64,000 nt of DNA from Streptomyces sp. WZ-12 (GTDB lineage: Bacteria > Actinomycetota > Actinomycetes > Streptomycetales > Streptomycetaceae). Of this stretch, positions 1-64,000 are shown piece after piece. The position numbers were made by a program, and so were the translations under genes. How positions within the stretch are numbered: position 1 is the first letter of the stretch; every line of letters begins with the position of its first letter. The notes under the pieces are model-generated. The model worked only from the letters and a program-made list of their open reading frames with translations, ran no database searches and was not told the DNA's origin. Where the stretch lies: positions 5,615,001-5,679,000 of the forward strand of contig NZ_CP118574.1 in the NCBI RefSeq assembly GCF_028898845.1. Direction: 5' to 3'.

Positions 1-39
1 ACGTACGGACGCCGCCAACTCACTTCAGGAGGGGGCGTC

Positions 40-681
40 GTGACCGCGGAGACCTCCCAGACGCTCGACCGGGGACTGCGCGTCCTCAAACTTCTCGCCG
101 ACACCGACCACGGGCTGACCGTGACCGAGCTCTCGCACAAGCTCGGCGTCAACCGCACCGTGGTCTACCGCCTGTTGGCCACGCTGGAGCAGCACGCCCT
201 GGTGCGCCGGGACGCCGGCGGCCGGGCCCGGGTGGGCCTCGGCGTGCTGCGTCTGGGCCGCCAGGTCCACCCGTTGGTCCGGGAGGCCGCGCTGCCCGCG
301 CTGCGCTCGCTCGCCGAGGACGTCGGCGCCACCGCCCACCTCACCCTGGTCGACGGCACCGAGGCGCTGGCGGTCGCGGTGGTCGAGCCGACCTGGACCG
401 ACTACCACGTCGCCTACCGCGCCGGCTTCCGTCACCCGCTGGACCGCGGCGCCGCCGGCCGGGCCATACTCAAGGCCCGCCAGGGCCGCCTCCATGACGC
501 CGGACTCGCCCTGACGCACGGTGAGTTGGAGGCCGGCGCCAGCGGCGCCGCGGCCCCGCTGCTGGGGGTCAGCGGCATAGAGGGCAGCGTCGGCGTGGTG
601 ATGCTGACGGACAGCGTCGCGGAGCGGATCGGGCCGCGGGTGGTGGACGCGGCCCGGGAGGTCGCCGAGGCGCTGCGCTGA
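40..681 (+). CDS. IclR family transcriptional regulator
   Basis: A 213-residue protein with an N-terminal winged helix (about residues 5-65; the TVTELSHKLGVNRTVVYRLL stretch is the helix-turn-helix) and a C-terminal IclR effector-binding domain (about 75-210, including the AYRAGFRHPLDRGAAGRAIL segment). It is slightly short for IclR proteins (about 250 residues). The GTG start is preceded by AGGAGG at 27-32, a near-perfect Shine-Dalgarno. IclR proteins usually control catabolic genes next to them, but no clear target lies downstream here; any partner may lie before the window. The effector is unknown. Confidence 0.9.
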   Translation: MTAETSQTLDRGLRVLKLLADTDHGLTVTELSHKLGVNRTVVYRLLATLEQHALVRRDAGGRARVGLGVLRLGRQVHPLVREAALPALRSLAEDVGATAHLTLVDGTEALAVAVVEPTWTDYHVAYRAGFRHPLDRGAAGRAILKARQGRLHDAGLALTHGELEAGASGAAAPLLGVSGIEGSVGVVMLTDSVAERIGPRVVDAAREVAEALR

Positions 682-781
682 CGGGCCCCGGCCCGCGGTG
701 ACGCGCGGATTCCGTGTGGTGACCCTGTGGCGCTGCCGTGTGGCACCGGCGCCGCACGGGGCGGGCGGGGCGGGGGTCAAT

Positions 782-787
782 TAGGGT
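782..787 (+). promoter_or_regulatory. candidate -10 box (TAGGGT) for leaderless protease mRNA
   Basis: The hexamer TAGGGT ends 6 nt before the GTG start at 794, and there is no Shine-Dalgarno in between. This is the spacing expected when transcription begins at or next to the start codon, as is common in Streptomyces. No convincing -35 box is visible. Confidence 0.45.
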
Positions 788-793
788 GGCGGG

Positions 794-1582
794 GTGTCTT
801 CCCGCGCCCGTGCCCTGCTGGCCTGCACCGTCCTCGTCCTCGCCCTCCTCGTCACCGCGGCGGTGGCTCCGCTGCCGTACTCGGTCGCGTATCCGGGCGT
901 CACGGCCAACGTCCTCGGCGACGACAAGGGCAAGCCGGTGATCACCATCTCCGGCGCCCCCACCCGCGACACCGGCGGGCAGCTCCGGATGACCTCGATC
1001 ACCGCCACCGGGCCGGCCGCCTCCATCCACCTGCCGGACGTGGTCCGGGCCTGGTTCCGCACCGACGAGGCGGTGATGCCGCGCGACTCGGTCTACCCGG
1101 TGGGCAACAACACCGAGGAGATCGCCGAGCACAACGCGGAGCAGATGAAGCAGTCGCAGGACAGCGCCACCCAGGCCGCCCTGAACCGGCTCGGGAAGTC
1201 CCCTAGGGACGTCAAGGTGACCCTGAGCCTGGCCGACATCGGCGGGCCCAGCGCCGGCCTGATGTTCGCGCTGGGCATCGTCGACAAGCTGAACGGCGAC
1301 GGCGCCGGGCACGACCTGACCGGCGGCCGGACCGTCGCGGGCACCGGCACCATCGACGCCGACGGCGCGGTCGGCGCGGTCGGCGGGGTGGCCCTCAAGA
1401 CCCAGGCCGCGCACCGCGACGGCGCGACGGTCTTCCTCGTCCCCCGCCAGGAGTGCGCCGACGCGCGCGCCGAGCTCCCCAAGGGGATGCGGTTGATCCC
1501 CGTCACCACCCTGGGCGGCGCGGTGGACGCCCTCAAGGCCCTCAACTCCGGCGGTGACGTGCCCAGTTGCACGACCGGCTGA
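794..1582 (+). CDS. membrane-anchored S16 (Lon-type) serine protease, YlbL-like
   Basis: A 262-residue protein with one N-terminal membrane segment (about residues 8-26) and a C-terminal Lon-like proteolytic domain. The catalytic Ser lies in GGPSAGLMFALG and the catalytic Lys in GGVALKTQAA, the Ser-Lys dyad of family S16. The PDZ region typical of YlbL/SdrC proteins is short or degenerate (about residues 30-120). The protein probably faces outside the cell. The substrate is unknown. The start is GTG with no Shine-Dalgarno, so a leaderless message is likely. Confidence 0.88.
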   Translation: MSSRARALLACTVLVLALLVTAAVAPLPYSVAYPGVTANVLGDDKGKPVITISGAPTRDTGGQLRMTSITATGPAASIHLPDVVRAWFRTDEAVMPRDSVYPVGNNTEEIAEHNAEQMKQSQDSATQAALNRLGKSPRDVKVTLSLADIGGPSAGLMFALGIVDKLNGDGAGHDLTGGRTVAGTGTIDADGAVGAVGGVALKTQAAHRDGATVFLVPRQECADARAELPKGMRLIPVTTLGGAVDALKALNSGGDVPSCTTG

Positions 1583-1608
1583 GCCCGGGGCCCTGAGGGC
1601 GGGCCGGC

Positions 1609-2031
1609 TCAGAGGGTCGCGGTGGTCTCCCGGTCGGCGTAGCGGAAGCCGTCGTCGTCGAAGTAGAAGACCGTGACCTTCACCTTTTGGCCCTTGCTGA
1701 AGGTGCCCCAGCCCGTCTTGAGCTTCACCTGGGCGGTGTGGTCGGCGTAGTCGCAGACCAGCTTGTCGACCTTGAGCGTGCCGGCCCCGTGCGCGGCAGC
1801 CTTCGAGGCGGTGATCTCCTCGGCGTTGGCGACCAGTTGGTGGTTCATGCCGGGGTCGCAGGAGTACGTGACGTCCACCGTCAGGCCCGGTGCGGCCAGC
1901 GCGACCTTGTCGATGGCGATCAGGTTGGCCTTGGCCGCGGCCATCGGTGCGGTGGCCAGGACGCCGGCCCCGACCAGGGCGGCGACGGTGGCGGCGCCGG
2001 CGAGACGGCGGCGGATGCGGGATGCCTGCAT
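1609..2031 (-). CDS. secreted small protein of unknown function
   Basis: A 140-residue protein starting at the ATG at 2031, preceded by a purine-rich GGGGAAAGG. It has a classical Sec signal peptide (basic RIRRR, a hydrophobic stretch, cleavage after an AAA-type site near residue 33). The mature domain is about 105 residues with two Cys (in YSCDPG and VCDYAD), probably one disulfide, and looks like an all-beta extracellular fold. No enzyme motif is visible. It is convergent with the S16 protease. I do not recognise a named family. Confidence 0.75.
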   Translation of the reverse strand: MQASRIRRRLAGAATVAALVGAGVLATAPMAAAKANLIAIDKVALAAPGLTVDVTYSCDPGMNHQLVANAEEITASKAAAHGAGTLKVDKLVCDYADHTAQVKLKTGWGTFSKGQKVKVTVFYFDDDGFRYADRETTATL

Positions 2032-2163
2032 GGGTCGTGCCTTTCCCCCTGTGCGGTCGCGATGGCGCGCGACTGCGATACATGTTCGTTTTCGAGTGAC
2101 GCACACCCTACGTGATCCCGTGAGGGGTGTGGGCCGTTTTCGGGCCGGGTGCCGCGAACGCCC

Positions 2164-3147
2164 CTAACCCCCGCCCTCCTTGATGAACCCCTCCTTCACC
2201 AGCCACGCCTTGGCGACCTGGTGCGGGTCCTGGCCCTCGACGTCCACCTTGGCGTTGAGCTTCTGGGCGACGGCGTTGTCCAGCGCGGCCGTCACCGGGG
2301 CGAGCACCTCGGCGATCTGCGGATGGCTGCGCAGCGCCGCGGCGTTGATCTCCGGCGCCGCGTTGTAGTTGGGGAAGAAGTGCCGGTCGTCCTTGAGCAC
2401 GATCAGCCCCATCGCCTTGATCCGGCCGTCGGTGGTGAAGACCTCACCGAAGGTGCAGGCCGTCCCCTGCGCCGCCTCGGTGTAGACCACGCCGCCGGTC
2501 ATCCGCCGGATGTTGCCGGGCGGGATGTTCATGCCGTACGCCTTCGCCATCCCGGGCAGGCCGTCGTTGCGGCTGGCGAACTCGTTCTCCACGCACAGCG
2601 TGACCGCGCCCGGGTTCCGCTTCAGCAGCGCGGCGACGTCGGAGAGGGTGCGCACCCCGTACTTCTTCTCGTTGGCGGCGTTCAGCGCCAGCGCGTAGGT
2701 GTTGTTCAGCCGGGACGGCGGCAGCCAGACGATGCCGTTGCGCAGGTCGGCGTCGCGTACGGCCTCCCACTGCCGCTGCGGGTCCGGGATCGGCGTGGTG
2801 TGCCCGAGGTGGGTGATCCAGCCGGTGCCGGTGTACTCGTACATCCCGTCCGCGGTGCCGGTGCGGACCGCCTCGCGGGCGCCGATGGTGCCCTGGATGT
2901 TGGTCTTGTCGATGACGGTGGCGCCGGCCGCCTTGAAGACCAGCCCCATGATCTGCCCCAGGATGATGTTCTCGGTGAACTCCTTGGAGGTGACGGTGAG
3001 GTCGGCGTCCTTCAGGGGCAGCCCCCGGCCCACCGTCCCCGGTATGACGTCGTCCGACATCGGACTTCCGCTGACCAGCCCGCAGCCCCCCAGCAGCGCC
3101 CCGATGACCAGCAGCGCGACGGCCCCCCGGCGCCTGCGCCCCCTCAC
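2164..3147 (-). CDS. quaternary-amine ABC transporter substrate-binding lipoprotein (OpuC/ProX/OsmF type)
   Basis: A 327-residue lipoprotein. A GTG start at 3147 overlaps the stop of the upstream permease in a GTGA, indicating translational coupling. A signal peptide ends in a lipobox (LGGC), anchoring it outside the membrane. The domain from DADLTVTSKEFTENIILGQI onward matches type-2 binding proteins of the glycine betaine/carnitine/choline (QAT) family. It should deliver a quaternary amine or related osmolyte to the two permeases. The exact ligand (betaine, choline, carnitine or a thione such as ergothioneine) cannot be read from sequence alone. Confidence 0.9.
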   Translation of the reverse strand: MRGRRRRGAVALLVIGALLGGCGLVSGSPMSDDVIPGTVGRGLPLKDADLTVTSKEFTENIILGQIMGLVFKAAGATVIDKTNIQGTIGAREAVRTGTADGMYEYTGTGWITHLGHTTPIPDPQRQWEAVRDADLRNGIVWLPPSRLNNTYALALNAANEKKYGVRTLSDVAALLKRNPGAVTLCVENEFASRNDGLPGMAKAYGMNIPPGNIRRMTGGVVYTEAAQGTACTFGEVFTTDGRIKAMGLIVLKDDRHFFPNYNAAPEINAAALRSHPQIAEVLAPVTAALDNAVAQKLNAKVDVEGQDPHQVAKAWLVKEGFIKEGGG

Positions 3148-4028
3148 GTCTGAACCTCCAACCCGCGCGGCCGCAACAGCAGTTCGGCCAGCGACGCCAG
3201 CCACTCGACCAGCAGCGCCAGCGCCACCGTCAGCACCGACCCCAGGACCAGCACCGGCATCCGCTGGGTGATGATCCCCGCCGAGATCAGGTCGCCCAGC
3301 CCGCCGCCCCCGCCGAACGTGGCCAGCGTCGCGGTGCCCACGTTCAGCACCAGCGCGGTGCGCACCCCGGCCAGGATCAGCGGGACGGCCAGCGGAAGTT
3401 CGACCTTGACGAGCACGCCCAGCGGCGACATCCCGATGCCGCGGGCCGCCTCGGTCAGCGTCGGGTCGATGCCGCGCAGCCCGGCGATGGTGTTGGCCAG
3501 CACCGGCAGCACCGCGTAGATCACCATGCCGACGATCGCCGAACCGGCCCCGATACCCAGCCAGATGACCAGCAGCACCAGCAGGCCCAGCGCCGGCACC
3601 GCCTGCCCGAGGTTGGCCAGCGCCATCGCCGGCGGGGCGGCCCGGCGCAGCCGCGGCCGGGTCAGCGCGATGCCCAGCGGGATCGCGATCACCAGCACCA
3701 ACGCCGTGGAGACGGCGGTCAGTTGCAGATGCTGGCGCAGCGCCAGCCACACCTTGCCGTGGTCGACGGCCTGGTGGGCGATCGAGTCCAGCCGCGCGCC
3801 GCGGAACCACAGCCAGGTGGTCAGCAGCGCCGCGGTCAGGAAGGCCGGCATGAACGTCCACTTCCGCCAGCCGATCCGGCGACCACCGGGCCCGCCGGCA
3901 CCGCTCGGCGCCGCTCCCGAGGCCAACTCCCGTTCAGCGGCCGCCGCGTCGCCCGGCAGCGGCGCCCCGCCGGGGCCCTCCGGCGGCCCGTTGCGGCCCC
4001 CGCCGGCCGGCGACGCCCCCGGGCTCAC
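3144..4028 (-). CDS. quaternary-amine ABC transporter permease 2
   Basis: A 294-residue inner-membrane permease of the OpuC/ProW type. The GTG at 4028 overlaps the ATPase stop by 4 nt (GTGA). The first 60 residues are Pro/Gly-rich and probably cytoplasmic. About six membrane helices follow, with the EAA-type coupling loop in the EAARGIGMSPLGVLVKVELPLA region. It pairs with the first permease of this operon (5319-5966) and the shared ATPase. Its own stop overlaps the start of the binding protein. Confidence 0.9.
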   Translation of the reverse strand: MSPGASPAGGGRNGPPEGPGGAPLPGDAAAAERELASGAAPSGAGGPGGRRIGWRKWTFMPAFLTAALLTTWLWFRGARLDSIAHQAVDHGKVWLALRQHLQLTAVSTALVLVIAIPLGIALTRPRLRRAAPPAMALANLGQAVPALGLLVLLVIWLGIGAGSAIVGMVIYAVLPVLANTIAGLRGIDPTLTEAARGIGMSPLGVLVKVELPLAVPLILAGVRTALVLNVGTATLATFGGGGGLGDLISAGIITQRMPVLVLGSVLTVALALLVEWLASLAELLLRPRGLEVQT

Positions 4029-5326
4029 GCCCGGCTCCCGGGGCCGCCCTCGGGTCCGCCCGAGCCGCTGCGGCCCTCCAGGTCGCGCTGGGTCCGGTGG
4101 GCGCGCAACGCCCGCAACTGGTGCTGGTGTTCCAGCGCCTCCAGCCGGTCCGCCTCCAGCAGTTCGTGGACGTTGTTCATCAGCGTCCCCACGTCGACGA
4201 CACCGGTGTACTCGCCGCGCCGCCCGGTGACCGCGACCCGGCCCGCGCTGTCGGTCAGCACCGCCTCCAGGGCGTCGCGCAGCGTCGCGTCCCGGGTGAC
4301 GGTGTCGGTGACCAGCGTCCCGGCCCGGGCCAGCGACTGCTTGGCCAGGGAGAGGTCCGCGCGGCGCAGCCACTTGTACGGGCGGCGGTGGCGGTCCAGC
4401 AGCAGCACCTCGTTGGTGCCGCCGTCCCGCAGCAGATCGAAGATCGACTGGAGCGGGTCGTCGAGCTGCGCGGTGGGGAAGTCGACCACCCCCACGTCCC
4501 GCACCCGCGTCAGGTTCAGCCGCTTCAGCGCCGCCCCGGCGCCCACGAAGCCGGAGACGAAGTCGTCCGCCGGGTTGGTGAGGATGGCCTCGGGGGTGTC
4601 GAACTGGGCGATGTGCGAGCGCTCGCGGAGCACCGCGATCCGGTCGCCCAGCTTGATCGCCTCGTCGAAGTCGTGGGTGACGAAGACGATCGTCTTGTGC
4701 AGCTCGTGCTGGAGCCGGATCAGCTCGTCCTGGAGGTGGTCGCGGGTGATCGGGTCCACGGCGCCGAACGGCTCGTCCATCAGCAGCACCGGCGGATCGG
4801 CGGCGAGCGCCCTGGCCACCCCGACCCGCTGCTGCTGGCCGCCGGAGAGCTGGCGCGGATAACGGTGCCGGAACTCGCCCGGGTCCAGGCCCACCAGGTC
4901 GAGCATCTCCTCGACCCGCTCCCTGGTCCGGGCCGCCGACCAACCGGTCATCTTCGGCACCAGCGCGATGTTCTGCGCCACGGTCATGTGCGGGAAGAGC
5001 CCGGACGCCTGGATGGCATAGCCGACCTTGCGGCGCAGCCGGACCGGGTCGATGCCCGTGACGTCCTCGTCGCCGATGCGTATCCGCCCCGACGTCGGCT
5101 CGATCAGCCGATTGATCATCTTCAGCGTGGTGGACTTGCCGCAGCCGGACGGCCCGACGAAGACCACCGTCTCGCCGGCCCCGATCTCCATGCTGACGTC
5201 CTCCACCGCCGGGGCGGTGCTGCCCGGGTAGACCTTCGTGAGGTTCTCCAACCGGATCGCGGCGCCCGTCGAGGCGGGCGGGCGCGCGCCCTTGGCGCCG
5301 CGGTCGCTCCCGTAGGACTCAGGCAC
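4025..5326 (-). CDS. quaternary-amine ABC transporter ATP-binding protein with CBS domains (OpuA/OpuC/ProV type)
   Basis: A 433-residue ATPase. Walker A is GPSGCGKST, the ABC signature is LSGGQQQR and Walker B is VLLMDEPF followed by the D-loop. The region after about residue 265 has two CBS-like repeats, the osmosensory module of ProV/OpuA ATPases. It starts at ATG 5326, inside the last 8 nt of the upstream permease gene. Together with both permeases and the lipoprotein it forms a complete importer, probably for osmoprotectants. Confidence 0.93.
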   Translation of the reverse strand: MPESYGSDRGAKGARPPASTGAAIRLENLTKVYPGSTAPAVEDVSMEIGAGETVVFVGPSGCGKSTTLKMINRLIEPTSGRIRIGDEDVTGIDPVRLRRKVGYAIQASGLFPHMTVAQNIALVPKMTGWSAARTRERVEEMLDLVGLDPGEFRHRYPRQLSGGQQQRVGVARALAADPPVLLMDEPFGAVDPITRDHLQDELIRLQHELHKTIVFVTHDFDEAIKLGDRIAVLRERSHIAQFDTPEAILTNPADDFVSGFVGAGAALKRLNLTRVRDVGVVDFPTAQLDDPLQSIFDLLRDGGTNEVLLLDRHRRPYKWLRRADLSLAKQSLARAGTLVTDTVTRDATLRDALEAVLTDSAGRVAVTGRRGEYTGVVDVGTLMNNVHELLEADRLEALEHQHQLRALRAHRTQRDLEGRSGSGGPEGGPGSRA

Positions 5327-5966
5327 GGATCCCCCTGGATATCGTCAGGCGCCCGATCAGGACGTAGCCGGCGTCGAAGAGCAGGGCCAGGACGACGATC
5401 CCGAGCGTCCCGGAGAGCACCTGGTTCAGCGCGTTGGCGCTGCCCAGCGAGGCGATCCCGCGGAAGATCTCGTTGCCGAGGCCGGGGCCCGAGGCGAAGG
5501 CGGCGACGGCCGCGATGCCCATCAGCATCTGGGTCGCGACGCGGATGCCGGTGAGGATCGGCGGCCAGGCCAGCGGGAGTTCGACCTTGAAGAGCCGGGC
5601 GGCCCGCGACATCCCGATGCCCTTGGCCGCGTCCACCAGCGCCGGATCGACCCCGCGCAGCCCCACGATGGCGTTGCGGACCACCGGCAGCAGCCCGTAC
5701 AGGGTCAGCGCCACGACGGTCGGCGCGACGCCGAGGCCGACGATCGGGATCAGCAGGCCGATCAGGGCCAGGGACGGGATGGTCAGGATCGTCGCGGTGG
5801 TCGTCGTGGCCAGCGCGCCGGCCCATTCGCTGCGGTAGGTAGCCACACCGAGCGCGACGCCCAACACCGTCGCGATCACCATGCACTGGAAGACGGCGCT
5901 GGCGTGCTGATACGTGTCGGTCAGCAACTGGACGTGCCGGCTGCCGACGTACTCCCAGAAGCTCAC
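5319..5966 (-). CDS. quaternary-amine ABC transporter permease 1
   Basis: A 215-residue permease and the first gene of the four-gene importer operon. It has five to six membrane helices and the DAAKGIGMSRAARLFKVELP coupling loop shared with the second permease. Unlike the second permease it lacks a long N-terminal extension. The 95-nt gap to the neighbouring Lrp gene, which runs the same way, probably holds the operon promoter, although no clear box is seen. Confidence 0.9.
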   Translation of the reverse strand: MSFWEYVGSRHVQLLTDTYQHASAVFQCMVIATVLGVALGVATYRSEWAGALATTTTATILTIPSLALIGLLIPIVGLGVAPTVVALTLYGLLPVVRNAIVGLRGVDPALVDAAKGIGMSRAARLFKVELPLAWPPILTGIRVATQMLMGIAAVAAFASGPGLGNEIFRGIASLGSANALNQVLSGTLGIVVLALLFDAGYVLIGRLTISRGIRA

Positions 5967-6061
5967 TCTCGCCTCCTCGGTCCCTCGCTCAACCCGGACC
6001 CGCCCCCGTCGGCGGAGTGCCGCCCGTTACCCGTCGGCGCCGCGCGCCGACTCCCTTCCGG

Positions 6062-7816
<1,755 letters not shown>

Positions 7817-7916
7817 CGGTCGCCCGGCCGGCACCGACCCCGGCTGGGGGCATTCGTCTCTTCCGTGGGCCGAACACGATCTTCCGTGCGCGGCCCACGG
7901 ATGCGACGCTACGGAC

Positions 7917-9281
7917 ATGGACCTCATCGAACGCCTGCGCGCCGGGCTCCCCGAGGACGCGCTGCTCACCGACCCCGACGTCACCGACTCCTACGCCCGG
8001 GACAACGCCAACTTCTGCGCCGCCGGGACCCCCGCCGCGGTCGTCCTGCCGCGCACCGTCGAGCAGGTCCAGCACGTGATGCGGACCGCCACCGCGCTGC
8101 GCGTCCCGGTCGTCCCGCAGGGCGCCCGCACCGGCGTCTCCGGCGCCGCCAACGCCACCGACGGCTGCATCGTCCTCTCCCTGGTCAAGATGGACCGCAT
8201 CCTGGAGATCGACCCCGTCGACCGGATCGCGGTCGTCGAGCCGGGCGTGATCAACGCCGTCCTGTCCCGCGCGGTCAACGAGCACGGCCTCTACTACCCG
8301 CCGGACCCGTCCAGTTGGGAGTCGTGCACCATCGGCGGCAACATCGGCACCGCCGCCGGCGGCCTGTGTTGCGTGAAGTACGGCGTCACCGCCGAGTACG
8401 TGCTCGGCCTGGAGGTCGTCCTGGCCGACGGCCGGCTGATCAAGACCGGGCGGCGCACCGCCAAGGGTGTGGCCGGCTACGACCTCACCCGTCTCTTCGT
8501 CGGCTCCGAGGGCAGCCTCGGCGTCGTGGTCCGCGCCACCCTGGCACTCAAGCCCGAGCCGCCGCAACAGCTCGCCATGGTCGCCGAGTTCGGGTCGGTG
8601 ACGGAGGCCGGCGACGCGGTCTGCCGGATCATGGCCGAGGGGCACACCCCCTCCCTCCTGGAGCTCATGGACCGCACCAGCATCCGCGCGGTCAACGCGA
8701 TGGCCCAGATGGGCCTTCCGGAGACCACCGAGGTGCTGCTGCTGGCCGCCTTCGACACCCCCGATCCGGCCGCCGACCTCGCCGCGGTCGGCGCGCTGTG
8801 CGAGGCGGCCGGCGCCACCCAGGTCGTCCCCGCCGACGACGCGGCCGAGTCCGAACTCCTTCTCCAGGCACGCCGGTTGACCTTCCCGGCCCTGGAGAAG
8901 ATCAAGCCCGCGATGCTCATCGACGACGTCTGCGTGCCCCGCTCGCGGCTCGCCGCGATGCTTGAGGGGGCCGCCGCCATCGCCGAGGAGCACGACCTGA
9001 CCATCGGCGTCTGCGCGCACGCCGGCGACGGCAACACCCACCCGCTGGTCTGCTTCGACCCCGCCGACCCCGACGAGGAGCGCCGCGCCCGAGAGGCGTT
9101 CGACGCCATCATGGCCCTCGGCCTCCGGCTGGGCGGCACCATCACCGGCGAACACGGCGTCGGCGTCCTGAAGAAGGACTGGCTCGCCCGGGAACTCGGC
9201 CCGGACGGCGTCGAGTTGCACCGCGGCATCAAGGCGGTCTTCGACCCCTTGGGAATCCTCAACCCCGGCAAACTGTTCTAG
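7917..9281 (+). CDS. FAD-binding oxidoreductase, glycolate oxidase GlcD / D-lactate dehydrogenase type
   Basis: A 454-residue flavoprotein of the VAO family. An N-terminal FAD-binding PCMH domain (about 35-215; PQGARTGVSGAAN and GGNIGTAAGGLCCVKYG are the dinucleotide contacts) is followed by a C-terminal substrate cap ending GEHGVGVLKKDWL...FDPLGILNPGKLF, the signature of 2-hydroxyacid oxidases. It should oxidise a D-2-hydroxy acid such as glycolate or D-lactate. It follows hppD by 100 nt with its own start and no clear Shine-Dalgarno. No GlcE/GlcF subunits are adjacent. Confidence 0.9.
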   Translation: MDLIERLRAGLPEDALLTDPDVTDSYARDNANFCAAGTPAAVVLPRTVEQVQHVMRTATALRVPVVPQGARTGVSGAANATDGCIVLSLVKMDRILEIDPVDRIAVVEPGVINAVLSRAVNEHGLYYPPDPSSWESCTIGGNIGTAAGGLCCVKYGVTAEYVLGLEVVLADGRLIKTGRRTAKGVAGYDLTRLFVGSEGSLGVVVRATLALKPEPPQQLAMVAEFGSVTEAGDAVCRIMAEGHTPSLLELMDRTSIRAVNAMAQMGLPETTEVLLLAAFDTPDPAADLAAVGALCEAAGATQVVPADDAAESELLLQARRLTFPALEKIKPAMLIDDVCVPRSRLAAMLEGAAAIAEEHDLTIGVCAHAGDGNTHPLVCFDPADPDEERRAREAFDAIMALGLRLGGTITGEHGVGVLKKDWLARELGPDGVELHRGIKAVFDPLGILNPGKLF

Positions 9282-9351
9282 GCCCCGAGGGGGCGCCCGC
9301 CCCTGTCGTGCCCATGGCTTCGGGCCCCTAGGGGACCCACCCAGGGGCCGT

Positions 9352-9368
9352 GCCCCTGCCCCCTGCCC
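9352..9368. terminator. possible terminator hairpin between convergent genes
   Basis: CAGGGGC and GCCCCTG arms surround a 3-nt loop in the 181-nt gap between the convergent oxidase and small gene. There is no T-run. The gap is unusually rich in C-runs and shows nothing else. Confidence 0.35.
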
Positions 9369-9462
9369 CTTCCGCCCGCCCATCCGCCCCCGGGTCAGCC
9401 CCAGTTGGGATGAGCCGGGGGCGGAAGGGGTGGAGCCCCTCGCCGCCTGGGCGCCGGGACGG

Positions 9463-9822
9463 CTACGGTCGTCGCCGTTCGTCCCCGCCCTCGGGAGCCT
9501 CGCCAGGGCCGTCCTCTTCGTGATCGTCGTCCGGCACGGGCAGCCGCGCCCCGCGGCTCGTGGCGACCCGGTAGGTGGCGGCCAGCGAGTTCTTCAAGTC
9601 TACGGTCAGCAACTGGAGTTCGCCGGGCGTCCAGCGCCGCTCGGTCAGGATTCGCTCCGCCTCCTCGATGAGCACGGCGGCGGCGCCGAGCTGCTCGGCC
9701 TCCATCCGGTCGGCCAGCCGGGAGACGTACCCGGTCCCGTCGCCGGGGAGCAGGTAGCACGGGTTCCCGTCCGGGGTCGTCCACGGCAGCAGCCGCGGCG
9801 CCTCGTCGGCGTGATCCCTCAT
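9463..9822 (-). CDS. hypothetical protein, part of XRE/DUF397-linked gene pair
   Basis: A 119-residue acidic protein with no signal peptide or membrane helix. The start at 9822 (MRDHADEAPRLLPW) forms a 4-nt ATGA overlap with the stop of the upstream gene, so the two are translationally coupled. The central region is helical (RLADRMEAEQLGAAAVLIEE). The C-terminus is rich in Asp/Glu/Arg and probably disordered. It lies next to an XRE/DUF5753 regulator, a common Streptomyces arrangement. The function is unknown. Confidence 0.7.
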   Translation of the reverse strand: MRDHADEAPRLLPWTTPDGNPCYLLPGDGTGYVSRLADRMEAEQLGAAAVLIEEAERILTERRWTPGELQLLTVDLKNSLAATYRVATSRGARLPVPDDDHEEDGPGEAPEGGDERRRP

Positions 9823-10151
9823 GCGGCGACCTCCATGCCCCGGGCGCGCGCCCCGTGGAGGCGGAGCGGGTCGACGTCGACGCCGTGCACGGCCAGCCAC
9901 AGCGCCCTTCGGCGCCCGCGCCGCAGCCCCTGGCGTTCCTCGACGCCGAGGACGTACGGGCGGACGAGCGGGCTGTCCTCGCCGCGGAGGAGCGTCGGCG
10001 GCCGGGCGGGGGAGCGCAGCGGCGGGACGGGCCGCGGCGCGTCGATGCGGTGCGCGGCGACGGCGGGGGTCCCGTCCGCCCGGTGCCGCCCGGCGGCCGG
10101 AAGTAACAGCCGCAGCAGCGGCAGGAACAGGCTCGCGATACGGTGCGTCAT
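9819..10151 (-). CDS. hypothetical small basic protein, coupled to the next gene
   Basis: A 110-residue Arg-rich protein starting at ATG 10151, with GGAG 9 nt upstream; an in-frame ATG ten codons earlier has no such site. The N-terminus has an amphipathic hydrophobic helix (MTHRIASLFLPLLRLLLPA). The C-terminus (LVRPYVLGVEERQ...ALWLAVHGVDVDP) resembles small proteins I have seen beside XRE/DUF397 regulators in many streptomycetes. It is divergent from the XRE gene at 10339. No biochemical role is known to me. Confidence 0.65.
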   Translation of the reverse strand: MTHRIASLFLPLLRLLLPAAGRHRADGTPAVAAHRIDAPRPVPPLRSPARPPTLLRGEDSPLVRPYVLGVEERQGLRRGRRRALWLAVHGVDVDPLRLHGARARGMEVAA

Positions 10152-10338
10152 GTCGTCAACTCCGGTGTAGTTGGTGGCCACGCCCCCGGACCGGTCGCAC
10201 GGTCGCGGGGGTCTTGCGTGAACGGCAGGTCGCGCCGCCCTCGACCCGTTACGTTGGGTAGGTGCAGCGTTGCTCTGCGGAGTCCCGGGGTGTAATGCCC
10301 GGCGCGTGCCACTCGCCTACTGTCACGAAGGGGGAAGC

Positions 10339-11283
10339 GTGAGTCGACGCAATGCCACGGGGGGAACGGCCGCCACCAACGCCGCCGTGTTCGGGGAGGT
10401 GTTGCGGCACTACCGGGAGGCGGCGGGGCTCACCCAGCAGGAACTGGCGGGGAAGATCCCGTGCGACCGGTCGCAGGTGGCGCGTGTCGAGGCGGGCACC
10501 CGCGTCCCGCACGGCACCTTCGCCAAGAAGTGCGACGAACTCCTCGCCACGGGCGGGGTCTTGCTGAAGATGTGGGGGAAGATCGACTGGTATCCGGAGG
10601 TGGGGCATCCTGATTGGTTCCAGCGTCGGGCCGATATGGATGCGGTGGCGGTCGCCCTGCGCGAGTACCAGAACCAGGTCGTGCCTGGTCTGCTTCAAAC
10701 GGAGGACTACGCACGGGCGTTGTTCTCCCGCGTCGCCAGCGGTGAGGACGTGGAAGAGCGCGTACGAGCGCGACTGAGCCGACAGCAACGATTCCTGGCC
10801 GAGGATGGCCCGCTGTACGTTGCGGTCCTCGACGAAAGCTGCCTGCGCAACGTGGTGGGGAGTTCAGCCGTCATGCGTGACCAGTGCGCGCATCTGCTCG
10901 CCGTGGGGCGGCGGCCCAATATCCGCGTACAGGTCGCCCCGGCCCATCTCGCCGAACTTGTCCGCCCCGACACGTCGATGTCGCTGATCAAGCTGCCCGA
11001 CGGGCGCGAGTGGGTCTACTCGGAATCGCTGAACAGCGGCCATTTCAACGACGATCCGGCCGTCTACGCGCGCCACAGTCAGACCTATGATGTGCTCAGG
11101 GCGGACGCCCTGTCTGCTCGGGAGTCTGCTTCGCTGATCAGCGAAGCATTGGAAGGGTACGGGCATCATGGACAGGAACGGCCTCAGCACGGCGACGTGG
11201 ATCAAGAGCAGCTACAGCGGCGCCAACGGCGGCAACTGCATCGAGGTGGCCCCCGGTTTCCCCGGCGTCGTCCCCGTTCGTGA
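10339..11283 (+). CDS. XRE-family helix-turn-helix regulator with DUF5753 domain
   Basis: A 314-residue protein of the WhiJ-like regulator family. The helix-turn-helix is at about residues 18-60 (GLTQQELAGKIPCDRSQVARVE) and a DUF5753 domain covers about 95-275. The GTG start has GAAGGGGGAA upstream. Family members usually end soon after the LISEALE helix; here the frame continues about 35 Arg/Gln-rich residues into the next gene, overlapping it by 116 nt in another frame. The original stop may have been lost. Such regulators act with the small DUF397 protein encoded downstream. Confidence 0.9.
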   Translation: MSRRNATGGTAATNAAVFGEVLRHYREAAGLTQQELAGKIPCDRSQVARVEAGTRVPHGTFAKKCDELLATGGVLLKMWGKIDWYPEVGHPDWFQRRADMDAVAVALREYQNQVVPGLLQTEDYARALFSRVASGEDVEERVRARLSRQQRFLAEDGPLYVAVLDESCLRNVVGSSAVMRDQCAHLLAVGRRPNIRVQVAPAHLAELVRPDTSMSLIKLPDGREWVYSESLNSGHFNDDPAVYARHSQTYDVLRADALSARESASLISEALEGYGHHGQERPQHGDVDQEQLQRRQRRQLHRGGPRFPRRRPRS

Positions 11284-11368
11284 TTCGAAGGACCCGAGCG
11301 GTCCCATGCTGATGGTTTCGGCGGGTGGCTGGTCGGCCTTCATCTCGGCGGTAAAGGCGGGAAGTTGA
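11168..11368 (+). CDS. DUF397 domain protein, first copy
   Basis: A 66-residue protein with the DUF397 core: WIKSSYSGANGGNCIEVA, then VPVRDSKDP, then a C-terminal WSAFISAVK helix. It belongs to the small partners of WhiJ-like XRE regulators, proposed to modulate the regulator, possibly as an antagonist. Its first 116 nt overlap the 3' end of the XRE gene in another frame. GGAAGGG lies about 10 nt before the ATG. Confidence 0.9.
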   Translation: MDRNGLSTATWIKSSYSGANGGNCIEVAPGFPGVVPVRDSKDPSGPMLMVSAGGWSAFISAVKAGS

Positions 11369-11422
11369 CCGCCTGAGAGTCGGTAAGCGGCTGCGGCACC
11401 CCAGAGGGAAGGGCATCGCGCC

Positions 11423-11632
11423 ATGGACGCGCACGAGTTGAACTCCACGACCTGGATCAAGAGCAGCTACAGCGACGACAACGGCGGCAACTGCGTCGAG
11501 GCGGCCCCCGGCTCCCCCGGAGTCGTCCCCGTTCGTGACAGCAAGGTCCCGCAGGGGCCGGAGTTGCGTTTCCCGGCGCTCGGTTGGGCCTCGTTCGTCG
11601 CCGCGGTCAAGGGCGGCGCGTTCACCGGCTGA
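11423..11632 (+). CDS. DUF397 domain protein, second copy
   Basis: A 69-residue paralogue of the preceding gene (WIKSSYSDDNGGNCVEAA, VPVRDSKVP, WASFVAAVKGG). The two copies align along nearly their whole length, so this is a tandem duplication 54 nt apart that has diverged mostly at the ends. The stop codon lies within the left arm of a strong terminator. Confidence 0.9.
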   Translation: MDAHELNSTTWIKSSYSDDNGGNCVEAAPGSPGVVPVRDSKVPQGPELRFPALGWASFVAAVKGGAFTG

Positions 11633-11663
11633 GGGGGACGGCGGGTCACCCGCCGTCCCCCTC
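11631..11663. terminator. bidirectional terminator after DUF397 pair
   Basis: A perfect 15-bp G/C-rich stem (11631-11645 with 11649-11663) and a 3-nt loop TCA, starting inside the stop codon of the second DUF397 gene. It separates that gene from the convergent secreted-protein gene. There is no T-run, as is usual in Streptomyces. Confidence 0.8.
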
Positions 11664-11683
11664 GCTACGCCGAGACCGTCAGG

Positions 11684-12097
11684 TCATCCCTGAAGCGACC
11701 CCGGTGACTGGGGTGACTGGGGTGACTGGGGGAACTCGCCGGGATAGCCCGGGCGTTCGATGCCGTGACATTGGCGGCCGTCGACCCGGTCCGGCAGTTG
11801 GGCGAAGCCGGAGGACGGGCGGGACGCCTCGCAGACCACCGCCTCGCGTGGGCTCTCGATGACGAAGGGTCCGTAGATGGGGCCCTCGTGCGGGGCGCTG
11901 TTGAACGCCTCGCAATGGTGGCCCACGGCGTGGGGCAGGTCGTGGGTCTCCAGTAGCACGCACCGGTAGAGGGGCACCGGTTCCTGCTGCGGCTGTGCGG
12001 CGCTCGCGGTCGCCGGCACCGCGCCGGCCAGCGCGAGCACTCCCGCGACGGCCGCCGTCAGCCGGCCCGCCGTCGTCCAGACCCGTCGTGCCTTCAT
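11684..12097 (-). CDS. secreted protein of unknown function with Cys pairs and PQS-repeat tail
   Basis: A 137-residue protein starting at ATG 12097 behind a strong AGGAGG. It has a Sec signal peptide (MKARRVWTTAGRL, a hydrophobic core, ASA-type cleavage near residue 34). The mature part has four Cys (YRCVLLE, HHCEAFN, VVCEAS, RQCHGI), enough for two disulfides. The C-terminus has QSP repeats encoded by a 9-bp tandem repeat. It resembles small actinobacterial exported proteins but I cannot assign a function. Confidence 0.75.
   Translation of the reverse strand: MKARRVWTTAGRLTAAVAGVLALAGAVPATASAAQPQQEPVPLYRCVLLETHDLPHAVGHHCEAFNSAPHEGPIYGPFVIESPREAVVCEASRPSSGFAQLPDRVDGRQCHGIERPGYPGEFPQSPQSPQSPGSLQG
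11702..11730. repeat. 9-bp tandem repeat (GTGACTGGG) in coding sequence
   Basis: About three units of GTGACTGGG encode the QSP repeats near the C-terminus of the secreted protein on the minus strand. Unit number could vary between strains without changing frame, because the period is a multiple of three. Confidence 0.8.
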
Positions 12098-12227
12098 GCC
12101 AAGTCCTCCTGGTGTGGTGGTGTGGTGGAACGTGGAACACGGGACGTACCGGAACGCCACGAGGGGCGCGCTCTTCGCGCCGGGGCTCGTCCGCCGGGGT
12201 CGCGCGGCGCGGGCAAGTGCCCGTCGT

Positions 12228-12242
12228 CGCAACGGCGTTGCG
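12228..12242. promoter_or_regulatory. palindrome identical to the core of the ROK-gene operator at 57315
   Basis: The 15-mer CGCAACGGCGTTGCG is a perfect 6-bp inverted repeat around GGC. Exactly the same 15-mer forms the core of the operator-like palindrome between the divergent genes at 57302 and 57360. It lies 131 nt before the secreted-protein start at 12097 and may bind the same regulator. Confidence 0.4.
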
Positions 12243-12532
12243 TTCCGGGGCGCGCCCGCATCCGGTGAGCCGGGGCGGGCGCGGCCGTAGATGAGTGCAC
12301 CCAACCGCGCCCCCGACCCGCCAGTGGCTCCCGTCGTCGTCACCCGTTGGCGTGGCTACGCCACCCGCGGTGGTGAAAGTGCGGCGCGGGCCCGCGCACG
12401 CCCCCGATGCGCGCTCCGGCGACCGCCGTTGGGGGCGTCGGCGTGCGGTCACGCGGTCGCCGCCCGGGCGGTTTTCGGAACCCCGCGGACGGCTCGGGGA
12501 AGGCCGTGCACACCCGTCCCGCCCGGGCCGCC

Positions 12533-12538
12533 TAGGCT
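12533..12538 (+). promoter_or_regulatory. candidate -10 box (TAGGCT), leaderless
   Basis: TAGGCT ends 6 nt before the ATG at 12545, with no Shine-Dalgarno between, which suggests a leaderless transcript. Confidence 0.4.
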
Positions 12539-12544
12539 TCTGCC

Positions 12545-12835
12545 ATGGACACCACACTCTCCGCCCTGGCCGTCTTGGTGCTGGCCGTCGCCGTGCTCGC
12601 GACCTCCTTCGACCGCCGTACCAAGCCCTTGGAGCGGCGGTTGGCGCGGCTGGAGCAGAAGGTGGATCTGCTGATGGCGCACCTGGAGGTGGCGGAGCCG
12701 GCGGAGCCGCGCATGGCCGAAGTGGACGCGTTGCTCGCCGAGGGGAAGACGATCCACGCGATCAAGGTGTACCGGGAGGCGACCGGCGCGGGGCTGGCGG
12801 AGGCCAAGGAAGCGGTCGAGCGCCGGATGCGGTGA
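12545..12835 (+). CDS. membrane-anchored protein with ribosomal L7/L12-like C-terminal domain
   Basis: A 96-residue protein with one N-terminal membrane helix (about residues 5-22), a coiled-coil stretch (ERRLARLEQKVDLLMAHLEV) and a C-terminal segment like the L7/L12 CTD (LLAEGKTIHAIKVYREATGAGLAEAKEAVE). It is not the ribosomal protein itself, which is about 125 residues and lacks a membrane anchor. The role is unknown; the fold probably mediates protein contacts at the membrane. Confidence 0.82.
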   Translation: MDTTLSALAVLVLAVAVLATSFDRRTKPLERRLARLEQKVDLLMAHLEVAEPAEPRMAEVDALLAEGKTIHAIKVYREATGAGLAEAKEAVERRMR

Positions 12836-12914
12836 GGCCGCGACGGGCCGACGATGGCCGGGAGGGCCCGGGACGTGGCCCGGCCCATCCATGCGCAGCA
12901 GGGAGCGAGCGCCG

Positions 12915-14399
12915 ATGTCAGCGAACGGAACGACCCGAGCGGATGCGAAAGCCTCAAGCGACGGGTACGAGGACCTCTACGACGTCATCGTGTTGGGCGG
13001 CGGGCCGACCGGCGAGAACCTCGCCGACCGGGTGCACGCCGCCGGTCTGAGCGCGGTGCTGGTGGAGCACGAACTCGTGGGCGGGGAGTGCTCGTACTGG
13101 GCGTGCATGCCCAGTAAGGCGCTGCTGCGGCCGGTGGTGGCGCGGTCCGAGGCGCGCCGGGTGCCGGGGGTGCCGGAGGCGGTCGACGGGCCGCTGGACG
13201 CGCCGGCCGTGCTCGCCCACCGTGACGCGTTCGCCTCGTACTGGAAGGACGACGGGCAGGTCCGCTGGCTGGACGGGGCCGGCATCGACCTGGTGCGCGG
13301 CCGGGGACGGCTCGCCGGGCCGCGCAAGGTGGTCGTCGACGGCGGGCGGACGCTGCACGCGCGGCACGCGGTCGCGGTGTGCACCGGCAGCCGCCCGGTG
13401 CTGCCGGACGTGCCCGGGTTGGTCGAGGCGAAGCCGTGGACGAGCCGCGACGCCACCAGCTCCGGGAGCGTGCCGGGGCGGCTGGTGATCGTCGGTGGTG
13501 GCGTGGTGGGCGTCGAAATGGCCACCGCCTGGCGGGCGTTGGGGGCCTCGGTGACGCTCCTGGTGCGCGGGGACGGGCTGTTGCCCCGTATGGAACCGTT
13601 CGCGGGCCACCTGGTCGCGGAGGCGCTCGCCGAGGCGGGGGTGTTCCTGCGGACCGGGGTGGAGGTGCGCGAGGTGCGCCGGGAGGCGCCGGGCGGGCCG
13701 GTCACCGTGCTGCTGGACGGCGCGGGGGGCGGGGAGATCGTCGCCGACGAGTTGTTGATCGCCACGGGGCGGGCGCCGCGTACGGAGGACCTGGGGTTGG
13801 AGACCGTCGGCCTGACGCCGGGCGGTTGGCTGGAGGTGGACGACACCCTGCGGGTGACCGGCGTGCCCGGCGGCTGGCTCTACGGCGCCGGCGACGTCAA
13901 CCACCGTGCCCTCCTCACCCATCAGGGCAAGTACCAGGCCCGGATCGCCGGCGCCGCGATCGCCGCCCGGGCCCGCGGGGTCCCGCTGCTGGAGACCGAC
14001 CGCTGGGGCGCGCACACCGCCAGCGCGGACCGGCACGCCGTCCCGCAGGTCGTCTTCACCGACCCCGAGGCCGCCTCGGTGGGCCTGACCGCGGCGGAGG
14101 CGGAGCGCGCCGGCCACCGGGTCCGGGTCGTCGACCACGACCTGGGCGCGGTGGCCGGGGCGTCCCTGTACGCCGACGGCTACCGCGGCCGGGCCCGGAT
14201 GGTCGTCGACCTGGACCGGGAGGTGCTGCTGGGCGCCACCTTCGTCGGTCCCGGGGTCGGTGAACTGCTGCACGCGGCGACCGTCGCGGTCGCCGGTGAG
14301 GTGCCCGTGGAACGCCTCTGGCACGCGGTTCCCGCCTACCCGACGATCAGCGAGGTGTGGCTGCGGCTGCTGGAGGCGTACCGCGACGAGGGGGCGTAA
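12915..14399 (+). CDS. FAD/NAD(P)-dependent disulfide-reductase family oxidoreductase
   Basis: A 494-residue flavoprotein of the pyridine nucleotide-disulfide oxidoreductase family. Visible are the FAD motif VIVLGGGPTGENLADR, the redox pair Cys-X4-Cys in GGECSYWACMPSK, the NAD(P) motif VIVGGGVVGVEMA and the C-terminal dimerisation domain. The usual catalytic His of lipoamide dehydrogenases (HPT) is Tyr here (AYPTISE), so classical dithiol chemistry is doubtful; a quinone or other acceptor is possible. The start at 12915 follows AGGGAG; an upstream ATG at 12891 is less well placed. Confidence 0.88.
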   Translation: MSANGTTRADAKASSDGYEDLYDVIVLGGGPTGENLADRVHAAGLSAVLVEHELVGGECSYWACMPSKALLRPVVARSEARRVPGVPEAVDGPLDAPAVLAHRDAFASYWKDDGQVRWLDGAGIDLVRGRGRLAGPRKVVVDGGRTLHARHAVAVCTGSRPVLPDVPGLVEAKPWTSRDATSSGSVPGRLVIVGGGVVGVEMATAWRALGASVTLLVRGDGLLPRMEPFAGHLVAEALAEAGVFLRTGVEVREVRREAPGGPVTVLLDGAGGGEIVADELLIATGRAPRTEDLGLETVGLTPGGWLEVDDTLRVTGVPGGWLYGAGDVNHRALLTHQGKYQARIAGAAIAARARGVPLLETDRWGAHTASADRHAVPQVVFTDPEAASVGLTAAEAERAGHRVRVVDHDLGAVAGASLYADGYRGRARMVVDLDREVLLGATFVGPGVGELLHAATVAVAGEVPVERLWHAVPAYPTISEVWLRLLEAYRDEGA

Positions 14400-14447
14400 C
14401 TCCCCGGCGCGGCGGGCGCTCGGTGGGAAGGGACGGGGGGCCACCGC

Positions 14448-14924
14448 TCACGCCCCCGGTTCGGGTGATTCGTCCGACGGCCAGGCGCCGCCCGGACCGG
14501 CGTCGTCCCGGGACGTCAGGGCGAGCAGCGCGTTCAGCCCTTTGTCGATGCCTAGGTGGGTGCTCTCCGTGCCCGGCGGGACGATCCGCAGGGTGCGCTC
14601 CAACCAGGCCGACACCGCGGCGGCCGGCGCCTCCAACAGGGCGTCCCCGTCGGGCGAGGTGAGCGCCATGCAGACCAGGCTGCGACCGTTCAGCTTCGTC
14701 GGCCAGACCCGGACGTCGCCCTCGCCGGACGGTCGGAAGACGCCCTCGACGAGCAACTCCCGGGCGAACGTCCAGTGGACGGGGCAGTCCGACCCGACGT
14801 GGAAGGCGATGTGGACGGCATAGGGGTCATCGGTCCGGTACGTCAGTCGCGCCGGGACCGGGATGGAGCGCTCCGGCGACAGCACCAGGCCCAGTTCCAA
14901 CTCTCGTTCCACCACTGTGTTCAT
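14448..14924 (-). CDS. ssgG: SsgA-like sporulation/cell-division protein (probably SsgG)
   Basis: A 158-residue SALP. The family pattern is clear: IPVPARLTYRTDDPYAVHIAF, WTFARELL, GEGDVRVWP and ALLEAPAAAVSAWLERT. SALPs steer septum placement, peptidoglycan remodelling and spore separation in aerial hyphae; SsgB recruits FtsZ and SsgG influences septum siting. The SsgG assignment rests on remembered gene order (near hppD, RDD proteins, an M6 protease and pncA/pncB) rather than a distinctive residue; SsgB-like is the main alternative. The start is ATG 14924. Confidence 0.85.
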   Translation of the reverse strand: MNTVVERELELGLVLSPERSIPVPARLTYRTDDPYAVHIAFHVGSDCPVHWTFARELLVEGVFRPSGEGDVRVWPTKLNGRSLVCMALTSPDGDALLEAPAAAVSAWLERTLRIVPPGTESTHLGIDKGLNALLALTSRDDAGPGGAWPSDESPEPGA

Positions 14925-15177
14925 TGCTTTCCGCCTCTCTCCGAACTTCCTCGCGCGGGTCCGTGTGCGGGCCCGCGCAAGGAGAGAGCGGCCGGCGGCC
15001 GGACTCTTACACGACTTCGGAGAAATTTTTTTCCGCGCCCATCTCCCGCTTCCGCGGCGGCTGTCGGGGCAGGGGAGGAACACGGTTACGACGCGGGGCC
15101 CGATGGATATGGGCGCCGCGTTGCGGCAGACTGCCCCCGACATTCACCAAGCCGAGAACAGATACGGGACTTCGGAC

Positions 15178-16602
15178 ATGAGCTCCCCCACCGCAGGATC
15201 CGCCGGCGGCAACCCCACGCCAGGCTTCTACCCGGACCCGTCCATCCCCGGCTACATCCGCTACTGGAACGGCGCCGCGTGGGTCCCGGGCACCAGCCGT
15301 CCGGCCCCTGCCGAGGGCGAGCCGATGCCGGCGCCGCCGCCCGGCGTGGCCCCGGTGACGCCCGCGCCGGCCGCCGTCGAGGAGACCGGCCCGGTCTTCC
15401 TGGACGACGCGGCGGCGACCGGTCCCGGTGCCGCGACGCCGCCCGGGGCCGCCGGCACCGGCCAGGACGGGGCGCCCTCTTGGCACGCCGACGCCTCCCG
15501 GCAGGCCGGCTTCGGCGAGGACGGCCGAATCTCCTGGGGCCCGGCCGGGCAGGCCCCCGCGGGCGCCCAGGCCGGCGGTCCCGGGGCCGGGCTCCCGCCG
15601 CAGCGCGCCGCGGAGCCCGAGGAGGCCGCGGGCGCCGGCGCGGCCGCGCTCCCGGCGGACGTCCCGGCCGACGGGACGGTCGCGTTCCGCACCGGCGCCC
15701 CGGCGGCCGGCCGCGGCTCCGGCGACCAGGGGACCACCGCGTTCCGCGCCGTCCGGCCCGGCCAGGCACCCGCCGCTGACCAGGGCACCACCGCCTTCCG
15801 CGCGGTCCGCCCGGAGGCCGCCGAGGGCCCCCGGCCCGCCGCCAAGAACGAGACGATGGCCTTCCGGCTCCCGTCGGTGGGCAAGCAGCCCCAGGCCGGC
15901 GGCGCACCGCAATCCCTGCCGTCCACCGGGGCGCCGGCCCCGCAGGGCCCCCAGGCACCCCGTCCGCCGGCCGCCCAGCAGCCCCCGGCCACCCCGGCGC
16001 CCGCGCCCGGCCCGCCGCCGCAGGGCGGCCCCGCCGGCGACGACGGCGTCATCCCCTGGAAGCCGCCGACCGCCGACGTCTTCTTCGCCGCCGCGCAGGC
16101 CGCGCAGGGCCATCCGGCCGCGCTGGGGCGGCGGTTGGCGGCCCGGCTGATCGACACCCTGGTGCTGGCCGTGGTCGCCCTCGCGGTGGCGCAGCCGCTG
16201 TGGTCCACGGTCACCGACCACCTCGACGCCAAGGTCGAGGCGGCCAGGCAGTCCGGCCATCAAGTGACGGTCTATCTGGTCGACGGCACCACCGCCCCCG
16301 TCTTCCTGACGATCCTGGCCGTCGTCCTGATCGGCGGCGGCCTCTACGAGGTGCTGCCGACCCTCAAGTGGGGCCGCACGCTCGGCAAGAAGCTGTGCGG
16401 CGTGCGGGTGTTGGACATCGAGAGCCACGACACCCCGGAGCCGATGCAGGCCGTCAAGCGCTGGCTGGTCTACGGCGTGCTCGGCGTCGCGGTGGTCGGC
16501 GTCGTCAACGCCCTGTGGTGCCTGGTCGACAAGCCCTGGCGGCAGTGCTGGCACGACAAGGTGGCCCGCACCTTCGTCGCCGCCGACCGGGCGTCCGACT
16601 GA
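15178..16602 (+). CDS. RDD family membrane protein with N-terminal DUF2510
   Basis: A 474-residue protein. A DUF2510 module at about residues 15-38 (PGFYPDPSIPGYIRYWNGAA) is followed by about 270 Pro/Ala/Gly-rich disordered residues containing TVAFRTG/TTAFRAVRP repeats. The C-terminus (about 315-470) is an RDD domain with three membrane helices (RRLAARLIDTLVLA). The transport or sensing role is unproven. The ATG at 15178 was chosen because DUF2510 begins near it; an in-frame ATG at 15103 is also possible. No strong Shine-Dalgarno precedes either. Confidence 0.85.
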   Translation: MSSPTAGSAGGNPTPGFYPDPSIPGYIRYWNGAAWVPGTSRPAPAEGEPMPAPPPGVAPVTPAPAAVEETGPVFLDDAAATGPGAATPPGAAGTGQDGAPSWHADASRQAGFGEDGRISWGPAGQAPAGAQAGGPGAGLPPQRAAEPEEAAGAGAAALPADVPADGTVAFRTGAPAAGRGSGDQGTTAFRAVRPGQAPAADQGTTAFRAVRPEAAEGPRPAAKNETMAFRLPSVGKQPQAGGAPQSLPSTGAPAPQGPQAPRPPAAQQPPATPAPAPGPPPQGGPAGDDGVIPWKPPTADVFFAAAQAAQGHPAALGRRLAARLIDTLVLAVVALAVAQPLWSTVTDHLDAKVEAARQSGHQVTVYLVDGTTAPVFLTILAVVLIGGGLYEVLPTLKWGRTLGKKLCGVRVLDIESHDTPEPMQAVKRWLVYGVLGVAVVGVVNALWCLVDKPWRQCWHDKVARTFVAADRASD

Positions 16603-16706
16603 CCGTCACCCCCGCGTTCCCGGGCCGTCACCCGCCCTGACGGCCCGGGTACCCCGATCGGACGCCGGCGGATGCGACGCCCGGCCGCAGGCGGTCGACT
16701 CGGGCC

Positions 16707-17432
16707 ATGAGCACCGACCAGCCCCGCCCCGGCCCCGGCGAACCGCCGGAGAACGACCCGTTCCAGAAGCAGCCGCCCGAGCCCGGCGCGGGCGGAGCCC
16801 CGCACGACGCCGGCCCGGGCGAGGGCGCCGGCACCCCGCCACCGGGCGGCCCCCCACCCCCCGGAGGCCCGCCGCCCCCGGGAGCAGGACCGCCACCGTC
16901 CTACGGGGGCGGCCCCTACGGCGGCCCCTCGGCGGGCGGCCCCTACGGCGCGGGGGAGTACGGGGCCGACCCCCTGGCGGGGATGCCGCCGTTGGCCCAC
17001 CGCGGCAAGCGCCTCCTGGCCCGGATCATCGACGCGATCCTCATCGGCGTCCCGGTCACCCTGATCATGAACGCGATCGTCGGCTGGGTGGACTACTTCA
17101 GCACCAGCAACGTGGAGACCAGCAAGCAGGCGACGGTGTCCGGCGTGACGATGCTGGTCTACCTGATCTACGAGGGGCTGATGCTGACCGCCCGCGGCCA
17201 GACGGTCGGCAAGATGGCGATGCGGATCCGCGTCGCGATGCTCGCCGACGGCGCCATCCCGACGCCGGTGGCCGGGTGGACCCGGGCCGCGGTCTACACC
17301 CTGCCGGAGATCATCCCCTGCTGCGGCTTCATCTTCTGGCTGATCAACGTGTTGTGGTGCACCTGGGACAAGCCGTACCAGCAGTGCCTGCACGACAAGG
17401 CGGCCCGGACCGTGGTGGTGGCCACGGACTGA
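16707..17432 (+). CDS. RDD family membrane protein
   Basis: A 241-residue protein. The first 90 residues are Pro/Gly-rich and disordered, with PPPGG and GGPYG repeats. The RDD domain starts at about residue 95 (AHRGKRLLARIIDAILIG) and has three membrane helices, including the conserved GQTVGKMAMRIRV segment. It lies 104 nt after the other RDD gene and shares its closing pattern (QQCLHDKAARTVV against RQCWHDKVARTFV), so the two are paralogues. Confidence 0.88.
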   Translation: MSTDQPRPGPGEPPENDPFQKQPPEPGAGGAPHDAGPGEGAGTPPPGGPPPPGGPPPPGAGPPPSYGGGPYGGPSAGGPYGAGEYGADPLAGMPPLAHRGKRLLARIIDAILIGVPVTLIMNAIVGWVDYFSTSNVETSKQATVSGVTMLVYLIYEGLMLTARGQTVGKMAMRIRVAMLADGAIPTPVAGWTRAAVYTLPEIIPCCGFIFWLINVLWCTWDKPYQQCLHDKAARTVVVATD

Positions 17433-17453
17433 GGGTGAGGGTCCGTCGGGGGC

Positions 17454-17759
17454 TCAGCGGGTGCGCCCGCCGACCCGGGCGCCGGTCCGCTGTCGCGGCA
17501 GCCGCCCGCCCGCGGTCGGCACGGCCCGCAGCGGGGCCCGGTCGCGGGCCGGGGCCTTGGCGCCGCCCCGGCGCACCACCCGCGACATCCCCGGCATCGG
17601 CACCGTCATCGCGACCAGCAGCCCCAGCCCGAGGCCGGCCAGTGCGATGACCGCGACCCCGATCCCGGTCTGCGTCTGCGAGAGCAGCAGCATCGCGAGG
17701 GTGGAGAGGAAGACGGTGGCCGAACCGTAGACGAGCTGGGTGGCGGTCGGACGAGGCAT
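17454..17759 (-). CDS. small membrane protein, hypothetical
   Basis: A 101-residue protein with two predicted membrane helices (about residues 8-26 and 30-50) and a basic, Arg-rich cytoplasmic tail. ATG 17759 was preferred because GAGGACGGA lies about 8 nt upstream; an ATG six codons earlier lacks this. It is convergent with the RDD gene. Family not recognised. Confidence 0.65.
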   Translation of the reverse strand: MPRPTATQLVYGSATVFLSTLAMLLLSQTQTGIGVAVIALAGLGLGLLVAMTVPMPGMSRVVRRGGAKAPARDRAPLRAVPTAGGRLPRQRTGARVGGRTR

Positions 17760-18184
17760 GGCGGATTCCGTCCTCAAAAAGGGGCGACAGAAGGGTAGTT
17801 GTGGGCGTCGGGCGAGCGACGGTGTGCCAACGGGCGAGCCTACGGTTCCTTGTGCCCGAGCGGAACGGCGGGTAAGCGTGGCCTAACCCACCGGCCCGGA
17901 GCACGGGGGCGCACGGGACGGTGGCGGAGCGGTGTGACGGAACGCCCGGCGCGGCGTCCGGCCTGTTGGCGGCGGGGGCGCATGCCCGTCGGGCATATCC
18001 CTCTGGAGTGGCCGGCCGTCCGGCGCATCATCCGGAATCTGTGCATCCGCTGTCCGTTAACTGTGAAAAGCGAGCCGGATAACGTACTTGGGCGCTCGCA
18101 CACACGTCAAGATCTGTCTTTTCCCCGATGCATCCGGTCAAATGCCCTCCATAGTTGACCAGTTGATGGGGAGGGCTTTACCAC
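17760..18184. other. 425-nt intergenic region with protease promoter
   Basis: No coding sequence is supported. It holds a candidate promoter at 18057-18085 and an unusually AT-rich last 150 nt before the protease start. Confidence 0.5.
18057..18085 (+). promoter_or_regulatory. candidate promoter TTAACT-17-TAACGT for the secreted protease
   Basis: TTAACT (18057-18062) and TAACGT (18080-18085) are separated by 17 nt, about 100 nt before the protease start. It fits a sigma-70-type consensus loosely. Confidence 0.35.
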
Positions 18185-20575
18185 GTGAGACGCCACCGAA
18201 GACTCTACGGAGCGGCCGTCCTGGCCACCGCGCTCGCCGCGACCGGGGCGGCCGTTCTCGCTCCCGGGACGGCCGCCGCCGACGCCCCGCCGGCCGCCGC
18301 GGCCGCCGTCCGCCACGACCCGGCCCCCGAACGGGCCGACGCCCACGACCTCAAGGGCCCCTTCAGCGAACGCCGGACGGCGCAGCGCACCGAGGCGCTC
18401 CGGCAGGTCATCTCCGGCGACGCGCAGGCCAGCGAGCGCGGCGGCTCCAAGGTCGTCAAGCTGGGCAAGGGCAAGTACGTCGAGCTCGCCCGGCAGAAGA
18501 CCGACAAGATCTTCACGATCCTGGTGGACTTCGGCGACAAGGTCGACGACACCACGACGTACGACCCGGACGGCAACGGCCCGTTGCCCCCGGTGAAGAA
18601 GTACGGCGGCACCCCAGGACCGGCGCACAACCAGATCGCCAAGCCGGACCCGAAGAAGGACAACAGCACCGCCTGGCAGCCGGACTTCGACCGGCAGCAC
18701 TACCAGGACCTGTACTTCTCGCACGACAAGAAGAAGGAGTCGCTGGCGAAGTTCTACGAGCGGCAGTCCTCGGGCCGCTACTCCGTGGACGGCCAGGTCT
18801 CCGACTGGGTCCGCGTCCCGTGGAACGAGGCACGCTACGGCTCCAATTACTGCGGATCCACCAACTGCCCCAACGCCTGGGACCTGATCCGCGACGCGGT
18901 CAACCAGTGGGTCACCGACCAGAAGGCCAAGGGCCGCACCGACGCCCAGATCAAGGCCGACCTCGCCCAGTACGACCAGTGGGACCGCAACGACTACAAC
19001 CACAACGGGAACTTCAACGAACCCGACGGCTACATAGACCACTTCCAGATCGTGCACGCCGGCGAGGACGAGTCGGCCGGCGGCGGCGCCCAGGGCACCG
19101 ACGCGATCTGGGCGCACCGCTGGTACGCGTACGGCACCGACGCCGGCAGGACCGGGCCCGCGGACAACAGGGCCGGCGGCACCCAGATCGGCGACACCGG
19201 GTTCTGGGTCGGCGACTACACCATGCAGCCCGAGAACGGCGGACTCGGCGTCTTCGCCCACGAGTTCGGCCATGACCTCGGCCTGCCGGACGAGTACGAC
19301 ACCACCGGCAAGGGCGAATCCTCGGTGGACTTCTGGTCGTTGATGTCGGCCGGCTCCTGGCTCGGCCGCGGCAAGGGCGCCATCGGCGACCTCCCCGGCG
19401 ACCTCGGCGCCTGGGACAAGCTCCAACTCGGCTGGCTCAACTACGCCACCGCCAAGGCCGCGACGCCCTCCCGGCACACCCTGGGCGTCGCCGAGTACAA
19501 CACCAAGAACAAACAGGCCCTGGTCGTCGAGCTGCCCGCGAAGAAGGTCACCACCGAGATCGTCAAGCCGGCCGAGGGCGCCGCGCAGTGGTGGAGCGGC
19601 ATGGGCGACAACCTCGCCAACACCCTTACCAGGACGGTCGATCTGACCGGCAGGTCCACCGCCGCGCTCACCCTCAAGGGCTGGTGGGACATCGAGAAGG
19701 ACTACGACTTCCTCTACACCGAGGTCTCCACCGACGGCGGCGCCACCTGGACGCCACTGGACGGCACCGCGGGCGGCGCGCCGCTGCCCCGGGACGCCTC
19801 CGGCAAGCCGGCCCTGACCGGCACCGTCGCCGCTCACCAGGCCCTTTCCTTCCCGCTGGACGCCTACGCCGGCAAGAAGATCGGCCTTCGCTTCCGCTAC
19901 CAGACCGACGGCGGAGTGGCGCAGAAGGGCTTCACCGCCGACGCCCTCACCCTCACCGCCGACGGCGCCCCGCTGTTCACCGACGGCGCCGAGACCGGCG
20001 ACAACGGCTGGACCGCCGACGGCTTCTCCCGGATCGGCGCGTCCTTCACCAAGGACTACCCGCAGTACTACCTCGCCGAGAACCGCCAGTACGTCTCCTA
20101 CGACCGGACCCTCAAGTCCGGCCCGTACAACTTCGGTTGGAAGAGCACCCGCCCGTCCTGGGTCGAGCACTTCCCGTACCAGAACGGCGTGCTGATCTGG
20201 CTCTGGGACACCTCGCAGCGGGACAACAACGTCGGCGTGCACCCCGGTGTCGGCCGCATCCTCCCGGTCGACGCGCACCCGCGGGCCGAGCGCTGGGCCG
20301 ACGGCTCGCTGATGCGCAACCGCTTCCAGTCCTACGACTCCACCTTCACCCACGCCCGGACCGACGCCCTCACCCTCCACAAGGACGGCGCCGCGGTGAA
20401 GATCGCCGCCAAGCCCGGGGTGCCGGTCTTCGACGACCGCCACGGCTCCTACGTCGACCCGGCGAACCCGACCGGCGGGGTGCGCGTTCCTGACACCAAC
20501 ACCAAGATCACGGTCGGCAAGGAGGCCAGGGACGGCTCCTCGGTGATCCTCACGGTTGGCCCTGCCGGCAAGTAG
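18185..20575 (+). CDS. secreted M6-family (immune inhibitor A-like) metalloprotease
   Basis: A 796-residue protein with a GTG start preceded by GGGGAGGG. A Sec signal peptide (residues 1 to about 32) and a propeptide are followed by the M6 catalytic domain. The zinc site is HEFGHDLGLPDEY (His359, Glu360, His363), and FFDR-type calcium loops are suggested by YNHNGNFNEPDGYIDHF. The C-terminal region carries MAM-like beta domains (TDGGATWTPLDG, QTDGGVAQKGF). It should degrade extracellular protein during growth or development. A strong terminator follows. Confidence 0.92.
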   Translation: MRRHRRLYGAAVLATALAATGAAVLAPGTAAADAPPAAAAAVRHDPAPERADAHDLKGPFSERRTAQRTEALRQVISGDAQASERGGSKVVKLGKGKYVELARQKTDKIFTILVDFGDKVDDTTTYDPDGNGPLPPVKKYGGTPGPAHNQIAKPDPKKDNSTAWQPDFDRQHYQDLYFSHDKKKESLAKFYERQSSGRYSVDGQVSDWVRVPWNEARYGSNYCGSTNCPNAWDLIRDAVNQWVTDQKAKGRTDAQIKADLAQYDQWDRNDYNHNGNFNEPDGYIDHFQIVHAGEDESAGGGAQGTDAIWAHRWYAYGTDAGRTGPADNRAGGTQIGDTGFWVGDYTMQPENGGLGVFAHEFGHDLGLPDEYDTTGKGESSVDFWSLMSAGSWLGRGKGAIGDLPGDLGAWDKLQLGWLNYATAKAATPSRHTLGVAEYNTKNKQALVVELPAKKVTTEIVKPAEGAAQWWSGMGDNLANTLTRTVDLTGRSTAALTLKGWWDIEKDYDFLYTEVSTDGGATWTPLDGTAGGAPLPRDASGKPALTGTVAAHQALSFPLDAYAGKKIGLRFRYQTDGGVAQKGFTADALTLTADGAPLFTDGAETGDNGWTADGFSRIGASFTKDYPQYYLAENRQYVSYDRTLKSGPYNFGWKSTRPSWVEHFPYQNGVLIWLWDTSQRDNNVGVHPGVGRILPVDAHPRAERWADGSLMRNRFQSYDSTFTHARTDALTLHKDGAAVKIAAKPGVPVFDDRHGSYVDPANPTGGVRVPDTNTKITVGKEARDGSSVILTVGPAGK

Positions 20576-20604
20576 AACGTAAAACCCGCAGGTCAGGGCC
20601 GTAT

Positions 20605-20634
20605 CGGCCGCCGCCCCCTAGCGGGCGGCGGCCG
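20605..20634. terminator. rho-independent-type terminator of the M6 protease
   Basis: A perfect 12-bp stem (20605-20616 with 20623-20634) with a 6-nt loop lies 30 nt after the stop, followed by a short T-containing stretch. Confidence 0.8.
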
Positions 20635-20692
20635 TTAGGCGTTTAGATGCGTCTTACAGTTCCTTGTTGACGCCGAGTCTCACGGGGGAGAT

Positions 20693-21112
20693 ATGACGAT
20701 GACCAGAGGTGGCTTCGCGCGGCTTCCCGGCGGAAGCGTGGTGGTCGCCCTCTCGCTGCCCAGGCCGGGCCAGGGGCCGCTCTGCGACCCGTACGACGGC
20801 GGCCGCCGCATCCGCGTCCTGGTGCACGCGGTGAACCGTTCGCGCGCCCTGACCAGGCTGCGCAACCTCGGCCTGCGCGCCGTCTACCTGCGCGGCAACA
20901 CCGAGCCGCCGACCCCCGACGAGATCACCGCGGTGCTCCACCACCCCGACGGCCTGGTCTGGCGCGAGGCCCCCGACGACGACACCGAGTCCTGGCACCC
21001 CATACGCACCCTCCTCCGCCCCCAAAAGCCCGCCGCGACAGCCACCCGCCCGCACCCGGACTGGCCGCAGATGGGCTGGTCAGCGCCGAAGTCCAGCCCG
21101 TCCGGGGTGTGA
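20693..21112 (+). CDS. hypothetical protein
   Basis: A 139-residue soluble protein with no membrane segment. The ATG follows GGGGGAG at about 6 nt. The core (RIRVLVHAVNRSRALTRLRNLGLRAVYLRGN) looks like an alpha/beta fold, and the C-terminus is Pro-rich (RPHPDWPQMGWS). It sits between the M6 protease and pncA. I recognise it only as a Streptomyces hypothetical. Confidence 0.65.
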   Translation: MTMTRGGFARLPGGSVVVALSLPRPGQGPLCDPYDGGRRIRVLVHAVNRSRALTRLRNLGLRAVYLRGNTEPPTPDEITAVLHHPDGLVWREAPDDDTESWHPIRTLLRPQKPAATATRPHPDWPQMGWSAPKSSPSGV

Positions 21113-21192
21113 GTGCGGGCCGCCGGTTCCAGCCCGTCCGGCGCGTGCGGACGAGCCGGCCGCCGGGCCGCGGCACGGCGGCCAGGGGCGCC

Positions 21193-21789
21193 TCAGCCGC
21201 CGACAACCACCGGCTTGCCGCTCAGCTCCGCCCCCGCCTCCAGGAGCTCCGCCAGCGTCCGTTCCGTCGTCTCCGGGGCCACCCCCGCCGTCAGGTCCAG
21301 CAGGACGCGGGTGCGCAGCCCCTCGGCGAGCGCGTCCAGGGCGGTGGCGCGCACGCAGTGGTCCGTGGCGAGCCCGACCACGTCGACGTCGGTCACGCCC
21401 CGCTCGCGCAGCCACTCCGCCAGCGGGACGCCGTTCTCGTCGGTGCCCTCGAAGCCGCTGTACGCGGCCGTGTGGGCGCCCTTGGAGAACACCGCGTCGA
21501 CCGCGCCGGAGGCGATCGCCGGCGCGAAGTTCGGGTGGAAGCCGCTGCCCTCGGTGCCCGCCACGCAGTGCGCGGGCCAGGACGTGCGGTAGTCGGGGTG
21601 GTCGGAGAAGTGGTCACCCGGGTCGATGTGGTGGTCGCGGGTGGCCACGACGTGGCGGTAGCCGCTGCCGGCCGCGGCGCCGACCAGATCGGTGATGGCG
21701 GCCGCGACGTCCGCACCGCCCGCCACCGCGAGGCTGCCGCCCTCGCAGAAGTCGTTCTGGACGTCGACGACGATCAGTGCCCGGTGCAT
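21193..21789 (-). CDS. pncA: nicotinamidase
   Basis: A 198-residue isochorismatase-fold hydrolase. The catalytic triad is visible: Asp9 (ALIVVDVQNDF), Lys103 (FSKGAHTAAYSGFEG) and Cys145 (ATDHCVRATALDA). The metal-binding DHHIDPGDHFSDH segment is also present. It converts nicotinamide to nicotinate, which pncB, the next gene upstream in the same direction (138 nt away), uses for NAD salvage. The start at 21789 is at the conserved MHRALIVVDVQ; the longer in-frame start is not supported. Confidence 0.95.
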   Translation of the reverse strand: MHRALIVVDVQNDFCEGGSLAVAGGADVAAAITDLVGAAAGSGYRHVVATRDHHIDPGDHFSDHPDYRTSWPAHCVAGTEGSGFHPNFAPAIASGAVDAVFSKGAHTAAYSGFEGTDENGVPLAEWLRERGVTDVDVVGLATDHCVRATALDALAEGLRTRVLLDLTAGVAPETTERTLAELLEAGAELSGKPVVVGG

Positions 21790-21926
21790 GGTGCGTGCCT
21801 TCCGGCTGGAGGGGAGAGGGGCGCGGGATGTGGTGTGACCGAGGGTAGCCACTGCGGGCGCGCGGGGGGAGGGGCGGACGGGCGCGGTTCGCGCGCCCGC
21901 CCGCCGAGGGTGCGGGACGGGTCAGG

Positions 21927-23255
21927 TCAGACGAACTCGGTGGGCAGCACCGGCTCCCCGCGGGAGAGCTGCGTCGCCGACAGCGGCAGCCCGGCGCGGG
22001 CCGCGATGTGCCGGGCGCGCGCCGCGTCCAGCGGCTCCCGGGCCACCACCGTGCCGCCGGTGACCAGCGGCACCTGGAGCAGCCGGTCGGTCAACTCGGC
22101 CGGTACCGGCCCGGTGCCGACCACCTCGGCCTCCGCCACCCCGTGCTCGTCCGGCCGCCGCGCCGCCCATTTCCGGCCGCCAATCGAGGACTTGGCGCCC
22201 ATCGACTTCTTCGCCACCGGCCGCAGCGGCGCGCCCGGTTCGTCGCTGTCCGCCCGGGCGACCAGCTTGTAGACCATCGAACAGGTCGGGTGCCCGCTGC
22301 CGGTCACCAGTTGGGTGCCGACCCCGTACGCGTCCACCGGTGCGGCGGCCAGCGAGGCGATGGCGTACTCGTCGAGGTCGCTGGTGACCACGATCTTGGT
22401 CTTGGTGGCGCCCAGTTCGTCCAGTTGCTGCCGCACCCGGTGTGCGATCAGCAGCAGGTCGCCGGAGTCGATCCGCACCGCGCCGAGGCCGGGCCCGGCC
22501 ACCTCCACGGCGGTCCGCACCGCCTCGGTGACGTCGAAGGTGTCCACCAGCAGCGTCGTCCCGCTGCCCAACGTGTCGACCTGGGCGGTGAACGCGTCCC
22601 GCTCGCTGTCGTGCAGCAGCGTGAAGGCGTGCGCGCTGGTGCCGACGGTGGGGATGTTGTAGCGGAAGCCGGCCGCCAGATCGGAGGTGACGTGGAAGCC
22701 GCCGACGTACGCGGCGCGGGCCGCGGCCACCGCCGACAGCTCGTGGGTGCGCCGGGCGCCCATCTCCATCAGCGGCCGGTCGCCGGCGGCCACCGCCATC
22801 CGGGACGCGGCCGCGGCCACCGCCGAGTCGTGGTTGAGGATCGACAGGATCACCGTCTCCAGCACCACCGCCTCGGCGAAGGTGCCCTCGACGCGCATGA
22901 TCGGCGAGCCGGGGAAGTAGACCTCGCCCTCCGGGTAGCCCCAGATGTCGCCGCGGAAGCGGTAGTCGGCCAGCCAGTCCAGGGTCGGTCCGTCGAGGAT
23001 CCCGCGCTCCCGCAGGAAGCCCAGGATGGTGTCGTCGAAGCGGAAGTTCTCCACGGCGTCCAGGACCCGGCCGGTGCCCGCCACCACGCCGTAGCGCCGG
23101 CCCTCCGGCAGCCGCCGGGTGAAGACCTCGAAGACCGACCGCCGGTCCGCGGTGCCGGCCCGCAACGCGGCCTGCAGCATGGTGAGTTCGTACTGGTCGG
23201 TGAAGAGCGCCGTCGACGGCACGGCCACCGGCAGCCCCAGGTCTGCTGTGTTCAT
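21927..23255 (-). CDS. pncB: nicotinate phosphoribosyltransferase
   Basis: A 442-residue enzyme forming nicotinate mononucleotide from nicotinate and PRPP, the committed Preiss-Handler step. Typical features are TDQYELTMLQAALRAG at the N-terminus, FEVFTRRLPEGRRYGV, the conserved EMGARRTHE and FHVTSDLAAG substrate contacts, and VRIDSGDL. It starts at ATG 23255. It lies upstream of pncA on the same strand and divergent from clpS. Confidence 0.95.
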   Translation of the reverse strand: MNTADLGLPVAVPSTALFTDQYELTMLQAALRAGTADRRSVFEVFTRRLPEGRRYGVVAGTGRVLDAVENFRFDDTILGFLRERGILDGPTLDWLADYRFRGDIWGYPEGEVYFPGSPIMRVEGTFAEAVVLETVILSILNHDSAVAAAASRMAVAAGDRPLMEMGARRTHELSAVAAARAAYVGGFHVTSDLAAGFRYNIPTVGTSAHAFTLLHDSERDAFTAQVDTLGSGTTLLVDTFDVTEAVRTAVEVAGPGLGAVRIDSGDLLLIAHRVRQQLDELGATKTKIVVTSDLDEYAIASLAAAPVDAYGVGTQLVTGSGHPTCSMVYKLVARADSDEPGAPLRPVAKKSMGAKSSIGGRKWAARRPDEHGVAEAEVVGTGPVPAELTDRLLQVPLVTGGTVVAREPLDAARARHIAARAGLPLSATQLSRGEPVLPTEFV

Positions 23256-23386
23256 AGGGGAGATGCTACCCCTCGTACTCGTCACTTTGACGATAGTGGT
23301 CCGAAGGGCCGTTCCGCGCTCCGGGCGGCGCGGCGGTGCGGGGCGCCTCGGGGTCGTTTGTGCGTCCATCGCCCCTGGGTGGCAGC

Positions 23387-23749
23387 ATGGGCCCTGTGAG
23401 CGCCCACCCGTCACCCATGAGCACCCTGCGGCCACATCACGGCAGCCTCAGCGTCCCGGTCGAGATCGAGCGTCCGGAGACCGACGAGGCCCCGTACGTG
23501 GTGCCCGAGCCCGACGTCCCGTGGGTCACGGTCGTTCACAACGACCCCGTGAACCTCATGAGCTATGTCTCCTACGTCTTCCAGACGTACTTCGGTTACT
23601 CCAAGGACAAGGCGCACCGGCTGATGCTCGACGTCCACCACAAAGGCCGCGCGGTGGTCTCCAGCGGCTCCCGCGAGGAAATGGAGCGCGACGTGCAGGC
23701 GATGCACGGCTACGGCCTGTGGGCGACCCTCCAGCAGGACCGCGCATGA
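23387..23749 (+). CDS. clpS: ATP-dependent Clp protease adaptor ClpS
   Basis: A 120-residue adaptor that hands N-degron substrates to the ClpC/ClpA-ClpP protease. The conserved core is [20 protein letters not shown] (the substrate-pocket Asn-Asp), [23 protein letters not shown] and the Clp-binding [21 protein letters not shown]. The N-terminal about 35 residues are variable; GTG 23396 is an alternative start. The stop overlaps the next start in an ATGA. Confidence 0.93.
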
Positions 23750-24339
23750 CCGGCCAGTTCGAACCGCTGCCCGGGGGCGGCGCCGCCGCCCCGCTCGACG
23801 AGGTCGAGATCTCCATCCTGCGCAGCCTGGCCGTGCAGTTGCTGGAGTTGATCGGTCCGGGTGCCGAGCCCGAGGCCGGCGGCGAACAGGACATGCTGGC
23901 CGCGCTCTTCGCCGAGGGCCCCAGTGAGCCGCCGTCGGACCCGGTGCTGGCCCGCCTCTTCCCCGACGCGTACGGCGGCCCGGACCGAGTGCCGGACGAC
24001 GATGTCCGGGCCGCCTCCGCCGAGTTCCGCCGCTACACCGAGAACGACCTGCGGGCCCGCAAGCGCGAGGACGCGCTGGCGCTGGTCCGGGCGCTGGACG
24101 CGCTGTCGGCCGAGAACGGCGGGGCGGTGCTGCGGCTCAAGCCCGACGAGTGCCGGCAGTGGCTGGGCGCGCTCAACGACCTCCGGCTGGCCATCGGCAC
24201 GCGCCTGGAGGTCACCGACGAGGACGACGGCGGGGAGTTGCTGCGGCTGCCGGACGGCGATCCGCGCAAGCCGATGGTGCTCGCCTACTTCTGGCTGGGC
24301 GGTCTCCAGGAGACGCTCGTCGAGGCGTTGATGGGCTGA
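23746..24339 (+). CDS. DUF2017 domain protein
   Basis: A 197-residue protein starting at ATG 23746, which overlaps the clpS stop by 4 nt. It is rich in charged helices ([46 protein letters not shown]). DUF2017 follows clpS across actinobacteria, so a role linked to the ClpS/ClpC pathway is likely but unproven. Confidence 0.9.
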
Positions 24340-24689
24340 GAGCGGGGCCGTGGGCGGCGCCGGCGCACAACGGGGCGCATCGGTCCGCCCGTTACCCTCC
24401 GTTCGCTCAGCGGAGGCTCAAATCCGGATAACGATCGCGTTAACACGACCGTGCGCTGTGTTGAGGATTTCGCGCTTTGTCCTGATTTCTCTGTGGAATG
24501 CCTCACTCGATCTCTGGTCGATCTCCGGCAGGTCGTGATAAAAGTTCTCGACCTGCCGTGAGTGACGCCACCCCTGTCGCTGCGGGAGCGCTGAGCCGAC
24601 CGACCGTCGGCGTGCAGGAACTCCATCCGGGGGGATCGGGACCCGATCCGGACGTCAACCGGGTCGGAATGGAGAAAGGCGCACCACTC
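24340..24689. other. 350-nt leader region of the amino acid permease
   Basis: It contains a small hairpin (CCTCCG/CGGAGG at 24396-24416), possibly the DUF2017 terminator, a direct repeat TCGATCTC spaced 3 nt at about 24508, and the inverted repeat at 24526-24558. No short gene is convincing. Confidence 0.55.
24526..24558 (+). promoter_or_regulatory. 10-bp inverted repeat in the permease 5' region
   Basis: CGGCAGGTCG and CGACCTGCCG are separated by 13 A/T-rich nt (TGATAAAAGTTCT), 131 nt before the permease start. It could be an operator or an RNA hairpin that controls the permease. Confidence 0.5.
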
Positions 24690-26138
24690 ATGACCTCTGT
24701 GCAGGTCGACAAGCATCGCGACGGCAACGAGGCAGCTGGAGGGGCTCCCGAAGAGGGCTACCAGCGGGGTCTTGGCAATCGCCAGATCCAGATGATCGCC
24801 ATTGGTGGCGCCATCGGTACCGGTCTGTTCCTCGGAGCAGGCAAGGCCATTTCCAAGGCCGGACCGAGCATCATCCTGACGTACGCCATCGTCGGTCTGG
24901 TCATCTTCCTCATCATGCGGGCCCTGGGCGAACTGCTCATGTACCGGCCCGTCTCCGGCTCGTTCTCCGAGTACGGCCGGGAATTCCTCGGCCCGTTCAT
25001 CGGCTTCGTCACGGGCTGGACGTACTGGCTCTTCTGGGTCGTCACCGGCATCACGGAAGTGACCGCCGCGGCCACCTATGTCCAGTATTGGAACAAGGGA
25101 ATACCGCAATGGGTTTCCGCGCTGGTCTTCACCGTCGCACTGTTCGGGATCAACCTGATCTCGGTGAAGATCTTCGGTGAGCTGGAATTCTGGTTCTCGA
25201 TGGTCAAGGTCACCGCGATCATCGGCATGATCCTGATCGGCCTCGGCGTCATCACGCTCGGCTTCTCCAAGGCCGGTGACACCGCCTCGTTCACCCTGCT
25301 CTGGTCGGACGGCGGATTCTTCCCCAAGGGCATCGGCGGCACGCTGATGACCCTTCAGATCGTGATGTTCGCCTTCCTCGCCGTCGAACTCGTCGGCGTC
25401 ACCGCGGGCGAGGCGACCAACCCGAAGAAGGTGCTCCCCAAGGCCATCAACACCGTGCCGTGGCGGATCGGTCTCTTCTACGTCGGCGCGCTCATCATCA
25501 TCCTGTCCGTCGTGAGCTGGACGTACTTCAAGCCGGGCGTGAGCCCGTTCGTCGCCGCGTTCCAGAAGATCGGGCTGCCGGCCGGTGCGGGCATCGTCAA
25601 CTTCGTCGTGCTCACCGCGGCGCTCTCCTCGGCCAACTCCGGGATGTACTCCACCGGTCGGATGCTGCGCGACCTCGCGCTCAACGGCCAGGGCCCGAAG
25701 TTCTTCACCAAGCTCAGCAAGAACGGCCTGCCCACGTGGGGCACCGGCATCTCCGTGGCGCTGATGCTGGTCGGCGTCTACATCAACTACGAGTGGCCGG
25801 GCGACGCGTTCAACTACGTCGTCTCCTTCGCCACCATCTCCGGCATGTGGGCCTGGATCGTCATCCTCCTGTCGCACCTGCGCTACCGGGCCAAGGCGAA
25901 CCGCGGCGAGCTGCCGCAGTCCGAATTCAAGGCCCCCGGCGCCCCGTTCACCTCGATCTTCGCGCTGGCCTTCATCGGCATGGTGATCGTGATGATGGGC
26001 GTCGACCCGGACACCCGGATCTCGCTCTACGCGGCCCCCGTCTGGGCGGTCATGCTGGCCGTCGGCTACCTCGCGATCAAGCGCCGGGACGCCGCACTGC
26101 TGGCCCGGACGCCCGCCGAACCGGCCGAGAAGGGCTGA
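24690..26138 (+). CDS. amino acid permease (APC superfamily, AAT family, AnsP/GabP-like)
   Basis: A 482-residue transporter with 12 predicted membrane helices. The opening RQIQMIAIGGAIGTGLFLGA and the helix 3 to 4 region (GELLMYRPVSGSFSEYGREF) are hallmarks of proton-coupled AAT permeases. The likely substrates are asparagine, GABA or another polar amino acid; sequence does not decide. The ATG at 24690 follows GGAGAAAGG by about 11 nt; an ATG seven codons earlier is possible. A hairpin terminator follows. Confidence 0.92.
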   Translation: MTSVQVDKHRDGNEAAGGAPEEGYQRGLGNRQIQMIAIGGAIGTGLFLGAGKAISKAGPSIILTYAIVGLVIFLIMRALGELLMYRPVSGSFSEYGREFLGPFIGFVTGWTYWLFWVVTGITEVTAAATYVQYWNKGIPQWVSALVFTVALFGINLISVKIFGELEFWFSMVKVTAIIGMILIGLGVITLGFSKAGDTASFTLLWSDGGFFPKGIGGTLMTLQIVMFAFLAVELVGVTAGEATNPKKVLPKAINTVPWRIGLFYVGALIIILSVVSWTYFKPGVSPFVAAFQKIGLPAGAGIVNFVVLTAALSSANSGMYSTGRMLRDLALNGQGPKFFTKLSKNGLPTWGTGISVALMLVGVYINYEWPGDAFNYVVSFATISGMWAWIVILLSHLRYRAKANRGELPQSEFKAPGAPFTSIFALAFIGMVIVMMGVDPDTRISLYAAPVWAVMLAVGYLAIKRRDAALLARTPAEPAEKG

Positions 26139-26186
26139 CGACCGGGAGCACCACAACCGGCCGAAAAGCACCACCTGTCCAGCATG

Positions 26187-26225
26187 CGGGCCCGCACGTA
26201 CCACCTGTCGGTACGCGCGGGCCCG
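26187..26225. terminator. terminator after the amino acid permease
   Basis: Arms of 16 nt (26187-26202 with 26210-26225) with one mismatch and a 7-nt loop lie between the permease stop and the mec start. Confidence 0.75.
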
Positions 26226-26231
26226 GCTGTC

Positions 26232-26237
26232 TATTGT
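26232..26237 (+). promoter_or_regulatory. candidate -10 box (TATTGT), leaderless mec
   Basis: TATTGT ends 7 nt before the ATG at 26245 and no Shine-Dalgarno is present, pointing to a leaderless message starting just after the permease terminator. Confidence 0.45.
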
Positions 26238-26244
26238 GGGCCGC

Positions 26245-26670
26245 ATGCTGACCCTCACCAAGGCCCTCCACGACCAGATCGTCGCGCACGCCCGCCAGGA
26301 CCACCCCGACGAGGCCTGCGGCGTGGTCGCCGGCCCGGCCGGCAGCGGCCGCCCCGAGCGGTTCATCCCGATGCTCAACGCGGCCCGCTCGCCCACGTTC
26401 TACGAGTTCGACTCCGCCGATCTGCTCAAGCTCTACCGCGAGATGGACGACCGGGACGAGGAACCGGTCATCATCTACCACTCGCACACCGCCACCGAGG
26501 CGTACCCCTCGCGCACCGACCTCTCCTACGCCAACGAGCCCGGCGCCCACTACGTCCTGGTCTCCACCGCCGACGCCGACGACGCCGGCCCCTTCCAGTT
26601 CCGCTCGTTCCGCATCGTGGACGGCGAGGTCACCGAGGAAGAGGTCCGGATAGTCGAGAGCTACGCGTGA
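26245..26670 (+). CDS. mec: M67 (JAMM/MPN+) metallopeptidase, CysO-cysteine peptidase
   Basis: A 141-residue zinc peptidase. The JAMM motif is complete: Glu23, His79 and His81 (YHSHTATEAYP), Ser89 and Asp92. In Mycobacterium tuberculosis the orthologous Mec releases cysteine from the CysO-cysteine adduct made by CysM. The cysO and cysM orthologues follow about 500 nt downstream, which supports the same role. The start at 26245 (MLTLTKALHDQI) is preferred; a GTG three codons earlier lies inside the -10 candidate. Confidence 0.9.
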   Translation: MLTLTKALHDQIVAHARQDHPDEACGVVAGPAGSGRPERFIPMLNAARSPTFYEFDSADLLKLYREMDDRDEEPVIIYHSHTATEAYPSRTDLSYANEPGAHYVLVSTADADDAGPFQFRSFRIVDGEVTEEEVRIVESYA

Positions 26671-26832
26671 CGCGTGGCCGACCTCATGCCGGGGCCGAGC
26701 GACGGCCGTGACCTGGAGGTTCGCCCCCGGTCACGGCGGGTGCCGAGGACCGGGCCCGATCCGCGTCCCACCTGGCGTACGGCGAACGTCCGCATCATGG
26801 GACGAGGTTCCAGAACCCGGACCGGGAATCGA

Positions 26833-26838
26833 TACGAT
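26833..26838 (+). promoter_or_regulatory. candidate -10 box (TACGAT) for the cysteine leader transcript
   Basis: TACGAT ends 6 nt before the ATG of the leader ORF at 26845; no Shine-Dalgarno lies between, so the leader peptide would be translated from a leaderless 5' end. Confidence 0.45.
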
Positions 26839-26844
26839 GACCGC

Positions 26845-27033
26845 ATGGTTGACCATGTCGTGTGCGGAACGAGCGAGCCGAGGACGGTGGCGCCGGGTGT
26901 GCGCACGCACGCCCCGCTGGCCACGCGCCGCGCCGCGTCCGGCCTCCTGGGCGCCTTCGGCAGCGGAGTCGCCCGGCTGCACATCGACCTGTGCCGCCTC
27001 TCCAGCGCCATCTGTCCGCGCTGCGCCGCGTAA
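26845..27033 (+). CDS. putative cysteine-responsive leader peptide upstream of cysO-cysM
   Basis: A 62-codon ORF ending in ARLHIDLCRLSSAICPRCAA with Cys at 50, 57 and 60. The RxHxDLCRxxSAxC ending matches the short putative leader peptides often found before sulfur-assimilation genes in Streptomyces. Cysteine-rich upstream ORFs in mycobacteria sense cysteinyl-tRNA supply through ribosome stalling; the same logic fits here because the downstream genes make cysteine. The N-terminal part is poorly constrained, so a shorter start is possible. Confidence 0.6.
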   Translation: MVDHVVCGTSEPRTVAPGVRTHAPLATRRAASGLLGAFGSGVARLHIDLCRLSSAICPRCAA

Positions 27034-27103
27034 CCGCCGCCCGCCGCCGAGGCGCCGTGCCGCAGCCGCCCGCACGGTCCCGCGCCGCCCGGTACGCACC
27101 GCC

Positions 27104-27121
27104 GCCGTGTGCCATCACGGC
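27104..27121 (+). other. small hairpin between leader peptide and cysO
   Basis: GCCGTG and CACGGC arms surround a 6-nt loop, 57 nt before the cysO start. It may take part in the leader-controlled switch, but the region is so G/C rich that alternative pairings are many. Confidence 0.3.
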
Positions 27122-27178
27122 ACCGCACGCAGCACCGCACCCGCCCCCGCATCGTCGAACTCCGACAGGAGCACTCCC

Positions 27179-28439
<1,261 letters not shown>

Positions 28440-28792
28440 GCCCACGCACCCGGAGGGGGTGGCTCGCGGCGACCGCCGGAGCCACCCCTTCGTGCATCCG
28501 CCGCGCACGGCGGCGCGCGAGGACTTCCGGGCGGAACTTCCGCCCACCGGAAGCGCGGTGCGGCCCGCGACTCCACCCCACCCGGACTGGTGATTCCGCC
28601 CACAGCTCGCCCCACCTACGGCGCCGCGCGCCCCTGCGCGCCGTACGCTCGTGGGCACCGCACCGACCGCCAAGGACCCGGCAGCAGCTCCGCACGGCAC
28701 CGCGTCGGGACCGTTTTCGGCACCGCCGGCCGCCACCCTCCCCGGCCATCGCCGGGTGGGGGTGCCCCCAGCCCATGGAGGTTCACGCCCGT
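28440..28792. other. 353-nt intergenic region cysM to MBL gene
   Basis: Apart from the cysM terminator at 28456-28488 nothing is supported. The short frames here lack start signals and codon bias. Confidence 0.5.
28456..28488. terminator. cysM terminator
   Basis: A 10-bp stem (GGGGTGGCTC with GAGCCACCCC) encloses a further GCGG/CCGC pairing, followed by TT, 16 nt after the cysM stop. Confidence 0.75.
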
Positions 28793-29545
28793 ATGAAGCT
28801 CACCGTCGTCGGATGCTCGGGGTCGTTCCCCTCCATGGAATCGGCCTGTTCGAGCTACCTCTTGGAGGCCGACGGCTTCAGGCTGCTCCTCGACATGGGC
28901 AACGGCGCCCTCGGCGAGTTGCAGCGCCACTGCGGTCTGTACGACCTGGACGCCGTGCTGCTGTCGCACCTGCACGCCGACCACTGCATCGACATGTGCG
29001 GCTACTTCGTCGTCCGCTACTACCGCCCGGACGGCGGCCGTTGCGCGCCGATGCCGGTCTACGGACCGGCCGACACCGAGCGCCGACTGACCGCCGCGCA
29101 CGACGACCTCCCGCACGAGAAGGCGATGAGCGAGGTCTTCGACTTCCGGACGCTGACCCCGGGCACCACGACCATCGGCCCGTTCACCGTGCGCACGGAG
29201 CGGGTCAGCCATCCCGTCGAGGCGTACGGCTTCCGGATCGAGCACGGCGGCCGCACCCTGACGTACTCCGGCGACACCGGCCCCTGCGCGGCGCTCACCA
29301 CTCTGGCCGAGGGTGCCGACCTGTTCCTGTGCGAGGCGTCCTTCACCCACGGCAAGGAGGACATCCCGGACCTCCACCTCAACGGCCGGGAGGCCGGCGA
29401 GCACGCCCGGTGGGCCGGCGCGTCCCGGCTGGTGCTGACCCACATCCCGCCGTGGACCGACCCCGACATCAGCGTCCGCGACGCCCAGAAGGTCTACGAC
29501 GGGCCGGTCGAGGTCGCCAAGGCCGGCGCGGTCTACGAGATCTGA
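28793..29545 (+). CDS. MBL-fold metal-dependent hydrolase
   Basis: A 250-residue metallo-beta-lactamase-fold protein. The metal motif is HLHADH (His59, His61, Asp63, His64), later ligands are in VSHPVEAYG and YSGDTGPCAAL, and the C-terminal LVLTHIPPW supplies the last His. The size and motif order resemble ribonuclease Z-like and cyclic-phosphodiesterase hydrolases, but the substrate cannot be set. GGAGG lies 11 nt before the ATG. It ends at a strong shared terminator. Confidence 0.88.
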   Translation: MKLTVVGCSGSFPSMESACSSYLLEADGFRLLLDMGNGALGELQRHCGLYDLDAVLLSHLHADHCIDMCGYFVVRYYRPDGGRCAPMPVYGPADTERRLTAAHDDLPHEKAMSEVFDFRTLTPGTTTIGPFTVRTERVSHPVEAYGFRIEHGGRTLTYSGDTGPCAALTTLAEGADLFLCEASFTHGKEDIPDLHLNGREAGEHARWAGASRLVLTHIPPWTDPDISVRDAQKVYDGPVEVAKAGAVYEI

Positions 29546-29596
29546 GCCCGCCCCGCCGCGCCGCGGCGGGACGGCAACGGGGGGCGGCAACGACAA

Positions 29597-29631
29597 GGGC
29601 CCCGGAACCGCGTGTTGCGGTTCCGGGGCCC
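29597..29631. terminator. bidirectional terminator between MBL gene and nagE2
   Basis: A perfect 15-bp stem (29597-29611 with 29617-29631), a 5-nt loop GTGTT, and TTT on the plus strand. It lies between convergent genes. Confidence 0.9.
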
Positions 29632-29652
29632 TTTGGTGTGCGGCCGCGGGGG

Positions 29653-30906
29653 CTACGCCTTGGTCAGGTCCTCGACCTCTTCCTCGGGCTCGCGGCCCGG
29701 GGTGGGGAGGTTGAACTTGGCGATGGCGAAGCGGAACAGCAGGTAGTAGATGGCCGCGAACGCCAGGCCGATCGGGATGATCAGCCACGGTTCGGTGGCC
29801 AGCTTCCAGTTCAGCAGGTAGTCGATGGCGCCGGCGGAGAAGGTGAAGCCGTCGTGGACGCCGAGCGCCCAGGTGACGGCCATCGACACGGCGGTCAGCA
29901 CGGCGTGGATCGCGTACAGCACCGGCGCGATGAACATGAACGAGAACTCGATCGGCTCGGTGATGCCGCAGACGAACGAGGTCAGGCCGAGCGAGATCAT
30001 CATGCCCAGGACGGCCTTGCGGCGCTCGGGGCGGGCGGCGTGCGCGATGGCCAGCGCGGCGGCCGGCAGGCCGAACATCATGATCGGGAAGAAGCCGGAC
30101 ATGAACTGGCCGGCGGTCGGGTCGCCGGCGAAGAAGCGGCCGATGTCGCCGTGCGCGACCTTGCCGGCGGCGTCGGTGTAGTCACCGATCTGGAACCACG
30201 AGACGGTGTTGACGAACTGGTGCATGCCGATCGGCAGCAGCCCGCGGTTGATCAGGCCGAAGAGGCCGGCGCCGATCGCACCCAGGCCGGTCATCCACTC
30301 GCCGAAGGCGGAGATGGCGTTGCCGACCGGCTCCCATATCAGCAGGAAGAGGACGCCGACCGCGGTGCCGACGAAGGCCATGATGATCGGGACCAGCCGG
30401 CGGCCGTTGAAGAAGCCCAGCCAGTCCACCAGCTTCTTGCGGTGGTAGCGCTGCCACAGGACCGCGGCGAGCAGGCCCATGACGATGCCGCCGAGGACCC
30501 CGGGGTTGTTGACGACGGGCTCGACCCACTTGCCGTTCTCGATGTGTCCCTCGGTGACCGGGAACGCCTTGAGGACGTTGCTGTAGACCAGGAAGCCGAC
30601 CAGGGCGGCGAGCGCCGTGGAGCCGTCGGCCTTCTTCGCGAAGCCGATGGCCACGCCGATGCAGAACAGCAGCGGCAGGTTGTCGAAGACCGCGCCGCCG
30701 GCGGCGGCGAAGACCTTGCTGACGGCGGTCCAGTGCAGGCCCTTGTCGCCGAAGACGTCCGGCTGGCCGAGGCGGTTGAGAATGCCGGCTGCGGGCAGGA
30801 CGGCGATCGGCAGCTGGAGGCTGCGGCCGATCTTCTGCAGGCCCTGCAACAGGCCGGATCCCCGCTTCTTTGCGGGGGCCGCCTTCGTGGCGGTGGCCGA
30901 ACTCAT
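29653..30906 (-). CDS. nagE2: PTS N-acetylglucosamine transporter subunit EIIC (NagE2-like)
   Basis: A 417-residue membrane permease of the glucose superfamily of PTS. Conserved are LQLPIAVLPAAGILNRLG, LVDWLGFFNGRRLVPI and the substrate-loop GITEPIEFSFMF with its conserved Glu. About ten membrane segments are expected. EIIB and EIIA are separate proteins (NagF at 32735 and Crr elsewhere). In S. coelicolor NagE2 is the working GlcNAc permease under DasR control. Several dre operators sit just upstream (30961-31061). Confidence 0.92.
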   Translation of the reverse strand: MSSATATKAAPAKKRGSGLLQGLQKIGRSLQLPIAVLPAAGILNRLGQPDVFGDKGLHWTAVSKVFAAAGGAVFDNLPLLFCIGVAIGFAKKADGSTALAALVGFLVYSNVLKAFPVTEGHIENGKWVEPVVNNPGVLGGIVMGLLAAVLWQRYHRKKLVDWLGFFNGRRLVPIIMAFVGTAVGVLFLLIWEPVGNAISAFGEWMTGLGAIGAGLFGLINRGLLPIGMHQFVNTVSWFQIGDYTDAAGKVAHGDIGRFFAGDPTAGQFMSGFFPIMMFGLPAAALAIAHAARPERRKAVLGMMISLGLTSFVCGITEPIEFSFMFIAPVLYAIHAVLTAVSMAVTWALGVHDGFTFSAGAIDYLLNWKLATEPWLIIPIGLAFAAIYYLLFRFAIAKFNLPTPGREPEEEVEDLTKA

Positions 30907-30961
30907 CGGATTCCTCCTGGAGGACGCGGGCCCTGGGAGAGAAGGGGGAGACGGCCCGCCG

Positions 30962-30974
30962 TTGGTCTACACCT
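30962..30974. promoter_or_regulatory. dre-like half-conserved site upstream of nagE2
   Basis: TTGGTCTACACCT keeps the GGTCTA-ACC core of the DasR response element and abuts the palindromic pair that follows. Confidence 0.5.
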
Positions 30975-31003
30975 TGGTCTAAACCACCTGGTGGTTTAGA
31001 CCA
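30975..31003. promoter_or_regulatory. paired DasR response elements (dre) in a perfect palindrome
   Basis: TGGTCTAAACCAC and GTGGTTTAGACCA are exact inverted copies separated by CTG. Each half matches the dre consensus ACTGGTCTAGACCACT. The pair lies about 70-100 nt before nagE2 and should bind the GlcNAc-6-P/GlcN-6-P-responsive repressor DasR. Confidence 0.85.
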
Positions 31004-31045
31004 TTCTTAGCACGTAGCGGGGGAGTAAAGGAATCCATTCTTCCA

Positions 31046-31061
31046 AGTGGTATGGACCACA
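31046..31061. promoter_or_regulatory. additional dre-like site upstream of nagE2
   Basis: AGTGGTATGGACCACA keeps both outer arms (GTGGT/ACCAC) of the dre consensus. Confidence 0.6.
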
Positions 31062-31068
31062 TGACCAT

Positions 31069-31098
31069 CGGCCCCCGGGGGTGCGAACCCGGGGGCCG
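31069..31098. terminator. nagE1 terminator
   Basis: A perfect 11-bp stem (31069-31079 with 31088-31098) with an 8-nt loop lies downstream of nagE1 on the minus strand, just before the nagE2 operator region. Confidence 0.75.
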
Positions 31099-31172
31099 AC
31101 GAAGGCGGGGAAAAAGAGCGGGCGGCGCGGGTAATCCCGGCCGCCCGCACGCTATTTGGGGCTCTCCCGTCA

Positions 31173-32507
31173 CTATTTGACGTTCTCCCGTTCCATGGCG
31201 TCACCGACCTCGGCCGGCTCCCGCCCCGGCGTCGCCAGATCGAAATGCGTGATGACGAAACGGAAGAGGAGGTAGTAGACGGCGGCGAAACACAGGCCGA
31301 TCGGAATGATCAGCCACGGTTTCGTCGCCAGGCTCCAGTTGATGACGTAGTCGATCAACCCCGCGGAGAAACTGAAGCTGTCGTGCACCCCCAGTGCCCA
31401 GGTGACCGCGAGTGACGTTCCGGTCAGCACCGCGTGAATCCCGTACAGCACCGGGGCGATGAACATGAACGAATACTCCACCGGCTCGGTCACCCCGGTC
31501 ACGAACGAGGTCAGCCCGACCGAGAGCATCATTCCGGCGACTTCCCTGCGGCGGTGCGGGCGGGCGCAGTGCGCGATCGCCAGCGCCGCGGCCGGCAGCG
31601 CGAACATCATGATCGGGAAGAACCCGGTGGTGAACTGACCGGCCGTCGGATCGCCGGCCATGAAGCGGTTGATGTCGCCGTGCACCACCGTGCCGTCGGG
31701 CGTGGTGAAACTCCCGAACTGGAACCAGACGAAGGTGTTCAGGAACTGGTGCACCCCGATCACCAGCAGCGCGCGGTTCGCCGTCCCGAAAATCCCCGAA
31801 CCCCACGCGCCCAACTCCGTCAGCCAGTGACTGAAGGAGGTCAGCGCGTCGCCCACCGGCGGCCACACCCACAGGCAGAGCGCCGCGAACGCCAGCCCCA
31901 CGAAGGCCATCACGATCGGCACCAGCCGGCGGCCGTTGAAGAAGCCCAGCCAGTCCACCAGCTTCACCCGGTGCAGCCGCTGCCAACACCACGCGGAGAG
32001 AAAGCCCATGACGATGCCGCCGAAAACCCCCGGATTCTGGAACGTCGCCGGCGTCGCCTTCCCCGCGGCATCGACGCACACCCCGCTCCACAACCCCGCC
32101 TGCGTATAGGTCTGCCCCGTCGGGCAGCGCACCGGGAATTGGTGCAACACCGCGTAATAGACGAGGAATCCGGCGATCGCCGCCAGCGCCGTCGAGCCGT
32201 CCGACTTCTTCGCCATCCCGATGGCCACGCCGATGCTGAAGAGCAGCGGCAGCCCCAGCCCGGAATCCAGCAGCGCCCCGCCGGCGCCCGCGAAGACCTT
32301 GGCGACGTGTTCCCAGCCGAGCCCCTTGGCGCCGAACACGTCCGGCTGGCCGAGCCGGTTGAGGATGCCCGCCGCCGGCAGCACCGCGATCGGCAACTGG
32401 AGGCTGCGACCCATCTTCTGCAGGCCCTGGAACAGCGCCTGCGCCCGCTTCCGGACCGGTTGCGCCGGCCCCTTCCCCGGCCTCGCGCCCGCCGCGTCCG
32501 CAGCCAT
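31173..32507 (-). CDS. nagE1: PTS N-acetylglucosamine transporter subunit EIIC (NagE1-like)
   Basis: A 444-residue EIIC paralogous to the neighbouring nagE2 (same LQLPIAVLPAAGILNRLGQPDVF and WALGVHDSFSFSAGLIDY segments). It differs by an insert at about residues 130-160 (RCPTGQTYTQAGLWSGVCVD) with two Cys. The ATG at 32507 was chosen over the longer frame because the PTS homology begins just after it. A dre site lies 64 nt upstream. It probably arose by duplication of nagE2. Confidence 0.9.
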   Translation of the reverse strand: MAADAAGARPGKGPAQPVRKRAQALFQGLQKMGRSLQLPIAVLPAAGILNRLGQPDVFGAKGLGWEHVAKVFAGAGGALLDSGLGLPLLFSIGVAIGMAKKSDGSTALAAIAGFLVYYAVLHQFPVRCPTGQTYTQAGLWSGVCVDAAGKATPATFQNPGVFGGIVMGFLSAWCWQRLHRVKLVDWLGFFNGRRLVPIVMAFVGLAFAALCLWVWPPVGDALTSFSHWLTELGAWGSGIFGTANRALLVIGVHQFLNTFVWFQFGSFTTPDGTVVHGDINRFMAGDPTAGQFTTGFFPIMMFALPAAALAIAHCARPHRRREVAGMMLSVGLTSFVTGVTEPVEYSFMFIAPVLYGIHAVLTGTSLAVTWALGVHDSFSFSAGLIDYVINWSLATKPWLIIPIGLCFAAVYYLLFRFVITHFDLATPGREPAEVGDAMERENVK

Positions 32508-32570
32508 CCGCACCCTCCGCCCGCCTGAGGCGCCGGCCCGGGGACGCCCCGTCCGCCGCGTGCCGCATAC

Positions 32571-32586
32571 TGTGGTGTAGACCAGT
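32571..32586. promoter_or_regulatory. dre (DasR) site between nagE1 and nagF
   Basis: TGTGGTGTAGACCAGT matches the dre consensus with the GGT-TAGACCA core. It lies between the divergent nagE1 and nagF and could control both. Confidence 0.8.
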
Positions 32587-32734
32587 TGTCGGAGTGCGTT
32601 CCGGACGCCTCCTTTGGTGATCGCCATCCTTCGCCAGGTAACGGACGAACGCCCATAGAAGTGGGCTGAACGTGCGTTACCGTGTGCAAACCGAGCGGCA
32701 GAACCGCCGACGGCCGAGACAAGCAGGAGTGGAC

Positions 32735-32968
32735 ATGGCCAGCAAGGCTGAGAAGATCGTCGCCGGGCTCGGCGGGCTCGACAACATCGAAGAGGTCGAG
32801 GGCTGCATCACCCGCCTCCGCACCGAGGTCAACGACGCCTCCCTCGTCGACGAGGCCGCTCTCAAGGCCGCCGGCGCCCACGGCGTCGTGAAGATGGGCA
32901 CCGCGATCCAGGTCGTCATCGGCACCGACGCGGACCCGATCGCCGCCGAGATCGAAGACATGATGTGA
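32735..32968 (+). CDS. nagF: PTS N-acetylglucosamine EIIB component NagF
   Basis: A 77-residue stand-alone EIIB. The phosphorylated cysteine is Cys24 in IEEVEGCITRLRTEV, and the HGVVKMGTAIQVVIGT segment completes the fold. It passes phosphate from EIIA (Crr) to GlcNAc carried by NagE1/NagE2. AGGAG lies 6 nt before the ATG at 32735. Confidence 0.95.
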   Translation: MASKAEKIVAGLGGLDNIEEVEGCITRLRTEVNDASLVDEAALKAAGAHGVVKMGTAIQVVIGTDADPIAAEIEDMM

Positions 32969-33022
32969 GCCACCGTTCGTGAACCGCGCCGGGGCCCGCC
33001 CCTGACGCGCGGTCGAACGCAA

Positions 33023-33065
33023 AGGGCCTCGTTCCCGCCGCTCCCCGGCACCGGAACGAGGCCCT
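33023..33065. terminator. nagF terminator
   Basis: A perfect 13-bp stem (33023-33035 with 33053-33065) with a 17-nt loop ends 26 nt before rph. Confidence 0.8.
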
Positions 33066-33077
33066 CGGCGCAGCCGA

Positions 33078-33083
33078 TAGGGT
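33078..33083 (+). promoter_or_regulatory. candidate -10 box (TAGGGT), leaderless rph
   Basis: TAGGGT ends 7 nt before the rph ATG with no Shine-Dalgarno, directly after the nagF terminator. Confidence 0.45.
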
Positions 33084-33090
33084 CTGAACC

Positions 33091-33822
<732 letters not shown>

Positions 33823-34028
33823 CCCGGGCCGCCGCCGGGTGCGGGAACCGGGGCCCGGCCCCGGCGCCCCGCACCCGCCCGCTGGCTGATCTTCGCCCCC
33901 GCCCCCGCCGGCCGGTCAACCCCCTTGTCCCGCCCGGCGTTTCCTCCCTTGCCGAGCCCGCGGCGCGCCGCCGCCGCACCCGGCTCGCGTGCGCACCCCC
34001 CCCGTACGCCCCAAGGGAAGGAACGTCC

Positions 34029-34451
34029 ATGGCCCGTCCCCACCGCCGCCCCAGCCCGCGCCGCCCCGCCGCCCAGGCGCTCGCCGTGGCAGCCGTCCTG
34101 GCCCTCGCGACGCCGGCGCTGGCCGCGTGCAGCGCCGTCCAGAAGGCGGTGGATTGCGCCAAAACCGCCACCGCCGTCGTCAACGGCGTCGACAAGCTCA
34201 ACAAGGCCGCCGACCGGGCCCTGGACGATCCCGAGGAGGCCAACCGGGCCCTGGACGCCCTCGACGCCGACCTGAAGAAGCTCAGCGCCTCCGCCCACGA
34301 CCCCGAACTCCGCGAGGCGGTCGGCAAGATGAACGGCGGCATCAAGGAGGCCCGCACGGCCGTCGAGAACAACAAGGCCCCCAACCTCGCCCCCATCGGC
34401 GAGGCGGCGAGCCGGATCACCGCCGTGTGCACCCCGGGCGACAAGGGATAA
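34029..34451 (+). CDS. putative lipoprotein
   Basis: A 140-residue protein with an Arg-rich n-region, a hydrophobic core and a lipobox-like LAAC at about residues 32-35, so likely lipid-anchored outside the membrane. The mature part is helical with a second Cys near the start (VDCAKT) and one near the end (AVCTPG). It lies between rph and rdgB. GGAAGGAACG lies before the ATG. The function is unknown. Confidence 0.78.
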   Translation: MARPHRRPSPRRPAAQALAVAAVLALATPALAACSAVQKAVDCAKTATAVVNGVDKLNKAADRALDDPEEANRALDALDADLKKLSASAHDPELREAVGKMNGGIKEARTAVENNKAPNLAPIGEAASRITAVCTPGDKG

Positions 34452-34452
34452 T
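34447..34452 (+). promoter_or_regulatory. candidate -10 box (GATAAT), leaderless rdgB
   Basis: GATAAT lies 8 nt before the rdgB ATG and overlaps the stop codon of the lipoprotein gene. It is the closest match to the sigma-70 -10 consensus in this window. Confidence 0.45.
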
Positions 34453-34460
34453 CGCGTCCC

Positions 34461-35093
34461 ATGGAGTCACAAACCGGCGACCGCCCCGCCCCCCGCCGCC
34501 TCGTCCTCGCCACCCGCAACAACGGCAAGATCACCGAGCTGCGCGCCATCCTCGACGCGGCCGACCTCGACGTCGAACTCGTCGGCGCGGACGCCTATCC
34601 GGACGTCCCCGACGTCAAGGAGACCGGCGTCACCTTCGCCGAGAACGCGCTCCTCAAGGCGCACGCCCTGGCCCAGGCCACCGGCCTGCCGGCCGTCGCC
34701 GACGACTCCGGCCTCTGCGTCGACGTCCTCGGCGGCGCCCCCGGCATCTTCTCCGCCCGCTGGGCCGGCCGGCACGGCGACGACCAGGCCAACCTCGACC
34801 TGCTGCTCGCCCAGCTCTCCGACATCGCCGAGGAGCACCGCGCCGCCCACTTCGCCTGCGCCGCGGCCCTCGCCCTCCCCGACGGCACCGAACGCGTCGT
34901 CGAGGGCGCCCTGGAGGGCGTCCTGCGCCGCACCCCCGCCGGCACCGGCGGCTTCGGCTACGACCCGATCCTCCAGCCGCTCGGCGAGGGGCGGACCTGC
35001 GCCGAGCTGACCGCCGCCGAGAAGAACGCGATCAGCCACCGCGGCAAGGCGTTCCGCGCCCTGGCGCCGGTGGTGCGGGAGCTGCTGGGCTGA
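34461..35093 (+). CDS. rdgB: non-canonical purine NTP pyrophosphatase (RdgB/HAM1)
   Basis: A 210-residue house-cleaning enzyme hydrolysing ITP, dITP and XTP to monophosphates. Conserved are LATRNNGKITELRAIL, the DDSGLCVDVLGGAPGIFSARWAG active-site block, GGFGYDPIL and the C-terminal AISHRGKAFRAL. Full length, with nine mostly uninformative residues before the core. Confidence 0.96.
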   Translation: MESQTGDRPAPRRLVLATRNNGKITELRAILDAADLDVELVGADAYPDVPDVKETGVTFAENALLKAHALAQATGLPAVADDSGLCVDVLGGAPGIFSARWAGRHGDDQANLDLLLAQLSDIAEEHRAAHFACAAALALPDGTERVVEGALEGVLRRTPAGTGGFGYDPILQPLGEGRTCAELTAAEKNAISHRGKAFRALAPVVRELLG

Positions 35094-35104
35094 CCCGGAG
35101 AACG

Positions 35105-35144
35105 CGAAGACGGCCTCCCTTCCGCGGAAGGGAGGCCGTCTTCG
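35105..35144. terminator. bidirectional terminator between rdgB and the tRNA gene
   Basis: A 19-bp perfect inverted repeat (35105-35123 with 35126-35144), practically a stem with a small loop. It starts 12 nt after the rdgB stop and ends 7 nt before the 3' end of the convergent tRNA. Confidence 0.9.
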
Positions 35145-35150
35145 TCGCGG

Positions 35151-35225
35151 TGGGCCCGGTGGGACTCGAACCCACGACACACCGGACCTAAACCGGCGCC
35201 CTCTGGCCAGCTGGGGTACGGGCCC
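35151..35225 (-). tRNA. tRNA with UAG anticodon (nominal Leu, CUA codon) and short variable arm
   Basis: A 75-nt cloverleaf: acceptor GGGCCCG/CGGGCCC (7 bp), D-arm CCCC-AGCTGGCCAG-AGGG, anticodon stem GCCGG/CCGGT with loop TTTAGGT (anticodon TAG), a 5-nt variable loop GTGTC, T-arm GTGGG-TTCGAGT-CCCAC, discriminator A, CCA not encoded. The anticodon would read the leucine codon CUA, but bacterial tRNA-Leu normally has a long variable arm, which this lacks. The D-stem has one C-A mismatch and the position-21 base is G rather than A. The identity is therefore uncertain. Confidence 0.8.
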
Positions 35226-35339
35226 GCGGCGCCAACTCTACTGGGTCCCCTCCGCGGGCGGTCAGGGGCCGGTCGAGTCGGCGGCCGGACGGCCGAACGG
35301 GGCGGCGGGGGCGCCGAGTTGCCGGCGGGCGGGCGCCCC

Positions 35340-36881
35340 TCAGAAGCGGGGTTCGTGGGTGCGGGAGGCGATGATGGCGCGGGCCTCCTCCTCGGTGGCC
35401 ACGGAGGGCGGGGAGCCGTCCAGCGGCTGCTGGGCGGTCTCCTTCATGACGGCGACCGCGACGACGCCGACGAGGGCGGCGCCCATCGTGTAGTAGGCGG
35501 GCACCATCACGTTCTTGTCGAAGGCGTCCATCAGGGCGGTGATGACCAGCGGGGTGGTGCCGCCGAAGAGGGAGACCGCGAGGTTGTAGCCGATGGACAG
35601 GGAGCCGTAGCGGACGCTGGTGGGGAAGAGCGCCGGCAGCGCGGCGGACATGGTGCCCAGCAGGCAGACCAGGGAGAGTCCCAGGAGGGCCATCCCGCCC
35701 GAGACGGCGACCAGCGAGCCCATCTTGACCAGGAGGAACGCGGGTATCGCCAGGATCAAGAAGCCCAGCATGCCGGTCATCAGGAGGGGTTTGCGGCCGT
35801 AGCGGTCGTTGAGCTTGCCGACGGTCGGCAGCAGGCAGATCAGGGCGACCATGGTCACCAGCAGGACCAGCAGGCCGTGGGTCTCGTTGTACCCGAGGGT
35901 GTCCGTCAGGTAGGTCGGCATGTACGACAGCAGCATGTAGTCGGTGATGTTGTAGGCGCCGACCAGGGCGATGCACAGCAGGATCGCGGGCCAGTTCTGG
36001 GTGAAGATCTCGCCCAGCTTCTTCCCGGGGTGGTTGGCCGAGAGGTGGGAGGGCTCCTCCTCGGTACGCGCGTGGGCCTCGGTGGAGCCGTGGGCCTGCG
36101 CGGCCTCGAACTTCTGGAAGGCCGGGGTCTCGTCCAGCCGGAGCCGGAGGTAGAGGCCCACCAGGCCGAGCGGGCCGGCGATCAGGAACGGCAGGCGCCA
36201 GCCCCACTGGACCATCGTCTCCGGGCCCAGCACGGTGTTGAGCACCAGGACGATGCCGGCGGCGCCGGTGTAGCCGATCAGGGTGCCCATCTCCAGGAAG
36301 CTGCCGAAGTAGCCGCGCTTCTTGTCGGGGGCGTACTCGGCGATGAAGGTGGAGGCCCCGCCGTACTCGCCGCCGGTGGAGAAGCCCTGGATCAGTCGGA
36401 AGAAGATCAGCAGGGCGGGGGAGAGCAGGCCGATGGTGTCGTAGGACGGGATCAGGCCGATGCAGACGGTGCCCAACGACATCATGATCATCGTGAGCGC
36501 GAGGACCTTCTTGCGACCGATCCGGTCGCCGAGCGGGCCGAAGTAGGCGCCGCCCAGGGGCCGTACGAGGAAGGCCACGGCGAAGGTGGCGAAGGAGGAC
36601 AGCAGGCTGGTGGTGGAACTGCCGCTGGGGAAGAAGACCTTGCCGATGGTCAGGGCCAGGTAGCTGTAGATACCGAAGTCGAACCATTCCATGGCGTTGC
36701 CGAGCGCGGCGGCCTTGACCGCGCGGCGGACGGTCGGTTCGTCGGTGACGGTGATGTCGGTGCGGCGGAGCGGGGGATTGCGGCGTCGGTCGATGGCGCG
36801 GAAGAGCACCCAGTGGCGCCGGCGCGCCTCCAGGTCGCGATCCGGCGCCAAGTGGCTGTCCTCGGTACTGCGGTGCGGCAC
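35340..36881 (-). CDS. MFS transporter, metabolite:H+ symporter family (ProP/KgtP-like)
   Basis: A 513-residue transporter with 12 predicted helices and a charged loop after helix 6. The signature motifs are GNAMEWFDFGIYSY in helix 1, GPLGDRIGRKKVL in the 2-3 loop and FRLIQGFSTGGEYGGASTF in helix 4, typical of proline/betaine/alpha-ketoglutarate symporters. The first 45 residues are a basic cytoplasmic extension. The GTG start has GGGAGGA 7 nt upstream. The substrate is unresolved. Confidence 0.9.
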   Translation of the reverse strand: MPHRSTEDSHLAPDRDLEARRRHWVLFRAIDRRRNPPLRRTDITVTDEPTVRRAVKAAALGNAMEWFDFGIYSYLALTIGKVFFPSGSSTTSLLSSFATFAVAFLVRPLGGAYFGPLGDRIGRKKVLALTMIMMSLGTVCIGLIPSYDTIGLLSPALLIFFRLIQGFSTGGEYGGASTFIAEYAPDKKRGYFGSFLEMGTLIGYTGAAGIVLVLNTVLGPETMVQWGWRLPFLIAGPLGLVGLYLRLRLDETPAFQKFEAAQAHGSTEAHARTEEEPSHLSANHPGKKLGEIFTQNWPAILLCIALVGAYNITDYMLLSYMPTYLTDTLGYNETHGLLVLLVTMVALICLLPTVGKLNDRYGRKPLLMTGMLGFLILAIPAFLLVKMGSLVAVSGGMALLGLSLVCLLGTMSAALPALFPTSVRYGSLSIGYNLAVSLFGGTTPLVITALMDAFDKNVMVPAYYTMGAALVGVVAVAVMKETAQQPLDGSPPSVATEEEARAIIASRTHEPRF

Positions 36882-37330
36882 GCGGCGGTCCTCCCGTTGG
36901 TCGGCGCGGTTCTTCGGCTGCGCGGGCGTGGGAACTACGACGGGTGCGCCTGCACGCTGGAGGCCCGGTCAAAACACTGTGGGCGGCGAACGCGAGGTAT
37001 GTCACGTGGAGCCGGTCCGGTCGGCGCACGTCAGAGGGGTGATGAGGCGCCGCGGCGGAACGGCCTGTTACAGGACTGGTACAAAGCCGAGTGGTCACCG
37101 CGGCATTCGGGCAATCAGCCTGTGTCCGGGGAAGAGGAGAGTGACGGTGGCGAAACCGCACCTTTTAGTCGCAGGCCCGTCGAAGGGTGCCCTTTCGCCG
37201 CAGGAGGTGGCACCCGCCGCGCGGTGCCGTGCGCGCGGTGGCCGGGCTCCCGGGCCCGGCGCGGGACCGCGGCGGTGGTCGTGATTGCTGGCGGGGTATC
37301 GGGGCGAGGGCGCCCCGGGAGGAGTGTGTG
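36882..37330. other. 449-nt divergent intergenic region
   Basis: No gene is supported. The only clear structure is a two-part inverted repeat at 37149-37199 (GGCGAAA-cc-GCACC paired with GGTGC-cc-TTTCGCC, loop 23 nt), about 130 nt before the next gene. Confidence 0.5.
37149..37199. promoter_or_regulatory. bipartite inverted repeat upstream of the histidine kinase operon
   Basis: Two arms of 7 and 5 bp with a symmetric CC/CC internal loop around a 23-nt loop. It could be an operator or leader hairpin. Confidence 0.4.
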
Positions 37331-37837
37331 ATGACCGACCGCGAAGGGGCCCGCTTCAGGCGCGGGCGGACCGCCCTGGTGGCCTTTGTCGTGGTGACCG
37401 CGCTGGCGGCCGGCGGGGTGTGGTTCAGCCAGGCGTCGGACCGCGCCTCGGCGGTGGACGCCGCGCCGCGGACCTCGGCCGTCCAGGACGTGAAGTCGGC
37501 CGCCGGGCCCACCGAGGGGCTGCCGGGCGTGCGGGACTGCGGGATCGGGGAGCCGGAGATCCGGCCCCGGGTGATCACGCTGACCTGTGCGGACGCCGGG
37601 ATGGTGGCGACCGGGATCACCTGGGTCCGTTACGACGGTGAGGAAGCCGAGGGCCGGGGCGTGGTCCAGGTGGAGAAGACCGCGGCGGGCGTCGGGACGG
37701 ACGCCGGGTACCGGGCGACGTTCCGGCTCTACGGCGCGAAGGAGGTCGACGGAGCGCGGGCCTTCACGGGCCTGGAGGTGACCTATGACGGGTCCACCCC
37801 GCTCGGCGACACGACGGAGATGTACAACCTCGCGTGA
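37331..37837 (+). CDS. membrane-anchored or secreted protein co-transcribed with a histidine kinase
   Basis: A 168-residue protein with one N-terminal hydrophobic segment (about residues 14-33) that could be a signal anchor, followed by an extracytoplasmic beta-rich domain with two Cys (RDCGIG, LTCADAG). The ATG follows AGGAG by 6 nt. Its stop overlaps the kinase start (TGATG). I do not recognise the family; position suggests a ligand-binding or accessory partner of the sensor. Confidence 0.75.
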   Translation: MTDREGARFRRGRTALVAFVVVTALAAGGVWFSQASDRASAVDAAPRTSAVQDVKSAAGPTEGLPGVRDCGIGEPEIRPRVITLTCADAGMVATGITWVRYDGEEAEGRGVVQVEKTAAGVGTDAGYRATFRLYGAKEVDGARAFTGLEVTYDGSTPLGDTTEMYNLA

Positions 37838-39126
37838 TGGGCATTCGAGGCCGGATCGCCCTGGCCATTTCGGGTATGACGGCGCTCGCGGTGGTGGTGC
37901 TCGGGTTCGCCGTGCACCACATCGCGGACGCCGAGCGGGAGCGGTCGGCGCGGGCGTACCAGGACGTCCGGCTGAGCTCGGCGCTGACGATCTACGAGCG
38001 GGACGGGACGCTGGCGCTGGGCGCGCAGTTGGACGACGCGACGCTGCCGTCGCCGCTGCGGGAGGCGGTGTTCCGGGGCCGCTCGGGCACCTATCTGAGC
38101 GGCGGCGATGACCCGCGGGTGTGGGCGGCGACCGGGGTCGGCGGCGGCGACGCTGCCCGGCCGGCCCGCTCGCTGTCGGTGTCGGCGGCGTACCCGGACG
38201 ACGATCCGGCGCAGGTGGCGCTGGACCGGGCGCTGTTGATCGCCGGATTCGGCACGGTCGTGCTGATGGCGGTGGTGTCGTGGTTCGTCGCGCAGCGGCT
38301 CTCGCGGCGGCTGCGGCTGAGCGCGGCGGCGGCCCGACGGATCGCGGCGGGCGAGCCGCCGGACGCGGAGGCGCTGGCCAGCAACGGCCGGGACGAGGTG
38401 GCCGAACTGGGCCGCAGCGTCCACCACATGGCGACGTCGCTGGCGGCGCGGGTGGAGGCCGAGCGGGAGTTCACCGCCGACGTGGCGCACGAGCTGCGCA
38501 CGCCGGTGGCCGGTCTGGTGGCGGCGGCGGAACTGCTGCCGCAGCCGCGTGCGGTGGAGCTGGTGCGGGACCGGGCGCAGGCGATGCGACGGCTGGTGGA
38601 GGACCTGCTGGAGGTCTCCCGGCTGGACGCCGGGGTGGAGCGGGCGGACCTGGACGCCTGTGAGCTGCCGTCGCTGGTGCGCGGGATCGTCAAGCGGGCC
38701 GCGCGGCAGCGCGGGGTGGACGACCTGGCGGTGTCGGTGAGCGTCGAGGGCGAGCCGATGATCGTGGAGACCGACCGGCGGCGGGTGGAGCGGGTGTTGG
38801 TGAACCTGCTGGCGAACGCGGCCAAGCACGGCGAGCCGCCGATCGAGGTGGTGGTGATCGGCGCGCGGATCGTGGTGCGCGACCACGGACCGGGGTATCC
38901 GGCGGAGCTGCGCGCGGAGGGGCCGCGGCGGTTCCGCACCGCGGCGCCGGAGCGCGGCACCGGGCACGGGCTGGGGCTGACGATCGCCGCCGGCCAGGCG
39001 GAGGTGCTGGGCGCGCGGCTGGACTTCGGCACCGCCGCGGGCGGCGGCGCCGAGGCCGTACTGGAACTGCCGGACCGGGCCGCGACGACGGCACCGGAGA
39101 CCCCGGAGGCGGCGACGGCGCCGTAG
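37837..39126 (+). CDS. sensor histidine kinase (orphan, no adjacent response regulator)
   Basis: A 429-residue two-pass membrane kinase. Helix 1 is at about residues 8-28, a 100-residue outside loop follows, helix 2 is at about 130-150, then a HAMP-like linker, the HisKA H-box with His218 (ADVAHELRTPVAGL) and the ATPase domain with N-box NLLANAAKHGEP and G-box DHGPGYP. The start is ATG 37837, overlapping the upstream stop; GTG 37834 is the alternative. No response regulator gene lies nearby. Confidence 0.9.
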   Translation: MGIRGRIALAISGMTALAVVVLGFAVHHIADAERERSARAYQDVRLSSALTIYERDGTLALGAQLDDATLPSPLREAVFRGRSGTYLSGGDDPRVWAATGVGGGDAARPARSLSVSAAYPDDDPAQVALDRALLIAGFGTVVLMAVVSWFVAQRLSRRLRLSAAAARRIAAGEPPDAEALASNGRDEVAELGRSVHHMATSLAARVEAEREFTADVAHELRTPVAGLVAAAELLPQPRAVELVRDRAQAMRRLVEDLLEVSRLDAGVERADLDACELPSLVRGIVKRAARQRGVDDLAVSVSVEGEPMIVETDRRRVERVLVNLLANAAKHGEPPIEVVVIGARIVVRDHGPGYPAELRAEGPRRFRTAAPERGTGHGLGLTIAAGQAEVLGARLDFGTAAGGGAEAVLELPDRAATTAPETPEAATAP

Positions 39127-39159
39127 CGCCGGTCGCCGCCCGGCGGCCCGGTCGGGGCG

Positions 39160-39627
39160 TTACAGCCCCAGATCCTTGATGATCTTGGCGACGTGGCCGG
39201 TGGCCTTGACGTTGTACAGCGCCCGCTCGACCTTGCCGTCCTCGTCGACGATGACGGTGGAGCGGATCACGCCGGTGACCGTCTTGCCGTACAGCTTCTT
39301 CTCGCCGAAGGCCCCGTAGGCGGTCAGCACCTCCTTGTCCGGGTCGCCGAGCAGGGTGACCTTGAGCTCCTCCTTCTCGCGGAACTTCGCCAGCTTCTCC
39401 GGCTTGTCCGGGGAGATGCCGATGACGTCGTAGCCGTGGCCGGCGAGGAAGTCGAGGTTGTCGGTGAAGTCGCACGCCTGCTTGGTGCAGCCGGGGGTCA
39501 GCGCCGCCGGGTAGAAGTAGACGATGACCTTGCGTCCCTTGTGGTCGGCGAGCGAGATCTGCTTGCCGTCGGCGTCGGGGAGCGTGAAGGCGGGCGCGGT
39601 GTCGCCGGGCTGGAGTCGCTCACTCAT
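39160..39627 (-). CDS. bcp: thioredoxin-dependent thiol peroxidase (bacterioferritin comigratory protein)
   Basis: A 155-residue peroxiredoxin that reduces hydrogen peroxide and organic peroxides. The peroxidatic Cys47 is in TPGCTKQACDF with the probable resolving Cys52 five residues later, the alpha2-type arrangement. The conserved ALTPG and the IRSTVIVDEDGKV Arg are present. It starts at ATG 39627 and is convergent with the kinase gene. Confidence 0.95.
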   Translation of the reverse strand: MSERLQPGDTAPAFTLPDADGKQISLADHKGRKVIVYFYPAALTPGCTKQACDFTDNLDFLAGHGYDVIGISPDKPEKLAKFREKEELKVTLLGDPDKEVLTAYGAFGEKKLYGKTVTGVIRSTVIVDEDGKVERALYNVKATGHVAKIIKDLGL

Positions 39628-39889
39628 GGCGGGTCTTCCGTCTCCTTGCGGTGGGGCTTGCGGATGGGCGTGGTGCGTCACCGACATTAGGCCAGCGCGG
39701 CGCCGCGGACTTCGCCGGTCGGCGGCGGGGCGCGGCCGCGGGGCGAAACGGGGGTGCTGTGGGGCGCACCCCGGTGGGAGCTGACAGACTGTCCTACACG
39801 AATCGGCACCTGATCGAGGTGGCCGGTTCCGTACGGGGCCCCGAGTCCGGCCTCCGTACCCATCGGCACGAGATGACGGAGGCGGCGCG

Positions 39890-40210
39890 GTGTCGGAAGC
39901 CAGGACCCCTGCGCAGATCGAGGCGGACATCGTCCGCAGGCGGCAGGATCTCGCCGGGACGCTCGACGAGATCGGCGTCCGGCTACACCCGAAGACGATC
40001 ATGGATGACGCGAAGGCGAAGGCGTCGGCGGCCGTGGACCGCACCGCGGGCCGCGCCTACGTCGCCGTCAACCGCCTGGTCTCGGACGTGCGGGGCCAGT
40101 TGGTGTCCGAGGACGGTGCGCCCCGGCTGGAGCGGATCATCCCGGTGGCCATGATCGGCGTGGCCGTGGTGGGCCTGCTCGCCGCGGGTGCCAAGAAGCG
40201 CCGCAAGTAG
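39890..40210 (+). CDS. DUF3618 domain protein
   Basis: A 106-residue protein. The DUF3618 motif is at residues 6-32 (TPAQIEADIVRRRQDLAGTLDEI). A long amphipathic helix follows, and a single C-terminal membrane helix (about 83-101) ends in a KKRRK anchor. Family members are small tail-anchored membrane proteins of unknown function. The start is GTG. Confidence 0.9.
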   Translation: MSEARTPAQIEADIVRRRQDLAGTLDEIGVRLHPKTIMDDAKAKASAAVDRTAGRAYVAVNRLVSDVRGQLVSEDGAPRLERIIPVAMIGVAVVGLLAAGAKKRRK

Positions 40211-40288
40211 CCCCGTTGGGGGCCGTCGCGGGTCCCTTCCGCCGTACCGGAAGCGGCCCGCGGTGCAGGGGTGCCGCCGTCGGACAGG

Positions 40289-40294
40289 TACGGT
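40289..40294 (+). promoter_or_regulatory. candidate -10 box (TACGGT), leaderless GroES-like gene
   Basis: TACGGT ends 6 nt before the GTG at 40301 with no Shine-Dalgarno. Confidence 0.4.
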
Positions 40295-40300
40295 CATGCC

Positions 40301-40651
40301 GTGAGCCCGAATAACGCCAAGGACACCCACGACAAGCTGCCGATCCGGATGCTGCACGACCGCGTGCTGGTCCGGACGGACATCCCCGAGGGCGAGCGCC
40401 GCTCGTCCGGGGGCATCGTCATTCCCGCGACCGCGGCGGTCGGACGTCGCCTGGCCTGGGCCGAGGTGGTCGCGGTGGGGCAGAACGTACGGACCGTCGA
40501 GGTGGGCGACCGGGTGCTGTACGACCCGGAGGACCGGGCCGAGGTCGAGGTGCGCGGCGTGGCGTACGTGCTGATGCGCGAGCGCGACCTGCACGCCGTG
40601 GCCGCGGAGCGCCTGGAGGGCACGGACGACGCGACCGGCCTGTACCTGTAA
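40301..40651 (+). CDS. GroES-family co-chaperonin-like protein
   Basis: A 116-residue protein with a Cpn10 fold: LPIRMLHDRVLVRTDIPEGERRSSGGIVIP, then EVVAVGQNVRTVEVGDRVLYDPEDR and VAYVLMRERDLHAV. It differs from canonical GroES (no KPL start, a shorter mobile loop) and has no groEL beside it, so it is probably a divergent second Cpn10 rather than the main one. A strong terminator follows. Confidence 0.88.
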   Translation: MSPNNAKDTHDKLPIRMLHDRVLVRTDIPEGERRSSGGIVIPATAAVGRRLAWAEVVAVGQNVRTVEVGDRVLYDPEDRAEVEVRGVAYVLMRERDLHAVAAERLEGTDDATGLYL

Positions 40652-40660
40652 GCACACACC

Positions 40661-40706
40661 GGCTCCCCCGCGGGTGGTGATCGCCGTCACCACCTGCGGG
40701 GGAGCC
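40661..40706 (+). terminator. strong rho-independent terminator after the GroES-like gene
   Basis: A 19-bp stem (40661-40679 with 40688-40706) with one G-U wobble, an 8-nt loop and a TTTT tail. It insulates the riboswitch transcript that follows. Confidence 0.93.
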
Positions 40707-40727
40707 TTTTGCTAGCCTCGGGGACAA

Positions 40728-40768
40728 CCCGACGAGACGCGCCGTACCGGGTCAGGACAAGACGACGC
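40728..40768 (+). promoter_or_regulatory. guanidine-III riboswitch
   Basis: The segment from CCCGACGAGACGC through GCCGTACCGGGTCAGG to ACAAGACGACGC is nearly identical to the guanidine-III (ykkC-III) aptamer of Thermobifida fusca as I remember it. The CCCG/CGGG helix and the GCGTC-type pseudoknot with the 3' GACGC are visible. It lies 35 nt before the SMR exporter start, so guanidinium should raise exporter expression, probably by freeing the ribosome-binding site (GGAGG at 40791). Confidence 0.92.
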
Positions 40769-40802
40769 ACCCCTGTTGAAGTCCATTCACGGAGGTGCCG
40801 TC

Positions 40803-41123
40803 ATGGCATGGGTCCTGCTCCTCATCGCCGGCCTGTTGGAGGTCGGCTGGTCGATCGGCATGAAGTTCACCGACGGGTTCACCCGGCTCTGGCCGAGCCT
40901 CGCCACCGGCGCGGGCATCGTCGCCAGCATGGTCCTGCTCTCCTACGCCGCCCGCACCCTGCCGATCGGCACCGCCTACGGCGTCTGGGTCGGCATCGGC
41001 GCGGCCGGCGCCGCGGTGGTCGGGATGCTGGTGCTCGGCGAGCCGATGACCGCCGCGCGGATCTTCTTCATCTGCCTGCTGCTGGTGGCCGTCGTCGGGC
41101 TGAAGATGACCTCGGGCCACTGA
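40803..41123 (+). CDS. gdx: SMR family guanidinium exporter (Gdx/SugE type)
   Basis: A 106-residue four-helix membrane protein. The opening MAWVLLLIAGLLEVGWSIGMKF has the essential Glu14 of helix 1, and GTAYGVWVGIGAAGAA in helix 3 is the Gdx/SugE pattern rather than the EmrE one. It works as an antiparallel dimer exchanging protons for guanidinium. The guanidine-III riboswitch upstream supports this function strongly. GGAGG lies 8 nt before the ATG. Confidence 0.95.
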   Translation: MAWVLLLIAGLLEVGWSIGMKFTDGFTRLWPSLATGAGIVASMVLLSYAARTLPIGTAYGVWVGIGAAGAAVVGMLVLGEPMTAARIFFICLLLVAVVGLKMTSGH

Positions 41124-41143
41124 AGGGGCACCGCCCGCGGTCG

Positions 41144-43417
41144 TCAGCCGCCGCCCCAACGCCGCGCCATCTCCTCGCCGTTGGGCGGGCCGAAGATCGG
41201 GAACTGCTCGGTGGGCTCGGCCGTCGTCGGCTGCTCGGTGGGGATCGGCGGGAGGGTCGGCTCACCGGTCGGCCCGGTGGGGGCGCCGGTCCCGGTCGGC
41301 GCCCCGGTGCCGGTTGGACCGGTGCCGCCGGTCGGACCGGTGCTCGACGAGGCCGAACCGCTCGGCGACTCCGAGCCGCTGGCGGACGGCGCGGCCGAGG
41401 TGGACTCCTCGGCACCGTCCTGGAGTTGGAGGTCGAAGTCGCGCACCGGCCGGCCGCGCAGCGCCGCGGCGGTGTAGTCGGCCCAGATCTGGGCGGGGAA
41501 GTCGCCGCCGTTGAGACGGGCCGTGCCGGCCGCGCCGTACAGCGGTTCCTGGGCGGCGGTCTCCGGGTGCTGGCCGAGGACCGCGACGACGGTGGCCAGT
41601 TCGGGGGTGTAGCCGGCGAACCAGGCGGCCTTGTCGTTCTCCGCGGTGCCCGTCTTGCCGGCGGCCGGGCGGCCGGCCCCTTGGGCGGCGGTGCCGGTGC
41701 CGCCGTCGACGACGCTGCGCAGGATCTGGGTGGTGGTGTCGGCCGCGGCCCGCCCGATGGCCGCGCTCTCCTCGCGCTCCGGCAGGTCGAGGGCGTCGCC
41801 GGCCTTGGCGACCTTGTCGACCAGCGTGTACGGCAGTTGCTTGCCGTGGTGCGCCAGCGTCGCGTAGACCTGCGCCATGTCCAGCACGCTGGGGGTGGCG
41901 GTGCCCAGCGAGATGGCGCCCTGGGAGGCGCCGAGGCTGGGCGTCTTGGCCGGGATGCCGAGCGACACCGCGGTCTTGCGGACGGTGTCCGGGCCGACGT
42001 CGATGCCCATCTGCGCGTAGACCGCGTTGACGGACTTGTCGGTGGCCTCGGAGACGGTGATCGGCCCGTAGGAGCGGTCGTCCTCGTTGCCGGGGGCGAA
42101 GCCGGTGGCGCGGCCGTGGCTGAGGGTCATCCGCTTGCTGGTGCCGTCGTAGACGGTGTTGGGGGTGATCGGGGCGCCGTCCTGGGTGACCGAGCCGTTG
42201 TCGACGGCGGAGGCGAAGACGATCGGCTTGAAGGTGGAGCCGACCTGGTAGTCGCGCCGGGTGGCGCCGTTGACGTACTGCTTGGCGTAGTCGATGCCGC
42301 CGTAGAGGGCGACCACGCGGCCGGTCGCGGGGTCGACGGAGGCGCCGCCGGCCCGGACGTAGCCGTCGACCCGGCGGCCGTCGCTGAGCCTGTCCATCAG
42401 CCGGGTCTGGACGGCCTTGACGAGGGCGTTCTGGCGCCGGTGGTCGATGGTGGTGGTGATGCGGTAGCCGCCGGCGCGCAGGGTGTTCTCGTCGAGCACG
42501 TTGTGGTCGGTGAGGTAGTCCCGGACCGCCTCGACGAGATAGCCGCGCTGGCCGGACAGGCCGGCGGAGGTGCGGGCCCGCTTCAGCGCGGGGAAGGACA
42601 TCCGGGCGCGCTCGGCGCGGCTGAGCCACTTCTGCTTGACCATGCCGTCCAGCACGTAGTTCCAACGGGACACCACCCGCGGCCGGTTCTCCGGGTGGGC
42701 GGTGATGTCGTAGGCGCTGGGGGCGTTGAGGAGCGCGGCGAGGTAGGCGCCCTCGGCGGTGTTGAGCGCGTCGACGTTCTTGCCGTAGTACGCCTGGGAG
42801 GCGGCCTGGATGCCGTAGGCGTTGCGGCCGTAGTAGCTGGTGTTGAGGTAGCCCTGGAGGATGTCGTCCTTGCTCGCCTCGCGGTCCAGCTTGATGGCGA
42901 TGAAGAACTCCTTGGCCTTGCGGGTGACGGTCTGCTCCTGACCCAGGTAGTAGTTCTTGACGTACTGCTGGGTGATGGTGGAGCCGGACTGCTTGCCCTT
43001 GCCGAGGACGGTGTTCCAGGCGGCCCGCAGCATCGCGGCCGGGTCCACCGCGGACTCGGTGTAGAAGTCCCGGTCCTCGGCGGCCAGTACGGCCCGCTGG
43101 ACGTTCCTGGGGACGTGGCCGAGCGGCACGTTCTCCCGGTTCACGTCGCCGTCGCGGGCCAACTCCGTTCCGTCGGAGTAGAGATAGACGTTGCTCTGCG
43201 CCTTCGCGGCGCTGTTGGCGGGCGGGATGCCGACGAGGAGGTAGCCGGCGACCAGCCCGCCCACGACCACCAGCAGGAGGAGCAGGGCCGACCCCACCAG
43301 CCCCCGCCAGGTGGGCAGCAGCCGGCGCCAGCCGGTGCGCCGGGGGCGGGCGGTGGCGTCCTCGTCGGTGCCGTCGTGCTCGCCTTCGGTGCCGTCGTGC
43401 CGCGCGTCGTCGCTCAT
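41144..43417 (-). CDS. bifunctional class A penicillin-binding protein
   Basis: A 757-residue peptidoglycan synthase: cytoplasmic N-tail, one membrane helix (about residues 34-56), a GT51 glycosyltransferase domain with the catalytic EDRDFYTESAVDP Glu, and a transpeptidase domain with Ser394-Thr-Phe-Lys397 and Lys588-Thr-Gly. The last about 110 residues are Gly/Thr/Pro-rich (repeated GPTGTGAPTG), a disordered outer tail. It sits beside sporulation-linked genes in Streptomyces, but its stage is not shown by sequence. Confidence 0.95.
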   Translation of the reverse strand: MSDDARHDGTEGEHDGTDEDATARPRRTGWRRLLPTWRGLVGSALLLLLVVVGGLVAGYLLVGIPPANSAAKAQSNVYLYSDGTELARDGDVNRENVPLGHVPRNVQRAVLAAEDRDFYTESAVDPAAMLRAAWNTVLGKGKQSGSTITQQYVKNYYLGQEQTVTRKAKEFFIAIKLDREASKDDILQGYLNTSYYGRNAYGIQAASQAYYGKNVDALNTAEGAYLAALLNAPSAYDITAHPENRPRVVSRWNYVLDGMVKQKWLSRAERARMSFPALKRARTSAGLSGQRGYLVEAVRDYLTDHNVLDENTLRAGGYRITTTIDHRRQNALVKAVQTRLMDRLSDGRRVDGYVRAGGASVDPATGRVVALYGGIDYAKQYVNGATRRDYQVGSTFKPIVFASAVDNGSVTQDGAPITPNTVYDGTSKRMTLSHGRATGFAPGNEDDRSYGPITVSEATDKSVNAVYAQMGIDVGPDTVRKTAVSLGIPAKTPSLGASQGAISLGTATPSVLDMAQVYATLAHHGKQLPYTLVDKVAKAGDALDLPEREESAAIGRAAADTTTQILRSVVDGGTGTAAQGAGRPAAGKTGTAENDKAAWFAGYTPELATVVAVLGQHPETAAQEPLYGAAGTARLNGGDFPAQIWADYTAAALRGRPVRDFDLQLQDGAEESTSAAPSASGSESPSGSASSSTGPTGGTGPTGTGAPTGTGAPTGPTGEPTLPPIPTEQPTTAEPTEQFPIFGPPNGEEMARRWGGG

Positions 43418-43769
43418 GTCTGTGTGACTCCTCGGCCGCCGCCGGAGGTCGTGCCGCGGCGGGGCGGTGTCGTGTCAGGGCCGGCGTCGTGCCGGAGAGG
43501 GTGCGGGTGGTACGTAGTGATATGCGGTGGGTCACGCGCTATGTCGGGAAACGCAGCTGACGCCCGTTAGGAAACTTTCGCACCATCTATTCCGGCCATC
43601 GGCGGTGGCGCGCACCCGCGTCCGCCCGGTGACCGGCTGAATGGCGCCCCTACCTCACCCGAACGGGCGATAAATCGATGGTGCCCGCCCCGGGCCCGCC
43701 CTAGGCTCTCGGGTTCCGCCGTCCGCACGACCACCGGACGGAACCGACCAAGAGCTGGGGGAGCGCGGC
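43418..43769. other. 352-nt divergent intergenic region, PBP to ABC-2 operon
   Basis: No gene is supported. A candidate -10 (TAGGCT at 43702-43707) is followed by an inverted repeat at 43712-43745 that would overlap the transcript start. Confidence 0.5.
43712..43745 (+). promoter_or_regulatory. inverted repeat at the ABC-2 operon promoter
   Basis: GGTTCCG..GTCCG pairs with CGGACGGAACC (11 bp with a 3-nt bulge, 9-nt loop), just downstream of a TAGGCT -10 candidate. It could be an operator or 5' UTR hairpin. Confidence 0.4.
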
Positions 43770-44564
43770 GTGTTGTACGTAGCCGTGGCGGCCGGCAGCT
43801 TCCGGCGGTACGCAACCTACCGCGCGGCCACCGCCGCGGGCCTCATCACCAACACCGCCTTCGGCTTCATCATCGCCTACACCTACCTCGCCCTGTGGAA
43901 CCAACGGCCGCACCTGGGCGGCTACGGACCCGCGCAGGCGCTGACCTTCGCCTGGACCGGACAGGCGCTGCTGTCCGTCGTCATGATCGCCACCGGCGGC
44001 GTGGACGAGCTCCAGGACCGCATCCGCAGCGGCGACGTCGCGGTGGACCTCTACCGCCCCGCCGACCTCCAACTGTGGTGGCTCGCCGCCGATCTGGGCC
44101 GGGCCGGGTTCCAACTGGTCGGCCGCGGACTGGTTCCGGTGGCGGTGGGCGCCCTGGCGTTCCCGCTGGCGCTCCCCGACGACCCGCTGACCTGGGGCTG
44201 GTTCCTGCTGTCCGCGGCGCTCGGCGCGGTGGTCAGCTTCGGCCTGCGCTACCTCGTCGCGCTGTCCGCGTTCTGGCTCCTGGACAGCTCCGGACTGGCC
44301 ATGGTCAGCGGCCTGTCGTGCATGTTCTTCTCCGGGATGGTGCTGCCGCTGCGGGTCTTCCCCGGCCACCTCGCCGACCTCGCCCAACTCCTGCCCTGGG
44401 CGGCCCTGCTCCAGGTACCGGCCGACGTCCTGATCGGCGCGCGGACCGGCGGAGCGCTGCTGCGCGGGCTGGCGTTCCAGGCGGCCTGGGCGCTCGCGCT
44501 GCTGGCCCTGGGGCGCCTGGTGCAGTCCGCCGCCACCCGCAAGGTGGTGGTCCACGGTGGCTGA
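43770..44564 (+). CDS. ABC-2 type transporter permease, subunit A
   Basis: A 264-residue membrane protein with six predicted helices. GGVDELQDRIRSGDVAVDLYRP is typical of the paired DUF990-like ABC-2 permeases. The GTG start has GGGGGAG upstream. It is the first gene of an exporter operon with a second permease and an ATPase. The substrate is unknown; related systems have been linked to polysaccharide, lipid or drug export. Confidence 0.85.
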   Translation: MLYVAVAAGSFRRYATYRAATAAGLITNTAFGFIIAYTYLALWNQRPHLGGYGPAQALTFAWTGQALLSVVMIATGGVDELQDRIRSGDVAVDLYRPADLQLWWLAADLGRAGFQLVGRGLVPVAVGALAFPLALPDDPLTWGWFLLSAALGAVVSFGLRYLVALSAFWLLDSSGLAMVSGLSCMFFSGMVLPLRVFPGHLADLAQLLPWAALLQVPADVLIGARTGGALLRGLAFQAAWALALLALGRLVQSAATRKVVVHGG

Positions 44565-45393
44565 CGCACCGGACGGCCGGCTGCGCACCCTACGGCACGG
44601 CCTCACCGCGTACGGGCTGATCGCCTGGATGTGGGTGCGCTCCACGCTCGCCTACCGGACGTCGTTCGCCCTGATGACGTTCGGCAACTTCGCCGCCAGC
44701 GGGCTGGACTTCGTCGCCATCTGGCTGATGTTCTCCCGCGTCCACGCGCTCGGCGGCTTCGCCCTCCCCGAGGTCGCCTTCCTCTACGGCACCTGCAGCC
44801 TCGCGCTGGGCCTGGCGGACCTGCTGGTCGGCAGCCTCGACCGGCTCGGCGCCCGGATCCGCGACGGCACCCTCGACGTCCTGCTGCTGCGCCCCGCCCC
44901 GGTCTACGCCCAGATCGCCGCCGACCGGTTCGCACTGCGCCGCCTGGGCCGCACCTCCCAGGGGCTGTTGGTGCTGCTGTGGTCGATCGGCCACCTCGAC
45001 GTGGCGTGGACCGCCGGCCGCATCCTGATGGTGCCGCTGATGGCGGTGTGCGGCACGGCGATCTTCGGCGCGGTCTACACCGCCGGGGCCGCCTTCCAGT
45101 TCTGGGCGCAGGACGCCGCCGAGCTCCAGAACTCCCTCACCTACGGCGGCAACGCCCTCCTGCAGTACCCGCCGACGGTGTTCGCCCGGGACCTGGTCCG
45201 CGGGGTCACCTTCGTCATCCCGCTGGCCTTCGTCAACTGGCTGCCCGCGCTGTGGGTGCTGGGCCGCCCCTACCCCCTCCACCTGCCGGGCTGGACCGCC
45301 TTCCTCGGGCCCGCCGTGGCCGCGCTGATGGTCGCCGGCGCCGCGCTGGCCTGGCGGCACGGCGTCCGCGCCTACCGCAGCACCGGCAGCTGA
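44557..45393 (+). CDS. ABC-2 type transporter permease, subunit B
   Basis: A 278-residue membrane protein with six helices, paralogous in layout to subunit A (LVGSLDRLGARIRDGTLDVLLLRPAP corresponds to the DRIRSGD loop). The GTG start lies inside the last 8 nt of subunit A, so the two are translationally coupled and probably form a heterodimer. Confidence 0.87.
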   Translation: MADAPDGRLRTLRHGLTAYGLIAWMWVRSTLAYRTSFALMTFGNFAASGLDFVAIWLMFSRVHALGGFALPEVAFLYGTCSLALGLADLLVGSLDRLGARIRDGTLDVLLLRPAPVYAQIAADRFALRRLGRTSQGLLVLLWSIGHLDVAWTAGRILMVPLMAVCGTAIFGAVYTAGAAFQFWAQDAAELQNSLTYGGNALLQYPPTVFARDLVRGVTFVIPLAFVNWLPALWVLGRPYPLHLPGWTAFLGPAVAALMVAGAALAWRHGVRAYRSTGS

Positions 45394-45424
45394 GCCACCC
45401 CAACGCACGGAAAAGGACAGGGAG

Positions 45425-46447
45425 TTGCGCATCATCGACCCGGGCACGGACCCGCTGATCGAGCTGACCGACGTCGAGAAGGTCTTCACCGTCCGCCGCC
45501 GGGCCGGCCGACTGCGCCGGACCCGGCACGAGGTGCGGGCCGTCGACGGCCTCACCTTCCGCGTCCCGCGCGGCGAGATGGTCGGCTACATCGGCCCCAA
45601 CGGCGCCGGGAAGTCCACCACCATCAAGATGCTGACCGGCATCCTCGTCCCCAGCGGCGGCCGGCTCCGCGTCGCCGGCATCGACCCTTCCAAGGAGCGC
45701 GCCCGCCTCGCCCGCCGCATCGGCGTGGTCTTCGGCCAACGCACCACCCTCTGGTGGGACCTGCCCCTGAAGGACTCCTACGAACTGGTCCGCCGGATGT
45801 ACCGGGTCCCGCCCGCCACCTACCGCACCCACCTCGCCCGCTGCATTGAACTCCTCGACCTGGCACCCCTGTTGGACGTACCGGTCCGCCAACTCTCCCT
45901 GGGACAACGGATGCGCGGCGACATCGCCGCCGCGCTGCTGCACGACCCCGAGGTGCTCTACCTCGACGAACCCACCATCGGCCTGGACGTCGTCAGCAAG
46001 GCCAAGGTCCGCTCCTTCCTGCGCGAGGTCAACGCCGAACGGGGCACCACCGTCCTGCTCACCACCCACGACCTCACCGACATCGAACAGCTCTGCCGCC
46101 GGGTGATGGTCATCGACCACGGCCGGCTCGTCTTCGACGGCGACCTCGACGGACTGCGCGCCGCCGCGGACGGCGAACGCACCCTGGTGGTGCACCTGGA
46201 ACGGGAACTCCCGCCCATCGACGGCATCCCCGGCGCCCGCACCGTCCGCGTCGAGGGCGCCCGCCAGTGGCTGGCCTTCCCGGCCGTCCGCAGCGCCGCC
46301 CCCTTGGTCACCGAGGTCGCCGCCCGCTACCCGCTGGTGGACCTCTCGGTCCGCGAGCCCGACATCGAGACCCTGATCGCCGAGCTCTACGCCGGCGGCG
46401 GCGCGGCCCGCCGCACACCGGACGACGACGCCCCCGCCCGGCTCTAG
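45425..46447 (+). CDS. ABC transporter ATP-binding protein
   Basis: A 340-residue ATPase of the NatA/DrrA-like export group. Walker A is GPNGAGKST, the signature LSLGQRMRGD (a noncanonical LSLGQ), Walker B VLYLDEPTIGLD. The C-terminal about 90 residues form the extra domain of these exporters. The apparent start is TTG 45425 with AGGGAG just upstream; no ATG or GTG fits better. It completes the ABC-2 exporter with the two permeases. Confidence 0.88.
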   Translation: MRIIDPGTDPLIELTDVEKVFTVRRRAGRLRRTRHEVRAVDGLTFRVPRGEMVGYIGPNGAGKSTTIKMLTGILVPSGGRLRVAGIDPSKERARLARRIGVVFGQRTTLWWDLPLKDSYELVRRMYRVPPATYRTHLARCIELLDLAPLLDVPVRQLSLGQRMRGDIAAALLHDPEVLYLDEPTIGLDVVSKAKVRSFLREVNAERGTTVLLTTHDLTDIEQLCRRVMVIDHGRLVFDGDLDGLRAAADGERTLVVHLERELPPIDGIPGARTVRVEGARQWLAFPAVRSAAPLVTEVAARYPLVDLSVREPDIETLIAELYAGGGAARRTPDDDAPARL

Positions 46448-46470
46448 GGCCCGACCCACCGGGCAAGCCC

Positions 46471-46476
46471 TAGTCT
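46471..46476 (+). promoter_or_regulatory. candidate -10 box (TAGTCT), leaderless DUF1707 gene
   Basis: TAGTCT ends 6 nt before the ATG at 46483 with no Shine-Dalgarno. Confidence 0.4.
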
Positions 46477-46482
46477 GTCCGT

Positions 46483-47193
46483 ATGACTGACGAACGGCTT
46501 CCCCAGTTGCGCGCCTCCGACGCCGACCGCGAGCGGGTCGCCGAGATCCTGCGGGACGCCGTCGCCGAGGGGCGGCTGGACATGGCGGAGTTCGACGAGC
46601 GGTTGGACGCCGCCTACAAGGCCCGCACCTACGGGGAGTTGGAGCACCTCACCGCCGACCTGCCGGTCGGCGGTGCGGCCCCCGCCCCGCTGTCGCTGCG
46701 CAAGGAGCCCGCGCCGGCCGGCACCGGCACCGCCTGGGCCGGGCGGATCCGCCCGGACGCGGGCGGCGCCACCACCGGCATCGCGCTCCTGGGCGGCTTC
46801 GAGCGCAAGGGCCGGTGGACCATCGGCCGCCGCTTCGTCGCGATCTGCTGCATGGGCGGCGGCGAACTCGACCTGCGCGAGGCCCAGTTCGCCGCCCCGG
46901 AGGTCGAGATCAGCGTCTGGACGCTGATGGGCGGCGTCAACGTCATCGTGCCGCCCGGCATCGAGGTCGAGACCCGCGGAATGGGCATCATGGGCGGCTT
47001 CGACGCACGTGAGGACGGCGTGCCCGGCGACCCCGGCGCACCGCGGGTCATCGTCACCGGCCTGGCCCTGATGGGCGGCGTCAGCGTCGAGCGCAAGCTG
47101 CCCAGGGAGGAGCGGCGCCGCCTGAAGGACGAACGCAAGGAGGAGCGGCGCCGTCTGAAGGACGAGCGCCGGAACGGCCGGGAACTGGACTGA
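46483..47193 (+). CDS. DUF1707 / LiaF-like C-terminal domain protein
   Basis: A 236-residue soluble protein. DUF1707 covers residues 8-60 (LRASDADRERVAEILRDAVAEGRLDMAEFDERL). The C-terminal part (about 90-200, LLGGFERKGRW, MGGGELDLREAQF, GGVNVIVPPGIEVET) resembles the LiaF/YvqF cell-envelope stress domain. A basic, repeated tail (RRLKDERKEE twice) follows. No membrane helix is present. A role in envelope stress is inferred from the C-terminal domain only. Confidence 0.87.
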   Translation: MTDERLPQLRASDADRERVAEILRDAVAEGRLDMAEFDERLDAAYKARTYGELEHLTADLPVGGAAPAPLSLRKEPAPAGTGTAWAGRIRPDAGGATTGIALLGGFERKGRWTIGRRFVAICCMGGGELDLREAQFAAPEVEISVWTLMGGVNVIVPPGIEVETRGMGIMGGFDAREDGVPGDPGAPRVIVTGLALMGGVSVERKLPREERRRLKDERKEERRRLKDERRNGRELD

Positions 47194-47208
47194 CCGGGCC
47201 CGCCGCCG

Positions 47209-48519
47209 TCAGAGCGCCGCGGGCGCGGCCTGGCGGAGGTGGTCGACGTCCAGCGCGTCGGCCATCGCGCGGTAGCCGGCGTCGCTGGGGTGCAGATGGT
47301 CGCCGGAGTCGTACGCCGGCCTGAGCCGCAGCGGGTGCGCCGGATCGCGCAGCGCCCGGTCGAAGTCGACGACCTCGTCGAAGACGGTGCCGGAACGAAT
47401 CTCCTGGTTGACCTGTTCGCGTACCTCGTTGAGCCGCCGGGAGTAGCCGCGGTGCCCGCCGAAGGGCGTGAGGGTGCTGCCGGTGACCCGCAGCCCGTGG
47501 CCGTGCGCCCGCCGCACCACGTCCCGCAGGCCCGCCACCACCTTCTGCGGGTCCAACTGGCGCGGGGCCTTGAACAGGTCGTTCACGCCGATCTCCACCA
47601 CCACCGCCTTCACCCCCGTACGGGACAGCGCATCGCGGTCCAGACGGGACAGCAGGCTCGGCCCGTTGGTGGGGGAGAGCGGGTTTCCGTCGGTCAGCAG
47701 GCGGTTGCCGCTGATGCCGGCGTTCAGCACGCCGTAGCGGGGCGCGCCCGGCTCGTCGCGCAGCCGGGCGGCGAGGAAGTCCGTCCAGCGGTGGTTGGCG
47801 CCCGGGGTGGAGGTGATCCCGTCGGTGATCGAGTCACCGATCGCCACCACCGCGCCGCGCGCCCGGGTGCTCCACACGTCCACACCGGTCAGATAGCGCC
47901 AGTACGGGCTCTGCTCGGTATAGGCGGTGCCGGTGGCGTCCTCGGTGCGGTCGCCGCGCGCCAGATAGGACGTCTGGCGGGCGTACGGGTGGTAGGTCGC
48001 CGGCCCGGAGGGGGCCGGGGAGTACGTGGTGACCAACAGGTCGGCGTTGCCGGGGACCGTCAGCCGGACCGGGTCGCTGGTGATCTCGCCGCCCACCGGG
48101 ATCGTCACCGCCGGCTTGCCGTCGAAGGTCAGCCGGCGCATCGAGCCGGCCGTGGCGATCGGGGCGCCGCTGCCGGCCGACAGCGCCAGCGAGGCGTGGC
48201 TGAGCGGCAGCGGGCGGGTGCCGTAGAGGTTCGACAGCCGGATGCGGGCACTGGAACCGCCGACGCTGGTGTGCACGACGTTGCGGATCGACATCTCCGC
48301 GTAGCCGTCCTGGGTGCCGGGCTCGGCCGACGCCACCGCCGCCGACCAGGTGCCGACCCAGCGCCCGGAGACCGCCGGCGCGGCCGACGTCCGCGGCTCG
48401 TGCGGAGCGCCGACCAGGGGGCCGCGGGTGCCGCCGAAGCCGACGAATATTCCCGCCGAGATCAGCACCACCACCGCCACCAGGCCGGCGAGCAGGGCGT
48501 ATCCCACACGTCTGGTCAT
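47209..48519 (-). CDS. secreted or membrane-anchored SGNH/GDSL hydrolase
   Basis: A 436-residue esterase-fold protein with an N-terminal membrane/signal segment (about residues 5-28), a beta-sandwich region, and an SGNH domain: block I GDSITDG with Ser230, block III IGVND, and block V GDHLHPSD with Asp407 and His410. It should hydrolyse an ester or acetyl group outside the cell, for example on a polysaccharide. It starts at ATG 48519 behind GGGAG and is convergent with DUF1707. Confidence 0.9.
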   Translation of the reverse strand: MTRRVGYALLAGLVAVVVLISAGIFVGFGGTRGPLVGAPHEPRTSAAPAVSGRWVGTWSAAVASAEPGTQDGYAEMSIRNVVHTSVGGSSARIRLSNLYGTRPLPLSHASLALSAGSGAPIATAGSMRRLTFDGKPAVTIPVGGEITSDPVRLTVPGNADLLVTTYSPAPSGPATYHPYARQTSYLARGDRTEDATGTAYTEQSPYWRYLTGVDVWSTRARGAVVAIGDSITDGITSTPGANHRWTDFLAARLRDEPGAPRYGVLNAGISGNRLLTDGNPLSPTNGPSLLSRLDRDALSRTGVKAVVVEIGVNDLFKAPRQLDPQKVVAGLRDVVRRAHGHGLRVTGSTLTPFGGHRGYSRRLNEVREQVNQEIRSGTVFDEVVDFDRALRDPAHPLRLRPAYDSGDHLHPSDAGYRAMADALDVDHLRQAAPAAL

Positions 48520-48849
48520 GCCGGAGGCGTCTCCCGGGGGCTTAGGCGGAGCTGCGCGCTCCGGGCGGATGCGGGCGGCGGGACGCTCGGGACCGGTCCG
48601 CTCCGTCCGGACGCGAGAGGCCCGGCGAGCGGTGGCGCCGGCGCGGTCCGGCCGGGGGGCCATGATCCCACGGACCCCCCGGGGGCCGCCCGCCGCCCTG
48701 GACGCCGGGAACTCGTTGCCCGCTCCCCGAGTAGGGCACTGTGGGACACATACGGGCGTACGGCCGGTGCGGACGGATCCCGGCAACCAACGGGATCCGT
48801 CCGCGCGGACGGACCGGACGGCCTACGGAAGGCGGGGGAGACGGTGGGA
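48520..48849. other. 330-nt divergent intergenic region
   Basis: No gene is supported. It holds the strong inverted repeat at 48769-48804. Confidence 0.5.
48769..48804. promoter_or_regulatory. 14-bp perfect inverted repeat before the DUF445 gene
   Basis: Arms GCGGACGGATCCCG and CGGGATCCGTCCGC with an 8-nt loop GCAACCAA, 45 nt before the DUF445 start. In a divergent promoter region an operator or 5' UTR hairpin is more likely than a terminator. Confidence 0.55.
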
Positions 48850-50205
48850 GTGGTGGAGCGGATGGAACACACCCAGGCGGAGGCGGCGCGGACGGCGGAG
48901 CCGGTGCCCGCCGGCGGCGCCCCGGGCACCCGGACGGTGTCCGGCGGCCTCGGCGGGAGCGCCGCCGACGCGGAGAAGCGGCGCGGCGTCCGCCGGATGA
49001 AGGCCCTGGCGACCGGGCTGCTGCTGGCCGTCGCCCTGGTGTACGCGCTGGCCAAGTGGGCCGGCGCGGCCGGCGCGGGCGGCTGGACCGGCTATGTCGC
49101 GGCGGCCGCCGAGGCCGGCATGGTCGGTGCGCTGGCCGACTGGTTCGCGGTCACCGCCCTGTTCAAGCGGCCCCTGGGCCTGCCCATCCCGCACACCGCG
49201 ATCATCCCGAACAAGAAGGACCAACTCGGCCAGAGCCTCGGTGACTTCGTCGGGGAGAACTTCCTCTCCGGCGAGGTCGTCCGCCGCCGGCTGCGCTCGG
49301 TCGGCGTCGGCGCCCGCCTCGGCCGCTGGCTCGCCGAACCCGGCAACGCCGACCGGGTCACCGCCGAACTGTCCACCGCGCTGCGCGGCGCGCTGACCGT
49401 GCTGCGCGACTCCGACGTCCAGGCGGTCGTCGGCGAGGCCATCACCCGCCGCGCCGACGCCGCCGAGATCGCGCCCGGCATCGGCGCCCTGCTGGAGAAG
49501 GTCGTCGACGAGGGCGGCCACTCCCGGGTCGTGGACCTGGTCTGCACCCGCGCCCACGACTGGCTGGTCGACCACGCCGACTCCGTCCTCGCCGCGGTCT
49601 CCGGCGGCGCCCCCGGATGGACCCCCCGGTTCGTCGACCGCAAGGTCGGCGACCGCGTCTACAAGGAACTGCTCCGCTTCGTCGCCGAGATGCGGGACAT
49701 GCCCGACCACCCGGCGCGCGGCGCGGTGGACCGCTTCCTGACCGACTTCGCCGCCGACCTGCGGTCCGACCCGGCCACCCGCGAGAAGGTCGAACGCCTC
49801 AAGTCCGAGGTGCTGGGCCGCGGCGAGGTGCAGGACCTGATCGCCTCCGCGTGGGGCGCGGTCCGCGCGATGATCGTGGCCGCCGCCGAGGACGAGCGCA
49901 GCGAACTGCGGCTGCGGGTCCGCTCGGCACTGCTCTCCCTCGGCGGCCGCCTGGCCGCCGACGAGCGGATGCGCGACAAGGTCGACGGCTGGCTGGAGGG
50001 TGCCGCGGTCTACGTCGTCACTACCTACCAGAGCGAGATCACCGCCCTGATCACCGACACCGTCGCCGGTTGGGACGCCACCCACACCTCCCGCAAGATC
50101 GAGGCCCACATCGGCCGCGACCTCCAATTCATCCGCATCAACGGCACGGTGGTGGGGGCGTTGGCGGGCCTGTGCATCTACGCCATCTCCAACGTGTTCG
50201 GCTGA
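48850..50205 (+). CDS. DUF445 family membrane protein
   Basis: A 451-residue protein. DUF445 begins with two N-terminal hydrophobic segments (about residues 50-95, LLLAVALVYALAKWAG and AAEAGMVGALADWFAVTALF), then long amphipathic helices containing PHTAIIPNKKDQLGQSLGDFV, and a final membrane helix at the C-terminus. It resembles YheB/YjiN proteins of unknown function. Starts GTG 48844, GTG 48850 and ATG 48862 are all possible; GTG 48850 has the best spacing from GGGGGAG. Confidence 0.85.
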   Translation: MVERMEHTQAEAARTAEPVPAGGAPGTRTVSGGLGGSAADAEKRRGVRRMKALATGLLLAVALVYALAKWAGAAGAGGWTGYVAAAAEAGMVGALADWFAVTALFKRPLGLPIPHTAIIPNKKDQLGQSLGDFVGENFLSGEVVRRRLRSVGVGARLGRWLAEPGNADRVTAELSTALRGALTVLRDSDVQAVVGEAITRRADAAEIAPGIGALLEKVVDEGGHSRVVDLVCTRAHDWLVDHADSVLAAVSGGAPGWTPRFVDRKVGDRVYKELLRFVAEMRDMPDHPARGAVDRFLTDFAADLRSDPATREKVERLKSEVLGRGEVQDLIASAWGAVRAMIVAAAEDERSELRLRVRSALLSLGGRLAADERMRDKVDGWLEGAAVYVVTTYQSEITALITDTVAGWDATHTSRKIEAHIGRDLQFIRINGTVVGALAGLCIYAISNVFG

Positions 50206-50383
50206 CGTCGGGCTTTTTCCCCACGTTGGTGGCTGTCCCGCCGCGCGGGTTGCTGTGTTTTGCGCCTTGCGGCGCGGGCCGGTCCGCTGCCGGTCCGCTG
50301 CGCGGGGCGGGTCGAGTTGTCTGGTCCGCTTGCGCGGGGCGGGTGGGGTTGTGGTCCGCTGCGCGGGGCTTTTGGGGTGCGGT

Positions 50384-50454
50384 GACGGGCCTGCGGGGTG
50401 GGTGTGCAGGACTGCTTCGCTTTACGTCCTGCACACCCACCCCTCCGGCCCGTC
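50384..50454 (+). repeat. 71-nt hairpin unit, A1
   Basis: GACGGGCC/GGCCCGTC outer arms, a 3-nt internal loop, an 18-bp inner stem and a 13-nt loop TGCTTCGCTTTAC. Confidence 0.85.
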
Positions 50455-50530
50455 CCCTCCCGTTGGGGGTGGGGAAAAACGGTGGGTGCCACGTCCTCTC
50501 GGTGGGTCAACTCGGGCCGCTGGGTTGAGT

Positions 50531-50645
50531 GGTGACCGTCAGAGGATGTGTGAGCGTGAGCGGTGACCGTCAGAGGGCGCGTGAGCGTGAGCGGTGACCG
50601 TAAGAGGACGAGTACGCGTGAGCGCGCGTGGTGACCGTCAGAGGA
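50531..50645 (+). repeat. four spaced copies of GGTGACCGTCAGAGG
   Basis: Units begin near 50531, 50562, 50593 and 50630 (the third with one change), with linkers rich in GAGCGTGAGC. Copy B of the element holds only two such units. Confidence 0.8.
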
Positions 50646-50695
50646 CCACTCAGGACCAGCCCCATCCCAGAGAAATCCACCCCTCAACGGGAGGA

Positions 50696-50766
50696 GACGG
50701 GCCGGAGGGGGTGGTGTGCCAGACGTAAAGCGAAGCAGTCTGGCACACCACCCCCGGAGGCCCGTC
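50696..50766 (-). repeat. 71-nt hairpin unit, A2 (inverted)
   Basis: Same architecture as A1 with the loop in reverse complement (GTAAAGCGAAGCA); inner stem GGGGGTGGTGTGCCAGAC and its complement. Confidence 0.85.
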
Positions 50767-51039
50767 ACCGCACCCAACAGCCCCGCGCAGCGGACAACTC
50801 AACCCGCCCCGCGCAGCGGACAACAACTCCATCCGCCCATCGCAGCGGCACCGCGCAGCGGACATGTCGGCCCGTCACCGCAACCCAACAGCCCCGCGCA
50901 GCGGACAACTCAACCCGCCTCGCCCCGCGCAGCGGACCGGCATCGCCCGCGCCGCAAGGCGCACAGAGCAGCACCCCGCGCGGCGGGATAGCCAACAACG
51001 TGGGAAGCAGCCCAAGCGCAGCGACTAGGCTCGGCCGAC

Positions 51040-51324
51040 GTGCGAATTCCGACCCACGGCGGGAAAGCCGAAAACGTGGGGCGCAGGCCGAGCGCGACGA
51101 GACGGCGTCCTGCGCTGCTCTGGCTGCTGCTGCCCTATGTGCTGTTCCTGGTGGTGCTGCCGCTCGTCAACCGGGTCACCCCGACCGTCCTCGGCCTGCC
51201 GTTCCTGTTCTTCTGGATGCTGCTCGCCACCCTGCTGACCCCGCTGGCGGTCTGGCTGGCGCGCCGCGGTGACCTGCGGCGCGGCCACGGCCGGGGCGAG
51301 GCGCCGACCGGGGGTCGCGCGTGA
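51040..51324 (+). CDS. DUF3311 small membrane protein
   Basis: A protein of up to 94 residues with two membrane helices (LLWLLLPYVLFLVVLPLVN and LPFLFFWMLLATLLTPLAVW). DUF3311 proteins are typically encoded just before an SSS-family symporter and are thought to be small partner subunits. The next gene overlaps by 4 nt (GTGA). The start is uncertain: GTG 51040 lacks a Shine-Dalgarno, while GTG 51076 follows GGGAAAG but lies in a leftover of the repeat element end. Confidence 0.82.
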   Translation: MRIPTHGGKAENVGRRPSATRRRPALLWLLLPYVLFLVVLPLVNRVTPTVLGLPFLFFWMLLATLLTPLAVWLARRGDLRRGHGRGEAPTGGRA

Positions 51325-52844
51325 ACGCCACCGTCGCCACCGCGATCTTCGCCGGGTTCATGGTGCTGACCGTCGCCCTCGGGCTGCTCGCGGTCCGCGG
51401 CCGGGGTGCCGGCGGCGGGCTCACCGAGTGGTCGGTGGGCGGCCGGAGTCTGGGCACCGTCTTCATCTGGGTGCTGATGGCCGGCGAGAGCTACACCAGC
51501 TTCAGCTACCTCGGCGCCGCCGGCTGGGGCTACAACTTCGGCGCCCCCGTCCTCTACGTCCTGGCCTACATGTCCTGCGGCTACGCGATCGGTTACGTCG
51601 TCGGCCCGATGCTGTGGGCCTACGCCCGCCGCCACGGCCTGGTCGGCATCACCGACATCGTCGCCCACCGCTACCGCCGGCCCTGGCTCGGCGCCGCCGT
51701 CGCCGTCCTCGCCACCGTCTGCCTGTTGCCCTACATCCAGCTCCAGATCACCGGCATGGGCGTGGTCGTCTCGACCCTCTCCTACGGCGCGATCAGCCTC
51801 AACTGGGCCTATTTCATCGGCTTCGCGGTCACCACCGCGTTCGTCGTCGTCAGCGGGCTGCGCGGTAGCGCCTGGGTGTCGGTCCTCAAGGACATCCTGG
51901 TCATCGTCACCCTCGGCTTCCTCGCGGTCTACGTGCCGCTGCACTACTTCGGCGGCTACGGCCCCTTCCTGGACCGGATCGTGGCCGAGAAGCCGCAGTG
52001 GCTGACCTTCCCCGGCCACGCCTCCGGCGGCCTGGGCCAGTCCTGGTTCATCACCACCACGGTCATCAACTCCCTTACGGTGGTGATCTTCCCGACCACC
52101 GTGGCCGGTTACCTGAGCGCCCGGAACGCCGACGCGCTCCGCCGCAACGCCATGTATCTGCCCTTCTACAACGTCCTGTTGTTCGTGCCGATGCTGCTGG
52201 GGCTGGCGGCGCTGTTCGTCGTCCCCGGCCTGGCCGGCGCCGACTCCAACCTGGCGCTGTTCAAACTGGTCGTGGACTCCCTGCCGGCCTGGGCGGTCGG
52301 GGTGATCGGGGTGGCCGCCGCGCTCTCCTCGATCGTGCCGATGGCGATCTTCATGCTGGTCATCGGCACCATGTGGGGACGCAGCGTGCTGGGCGCCGTA
52401 CCGAAGCTGGCGTCCCGTCAGAAACTCTGGTCGCAGGTCGTCGTGGTCGCCGCCGGCGGCCTGGCGCTGCTCCTCACCTACACAGCCCCCAACACCCTGG
52501 TCCGCCTCTCCCTGATCTCGTACGAGGGCATGGCGCAACTGGTGCCGATGCTGCTACTGGGACTGGTGTGGCGGCGCCTGACGATGTACGCGGCGGTGAG
52601 CGGCCTGGCGGCCGGCTTCGCCCTGGTCTGCGTCCTGGTCTTCGGCGGCCATGACCCGATCTGGGGCATGAACGCGGGCATCGTCGGCCTCGCGCTGAAC
52701 GTGGCGGTCGCCCTCGCGGTGACCTGGCTCGGCCCCCGGGAGCGTTCCGACGACCGCCCGGACGCCGAAGTCCTGGCGCTGGACGACGAGTTCCCGAGGG
52801 CCGAGAGCGCGGCCGGGGTCGGGCCCGGGGTGTCCGTGGGCTGA
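51321..52844 (+). CDS. sodium:solute symporter (SSS family)
   Basis: A 507-residue transporter with 13 predicted helices. WSVGGRSLGTVFIWVLMAGESYTSFSYLGAAGWGYNFG and the later LPFYNVLLFVPMLLGL and PMAIFMLVIGTMWGR segments match the SSS fold. The DUF3311 partner suggests the MctC-like monocarboxylate or pantothenate subgroup; the substrate is not shown. The GTG start overlaps the upstream stop. Confidence 0.9.
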   Translation: MNATVATAIFAGFMVLTVALGLLAVRGRGAGGGLTEWSVGGRSLGTVFIWVLMAGESYTSFSYLGAAGWGYNFGAPVLYVLAYMSCGYAIGYVVGPMLWAYARRHGLVGITDIVAHRYRRPWLGAAVAVLATVCLLPYIQLQITGMGVVVSTLSYGAISLNWAYFIGFAVTTAFVVVSGLRGSAWVSVLKDILVIVTLGFLAVYVPLHYFGGYGPFLDRIVAEKPQWLTFPGHASGGLGQSWFITTTVINSLTVVIFPTTVAGYLSARNADALRRNAMYLPFYNVLLFVPMLLGLAALFVVPGLAGADSNLALFKLVVDSLPAWAVGVIGVAAALSSIVPMAIFMLVIGTMWGRSVLGAVPKLASRQKLWSQVVVVAAGGLALLLTYTAPNTLVRLSLISYEGMAQLVPMLLLGLVWRRLTMYAAVSGLAAGFALVCVLVFGGHDPIWGMNAGIVGLALNVAVALAVTWLGPRERSDDRPDAEVLALDDEFPRAESAAGVGPGVSVG

Positions 52845-52867
52845 CCGGCCCGCGCCCTCTCGTCCAT

Positions 52868-52911
52868 CGGCCGCCGTGGTGCCGGGCTCCCGTCCGGCAC
52901 CACGGCGGCCG
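52868..52911. terminator. symporter terminator
   Basis: A perfect 18-bp stem (52868-52885 with 52894-52911) and an 8-nt loop, 24 nt after the stop. Confidence 0.88.
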
Positions 52912-53072
52912 CCCCGTCACCGCCACGTCGCCCCGTCACCATCAAGAGTGAATCTCCGAACGGACGATCGTGATCGCTCGTGCGTGCGGTTACTCTTGAA
53001 CGGACGGTCGGACCGACGGCCGCTGAGGCGTCGGTCGAGATGCGCGGGGGAGCGCGGAAGGGGGGACGCCGG

Positions 53073-53378
53073 ATGTTCCGCATCGCAGATGCCTGGCGGC
53101 TCTACACCAGCGCGCTGTTCTTCCTGCTCGCCGGACTCCTGCTCGCGCAGACCGGATTGACCACGACGTTGGCCGCCGCCGCGACCACCGCCGCGGTGCT
53201 GCTGCTGTGCAGCGCCCTCGCCCTGGCCGCCACCGCCCGCCCCGTACCACCGGGCCGCATACGCACGGCCATCCGCGACCGAGAACGCCGCACGGCCTTC
53301 CTGCCCCAACGCGACCCCGACGCCGCGGGCCGCCCGCGCCCCCGAGCTCCCGGCCGCGCCCTCCCGACGGCCGCGTAG
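53073..53378 (+). CDS. small membrane protein upstream of a YidC-like gene
   Basis: A 101-residue protein with two N-terminal membrane helices (about residues 10-25 and 28-50) and an Arg/Pro-rich tail. GGGGGGACG precedes the ATG. It lies 187 nt before the yidC-like gene. I recall similar small DUF proteins next to secondary YidC genes in Streptomyces (DUF6412-like), suggesting a shared task, but no function is known. Confidence 0.7.
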   Translation: MFRIADAWRLYTSALFFLLAGLLLAQTGLTTTLAAAATTAAVLLLCSALALAATARPVPPGRIRTAIRDRERRTAFLPQRDPDAAGRPRPRAPGRALPTAA

Positions 53379-53565
53379 CCGCCCCGACGCGTTTCCGTAC
53401 GCCGCACACGCACAAGTTGCGCGTACGCGGAGCTGCACGGACACGCAGTACCGGACGCCTCCGGACGTCCATCCCGTACTGCTCCTGCGTCGGCGCGGGT
53501 CCGCGCGGTTCGTCATGCCGTCTTCCTCTTCCTTCGGCACGACGAGACCCGTGGAGGGCTCAGCC

Positions 53566-54576
53566 ATGTCCGTTTTCACCATCCTCGGCGGGGCGTTGGA
53601 ACGCGCCGCCGAGGTCGTCGAACCGCTCTTCGGCGGCGCGGCCACCGCGGCCGTCATCGTCCTGTTCACCCTCGGCGTCCGCGCCGCCCTGCACCCGCTC
53701 GCCCGGGCGGCCGCCCGCGGTGAGAAGGCCCGCGCCGCCCTCGCCCCTCAAGTCGCCGCCCTCCAGCGCAAGTACCGCGGCGACCGCGAGCGGCTCCAGC
53801 AGGCGACGGCCGACCTGTACGCCAAGAACGGCTCCTCGCCGCTGGCCGGTTGTCTGCCGACGCTGCTCCAACTCCCGGTCTTCTTCGTGATGTACCACCT
53901 CTTCTCCACCGGGAGCGGCACCCTGCTCAGCCATACGCTGCTGGGCGCCCCGCTCGGCGGGACCTGGCGCCGGGCGCTCGCCGACGGCGGGGTGGCCGGA
54001 CCCCAAGGGCTGGTCTACCTCGCGCTGTTCGCCGTCATCGCGGCGGTGGCCACCTGGAACTACCGGCGCGCCCGGGCCGCGGCCGCCGCGGCCCCGACCC
54101 CCGCGGCGAACACCGCGACCCCCGGTACGGGCGCCCTGAACAAGCTGATGCCGCTGCTGTCGTTCGGCACCCTGATCACCCTCGCGGTGGTGCCGCTGGC
54201 CGCCGGGCTCTACGTGGTGACCACCACGACCTGGACGGCCTGTGAGCGGGCCCTGCTGCACCGGGACCGCACGCCGGGCACCCGGCGGAAGGCCGTACGG
54301 GGCAACGTCGTTGAGCCGGACCGCGGCGTTGTTCGGGGAGCCCCGGACGCGACGCAGGGTCCGCAGGAGACCCGGGACGTCCAGGAGAAGCCGGCGCCGT
54401 CGGCGCCCTCCCCCCTCGCGCCGTCGCGGTCGGGCGGTCCGAAGAGCCGGGCCGCGCGCCAGCGGGCGGCCCGGGCCCGGGCCAACACCGTGGCGCGGCA
54501 GTCCCGGTCGGGTAAGCCGGCCGGCGGGGACCGGGGCGGAAAGGGCTCCGGACCGATCGTTACTACCCCGCAGTAA
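53566..54576 (+). CDS. YidC/Oxa1/Alb3 family membrane protein insertase (second copy type)
   Basis: A 336-residue protein. The YidC core covers about residues 20-225: GVRAALHPLARAA, QVAALQRKYRGDRERLQQATADLYAKNGSSPLAGCLPTLLQLPVFFVMYHLF and later helices. The C-terminal tail of about 100 residues is basic and disordered. The housekeeping yidC of actinobacteria lies beside rnpA/jag near oriC, so this is probably an extra insertase. GGAGGGC precedes the ATG at 53566. Confidence 0.9.
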   Translation: MSVFTILGGALERAAEVVEPLFGGAATAAVIVLFTLGVRAALHPLARAAARGEKARAALAPQVAALQRKYRGDRERLQQATADLYAKNGSSPLAGCLPTLLQLPVFFVMYHLFSTGSGTLLSHTLLGAPLGGTWRRALADGGVAGPQGLVYLALFAVIAAVATWNYRRARAAAAAAPTPAANTATPGTGALNKLMPLLSFGTLITLAVVPLAAGLYVVTTTTWTACERALLHRDRTPGTRRKAVRGNVVEPDRGVVRGAPDATQGPQETRDVQEKPAPSAPSPLAPSRSGGPKSRAARQRAARARANTVARQSRSGKPAGGDRGGKGSGPIVTTPQ

Positions 54577-54589
54577 CGGTCCAGTCCGT

Positions 54590-54619
54590 GAACGGGGTCT
54601 TGCGGAGTGGACCCCGTTC
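54590..54619. terminator. terminator after the YidC-like gene
   Basis: A 10-bp stem (GAACGGGGTC with GACCCCGTTC) and a 10-nt loop, followed by TTGG. Confidence 0.7.
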
Positions 54620-54714
54620 TTGGACGATCGGCCGAATCGCTCGATGGCCGTCCCCCATCGGCCGGTCCGGGGGACCTCCCCCCGACCGACCCTTCGACCA
54701 CGGGAGTTGTGACG

Positions 54715-55572
54715 ATGAAGCTGCTGCGTGTCGGAACGGTGGGGGCGGAACGCCCGGCGCTGCTCGATGCGGACGGCGTGCTGCGGGACCTGTCGAGCCT
54801 GGTCACGGACATCGACGGCGCGCTGCTCGCGGACCACGCCGCGCTGACCCGGGTCCGGGCCGCCGCAGCCGCCGGCGACCTGCCCGCGCTCGACGCCGAC
54901 GGGTTGCGGATCGGCCCGCCGGTCGCCGGGATCGGCAAGGTCGTGTGCATCGGGCTGAACTACCACGATCATGCGCGCGAGACCGGGGCCACCACCCCCG
55001 AGGAGCCGATCATCTTCATGAAGGCCCCGGACACCGTCGTCGGCCCCGACGACCCGGTGCTGATCCCGCGCGGCAGCGTGAAGACCGACTGGGAAGTGGA
55101 GTTGGCGGTGGTCATCGGCCGCACCGCCCGCTACCTGGACACCCACGAGCAGGCGCTGGCGGCGGTGGCCGGTTACGCGGTGGCGCACGACGTCTCCGAG
55201 CGCGCCTTCCAGATCGAGCGCGGCGGCCAGTGGGACAAGGGCAAGAACTGCGAGACGTTCAACCCGCTGGGCCCCTGGCTGGTGACCGCCGACGAGGTCC
55301 CCGACCCGCAGGCGCTGGGCATCCGCCTCTGGGTCAATGGCGAACTGAAGCAGAACGGCACCACCGCCGAGCAGATCTTCCCGGTGGCCGAAGTGGTCCG
55401 CTACGTCAGCCAGTTCATGACCCTGTACCCGGGCGACGTGATCAACACCGGCACCCCGGCGGGCGTCGCCATGGGCCAACCCGAACCCAAGCCGTACTTG
55501 CGCGCGGGGGATGTGGTGGAACTGGAGGTCGAGGGGTTGGGGCGCCAGCGTCAGTCCCTGCGGTTGGCTTAG
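54715..55572 (+). CDS. fumarylacetoacetate hydrolase (FAH) family protein
   Basis: A 285-residue metal-dependent hydrolase. The FAH domain starts at about residue 75: GLNYHDHARETG, EPIIFMKAPDTVVGPDDPV, the metal ligands in DWEVELAVVIG, then GYAVAHDVSERAFQ and GTPAGVAMG near the end. Relatives act on 2-keto-hept-ene-dioate, acylpyruvates or oxaloacetate. It could support aromatic breakdown, but hppD is 47 kb away, so a direct link is unproven. Confidence 0.92.
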   Translation: MKLLRVGTVGAERPALLDADGVLRDLSSLVTDIDGALLADHAALTRVRAAAAAGDLPALDADGLRIGPPVAGIGKVVCIGLNYHDHARETGATTPEEPIIFMKAPDTVVGPDDPVLIPRGSVKTDWEVELAVVIGRTARYLDTHEQALAAVAGYAVAHDVSERAFQIERGGQWDKGKNCETFNPLGPWLVTADEVPDPQALGIRLWVNGELKQNGTTAEQIFPVAEVVRYVSQFMTLYPGDVINTGTPAGVAMGQPEPKPYLRAGDVVELEVEGLGRQRQSLRLA

Positions 55573-55697
55573 GCATCCCACGTTGTTGGCTCTCCCGCCG
55601 CGCGGGTTGCTGTTCTTTGCGCCTTGCGGCGCGGGCCGGTCCGCTGCGCGGGGCGGGTGGGGTTGTTGTCCGCTGCGCGGGGCTGTCGGGGTGCGGT

Positions 55698-55768
55698 GAC
55701 GGGCCTCCGGGGTGGGGGTGCCAGACTGCTTCGCTTTACGTCTGGCACCCCCACCCCTCCGGCCCGTC
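55698..55768 (+). repeat. 71-nt hairpin unit, B1
   Basis: The same design as A1: outer GACGGGCC/GGCCCGTC, an inner stem ending TGCCAGAC/GTCTGGCA, loop TGCTTCGCTTTAC. Confidence 0.85.
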
Positions 55769-55949
55769 CCCTCCCGTTGGGGGTGGGGAAAAACGGTGGG
55801 TGCCACGTCCTGCCGGTGGGTCAACTCGGGCTGCTGGGTTGAGTGGTGACCGTCAGGGGGCGGGTGGCCCAAGCGATCCGGGCGGTGACCGTCAGGGGAC
55901 CACAGTGGCCAGCCCCATCCCAGAGAAATCCACCCACTCAACGGGAGGG

Positions 55950-56020
55950 GACGGGTCGGAGGGGGCGGTGTGCCAGACGTAAAGCGAAGCAGTCTGGCAT
56001 GCCGCCCCCGGAGGCCCGTC
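55950..56020 (-). repeat. 71-nt hairpin unit, B2 (inverted)
   Basis: The loop is GTAAAGCGAAGCA. The outer left arm has one change (GACGGGTC), and one inner pair differs from A2 (GGTGTGCC against GGCATGCC), yet pairing is largely kept. Confidence 0.85.
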
Positions 56021-56183
56021 ACCGCAGCCAACAGCCCCGCGCAGCGGATCGGCCCGCCGCAGGCGGCACGGCGGGAAAGCCGACAACGTGGGCGAGGCCC
56101 CGCGCAGCGGATCGGCCCCGCCCGCGCCGCAAGGCGCAAAACAGCAACCCCCGTGACGGGAAAGCCAACAACGTGCGGCACCT

Positions 56184-57302
56184 TCAGCGGAGCGCCACGC
56201 TTGTTCCCACCTCCGCGGAGCGCCTCGCCGCCTCCAAGACGCGGAGCGACGCCGCCACCTCCCGCGCGGATACCGGCGGTTCGCCGCCGCTGCGCAACGC
56301 CCGCGCGACCCCGGCGTAGTACGCGGGGTAGTCGCCCGGAAGCGTGGGCACGGGTGCGCCACCCCCGGTCAGGGGGGATTCGCCCGCGCCCAGGTGTCCC
56401 CAGGAGGACTCCGGTTCGACGCCCCACGCGTCGCCCTCGGTGCCGGGGCGGAGGCCGGCGCGCAGGGCGGCCTCCTGGGGGTCCAGGCCGTACTTCACGT
56501 AGCCGGCCCGGCTGCCCAGGACCCGGAAGCGCGGGCCGAGTTGGGCGGTGGTGGCGCTCACCCACAGGTGGGAGCGGACGCCGCCGGCGTGGGTGAGGGC
56601 GAGGAAGGTGTCGTCGTCGGCCTCCGCGCCCGGGCGGCGGATGTCGGTCTCGGCGTAGACGGAGAGCGCCGGGCCGAAGAGGGTCAGGGCCTGGTCGACG
56701 AGGTGGCTGCCGAGGTCGTAGAGGAGTCCGCCGAGCTCCGTCGGGTCGCCGGACTCGCGCCAGCCGCCCTTGGGTTGGGGCCGCCAGCGTTCGAAGCGGG
56801 ACTCGAAGCGCTGTACGTCGCCGAGCGTGCCGTCCGCGAGGAGTTGGCGCACGGTGCGGAAGTCGTTGTCCCAGCGGCGGTTCTGGAAGACCGAGAGCAG
56901 CAGTCCGCGGCGGTCGGCGAGCGCGGCGAGGCGCTCGGCCTCGGCGGCGGTGGCGGCCAGCGGTTTGTCGACGACGACCGGCGTGCCGGCCTCCAACGCG
57001 GCGGTGGCGAGCGGGACATGCGTCTTGTTCGGCGAGGCCAGCACGATCAGGTCGAGCGCGCCGTCGGCGGCCCGGGTCAGCACCTCCTCGGCGGTGGCGA
57101 CGGTGCGGACCTGCGGGTGTTCGGCGCGGGCCTGCGCCTGCCGTTCGGGGCTGCGGGTCGAGACGGTGTCGAGCAGCAGGCCGTCGGTGGCGGCGATCAG
57201 CGGGGCGTGGAAGACGGAGCCGGCCAGGCCGTAGCCGATCAGGCCGACGCGGACGGGGGCGGTGCGGGACGCGGTGGCGGTGCGGGCTTCGGGGGCGCTC
57301 AT
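56184..57302 (-). CDS. Gfo/Idh/MocA family oxidoreductase
   Basis: A 372-residue NAD(P)-dependent dehydrogenase-like protein. The Rossmann motif is VGLIGYGLAGSVFHAPLI, the catalytic-type VDKPLAATAAEAE Lys is present, and the C-terminal half has the YDLGSHLVDQALTLFG region. It probably acts on a sugar or cyclitol. It is divergent from a ROK regulator across 57 nt containing a perfect palindrome, so it is likely repressed by that regulator. Confidence 0.92.
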   Translation of the reverse strand: MSAPEARTATASRTAPVRVGLIGYGLAGSVFHAPLIAATDGLLLDTVSTRSPERQAQARAEHPQVRTVATAEEVLTRAADGALDLIVLASPNKTHVPLATAALEAGTPVVVDKPLAATAAEAERLAALADRRGLLLSVFQNRRWDNDFRTVRQLLADGTLGDVQRFESRFERWRPQPKGGWRESGDPTELGGLLYDLGSHLVDQALTLFGPALSVYAETDIRRPGAEADDDTFLALTHAGGVRSHLWVSATTAQLGPRFRVLGSRAGYVKYGLDPQEAALRAGLRPGTEGDAWGVEPESSWGHLGAGESPLTGGGAPVPTLPGDYPAYYAGVARALRSGGEPPVSAREVAASLRVLEAARRSAEVGTSVALR

Positions 57303-57310
57303 GCGACCCA

Positions 57311-57333
57311 CTTTCGCAACGGCGTTGCGAAAG
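57311..57333. promoter_or_regulatory. palindromic operator between the Gfo/Idh/MocA and ROK genes
   Basis: CTTTCGCAAC-GGC-GTTGCGAAAG is a perfect 10-bp inverted repeat in the 57-nt divergent gap. It is the expected binding site of the ROK repressor. Its 15-bp core recurs exactly at 12228-12242. Confidence 0.8.
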
Positions 57334-57359
57334 TGCAAGCGATGCGGAGAATGGGGGGT

Positions 57360-58565
57360 GTGAGCAGCAGCAACGCCCCTGAGGGCGGGCCCGAGCGTCC
57401 GCAGATCGACGACCGGCCGGCCGGTGCCGTGGCACCCGAGGCCGCCCCGGCCTCGTCCGCGCCCGGCGCCAATCTCCTCGCCCTGCGCGGGCACAACGCC
57501 GCCCTGGTGCTGGGGCTGCTGCGGGCGGCGGGGGAGGAGGGGGTGAGCCGGCTGGAGCTGGCCGAGCGGACCGGGCTCACCCCGCAGGCGGTCAGCAAGA
57601 TCACCGCGCGGCTGCGGGCCGTCGGCCTGGTCGCCGGGGCGGGCCACCGGGCCTCCACCGGAGGCAAGCCGCGCACCGTCCTGCGGCTGGTCCCCGACGC
57701 CCGGCACGCCGTCGGCGTCCACCTGGACCGCGACGAGCTGACCTGTGTGCTGGCCGACCTCGCCGGCCGGCCGGTCGCCGTCCACCGCGCGCCGCTGGAC
57801 TTCGGCGCGGGCGCCGGGGCGGTGCTGGACGCCGTCGTACGCGGGGTCGCGGCGCTGCCGGTGGCCGCCGACGGCCCGCCGGTGCTCGGCGCGGGGGTGG
57901 CCTGCCCGGGGCCGCTGGACCATGCGACGGGGGTGCTGCGGCAGGTCACCGGCGCCCCGCAGTGGGACGGCTTCCCGCTGCGGGACGCGTTGGCGCACCG
58001 CCTCGGCCTGCCCGTCGTCGTCGACAAGGACACCAACGCGGCGGCCCTCGGCCTCGGTCGCGCGCCGGGGGAGGGCGGCGCCTCCTTCGCCTATCTGCAT
58101 CTGGGGACCGGGCTCGGCGCCGGACTGGTCCTGGACGGTGGCCTCTACCGCGGGCCGCACACCGGCGCCGGCGAGTTCGGCCACCAGGTGGTGCAGTTGG
58201 ACGGCGTGCGGTGCACCTGCGGGCGGCGCGGTTGCGTCGAGGCGCTGTGCCTGGAGGCGGTGGCAAACGGTGAACCGGCGGCCGCGGCCCGGGTGTTGGG
58301 GGTGGCCGCGGCCAACCTCGTCGAGCTGCTGGACGTCGACCGGGTGCTGCTCGGCGGCCGTACCGTCCTCGCGCACCCGGAGTGCTTCCGGGACGGTGTG
58401 GCCGCGGTCCTCGCCGAGCACGCGGCCCTGCGCGGCCGGCCGGGGGCGGCGTCCGGCGGCGGCCGAGGGGGCGCGTCCGCGGTCCCGGTGGCGCTGGCCG
58501 GCGGCGGGTCCCGGGTCGTCGCGGACGGCGCGGCGGAGCTGGTGTGGGGCGGATTGTTCCGTTAG
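57360..58565 (+). CDS. ROK family transcriptional regulator
   Basis: A 401-residue NagC/Mlc-type regulator. The winged helix is at about residues 45-100 (GVSRLELAERTGLTPQAVSKITARL), followed by the sugar-kinase-like ROK domain with DKDTNAAALG, GTGLGAGLVLDGGLY and the zinc site CTCGRRGCVE with its upstream GHQVVQ. It should bind a sugar or sugar phosphate and release the divergent operator. The GTG start is preceded by GGAGAATGGGGGG; in-frame ATGs at 57342 and 57351 are alternatives. Confidence 0.9.
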   Translation: MSSSNAPEGGPERPQIDDRPAGAVAPEAAPASSAPGANLLALRGHNAALVLGLLRAAGEEGVSRLELAERTGLTPQAVSKITARLRAVGLVAGAGHRASTGGKPRTVLRLVPDARHAVGVHLDRDELTCVLADLAGRPVAVHRAPLDFGAGAGAVLDAVVRGVAALPVAADGPPVLGAGVACPGPLDHATGVLRQVTGAPQWDGFPLRDALAHRLGLPVVVDKDTNAAALGLGRAPGEGGASFAYLHLGTGLGAGLVLDGGLYRGPHTGAGEFGHQVVQLDGVRCTCGRRGCVEALCLEAVANGEPAAAARVLGVAAANLVELLDVDRVLLGGRTVLAHPECFRDGVAAVLAEHAALRGRPGAASGGGRGGASAVPVALAGGGSRVVADGAAELVWGGLFR

Positions 58566-58636
58566 CGGGCGACCGCGCGGACCGGGGCGCGTCGGGGCCG
58601 ACGCTCCCCGGGCGCCGCTGGTGCGAAGATCGCCGG

Positions 58637-59422
58637 GTGGAGTTCCCGTACGGCCAGGATCCTGGCGCACCCATCCGGTCCGGCGTCCCCGAGCACGGAC
58701 GCATCCCCAAGTACTACGCGGCCAAGGTCGAAATCGCCGCCCTGCTGGCCGAGTTGGGCGAGGGCGAGCCGCTGCCCGCCGAGCGGGAGTTGGCCCTGCG
58801 GTTCGAGGTGTCCCGGGAGACGCTGCGCCAGGCGCTGCGGGAACTGGTGCTGGAGGGGCGGCTGCGCAGGTTGGGGCGCGGCACGGTCGTCGCCGGGCCC
58901 AAGATGGAGCAGCCGCTCTCGCTCGCCAGCTACACCGAGGGCGTCCGCCGCCAGGGCCGCAGGCCCGGCCGGCACCTGGTCTCGCTCGACCGCTTCCCCA
59001 GCCCGCCGGCGCTCGCCCGCGACCTCGGGCTCGCCGCCGGCGACGCGGTGTGGCACCTGGAGCGGGTGCTGCTCGCCGACGACGAACGGGTCGGCCTGGA
59101 GAGCACCTATGTCGCGGTCGACCGGGCACCGGACCTGGCGGCCGACTTCGAGCCGGACTCGTCCTTCTACGCCTACCTCCACGAGCGGCTCGACATCGGC
59201 TTCGGCGACGCGGACGAGCGCCTGGAGACGGTCCTGGCCACCCCGCGGGAGGCGCTGCTGATCGGCACGCCCGGCGCGCTGCCGATGCTGCTGATCCACC
59301 GCTGGTCCCGGGACACCCAGGGGCGCCCGCTGGAGCGGGTGCGCTCGCTCTACCGGGGCGACCGCTTCTCCTTCACCACCCACCTGGGGAACGGGGGCGC
59401 GGGGCGGGGCGACGGCCCGTAG
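58637..59422 (+). CDS. GntR/HutC family regulator with UTRA domain, likely of the phosphonate operon
   Basis: A 261-residue regulator. The winged helix is at about residues 25-85 (EPLPAERELALRFEVSRETLRQALRELV) and the UTRA effector domain at about 105-245 (GRHLVSLDRFPSPPALARDLGL). It starts at GTG 58637 (MEFPYGQDP). It precedes a 2-aminoethylphosphonate-type catabolic and transport operon by 281 nt, and a HutC-like operator (59617-59629) lies between, so it probably controls that operon. Confidence 0.9.
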   Translation: MEFPYGQDPGAPIRSGVPEHGRIPKYYAAKVEIAALLAELGEGEPLPAERELALRFEVSRETLRQALRELVLEGRLRRLGRGTVVAGPKMEQPLSLASYTEGVRRQGRRPGRHLVSLDRFPSPPALARDLGLAAGDAVWHLERVLLADDERVGLESTYVAVDRAPDLAADFEPDSSFYAYLHERLDIGFGDADERLETVLATPREALLIGTPGALPMLLIHRWSRDTQGRPLERVRSLYRGDRFSFTTHLGNGGAGRGDGP

Positions 59423-59614
59423 GGGAGTGGGGGTCGGGACCCGTAGGGGGTGGGTGGGCCCCTTGCCGACCGCTACCCGGAGGCGTGGGTGGCTACTCGG
59501 AAGCGCCGGGCGCCACCCGAACAGGGCGGCCGGCGCCCGGACTTGCCGATCGCCGCCCAGAGGCGCCGACCGCCATCCGCACGTGCCGACATCGTCAAGA
59601 ATCACAGAATGATA

Positions 59615-59631
59615 ACGGGTCTAGGCCAACT
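59615..59631. promoter_or_regulatory. HutC-type operator candidate before the phosphonate operon
   Basis: GGGTCTAGGCCAA keeps the GGTCTA-ACC-like core seen in operators of HutC-subfamily GntR regulators (compare dre). It overlaps a possible -10 (GATAAC at 59611). It is 73 nt before the first operon gene. Confidence 0.45.
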
Positions 59632-59703
59632 TTGAAGGGTTGTTAACCGAGGCGACGCCGAACCTTCCCCCGCGGGCCACCCGCCGCCGCGACCGTCTGG
59701 GGC

Positions 59704-60825
59704 ATGCGAGTCATAGTCGTCGGAGCCGGCGTGCTGGGAACCATGCACGCCTGGCACGCAGTCGAACGGGGCCACGAGGTCCTCCACATCGAGCGGGAGG
59801 CCGAGGCCCGCGGCGCCTCGGTCCGCAACTTCGGGCAGATCTGGGTCAGCGGCCGGGCCGGCGGCGAGGAGTTGGACACCGCGCTGCGCGCCCGCGAACT
59901 CTGGGAAGCCATCGGCGCCCGCGTCCCGGGCATCGGCTTCCGTGCCCTCGGCTCGCTCACCGTCGTCCGCAACGACGCCGAACGGGCCGTCGCCGAGGCC
60001 GCCACCCGCCGCCCGGACGCCGCCGCCCGCGGCTACCGCTACCTCGACGCCGAACAGGCCCGCGCCCTCAACCCCGCACTGCGCGGCGACTTCACCGGCG
60101 CCCTGTGGTGCGAACGGGACGCCGCCGTCGAACCCCGGGTCGCCCAACGCGCCCTGAAGGACGCCCTGTTGACCTCCGGCCGGTACACCTACCTCGGCGG
60201 CCGCGAGGTCCGCGAGGTGGTCGGCGACCGCGCCGTCCGCGACGACCACGGCGTCACCCACCACGGCGACGCGGTGGTGCTGTGTACCGGCGCCTGGCTC
60301 GGCGGCCTGGTCCGCGAGCTCGTCCCCGACCTGCCGGTGCGCCGGGTGCGGCTGCAGATGATGCAGACCGACCCGCTCGGCGAGGCGCTGACCACCTCCC
60401 TCGCGGACGCCGACAGCTTCCGCTACTACCCCGCCTACCGCGGCGACGCCCTCGACGCCCTCAACGCCGGCCAGCCGCAGGCCCCCACCGCCGCCGCCCA
60501 CAAGATGCAGCTGCTGATGGTCCAGCGCGCCGACGGCGGCCTGACCATCGGCGACACCCACGAGTACGAGGCGCCGTTCGCCTTCGACACCGTCGAGGAG
60601 CCCTACGAGCACCTCACCGGCGTCGTCGAGGCGATCCTGGGCCGTCCGCTGCCCCGTATCCGCCACCGCTGGGCCGGCGTCTACGCCCAGTGCACCGACC
60701 CCGGCCGCGTCGTCCACCGCCAACAGGTCGCCGACGGCGTCTGGTTGGTCACCGGACCCGGCGGCCGCGGTATGACCTGTTCCCCGGCCATCGCCGAAAC
60801 CACCGCCAACACCCTGGGATGGTGA
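59704..60825 (+). CDS. FAD-dependent oxidoreductase of phosphonate-catabolism operon (TIGR03364 type)
   Basis: A 373-residue DAO-family flavoprotein. The FAD motif is VIVVGAGVLGTMHAWHAVE at residues 3-21; GASVRNFGQIW and the C-terminal WAGVYAQCTDPG and GPGGRGMTCSPAIAE complete the fold. Members of this family occur next to phosphonatase-like hydrolases and are thought to oxidise an aminophosphonate. The neighbours here fit exactly. The stop overlaps the next start. Confidence 0.88.
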   Translation: MRVIVVGAGVLGTMHAWHAVERGHEVLHIEREAEARGASVRNFGQIWVSGRAGGEELDTALRARELWEAIGARVPGIGFRALGSLTVVRNDAERAVAEAATRRPDAAARGYRYLDAEQARALNPALRGDFTGALWCERDAAVEPRVAQRALKDALLTSGRYTYLGGREVREVVGDRAVRDDHGVTHHGDAVVLCTGAWLGGLVRELVPDLPVRRVRLQMMQTDPLGEALTTSLADADSFRYYPAYRGDALDALNAGQPQAPTAAAHKMQLLMVQRADGGLTIGDTHEYEAPFAFDTVEEPYEHLTGVVEAILGRPLPRIRHRWAGVYAQCTDPGRVVHRQQVADGVWLVTGPGGRGMTCSPAIAETTANTLGW

Positions 60826-61556
60826 GCCCGTTGACGCACCCCACGCACCCCGAAGACACCCGGCTGGTCGTCCTCGACATGGCCGGCACCACCGTCGCCG
60901 ACGGCGGACTGGTGGAGCGGGCCTTCGACGCCGCCGCCCGCCACATGGGCGTCGAGCCCGGCAGCCCCGAGCACGCCACACACCTCGCCTACGTCCGCGC
61001 CACCATGGGCGAGTCCAAGATCTCCGTCTTCCGGCACCTGTTCGCCGACCCGGGCGGCGATCCGGTCGCCACCGAGGAGGCCGCCCAACGCGCCAACCGC
61101 GCCTTCGAGTCCGCCTACGGCACCCTGGTCGACGACGGGCAGGTCGCTCCCGTCCCCGGCGCCCGCGACGCCATCGAAGCCCTCCGGGAAGCCGGCCGCA
61201 CCGTCGTCCTCACCACCGGCTTCGCCCGGGTCACCCAGGACGCCATCCTCGACGCCCTCGGCTGGCGCGACCTGGTCGCCCTCACCCTCTGCCCGGCCGA
61301 CGCCGGCGGCCGCGGCCGTCCCTACCCCGACATGGTGCTGGCCGCCCTGCTGCGCACCGGCGCCGCCGACGACGTCGCGCAGATCGCGGTGGCCGGCGAC
61401 ACCTCCTACGACATGACCTCCGGCCGCCGCAGCGGCGCCACGGTCGTCGCCGGAGTGCTCACCGGGGCCCACGACGCCGACCGGCTCCGCACCGCCGGCG
61501 CCACCCACGTCCTGGACTCCATCGCCGAACTGCCCGCCCTGCTGGGAGTGGTGTGA
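60819..61556 (+). CDS. phosphonatase-like HAD hydrolase (TIGR03351 type)
   Basis: A 245-residue HAD-superfamily enzyme. The nucleophile Asp20 is in VLDMAGTTVADGG (the DxAGTT form of phosphonatases) and a Lys in MGESKISVFRHLF corresponds to the phosphonatase Schiff-base lysine region. Later motifs are TTGFARVTQDAIL and AGDTSYDMTSGRRSG. It should cleave a phosphonate C-P bond or a related phosphoester. ATG 60819 or GTG 60822 starts it, both overlapping the upstream stop. Confidence 0.9.
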   Translation: MVSPLTHPTHPEDTRLVVLDMAGTTVADGGLVERAFDAAARHMGVEPGSPEHATHLAYVRATMGESKISVFRHLFADPGGDPVATEEAAQRANRAFESAYGTLVDDGQVAPVPGARDAIEALREAGRTVVLTTGFARVTQDAILDALGWRDLVALTLCPADAGGRGRPYPDMVLAALLRTGAADDVAQIAVAGDTSYDMTSGRRSGATVVAGVLTGAHDADRLRTAGATHVLDSIAELPALLGVV

Positions 61557-61557
61557 G

Positions 61558-62736
61558 ATGCCCGCCCCCTCCACGGCCCCCGCCCCACCCGCCGTGTCCA
61601 CGCCGCCGCCCGCACCGACCGCGCCCGCGCCGGCCTCCGGCATCCGCTTCGACCGCGTCACCGTCGCCTACGGCCGCCACCACGAGCACACCGTCCTGGA
61701 CAGCCTCGACCTCACCGTCGAACCGGGCGAGGTGATGGCCCTCCTCGGCCCGTCCGGCTCCGGCAAGACCACCGCCCTACGGGCCGTCGCCGGCTTCGTC
61801 CGCCCGGTCTCCGGCCGCGTCCTGATCGGCGGCCGGGACGTCACCGACCTGCCGCCCCACCGGCGCGGCATCGGCATGGTCGTCCAGCAGTACGCGCTCT
61901 TCCCACACATGAAGGTCGCCGAGAACGTCGCCTTCGGCCTCAAGGCGCACAAGGCGCCGCGCGCCGAGATCCCCGGCCGGGTCGCCGAGGCCCTGGAGAT
62001 GGTCGGCATGGCCGGCCACGCCCACCGGCACCCCCGGGAACTCTCCGGCGGTCAGCAACAGCGCGTCGCCATCGCCCGCGCACTGGCCATCCGCCCCGGT
62101 GTGCTGCTGCTCGACGAGCCGCTCTCCGCGCTCGACGCCCAGTTGCGCTCCGGCATGCTCGCCGAACTCGCCCGCCTGCACCGCGAGTTGCCCGACCTCT
62201 CGCTCCTCTACGTCACCCACGACCAGGTGGAGGCGCTCACCCTCGCCGACCGGATCGCCGTCCTGGAATCCGCCCGGCTGCGCGAGTGCGACACCCCGCA
62301 GGCCCTCTACCGCAGCCCCCGCACCACGTTCACCGCCTCCTTCGTCGGCACCGCCAACCTGCTGCCGGTGACCGTGCGCGCCGGCGGCGTGGAGTTCGCC
62401 GGCCGCCATCTGACCGTCCCCACCGGCGACGCGGCGCCCGGCGCCACCGCCACCCTCTGCGTCCGCCCGCACCTGCTCGGCCTCCAAGCCGCCCCCGACG
62501 GCCACGGCAACACCCTGCGCGGCACCGTCACCGAGGTCCAATGGCGCGGCGCCACCCACCGGTTGTACGTCACGGTCGACGGCCATCGCGTCCTGGCCGA
62601 CCTGCGCGAACTGCGCGACCCCCCGCCGCTGGGCACCGAACTCGCCCTGCACTTCGCCCCCGAGGACGCCGTCCTCCTCCCCGCCGGCCTCCCCACCCCG
62701 ACCGGCCCCGCGGACGCCGGAGCCCCCGATGCCTGA
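61558..62736 (+). CDS. 2-aminoethylphosphonate-type ABC transporter ATP-binding protein
   Basis: A 392-residue ATPase. A Pro/Ala-rich 20-residue start is followed by Walker A GPSGSGKTT, signature LSGGQQQRVA, Walker B VLLLDEPLSALD and an OB-fold (TOBE) regulatory domain at about 285-370. The PhnT/PotA-type layout and position after the phosphonatase gene support phosphonate import. The ATG comes 1 nt after the upstream stop, and its own stop overlaps the permease start by 8 nt. Confidence 0.9.
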   Translation: MPAPSTAPAPPAVSTPPPAPTAPAPASGIRFDRVTVAYGRHHEHTVLDSLDLTVEPGEVMALLGPSGSGKTTALRAVAGFVRPVSGRVLIGGRDVTDLPPHRRGIGMVVQQYALFPHMKVAENVAFGLKAHKAPRAEIPGRVAEALEMVGMAGHAHRHPRELSGGQQQRVAIARALAIRPGVLLLDEPLSALDAQLRSGMLAELARLHRELPDLSLLYVTHDQVEALTLADRIAVLESARLRECDTPQALYRSPRTTFTASFVGTANLLPVTVRAGGVEFAGRHLTVPTGDAAPGATATLCVRPHLLGLQAAPDGHGNTLRGTVTEVQWRGATHRLYVTVDGHRVLADLRELRDPPPLGTELALHFAPEDAVLLPAGLPTPTGPADAGAPDA

Positions 62737-64000
62737 CCGCACCACCCCGCGCGCCGGGCCCCGCCCCCGCCGCACCACCGCCCTCTGGGCCCTACCGCCC
62801 GTCGCCGCCCTCGCCGTGGTGTTCCTCTACCCGCTGGCCCTGGTGGTCCGCCAGTCCCTCACCCCCGAGGACGGCGGCGGCCCCTCCACCGCCCCGTACG
62901 CCACGGTGCTGACCGCCACCTCCTTCCAGGACGCGCTCACCAACACCGTGCTGATCGCGGTCGGCGCCACCCTCGGCGCGCTCCTCCTCGGCCTGGCGCT
63001 CTCCCTGGTCATCGCCTTCGTCCCGTTCCCCGGCGGCAAGGCACTGGCCCGCTTCATCGACCTCTTCCTCGCCTTCCCCTCCTTCCTGATCACCCTCGCC
63101 CTGCTGTTCCTCTACGGCACCGTGGGCATCGCCAACGGCCTCTGGACCGACGTCACCGGCGCCACCCACGGGCCACTGAACTTCCTGCACACCCCCTGGG
63201 GCGTGCTGCTCGCCGAGGTCACCTACTTCACCCCGTTCGTGATGCGCCCCCTCCTGGCCGCGTTCTCCCAGGTGGAGACCGCCCAGGTGGAGGCCGCCGG
63301 CTCGCTGGGCGCCCGCCCCTGGCGGATCGTGCGGACGGTGATCCTGCCCGAGGCGCTGCCCTCACTGGCCGCCGGCGGCGCCCTCGTCCTGGTGCTGTGC
63401 CTCAACGAGTTCGGCATCGTCCTGTTCACCGGCGCCAAGAACGTCGTCACCCTGCCGACGCTCGTCTACACCAAGGCGATCCTCGACGGCGACTACACCG
63501 GCGCCTGCGTCGTCGCGGTCATCAACATCGCGCTCTCCGTGGCCCTTTACGCCCTCTACCGGACGGTGATGTCCCGCACCACCGGCACCGCCAGAACCCT
63601 CCGGCGCACGCCCACCCCCCGCCCCCCACGCGGGCCAGTATCCTCTGACCCACGAACACCCCACCCCCGGCCCCCACCGCCCCCGTCCTCGCCGCAGGAG
63701 GTGCCGACCGTGCTCGTGCATAGCGCAGCCGCCCGACGGGTCATCTGGGCGGCGTTCGCCCTCCTCTTCGTACCGGTCTTCGCCCTCCCGCTGCTGGTCA
63801 TCGCCACCGCCTCGGTCGCCGGCGGCTGGAGCGGAGCCCTCCCCTCCGGCCTGACCCTGACGCACTATCAGGACATCGCCCAGGGCGACGCCCTCACCGC
63901 CCTGCTGACCAGCGTGCTCACCGCCCTCGCCGCCAGCGTCCTCGCCCTCACCCTCGGCACCTGGGCCGCCCTCGCCGCCGAAAGGCTCGGCCGCCGCACC
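62729..64000 (+). CDS. 2-aminoethylphosphonate-type ABC transporter permease, two permease units in one frame (3' end beyond window)
   Basis: The frame from ATG 62729 stays open to the last base (424 codons, cut by the window). Residues 1 to about 295 form one complete BPD-type permease (AYSFS-like coupling loop in QVEAAGSLGARPWRIVRTVILPEALPSL). A Pro-rich linker (about 296-325) leads into a second permease starting VLVHSAAARRVIWAAF. No stop separates them. Fused phosphonate permeases exist, but a strong internal start at 63710 also allows separate translation. Confidence 0.85.
   Translation, partial: MPDRTTPRAGPRPRRTTALWALPPVAALAVVFLYPLALVVRQSLTPEDGGGPSTAPYATVLTATSFQDALTNTVLIAVGATLGALLLGLALSLVIAFVPFPGGKALARFIDLFLAFPSFLITLALLFLYGTVGIANGLWTDVTGATHGPLNFLHTPWGVLLAEVTYFTPFVMRPLLAAFSQVETAQVEAAGSLGARPWRIVRTVILPEALPSLAAGGALVLVLCLNEFGIVLFTGAKNVVTLPTLVYTKAILDGDYTGACVVAVINIALSVALYALYRTVMSRTTGTARTLRRTPTPRPPRGPVSSDPRTPHPRPPPPPSSPQEVPTVLVHSAAARRVIWAAFALLFVPVFALPLLVIATASVAGGWSGALPSGLTLTHYQDIAQGDALTALLTSVLTALAASVLALTLGTWAALAAERLGRRT
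63695..63712 (+). promoter_or_regulatory. internal Shine-Dalgarno and GTG start for the second permease unit
   Basis: GCAGGAGGTG is a near-perfect ribosome-binding site 7 nt before GTG 63710, which is in frame with the upstream permease. This is unexpected inside a genuine fusion and suggests the second permease was, or still is, translated on its own. Confidence 0.7.

Follow-up and report, generated by a model that had tools for sequence, protein, structure and literature searches.

A dispersed, modular family of extragenic palindromic repeats in Streptomyces, located mostly behind genes and probably tied to transcription ends

The window analyzed here, 64,000 nucleotides of the Streptomyces sp. 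WZ-12 chromosome (NZ_CP118574.1, positions 5,615,001 to 5,679,000), holds at 50222-51002 a long non-coding stretch, here called element A, which raises the question of what kind of element it is and what maintains it. Inspection of the sequence and a repeat search identified it as a foldable, non-coding copy of a repeat, lying between a gene that ends at 50205 and the next, which starts at 51139. Our own GC-frame gene caller found no gene inside it, in agreement with the original prediction of non-coding DNA without a transposase gene. Its plan is modular: END repeats, GTCCGCTGCGCGGGGC units, a long hairpin and an asymmetric centre are followed by the same modules inverted. In window coordinates its features, and a second copy, are the following.

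50222..50243, + strand: left END repeat, CACGTTGGTGGCTGTCCCGCCG, complementary to 50981-51002
50293..50369, + strand: left GTCCGCTGCGCGGGGC units, at 50293-50308 and 50354-50369, with an imperfect third in between
50381..50457, + strand: left long hairpin, with the 19-nt tip GACTGCTTCGCTTTACGTC at 50410-50428 (repeat search, family comparison)
50458..50530, + strand: M side of the centre, GGGGGTGGGGAAAAACGGTGGGTGCC..., resembling copies in the WZ-12 genome
50531..50644, + strand: four U units, GGTGACCGTCAGAGG, starting at 50531, 50562, 50593 (1 mismatch) and 50630
50656..50682, + strand: L side of the centre, CCAGCCCCATCCCAGAGAAATCCACCC (sequence, motif map)
50693..50769, - strand: right long hairpin, an inverted copy, with the tip reading GACGTAAAGCGAAGCAGTC on the + strand at 50722-50740
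50780..50937, - strand: right GCCCCGCGCAGCGGAC-type units, at 50780, 50806, 50848, 50891 and 50922
50981..51002, - strand: right END repeat (sequence, motif map)
51057..51081, - strand: second right END repeat, beyond the right limit first proposed (repeat search, motif map)
55579..56175, no strand assigned: second full copy inside the window (genome match and motif map, L045 8580-9176)

The near-complementarity predicted for the two ends was confirmed by the repeat search over 60 nt at 88% (50220-50279 against 50945-51004), as were the two oppositely oriented hairpins, with arms at 50381-50412/50426-50457 and 50693-50724/50738-50769; these sit within longer inverted arms of 104 nt at 86% (50366-50469/50681-50784). 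All four predicted U units are present, the one at 50593 imperfect, and their number differs between copies in the genome. The heptamer GCGCAGC occurs at 50297 and 50358, on the opposite (outward) strand of the left units, and at 50785, 50811, 50853, 50896 and 50927 in the right ones. The right boundary originally drawn falls short of the outer inverted END, and by eye more inverted repeats continue beyond the ENDs. That the stretch could fold back on itself is upheld by the predicted RNA fold of the whole element, at -601 kcal/mol, whereas 20 dinucleotide shuffles averaged -392 (sd 4.4; z -48); the stretch around the right hairpin (50681-50800) gave a z of -7.6. An Rfam search of 50000-51200 yielded nothing above the gathering score, in line with the earlier failure to match the element to a described family. 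The 24 matches up to E 1 were all to miRNA models, scored below their gathering thresholds and were discounted as noise arising from the long hairpins.

A search of the genome showed that element A is not a single-copy sequence, with members of the family in at least 41 places of the WZ-12 genome (matches merged within the extracted stretches). The 19-nt tip, allowing up to one mismatch, occurred 70 times (36 forward and 34 reverse), compared to 0 for the reversed control; 67 of these tips lay inside the merged places and one further in L152. A motif map of the WZ-12 copies gave the order END, CG units, hairpin and centre, followed by hairpin, CG units and END in inverted form; a side has up to four ENDs, U units number 0-5, and the centre is oriented either way. 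Hairpin pairs numbered 29, the remaining loci consisting of single hairpins or fragments.

Beyond WZ-12 the family is confined to a small part of the genus sample. The tip was present in 15 of 392 sampled Streptomyces genomes, WZ-12 included, with 50 tips in G064, 49 in G335 and 29 in G199, and only one or two in each of five carriers (G060, G086, G161, G218 and G327). A class-wide sample of 394 genomes contained it in 3, namely WZ-12 and two with single matches. The carrier set includes S. lydicus, S. albospinus, S. kronopolitis, S. sioyaensis and S. albireticuli, which have at least one exact tip among the matches listed, together with S. niger, S. nigrescens, S. eurocidicus, S. celluloflavus, S. 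rhizoryzae, S. inhibens, S. olivoreticuli, S. klenkii, S. endophytica and one MAG. About a dozen of the matches listed, in S. sioyaensis, S. kronopolitis, S. inhibens and S. rhizoryzae, fall no more than about 70 bases from the end of a draft contig; assemblies thus seem to break at the elements. Variant forms were also seen. One locus (L301, G318:C1:1283050-1283500) is a single-hairpin form whose one tip is flanked by ENDs on both sides, and it looks as though recombination between the two inverted hairpins had removed the centre. In strains CT34 and MspMP-M5 (L178, L176 and L254) some hairpins carry, by eye, an extra hairpin-like insert at the tip.

To place the copies relative to genes, we used the calls of our GC-frame script throughout. 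The 41 places in WZ-12 comprised 19 between convergent genes, 15 between tandem and 6 between divergent genes, with 1 unassigned. Over all species, 134 elements (one element of G318, L094 and L107, being counted twice) divided into 71 convergent, 56 tandem and 7 divergent positions, compared to 105, 509 and 172 among 786 background neighbour pairs from the same loci. A gene 3' end is thus adjacent in the convergent or tandem arrangement for 127 of 134 elements, compared to 614 of 786 background pairs. By these calls the elements are mostly located behind genes, and they are probably tied to transcription ends. In the tandem-gene loci of WZ-12, the M side of the centre faced the end of the upstream gene in 8 of 10 cases (orientations entered by hand).

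Comparison of flanks revealed that element places are shared between species. The 26 orthologous element pairs, which stem from 10 sites and hence are non-independent, had both flanks 82-94% identical. Their centres, on the other hand, averaged 0.62 in identity, little above the 0.59 of 2446 further pairs drawn from different species; most of the best paralogs had identities of 0.8-0.99. Consistently, the nearest neighbour of a hairpin pair belonged to the same genome in 64 of 78 cases, or in 64 of the 72 able to have such a neighbour, six pairs being alone under their genome label; these 78 were drawn from 84 pairs after dropping N-containing ones, the duplicate L107, and L098 with its inserted DNA. 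A between-label identity of 1.0 arises because G327 and S. eurocidicus, both retained as labels here and in the count of mismatches described below, are identical DNA. There were two exceptions to this pattern: L180 and L253 (0.83) resemble each other more than either resembles its best paralog, and the pair of L060 3529 and L261 (0.705) exceeds the best paralog when seen from the L261 side only. Orthologous centres about as unlike as unrelated ones, together with paralogs that are usually closer, argue for concerted evolution, and repeated insertion at preferred sites would produce an ortholog pattern no different from that of gene conversion. In the dropped locus of G064 (L098 790-1519), two hairpins stand 730 nt apart with an apparent small gene between them; the orthologous place, L060 site 2 in WZ-12, has an ordinary centre in other species.

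Empty sites in relatives, the comparison proposed with the original prediction, were found as orthologous sites without the element. Of 100 other genomes searched for element A's own site, 8 were read. In two (G035 and G018) the intergenic DNA is short and plain, with best perfect hairpins of 8 bp and 6 bp, respectively, the 8-bp one lying within the gene in our reading. Four (G064, G036, G048 and G058) carry another gene, which by eye resembles a class E sortase (L155-L158). In G060 (L159) other repeats were seen by eye, a tandem GGTCAAGGGCCGCCCAGGCCCTTGAA... filling the intergenic space. In G090 the site is occupied by a sister element that shares the ENDs and hairpin feet and has the short tip GGAC-TCC-GTCC. 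Exact matches to the hairpin-foot pattern with other tips occurred in 1 of 295 genomes, again G090, at 7 places.

For the sites in L060 and L048, 11 stretches were read and the remaining genomes were used as coordinates only. Site 1 of L060 lies between convergent genes. Tip and END are lacking there from two carriers (G215 and G199) and from G090, which have plain perfect hairpins of 18, 18 and 13 bp, respectively; G289 has a gene instead, with a best perfect hairpin of 8 bp, and in G335 the copy has lost its left tip. At the L048 3162 site, between tandem genes, tip and END are lacking from G215, G199 and G335, where the best perfect hairpins were 10, 8 and 6 bp. Beside this site, these three genomes have in common a conserved stretch, GGGTGCCCCGGCACAGGGGAGCGGGGCAACC... 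(L296-L298), whose end adjoins the WZ-12 element and which looks like a structured leader RNA. At L060 site 2 either matches run into the element or a tip is present in G335, G199, G215, G372, G414, G064 and G318; G090 has the sister element there, and the contigs of G289 end at this point. In G064 (L066) a 16-bp stem followed by T6, on one strand, immediately precedes a half element. Replacement of a terminator by the element was rejected as a general rule, plain strong hairpins being present at one site and not at two others; the weak hairpins (6-10 bp) at L048 3162 and at element A's site leave that idea standing on one site.

The centres themselves gave a mixed picture. In element A the two sides of the centre pair poorly by eye, which counts against a terminator-like centre, and full centres from other species folded about like shuffles (z -0.7 for L062, +0.8 for L167 and 0.04 for L272). 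Half-element stretches gave z values of -1.3 (L065), -2.3 (L064) and -5.6 (L066). By eye, the centres of other species consist of inverted G/C-rich arms with T-rich edges.

With a little more confidence than doubt, we favor the reading of this family as a dispersed, modular extragenic palindromic repeat, of the REP/BIME kind but far larger, that would work at transcription ends and be homogenized by gene conversion. The comparisons of sequence show its many copies, modular plan, hairpins maintained by compensatory change, location at gene ends, shared sites, homogenization within genomes and element-free orthologous sites. Under this reading, the element would act where transcription ends, with a centre that may halt transcription arriving from either side, and at some sites it may stand where relatives have a plain terminator. 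A single cellular factor could recognize the flanking hairpins, with their near-constant tip, in single-stranded form, either RNA or DNA. Copies would be kept alike through gene conversion between dispersed copies and not by frequent transposition, and new sites would be seeded rarely, via recombination or by some enzyme. Gene conversion was reportedly raised for the evolution of REPs by Higgins in 1988.

The original prediction had pointed to a non-autonomous mobile element or a structured one. The family is indeed dispersed, structured and non-coding; active non-autonomous transposition, on the other hand, found no support. We regard it as rather unlikely that these are transposable elements of MITE or REPIN type, mobilized in trans by a transposase of the host that acts on the hairpins or ends and inserted repeatedly beside gene 3' ends. 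Inverted ends and many copies would suit such a process, as would carriers without the element at sites occupied elsewhere, such as G215 and G199 at L060 site 1, these two and G335 at L048 3162, and G064 at element A's site. REPINs consist of two inverted palindromes around a spacer, and singles also occur, which the paired inverted hairpins and single hairpins recall. However, the target duplications expected at the junctions are absent: 27 WZ-12 copies with END on both sides, whose ends are not sharp, showed no excess at 3-9 nt (five-mers 0 compared to 0.8 in shuffles, four-mers 4 compared to 3.1), and a looser set of 28 copies, some with imprecise ends, gave the same result. A search for the Y1 transposase family (Y1_Tnp) was negative in 14 of 15 carriers, with 0 of 5 genomes (three of them carriers: G000, G064 and G086) and 1 of 12 further carriers positive, and the RAYT hypothesis was rejected on these counts. 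The sole Y1 transposase among the carriers tested, G218:C11:20367-20726, belongs to a genome with two tip matches. Sites are shared between species, moreover, and the 41 placed WZ-12 copies span 1.26-7.40 Mb of the 9.17 Mb chromosome with none outside, a confinement that uniform scatter would produce with a probability of 7e-8. The lack of target duplications, the missing Y1 transposase in 14 of 15 carriers, the fading ends and the shared sites are better accommodated by a REP/BIME-like mosaic near gene 3' ends than by a MITE.

The hairpins bear on a second alternative. Across loci, 245 instances were collected, 117 of them distinct, with a nearly invariant 19-nt tip, although many loci were retrieved by exact match to the tip. 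The stem around the tip varies without losing complementarity, and its lower part usually contains a 3 x 3 mismatch of TCC against TCC. In an alignment of 65 of the 117 unique sequences, hand-picked for diversity and including a few truncated copies, 95.6% of cells were paired. Two-sided changes accounted for 275 cells, compared to 83.5 in shuffles, and were seen at 15 of 17 stem pairs; one-sided changes accounted for only 4. The hairpins are maintained through compensatory change. G-U pairs made up 6 of about 1056 paired cells, and such a scarcity of wobble intermediates suggests that the two arms may change jointly, through rewriting of the DNA. The A-C compared to G-T mismatch asymmetry (58 and 29 species-position events), considered as evidence for the folding strand, was set aside as a hint only, weakened by shared ancestry.

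Compensatory change around a constant tip and placement behind genes are what would be seen if the family were purely a structural RNA element, the tip hairpin serving as a protein-binding or RNA-protecting motif of 3' UTRs and the DNA repeats as mere carrier. We judge this unlikely: the near absence of G-U pairs would be unexpected for a helix under RNA selection alone, and the orientation of single hairpins relative to neighboring tandem genes is not fixed, with 15 and 15 of 30.

A third line of thought starts from the tip sequence. The oligonucleotide d(GCGNAGC) forms an unusually stable mini-hairpin, and the outward strand of tips and CG units reads GCGAAGC and GCGCAGC. On 58 arms from WZ-12, GCGNAGC was counted 206 times outward and 10 times inward, compared to a Markov expectation of 27.6 (maximum 40 in 100 runs); these counts are not independent because the units are homologous, and the motif is not rare in the window (123 over two strands). 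The commonest change of the tip, T8 to G, was found in 7 of 245 hairpins from loci mostly found by exact match, and reads GAA to GCA on the other strand. The contig ends of WZ-12, considered as telomeres for comparison, were by eye not telomeric. According to PMC4513846, sheared G:A pairs close the GCA loops of palindromes II and III in Streptomyces telomeres, and these loops are bound by Tap. An interior, telomere-like hairpin set is conceivable on this basis and in our view quite improbable: a constant GNA-triloop tip would be read at transcription ends by a dedicated factor (Tap-like, or of replication or termination), both arms would be rewritten by template switching or hairpin-directed conversion, and the set would be renewed in step in each genome. 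A telomere-like single-stranded DNA element proper, in which an outward row of GNA-triloop mini-hairpins would be bound by Tap or a replication or repair factor, is very improbable, for the outward bias, the Tap-bound GCA loops and the GAA to GCA change that speak for it are met by copies that lie in the interior and not at the termini, and by counts that are non-independent for a motif that is not rare in the window.

We recognized no published description of this element in the literature covered (mostly titles and the beginnings of abstracts, with subscription journals and preprints outside its scope), and four 14-15-mers of the element returned 0 papers. The closest relatives in kind are REPs, which PMC3733652 describes as extragenic, palindromic, multi-copy sequences that frequently form inverted pairs and lie for the most part near gene 3' ends, where the neighboring genes are convergent or unidirectional; they are best known from proteobacteria. 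The text of that paper has no match for Streptomyces or Actinobacteria. With the REP/BIME sequences of the GTAG and CGTC superfamilies, the family shares multiple copies, extragenic location, palindromes and a preference for gene 3' ends. It differs from them in size, the hairpin being about 77 nt and the element several hundred nt long, whereas a REP unit is given as about 14-40 nt in PMC12306157 and PMC3733652. Its hairpin, moreover, lacks GTAG, has CGTC only inside the paired lower stem and not as an unpaired end tag, and combines a constant tip on a variable stem with END, CG and centre modules. CGTC REPs, which according to PMC3733652 have no dedicated transposase, resemble it in location, pairing and that missing transposase, and differ from it in size, tags, modules and host group.

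The remaining systems each match in part. With REPINs mobilized by RAYT the family shares an inverted palindrome pair, a spacer and singles, whereas a Y1 transposase is present in only 1 of 15 carriers. MITEs are alike in their terminal inverted repeats (here 60 nt at 88%), lack of coding capacity and many copies, and unlike in that the present elements have neither target duplications nor sharp ends and occupy sites shared across species. Streptomyces telomere palindromes have GNA-triloop tips and rows of small palindromes in common with these elements, which are nevertheless interior (1.26-7.40 of 9.17 Mb), dispersed, near gene 3' ends and built on long imperfect stems. Bidirectional intrinsic terminators likewise lie between convergent genes, and the inverted G/C arms and T-rich edges of the centres seen by eye, as well as the plain hairpins of three element-free species at one site, are like them; unlike them, the element, whose terminator role is putative, has large repeat modules around its centre, and of the full centres tested most were no more stable than their shuffled versions. 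With its shared places, renewed sequence, constant tip and empty sites, the family opens the comparison of extragenic repeats in Streptomyces, and because it can be compared across species, it makes testable how intergenic repeats homogenize, whether they take over transcription ends, and what reads the tip.
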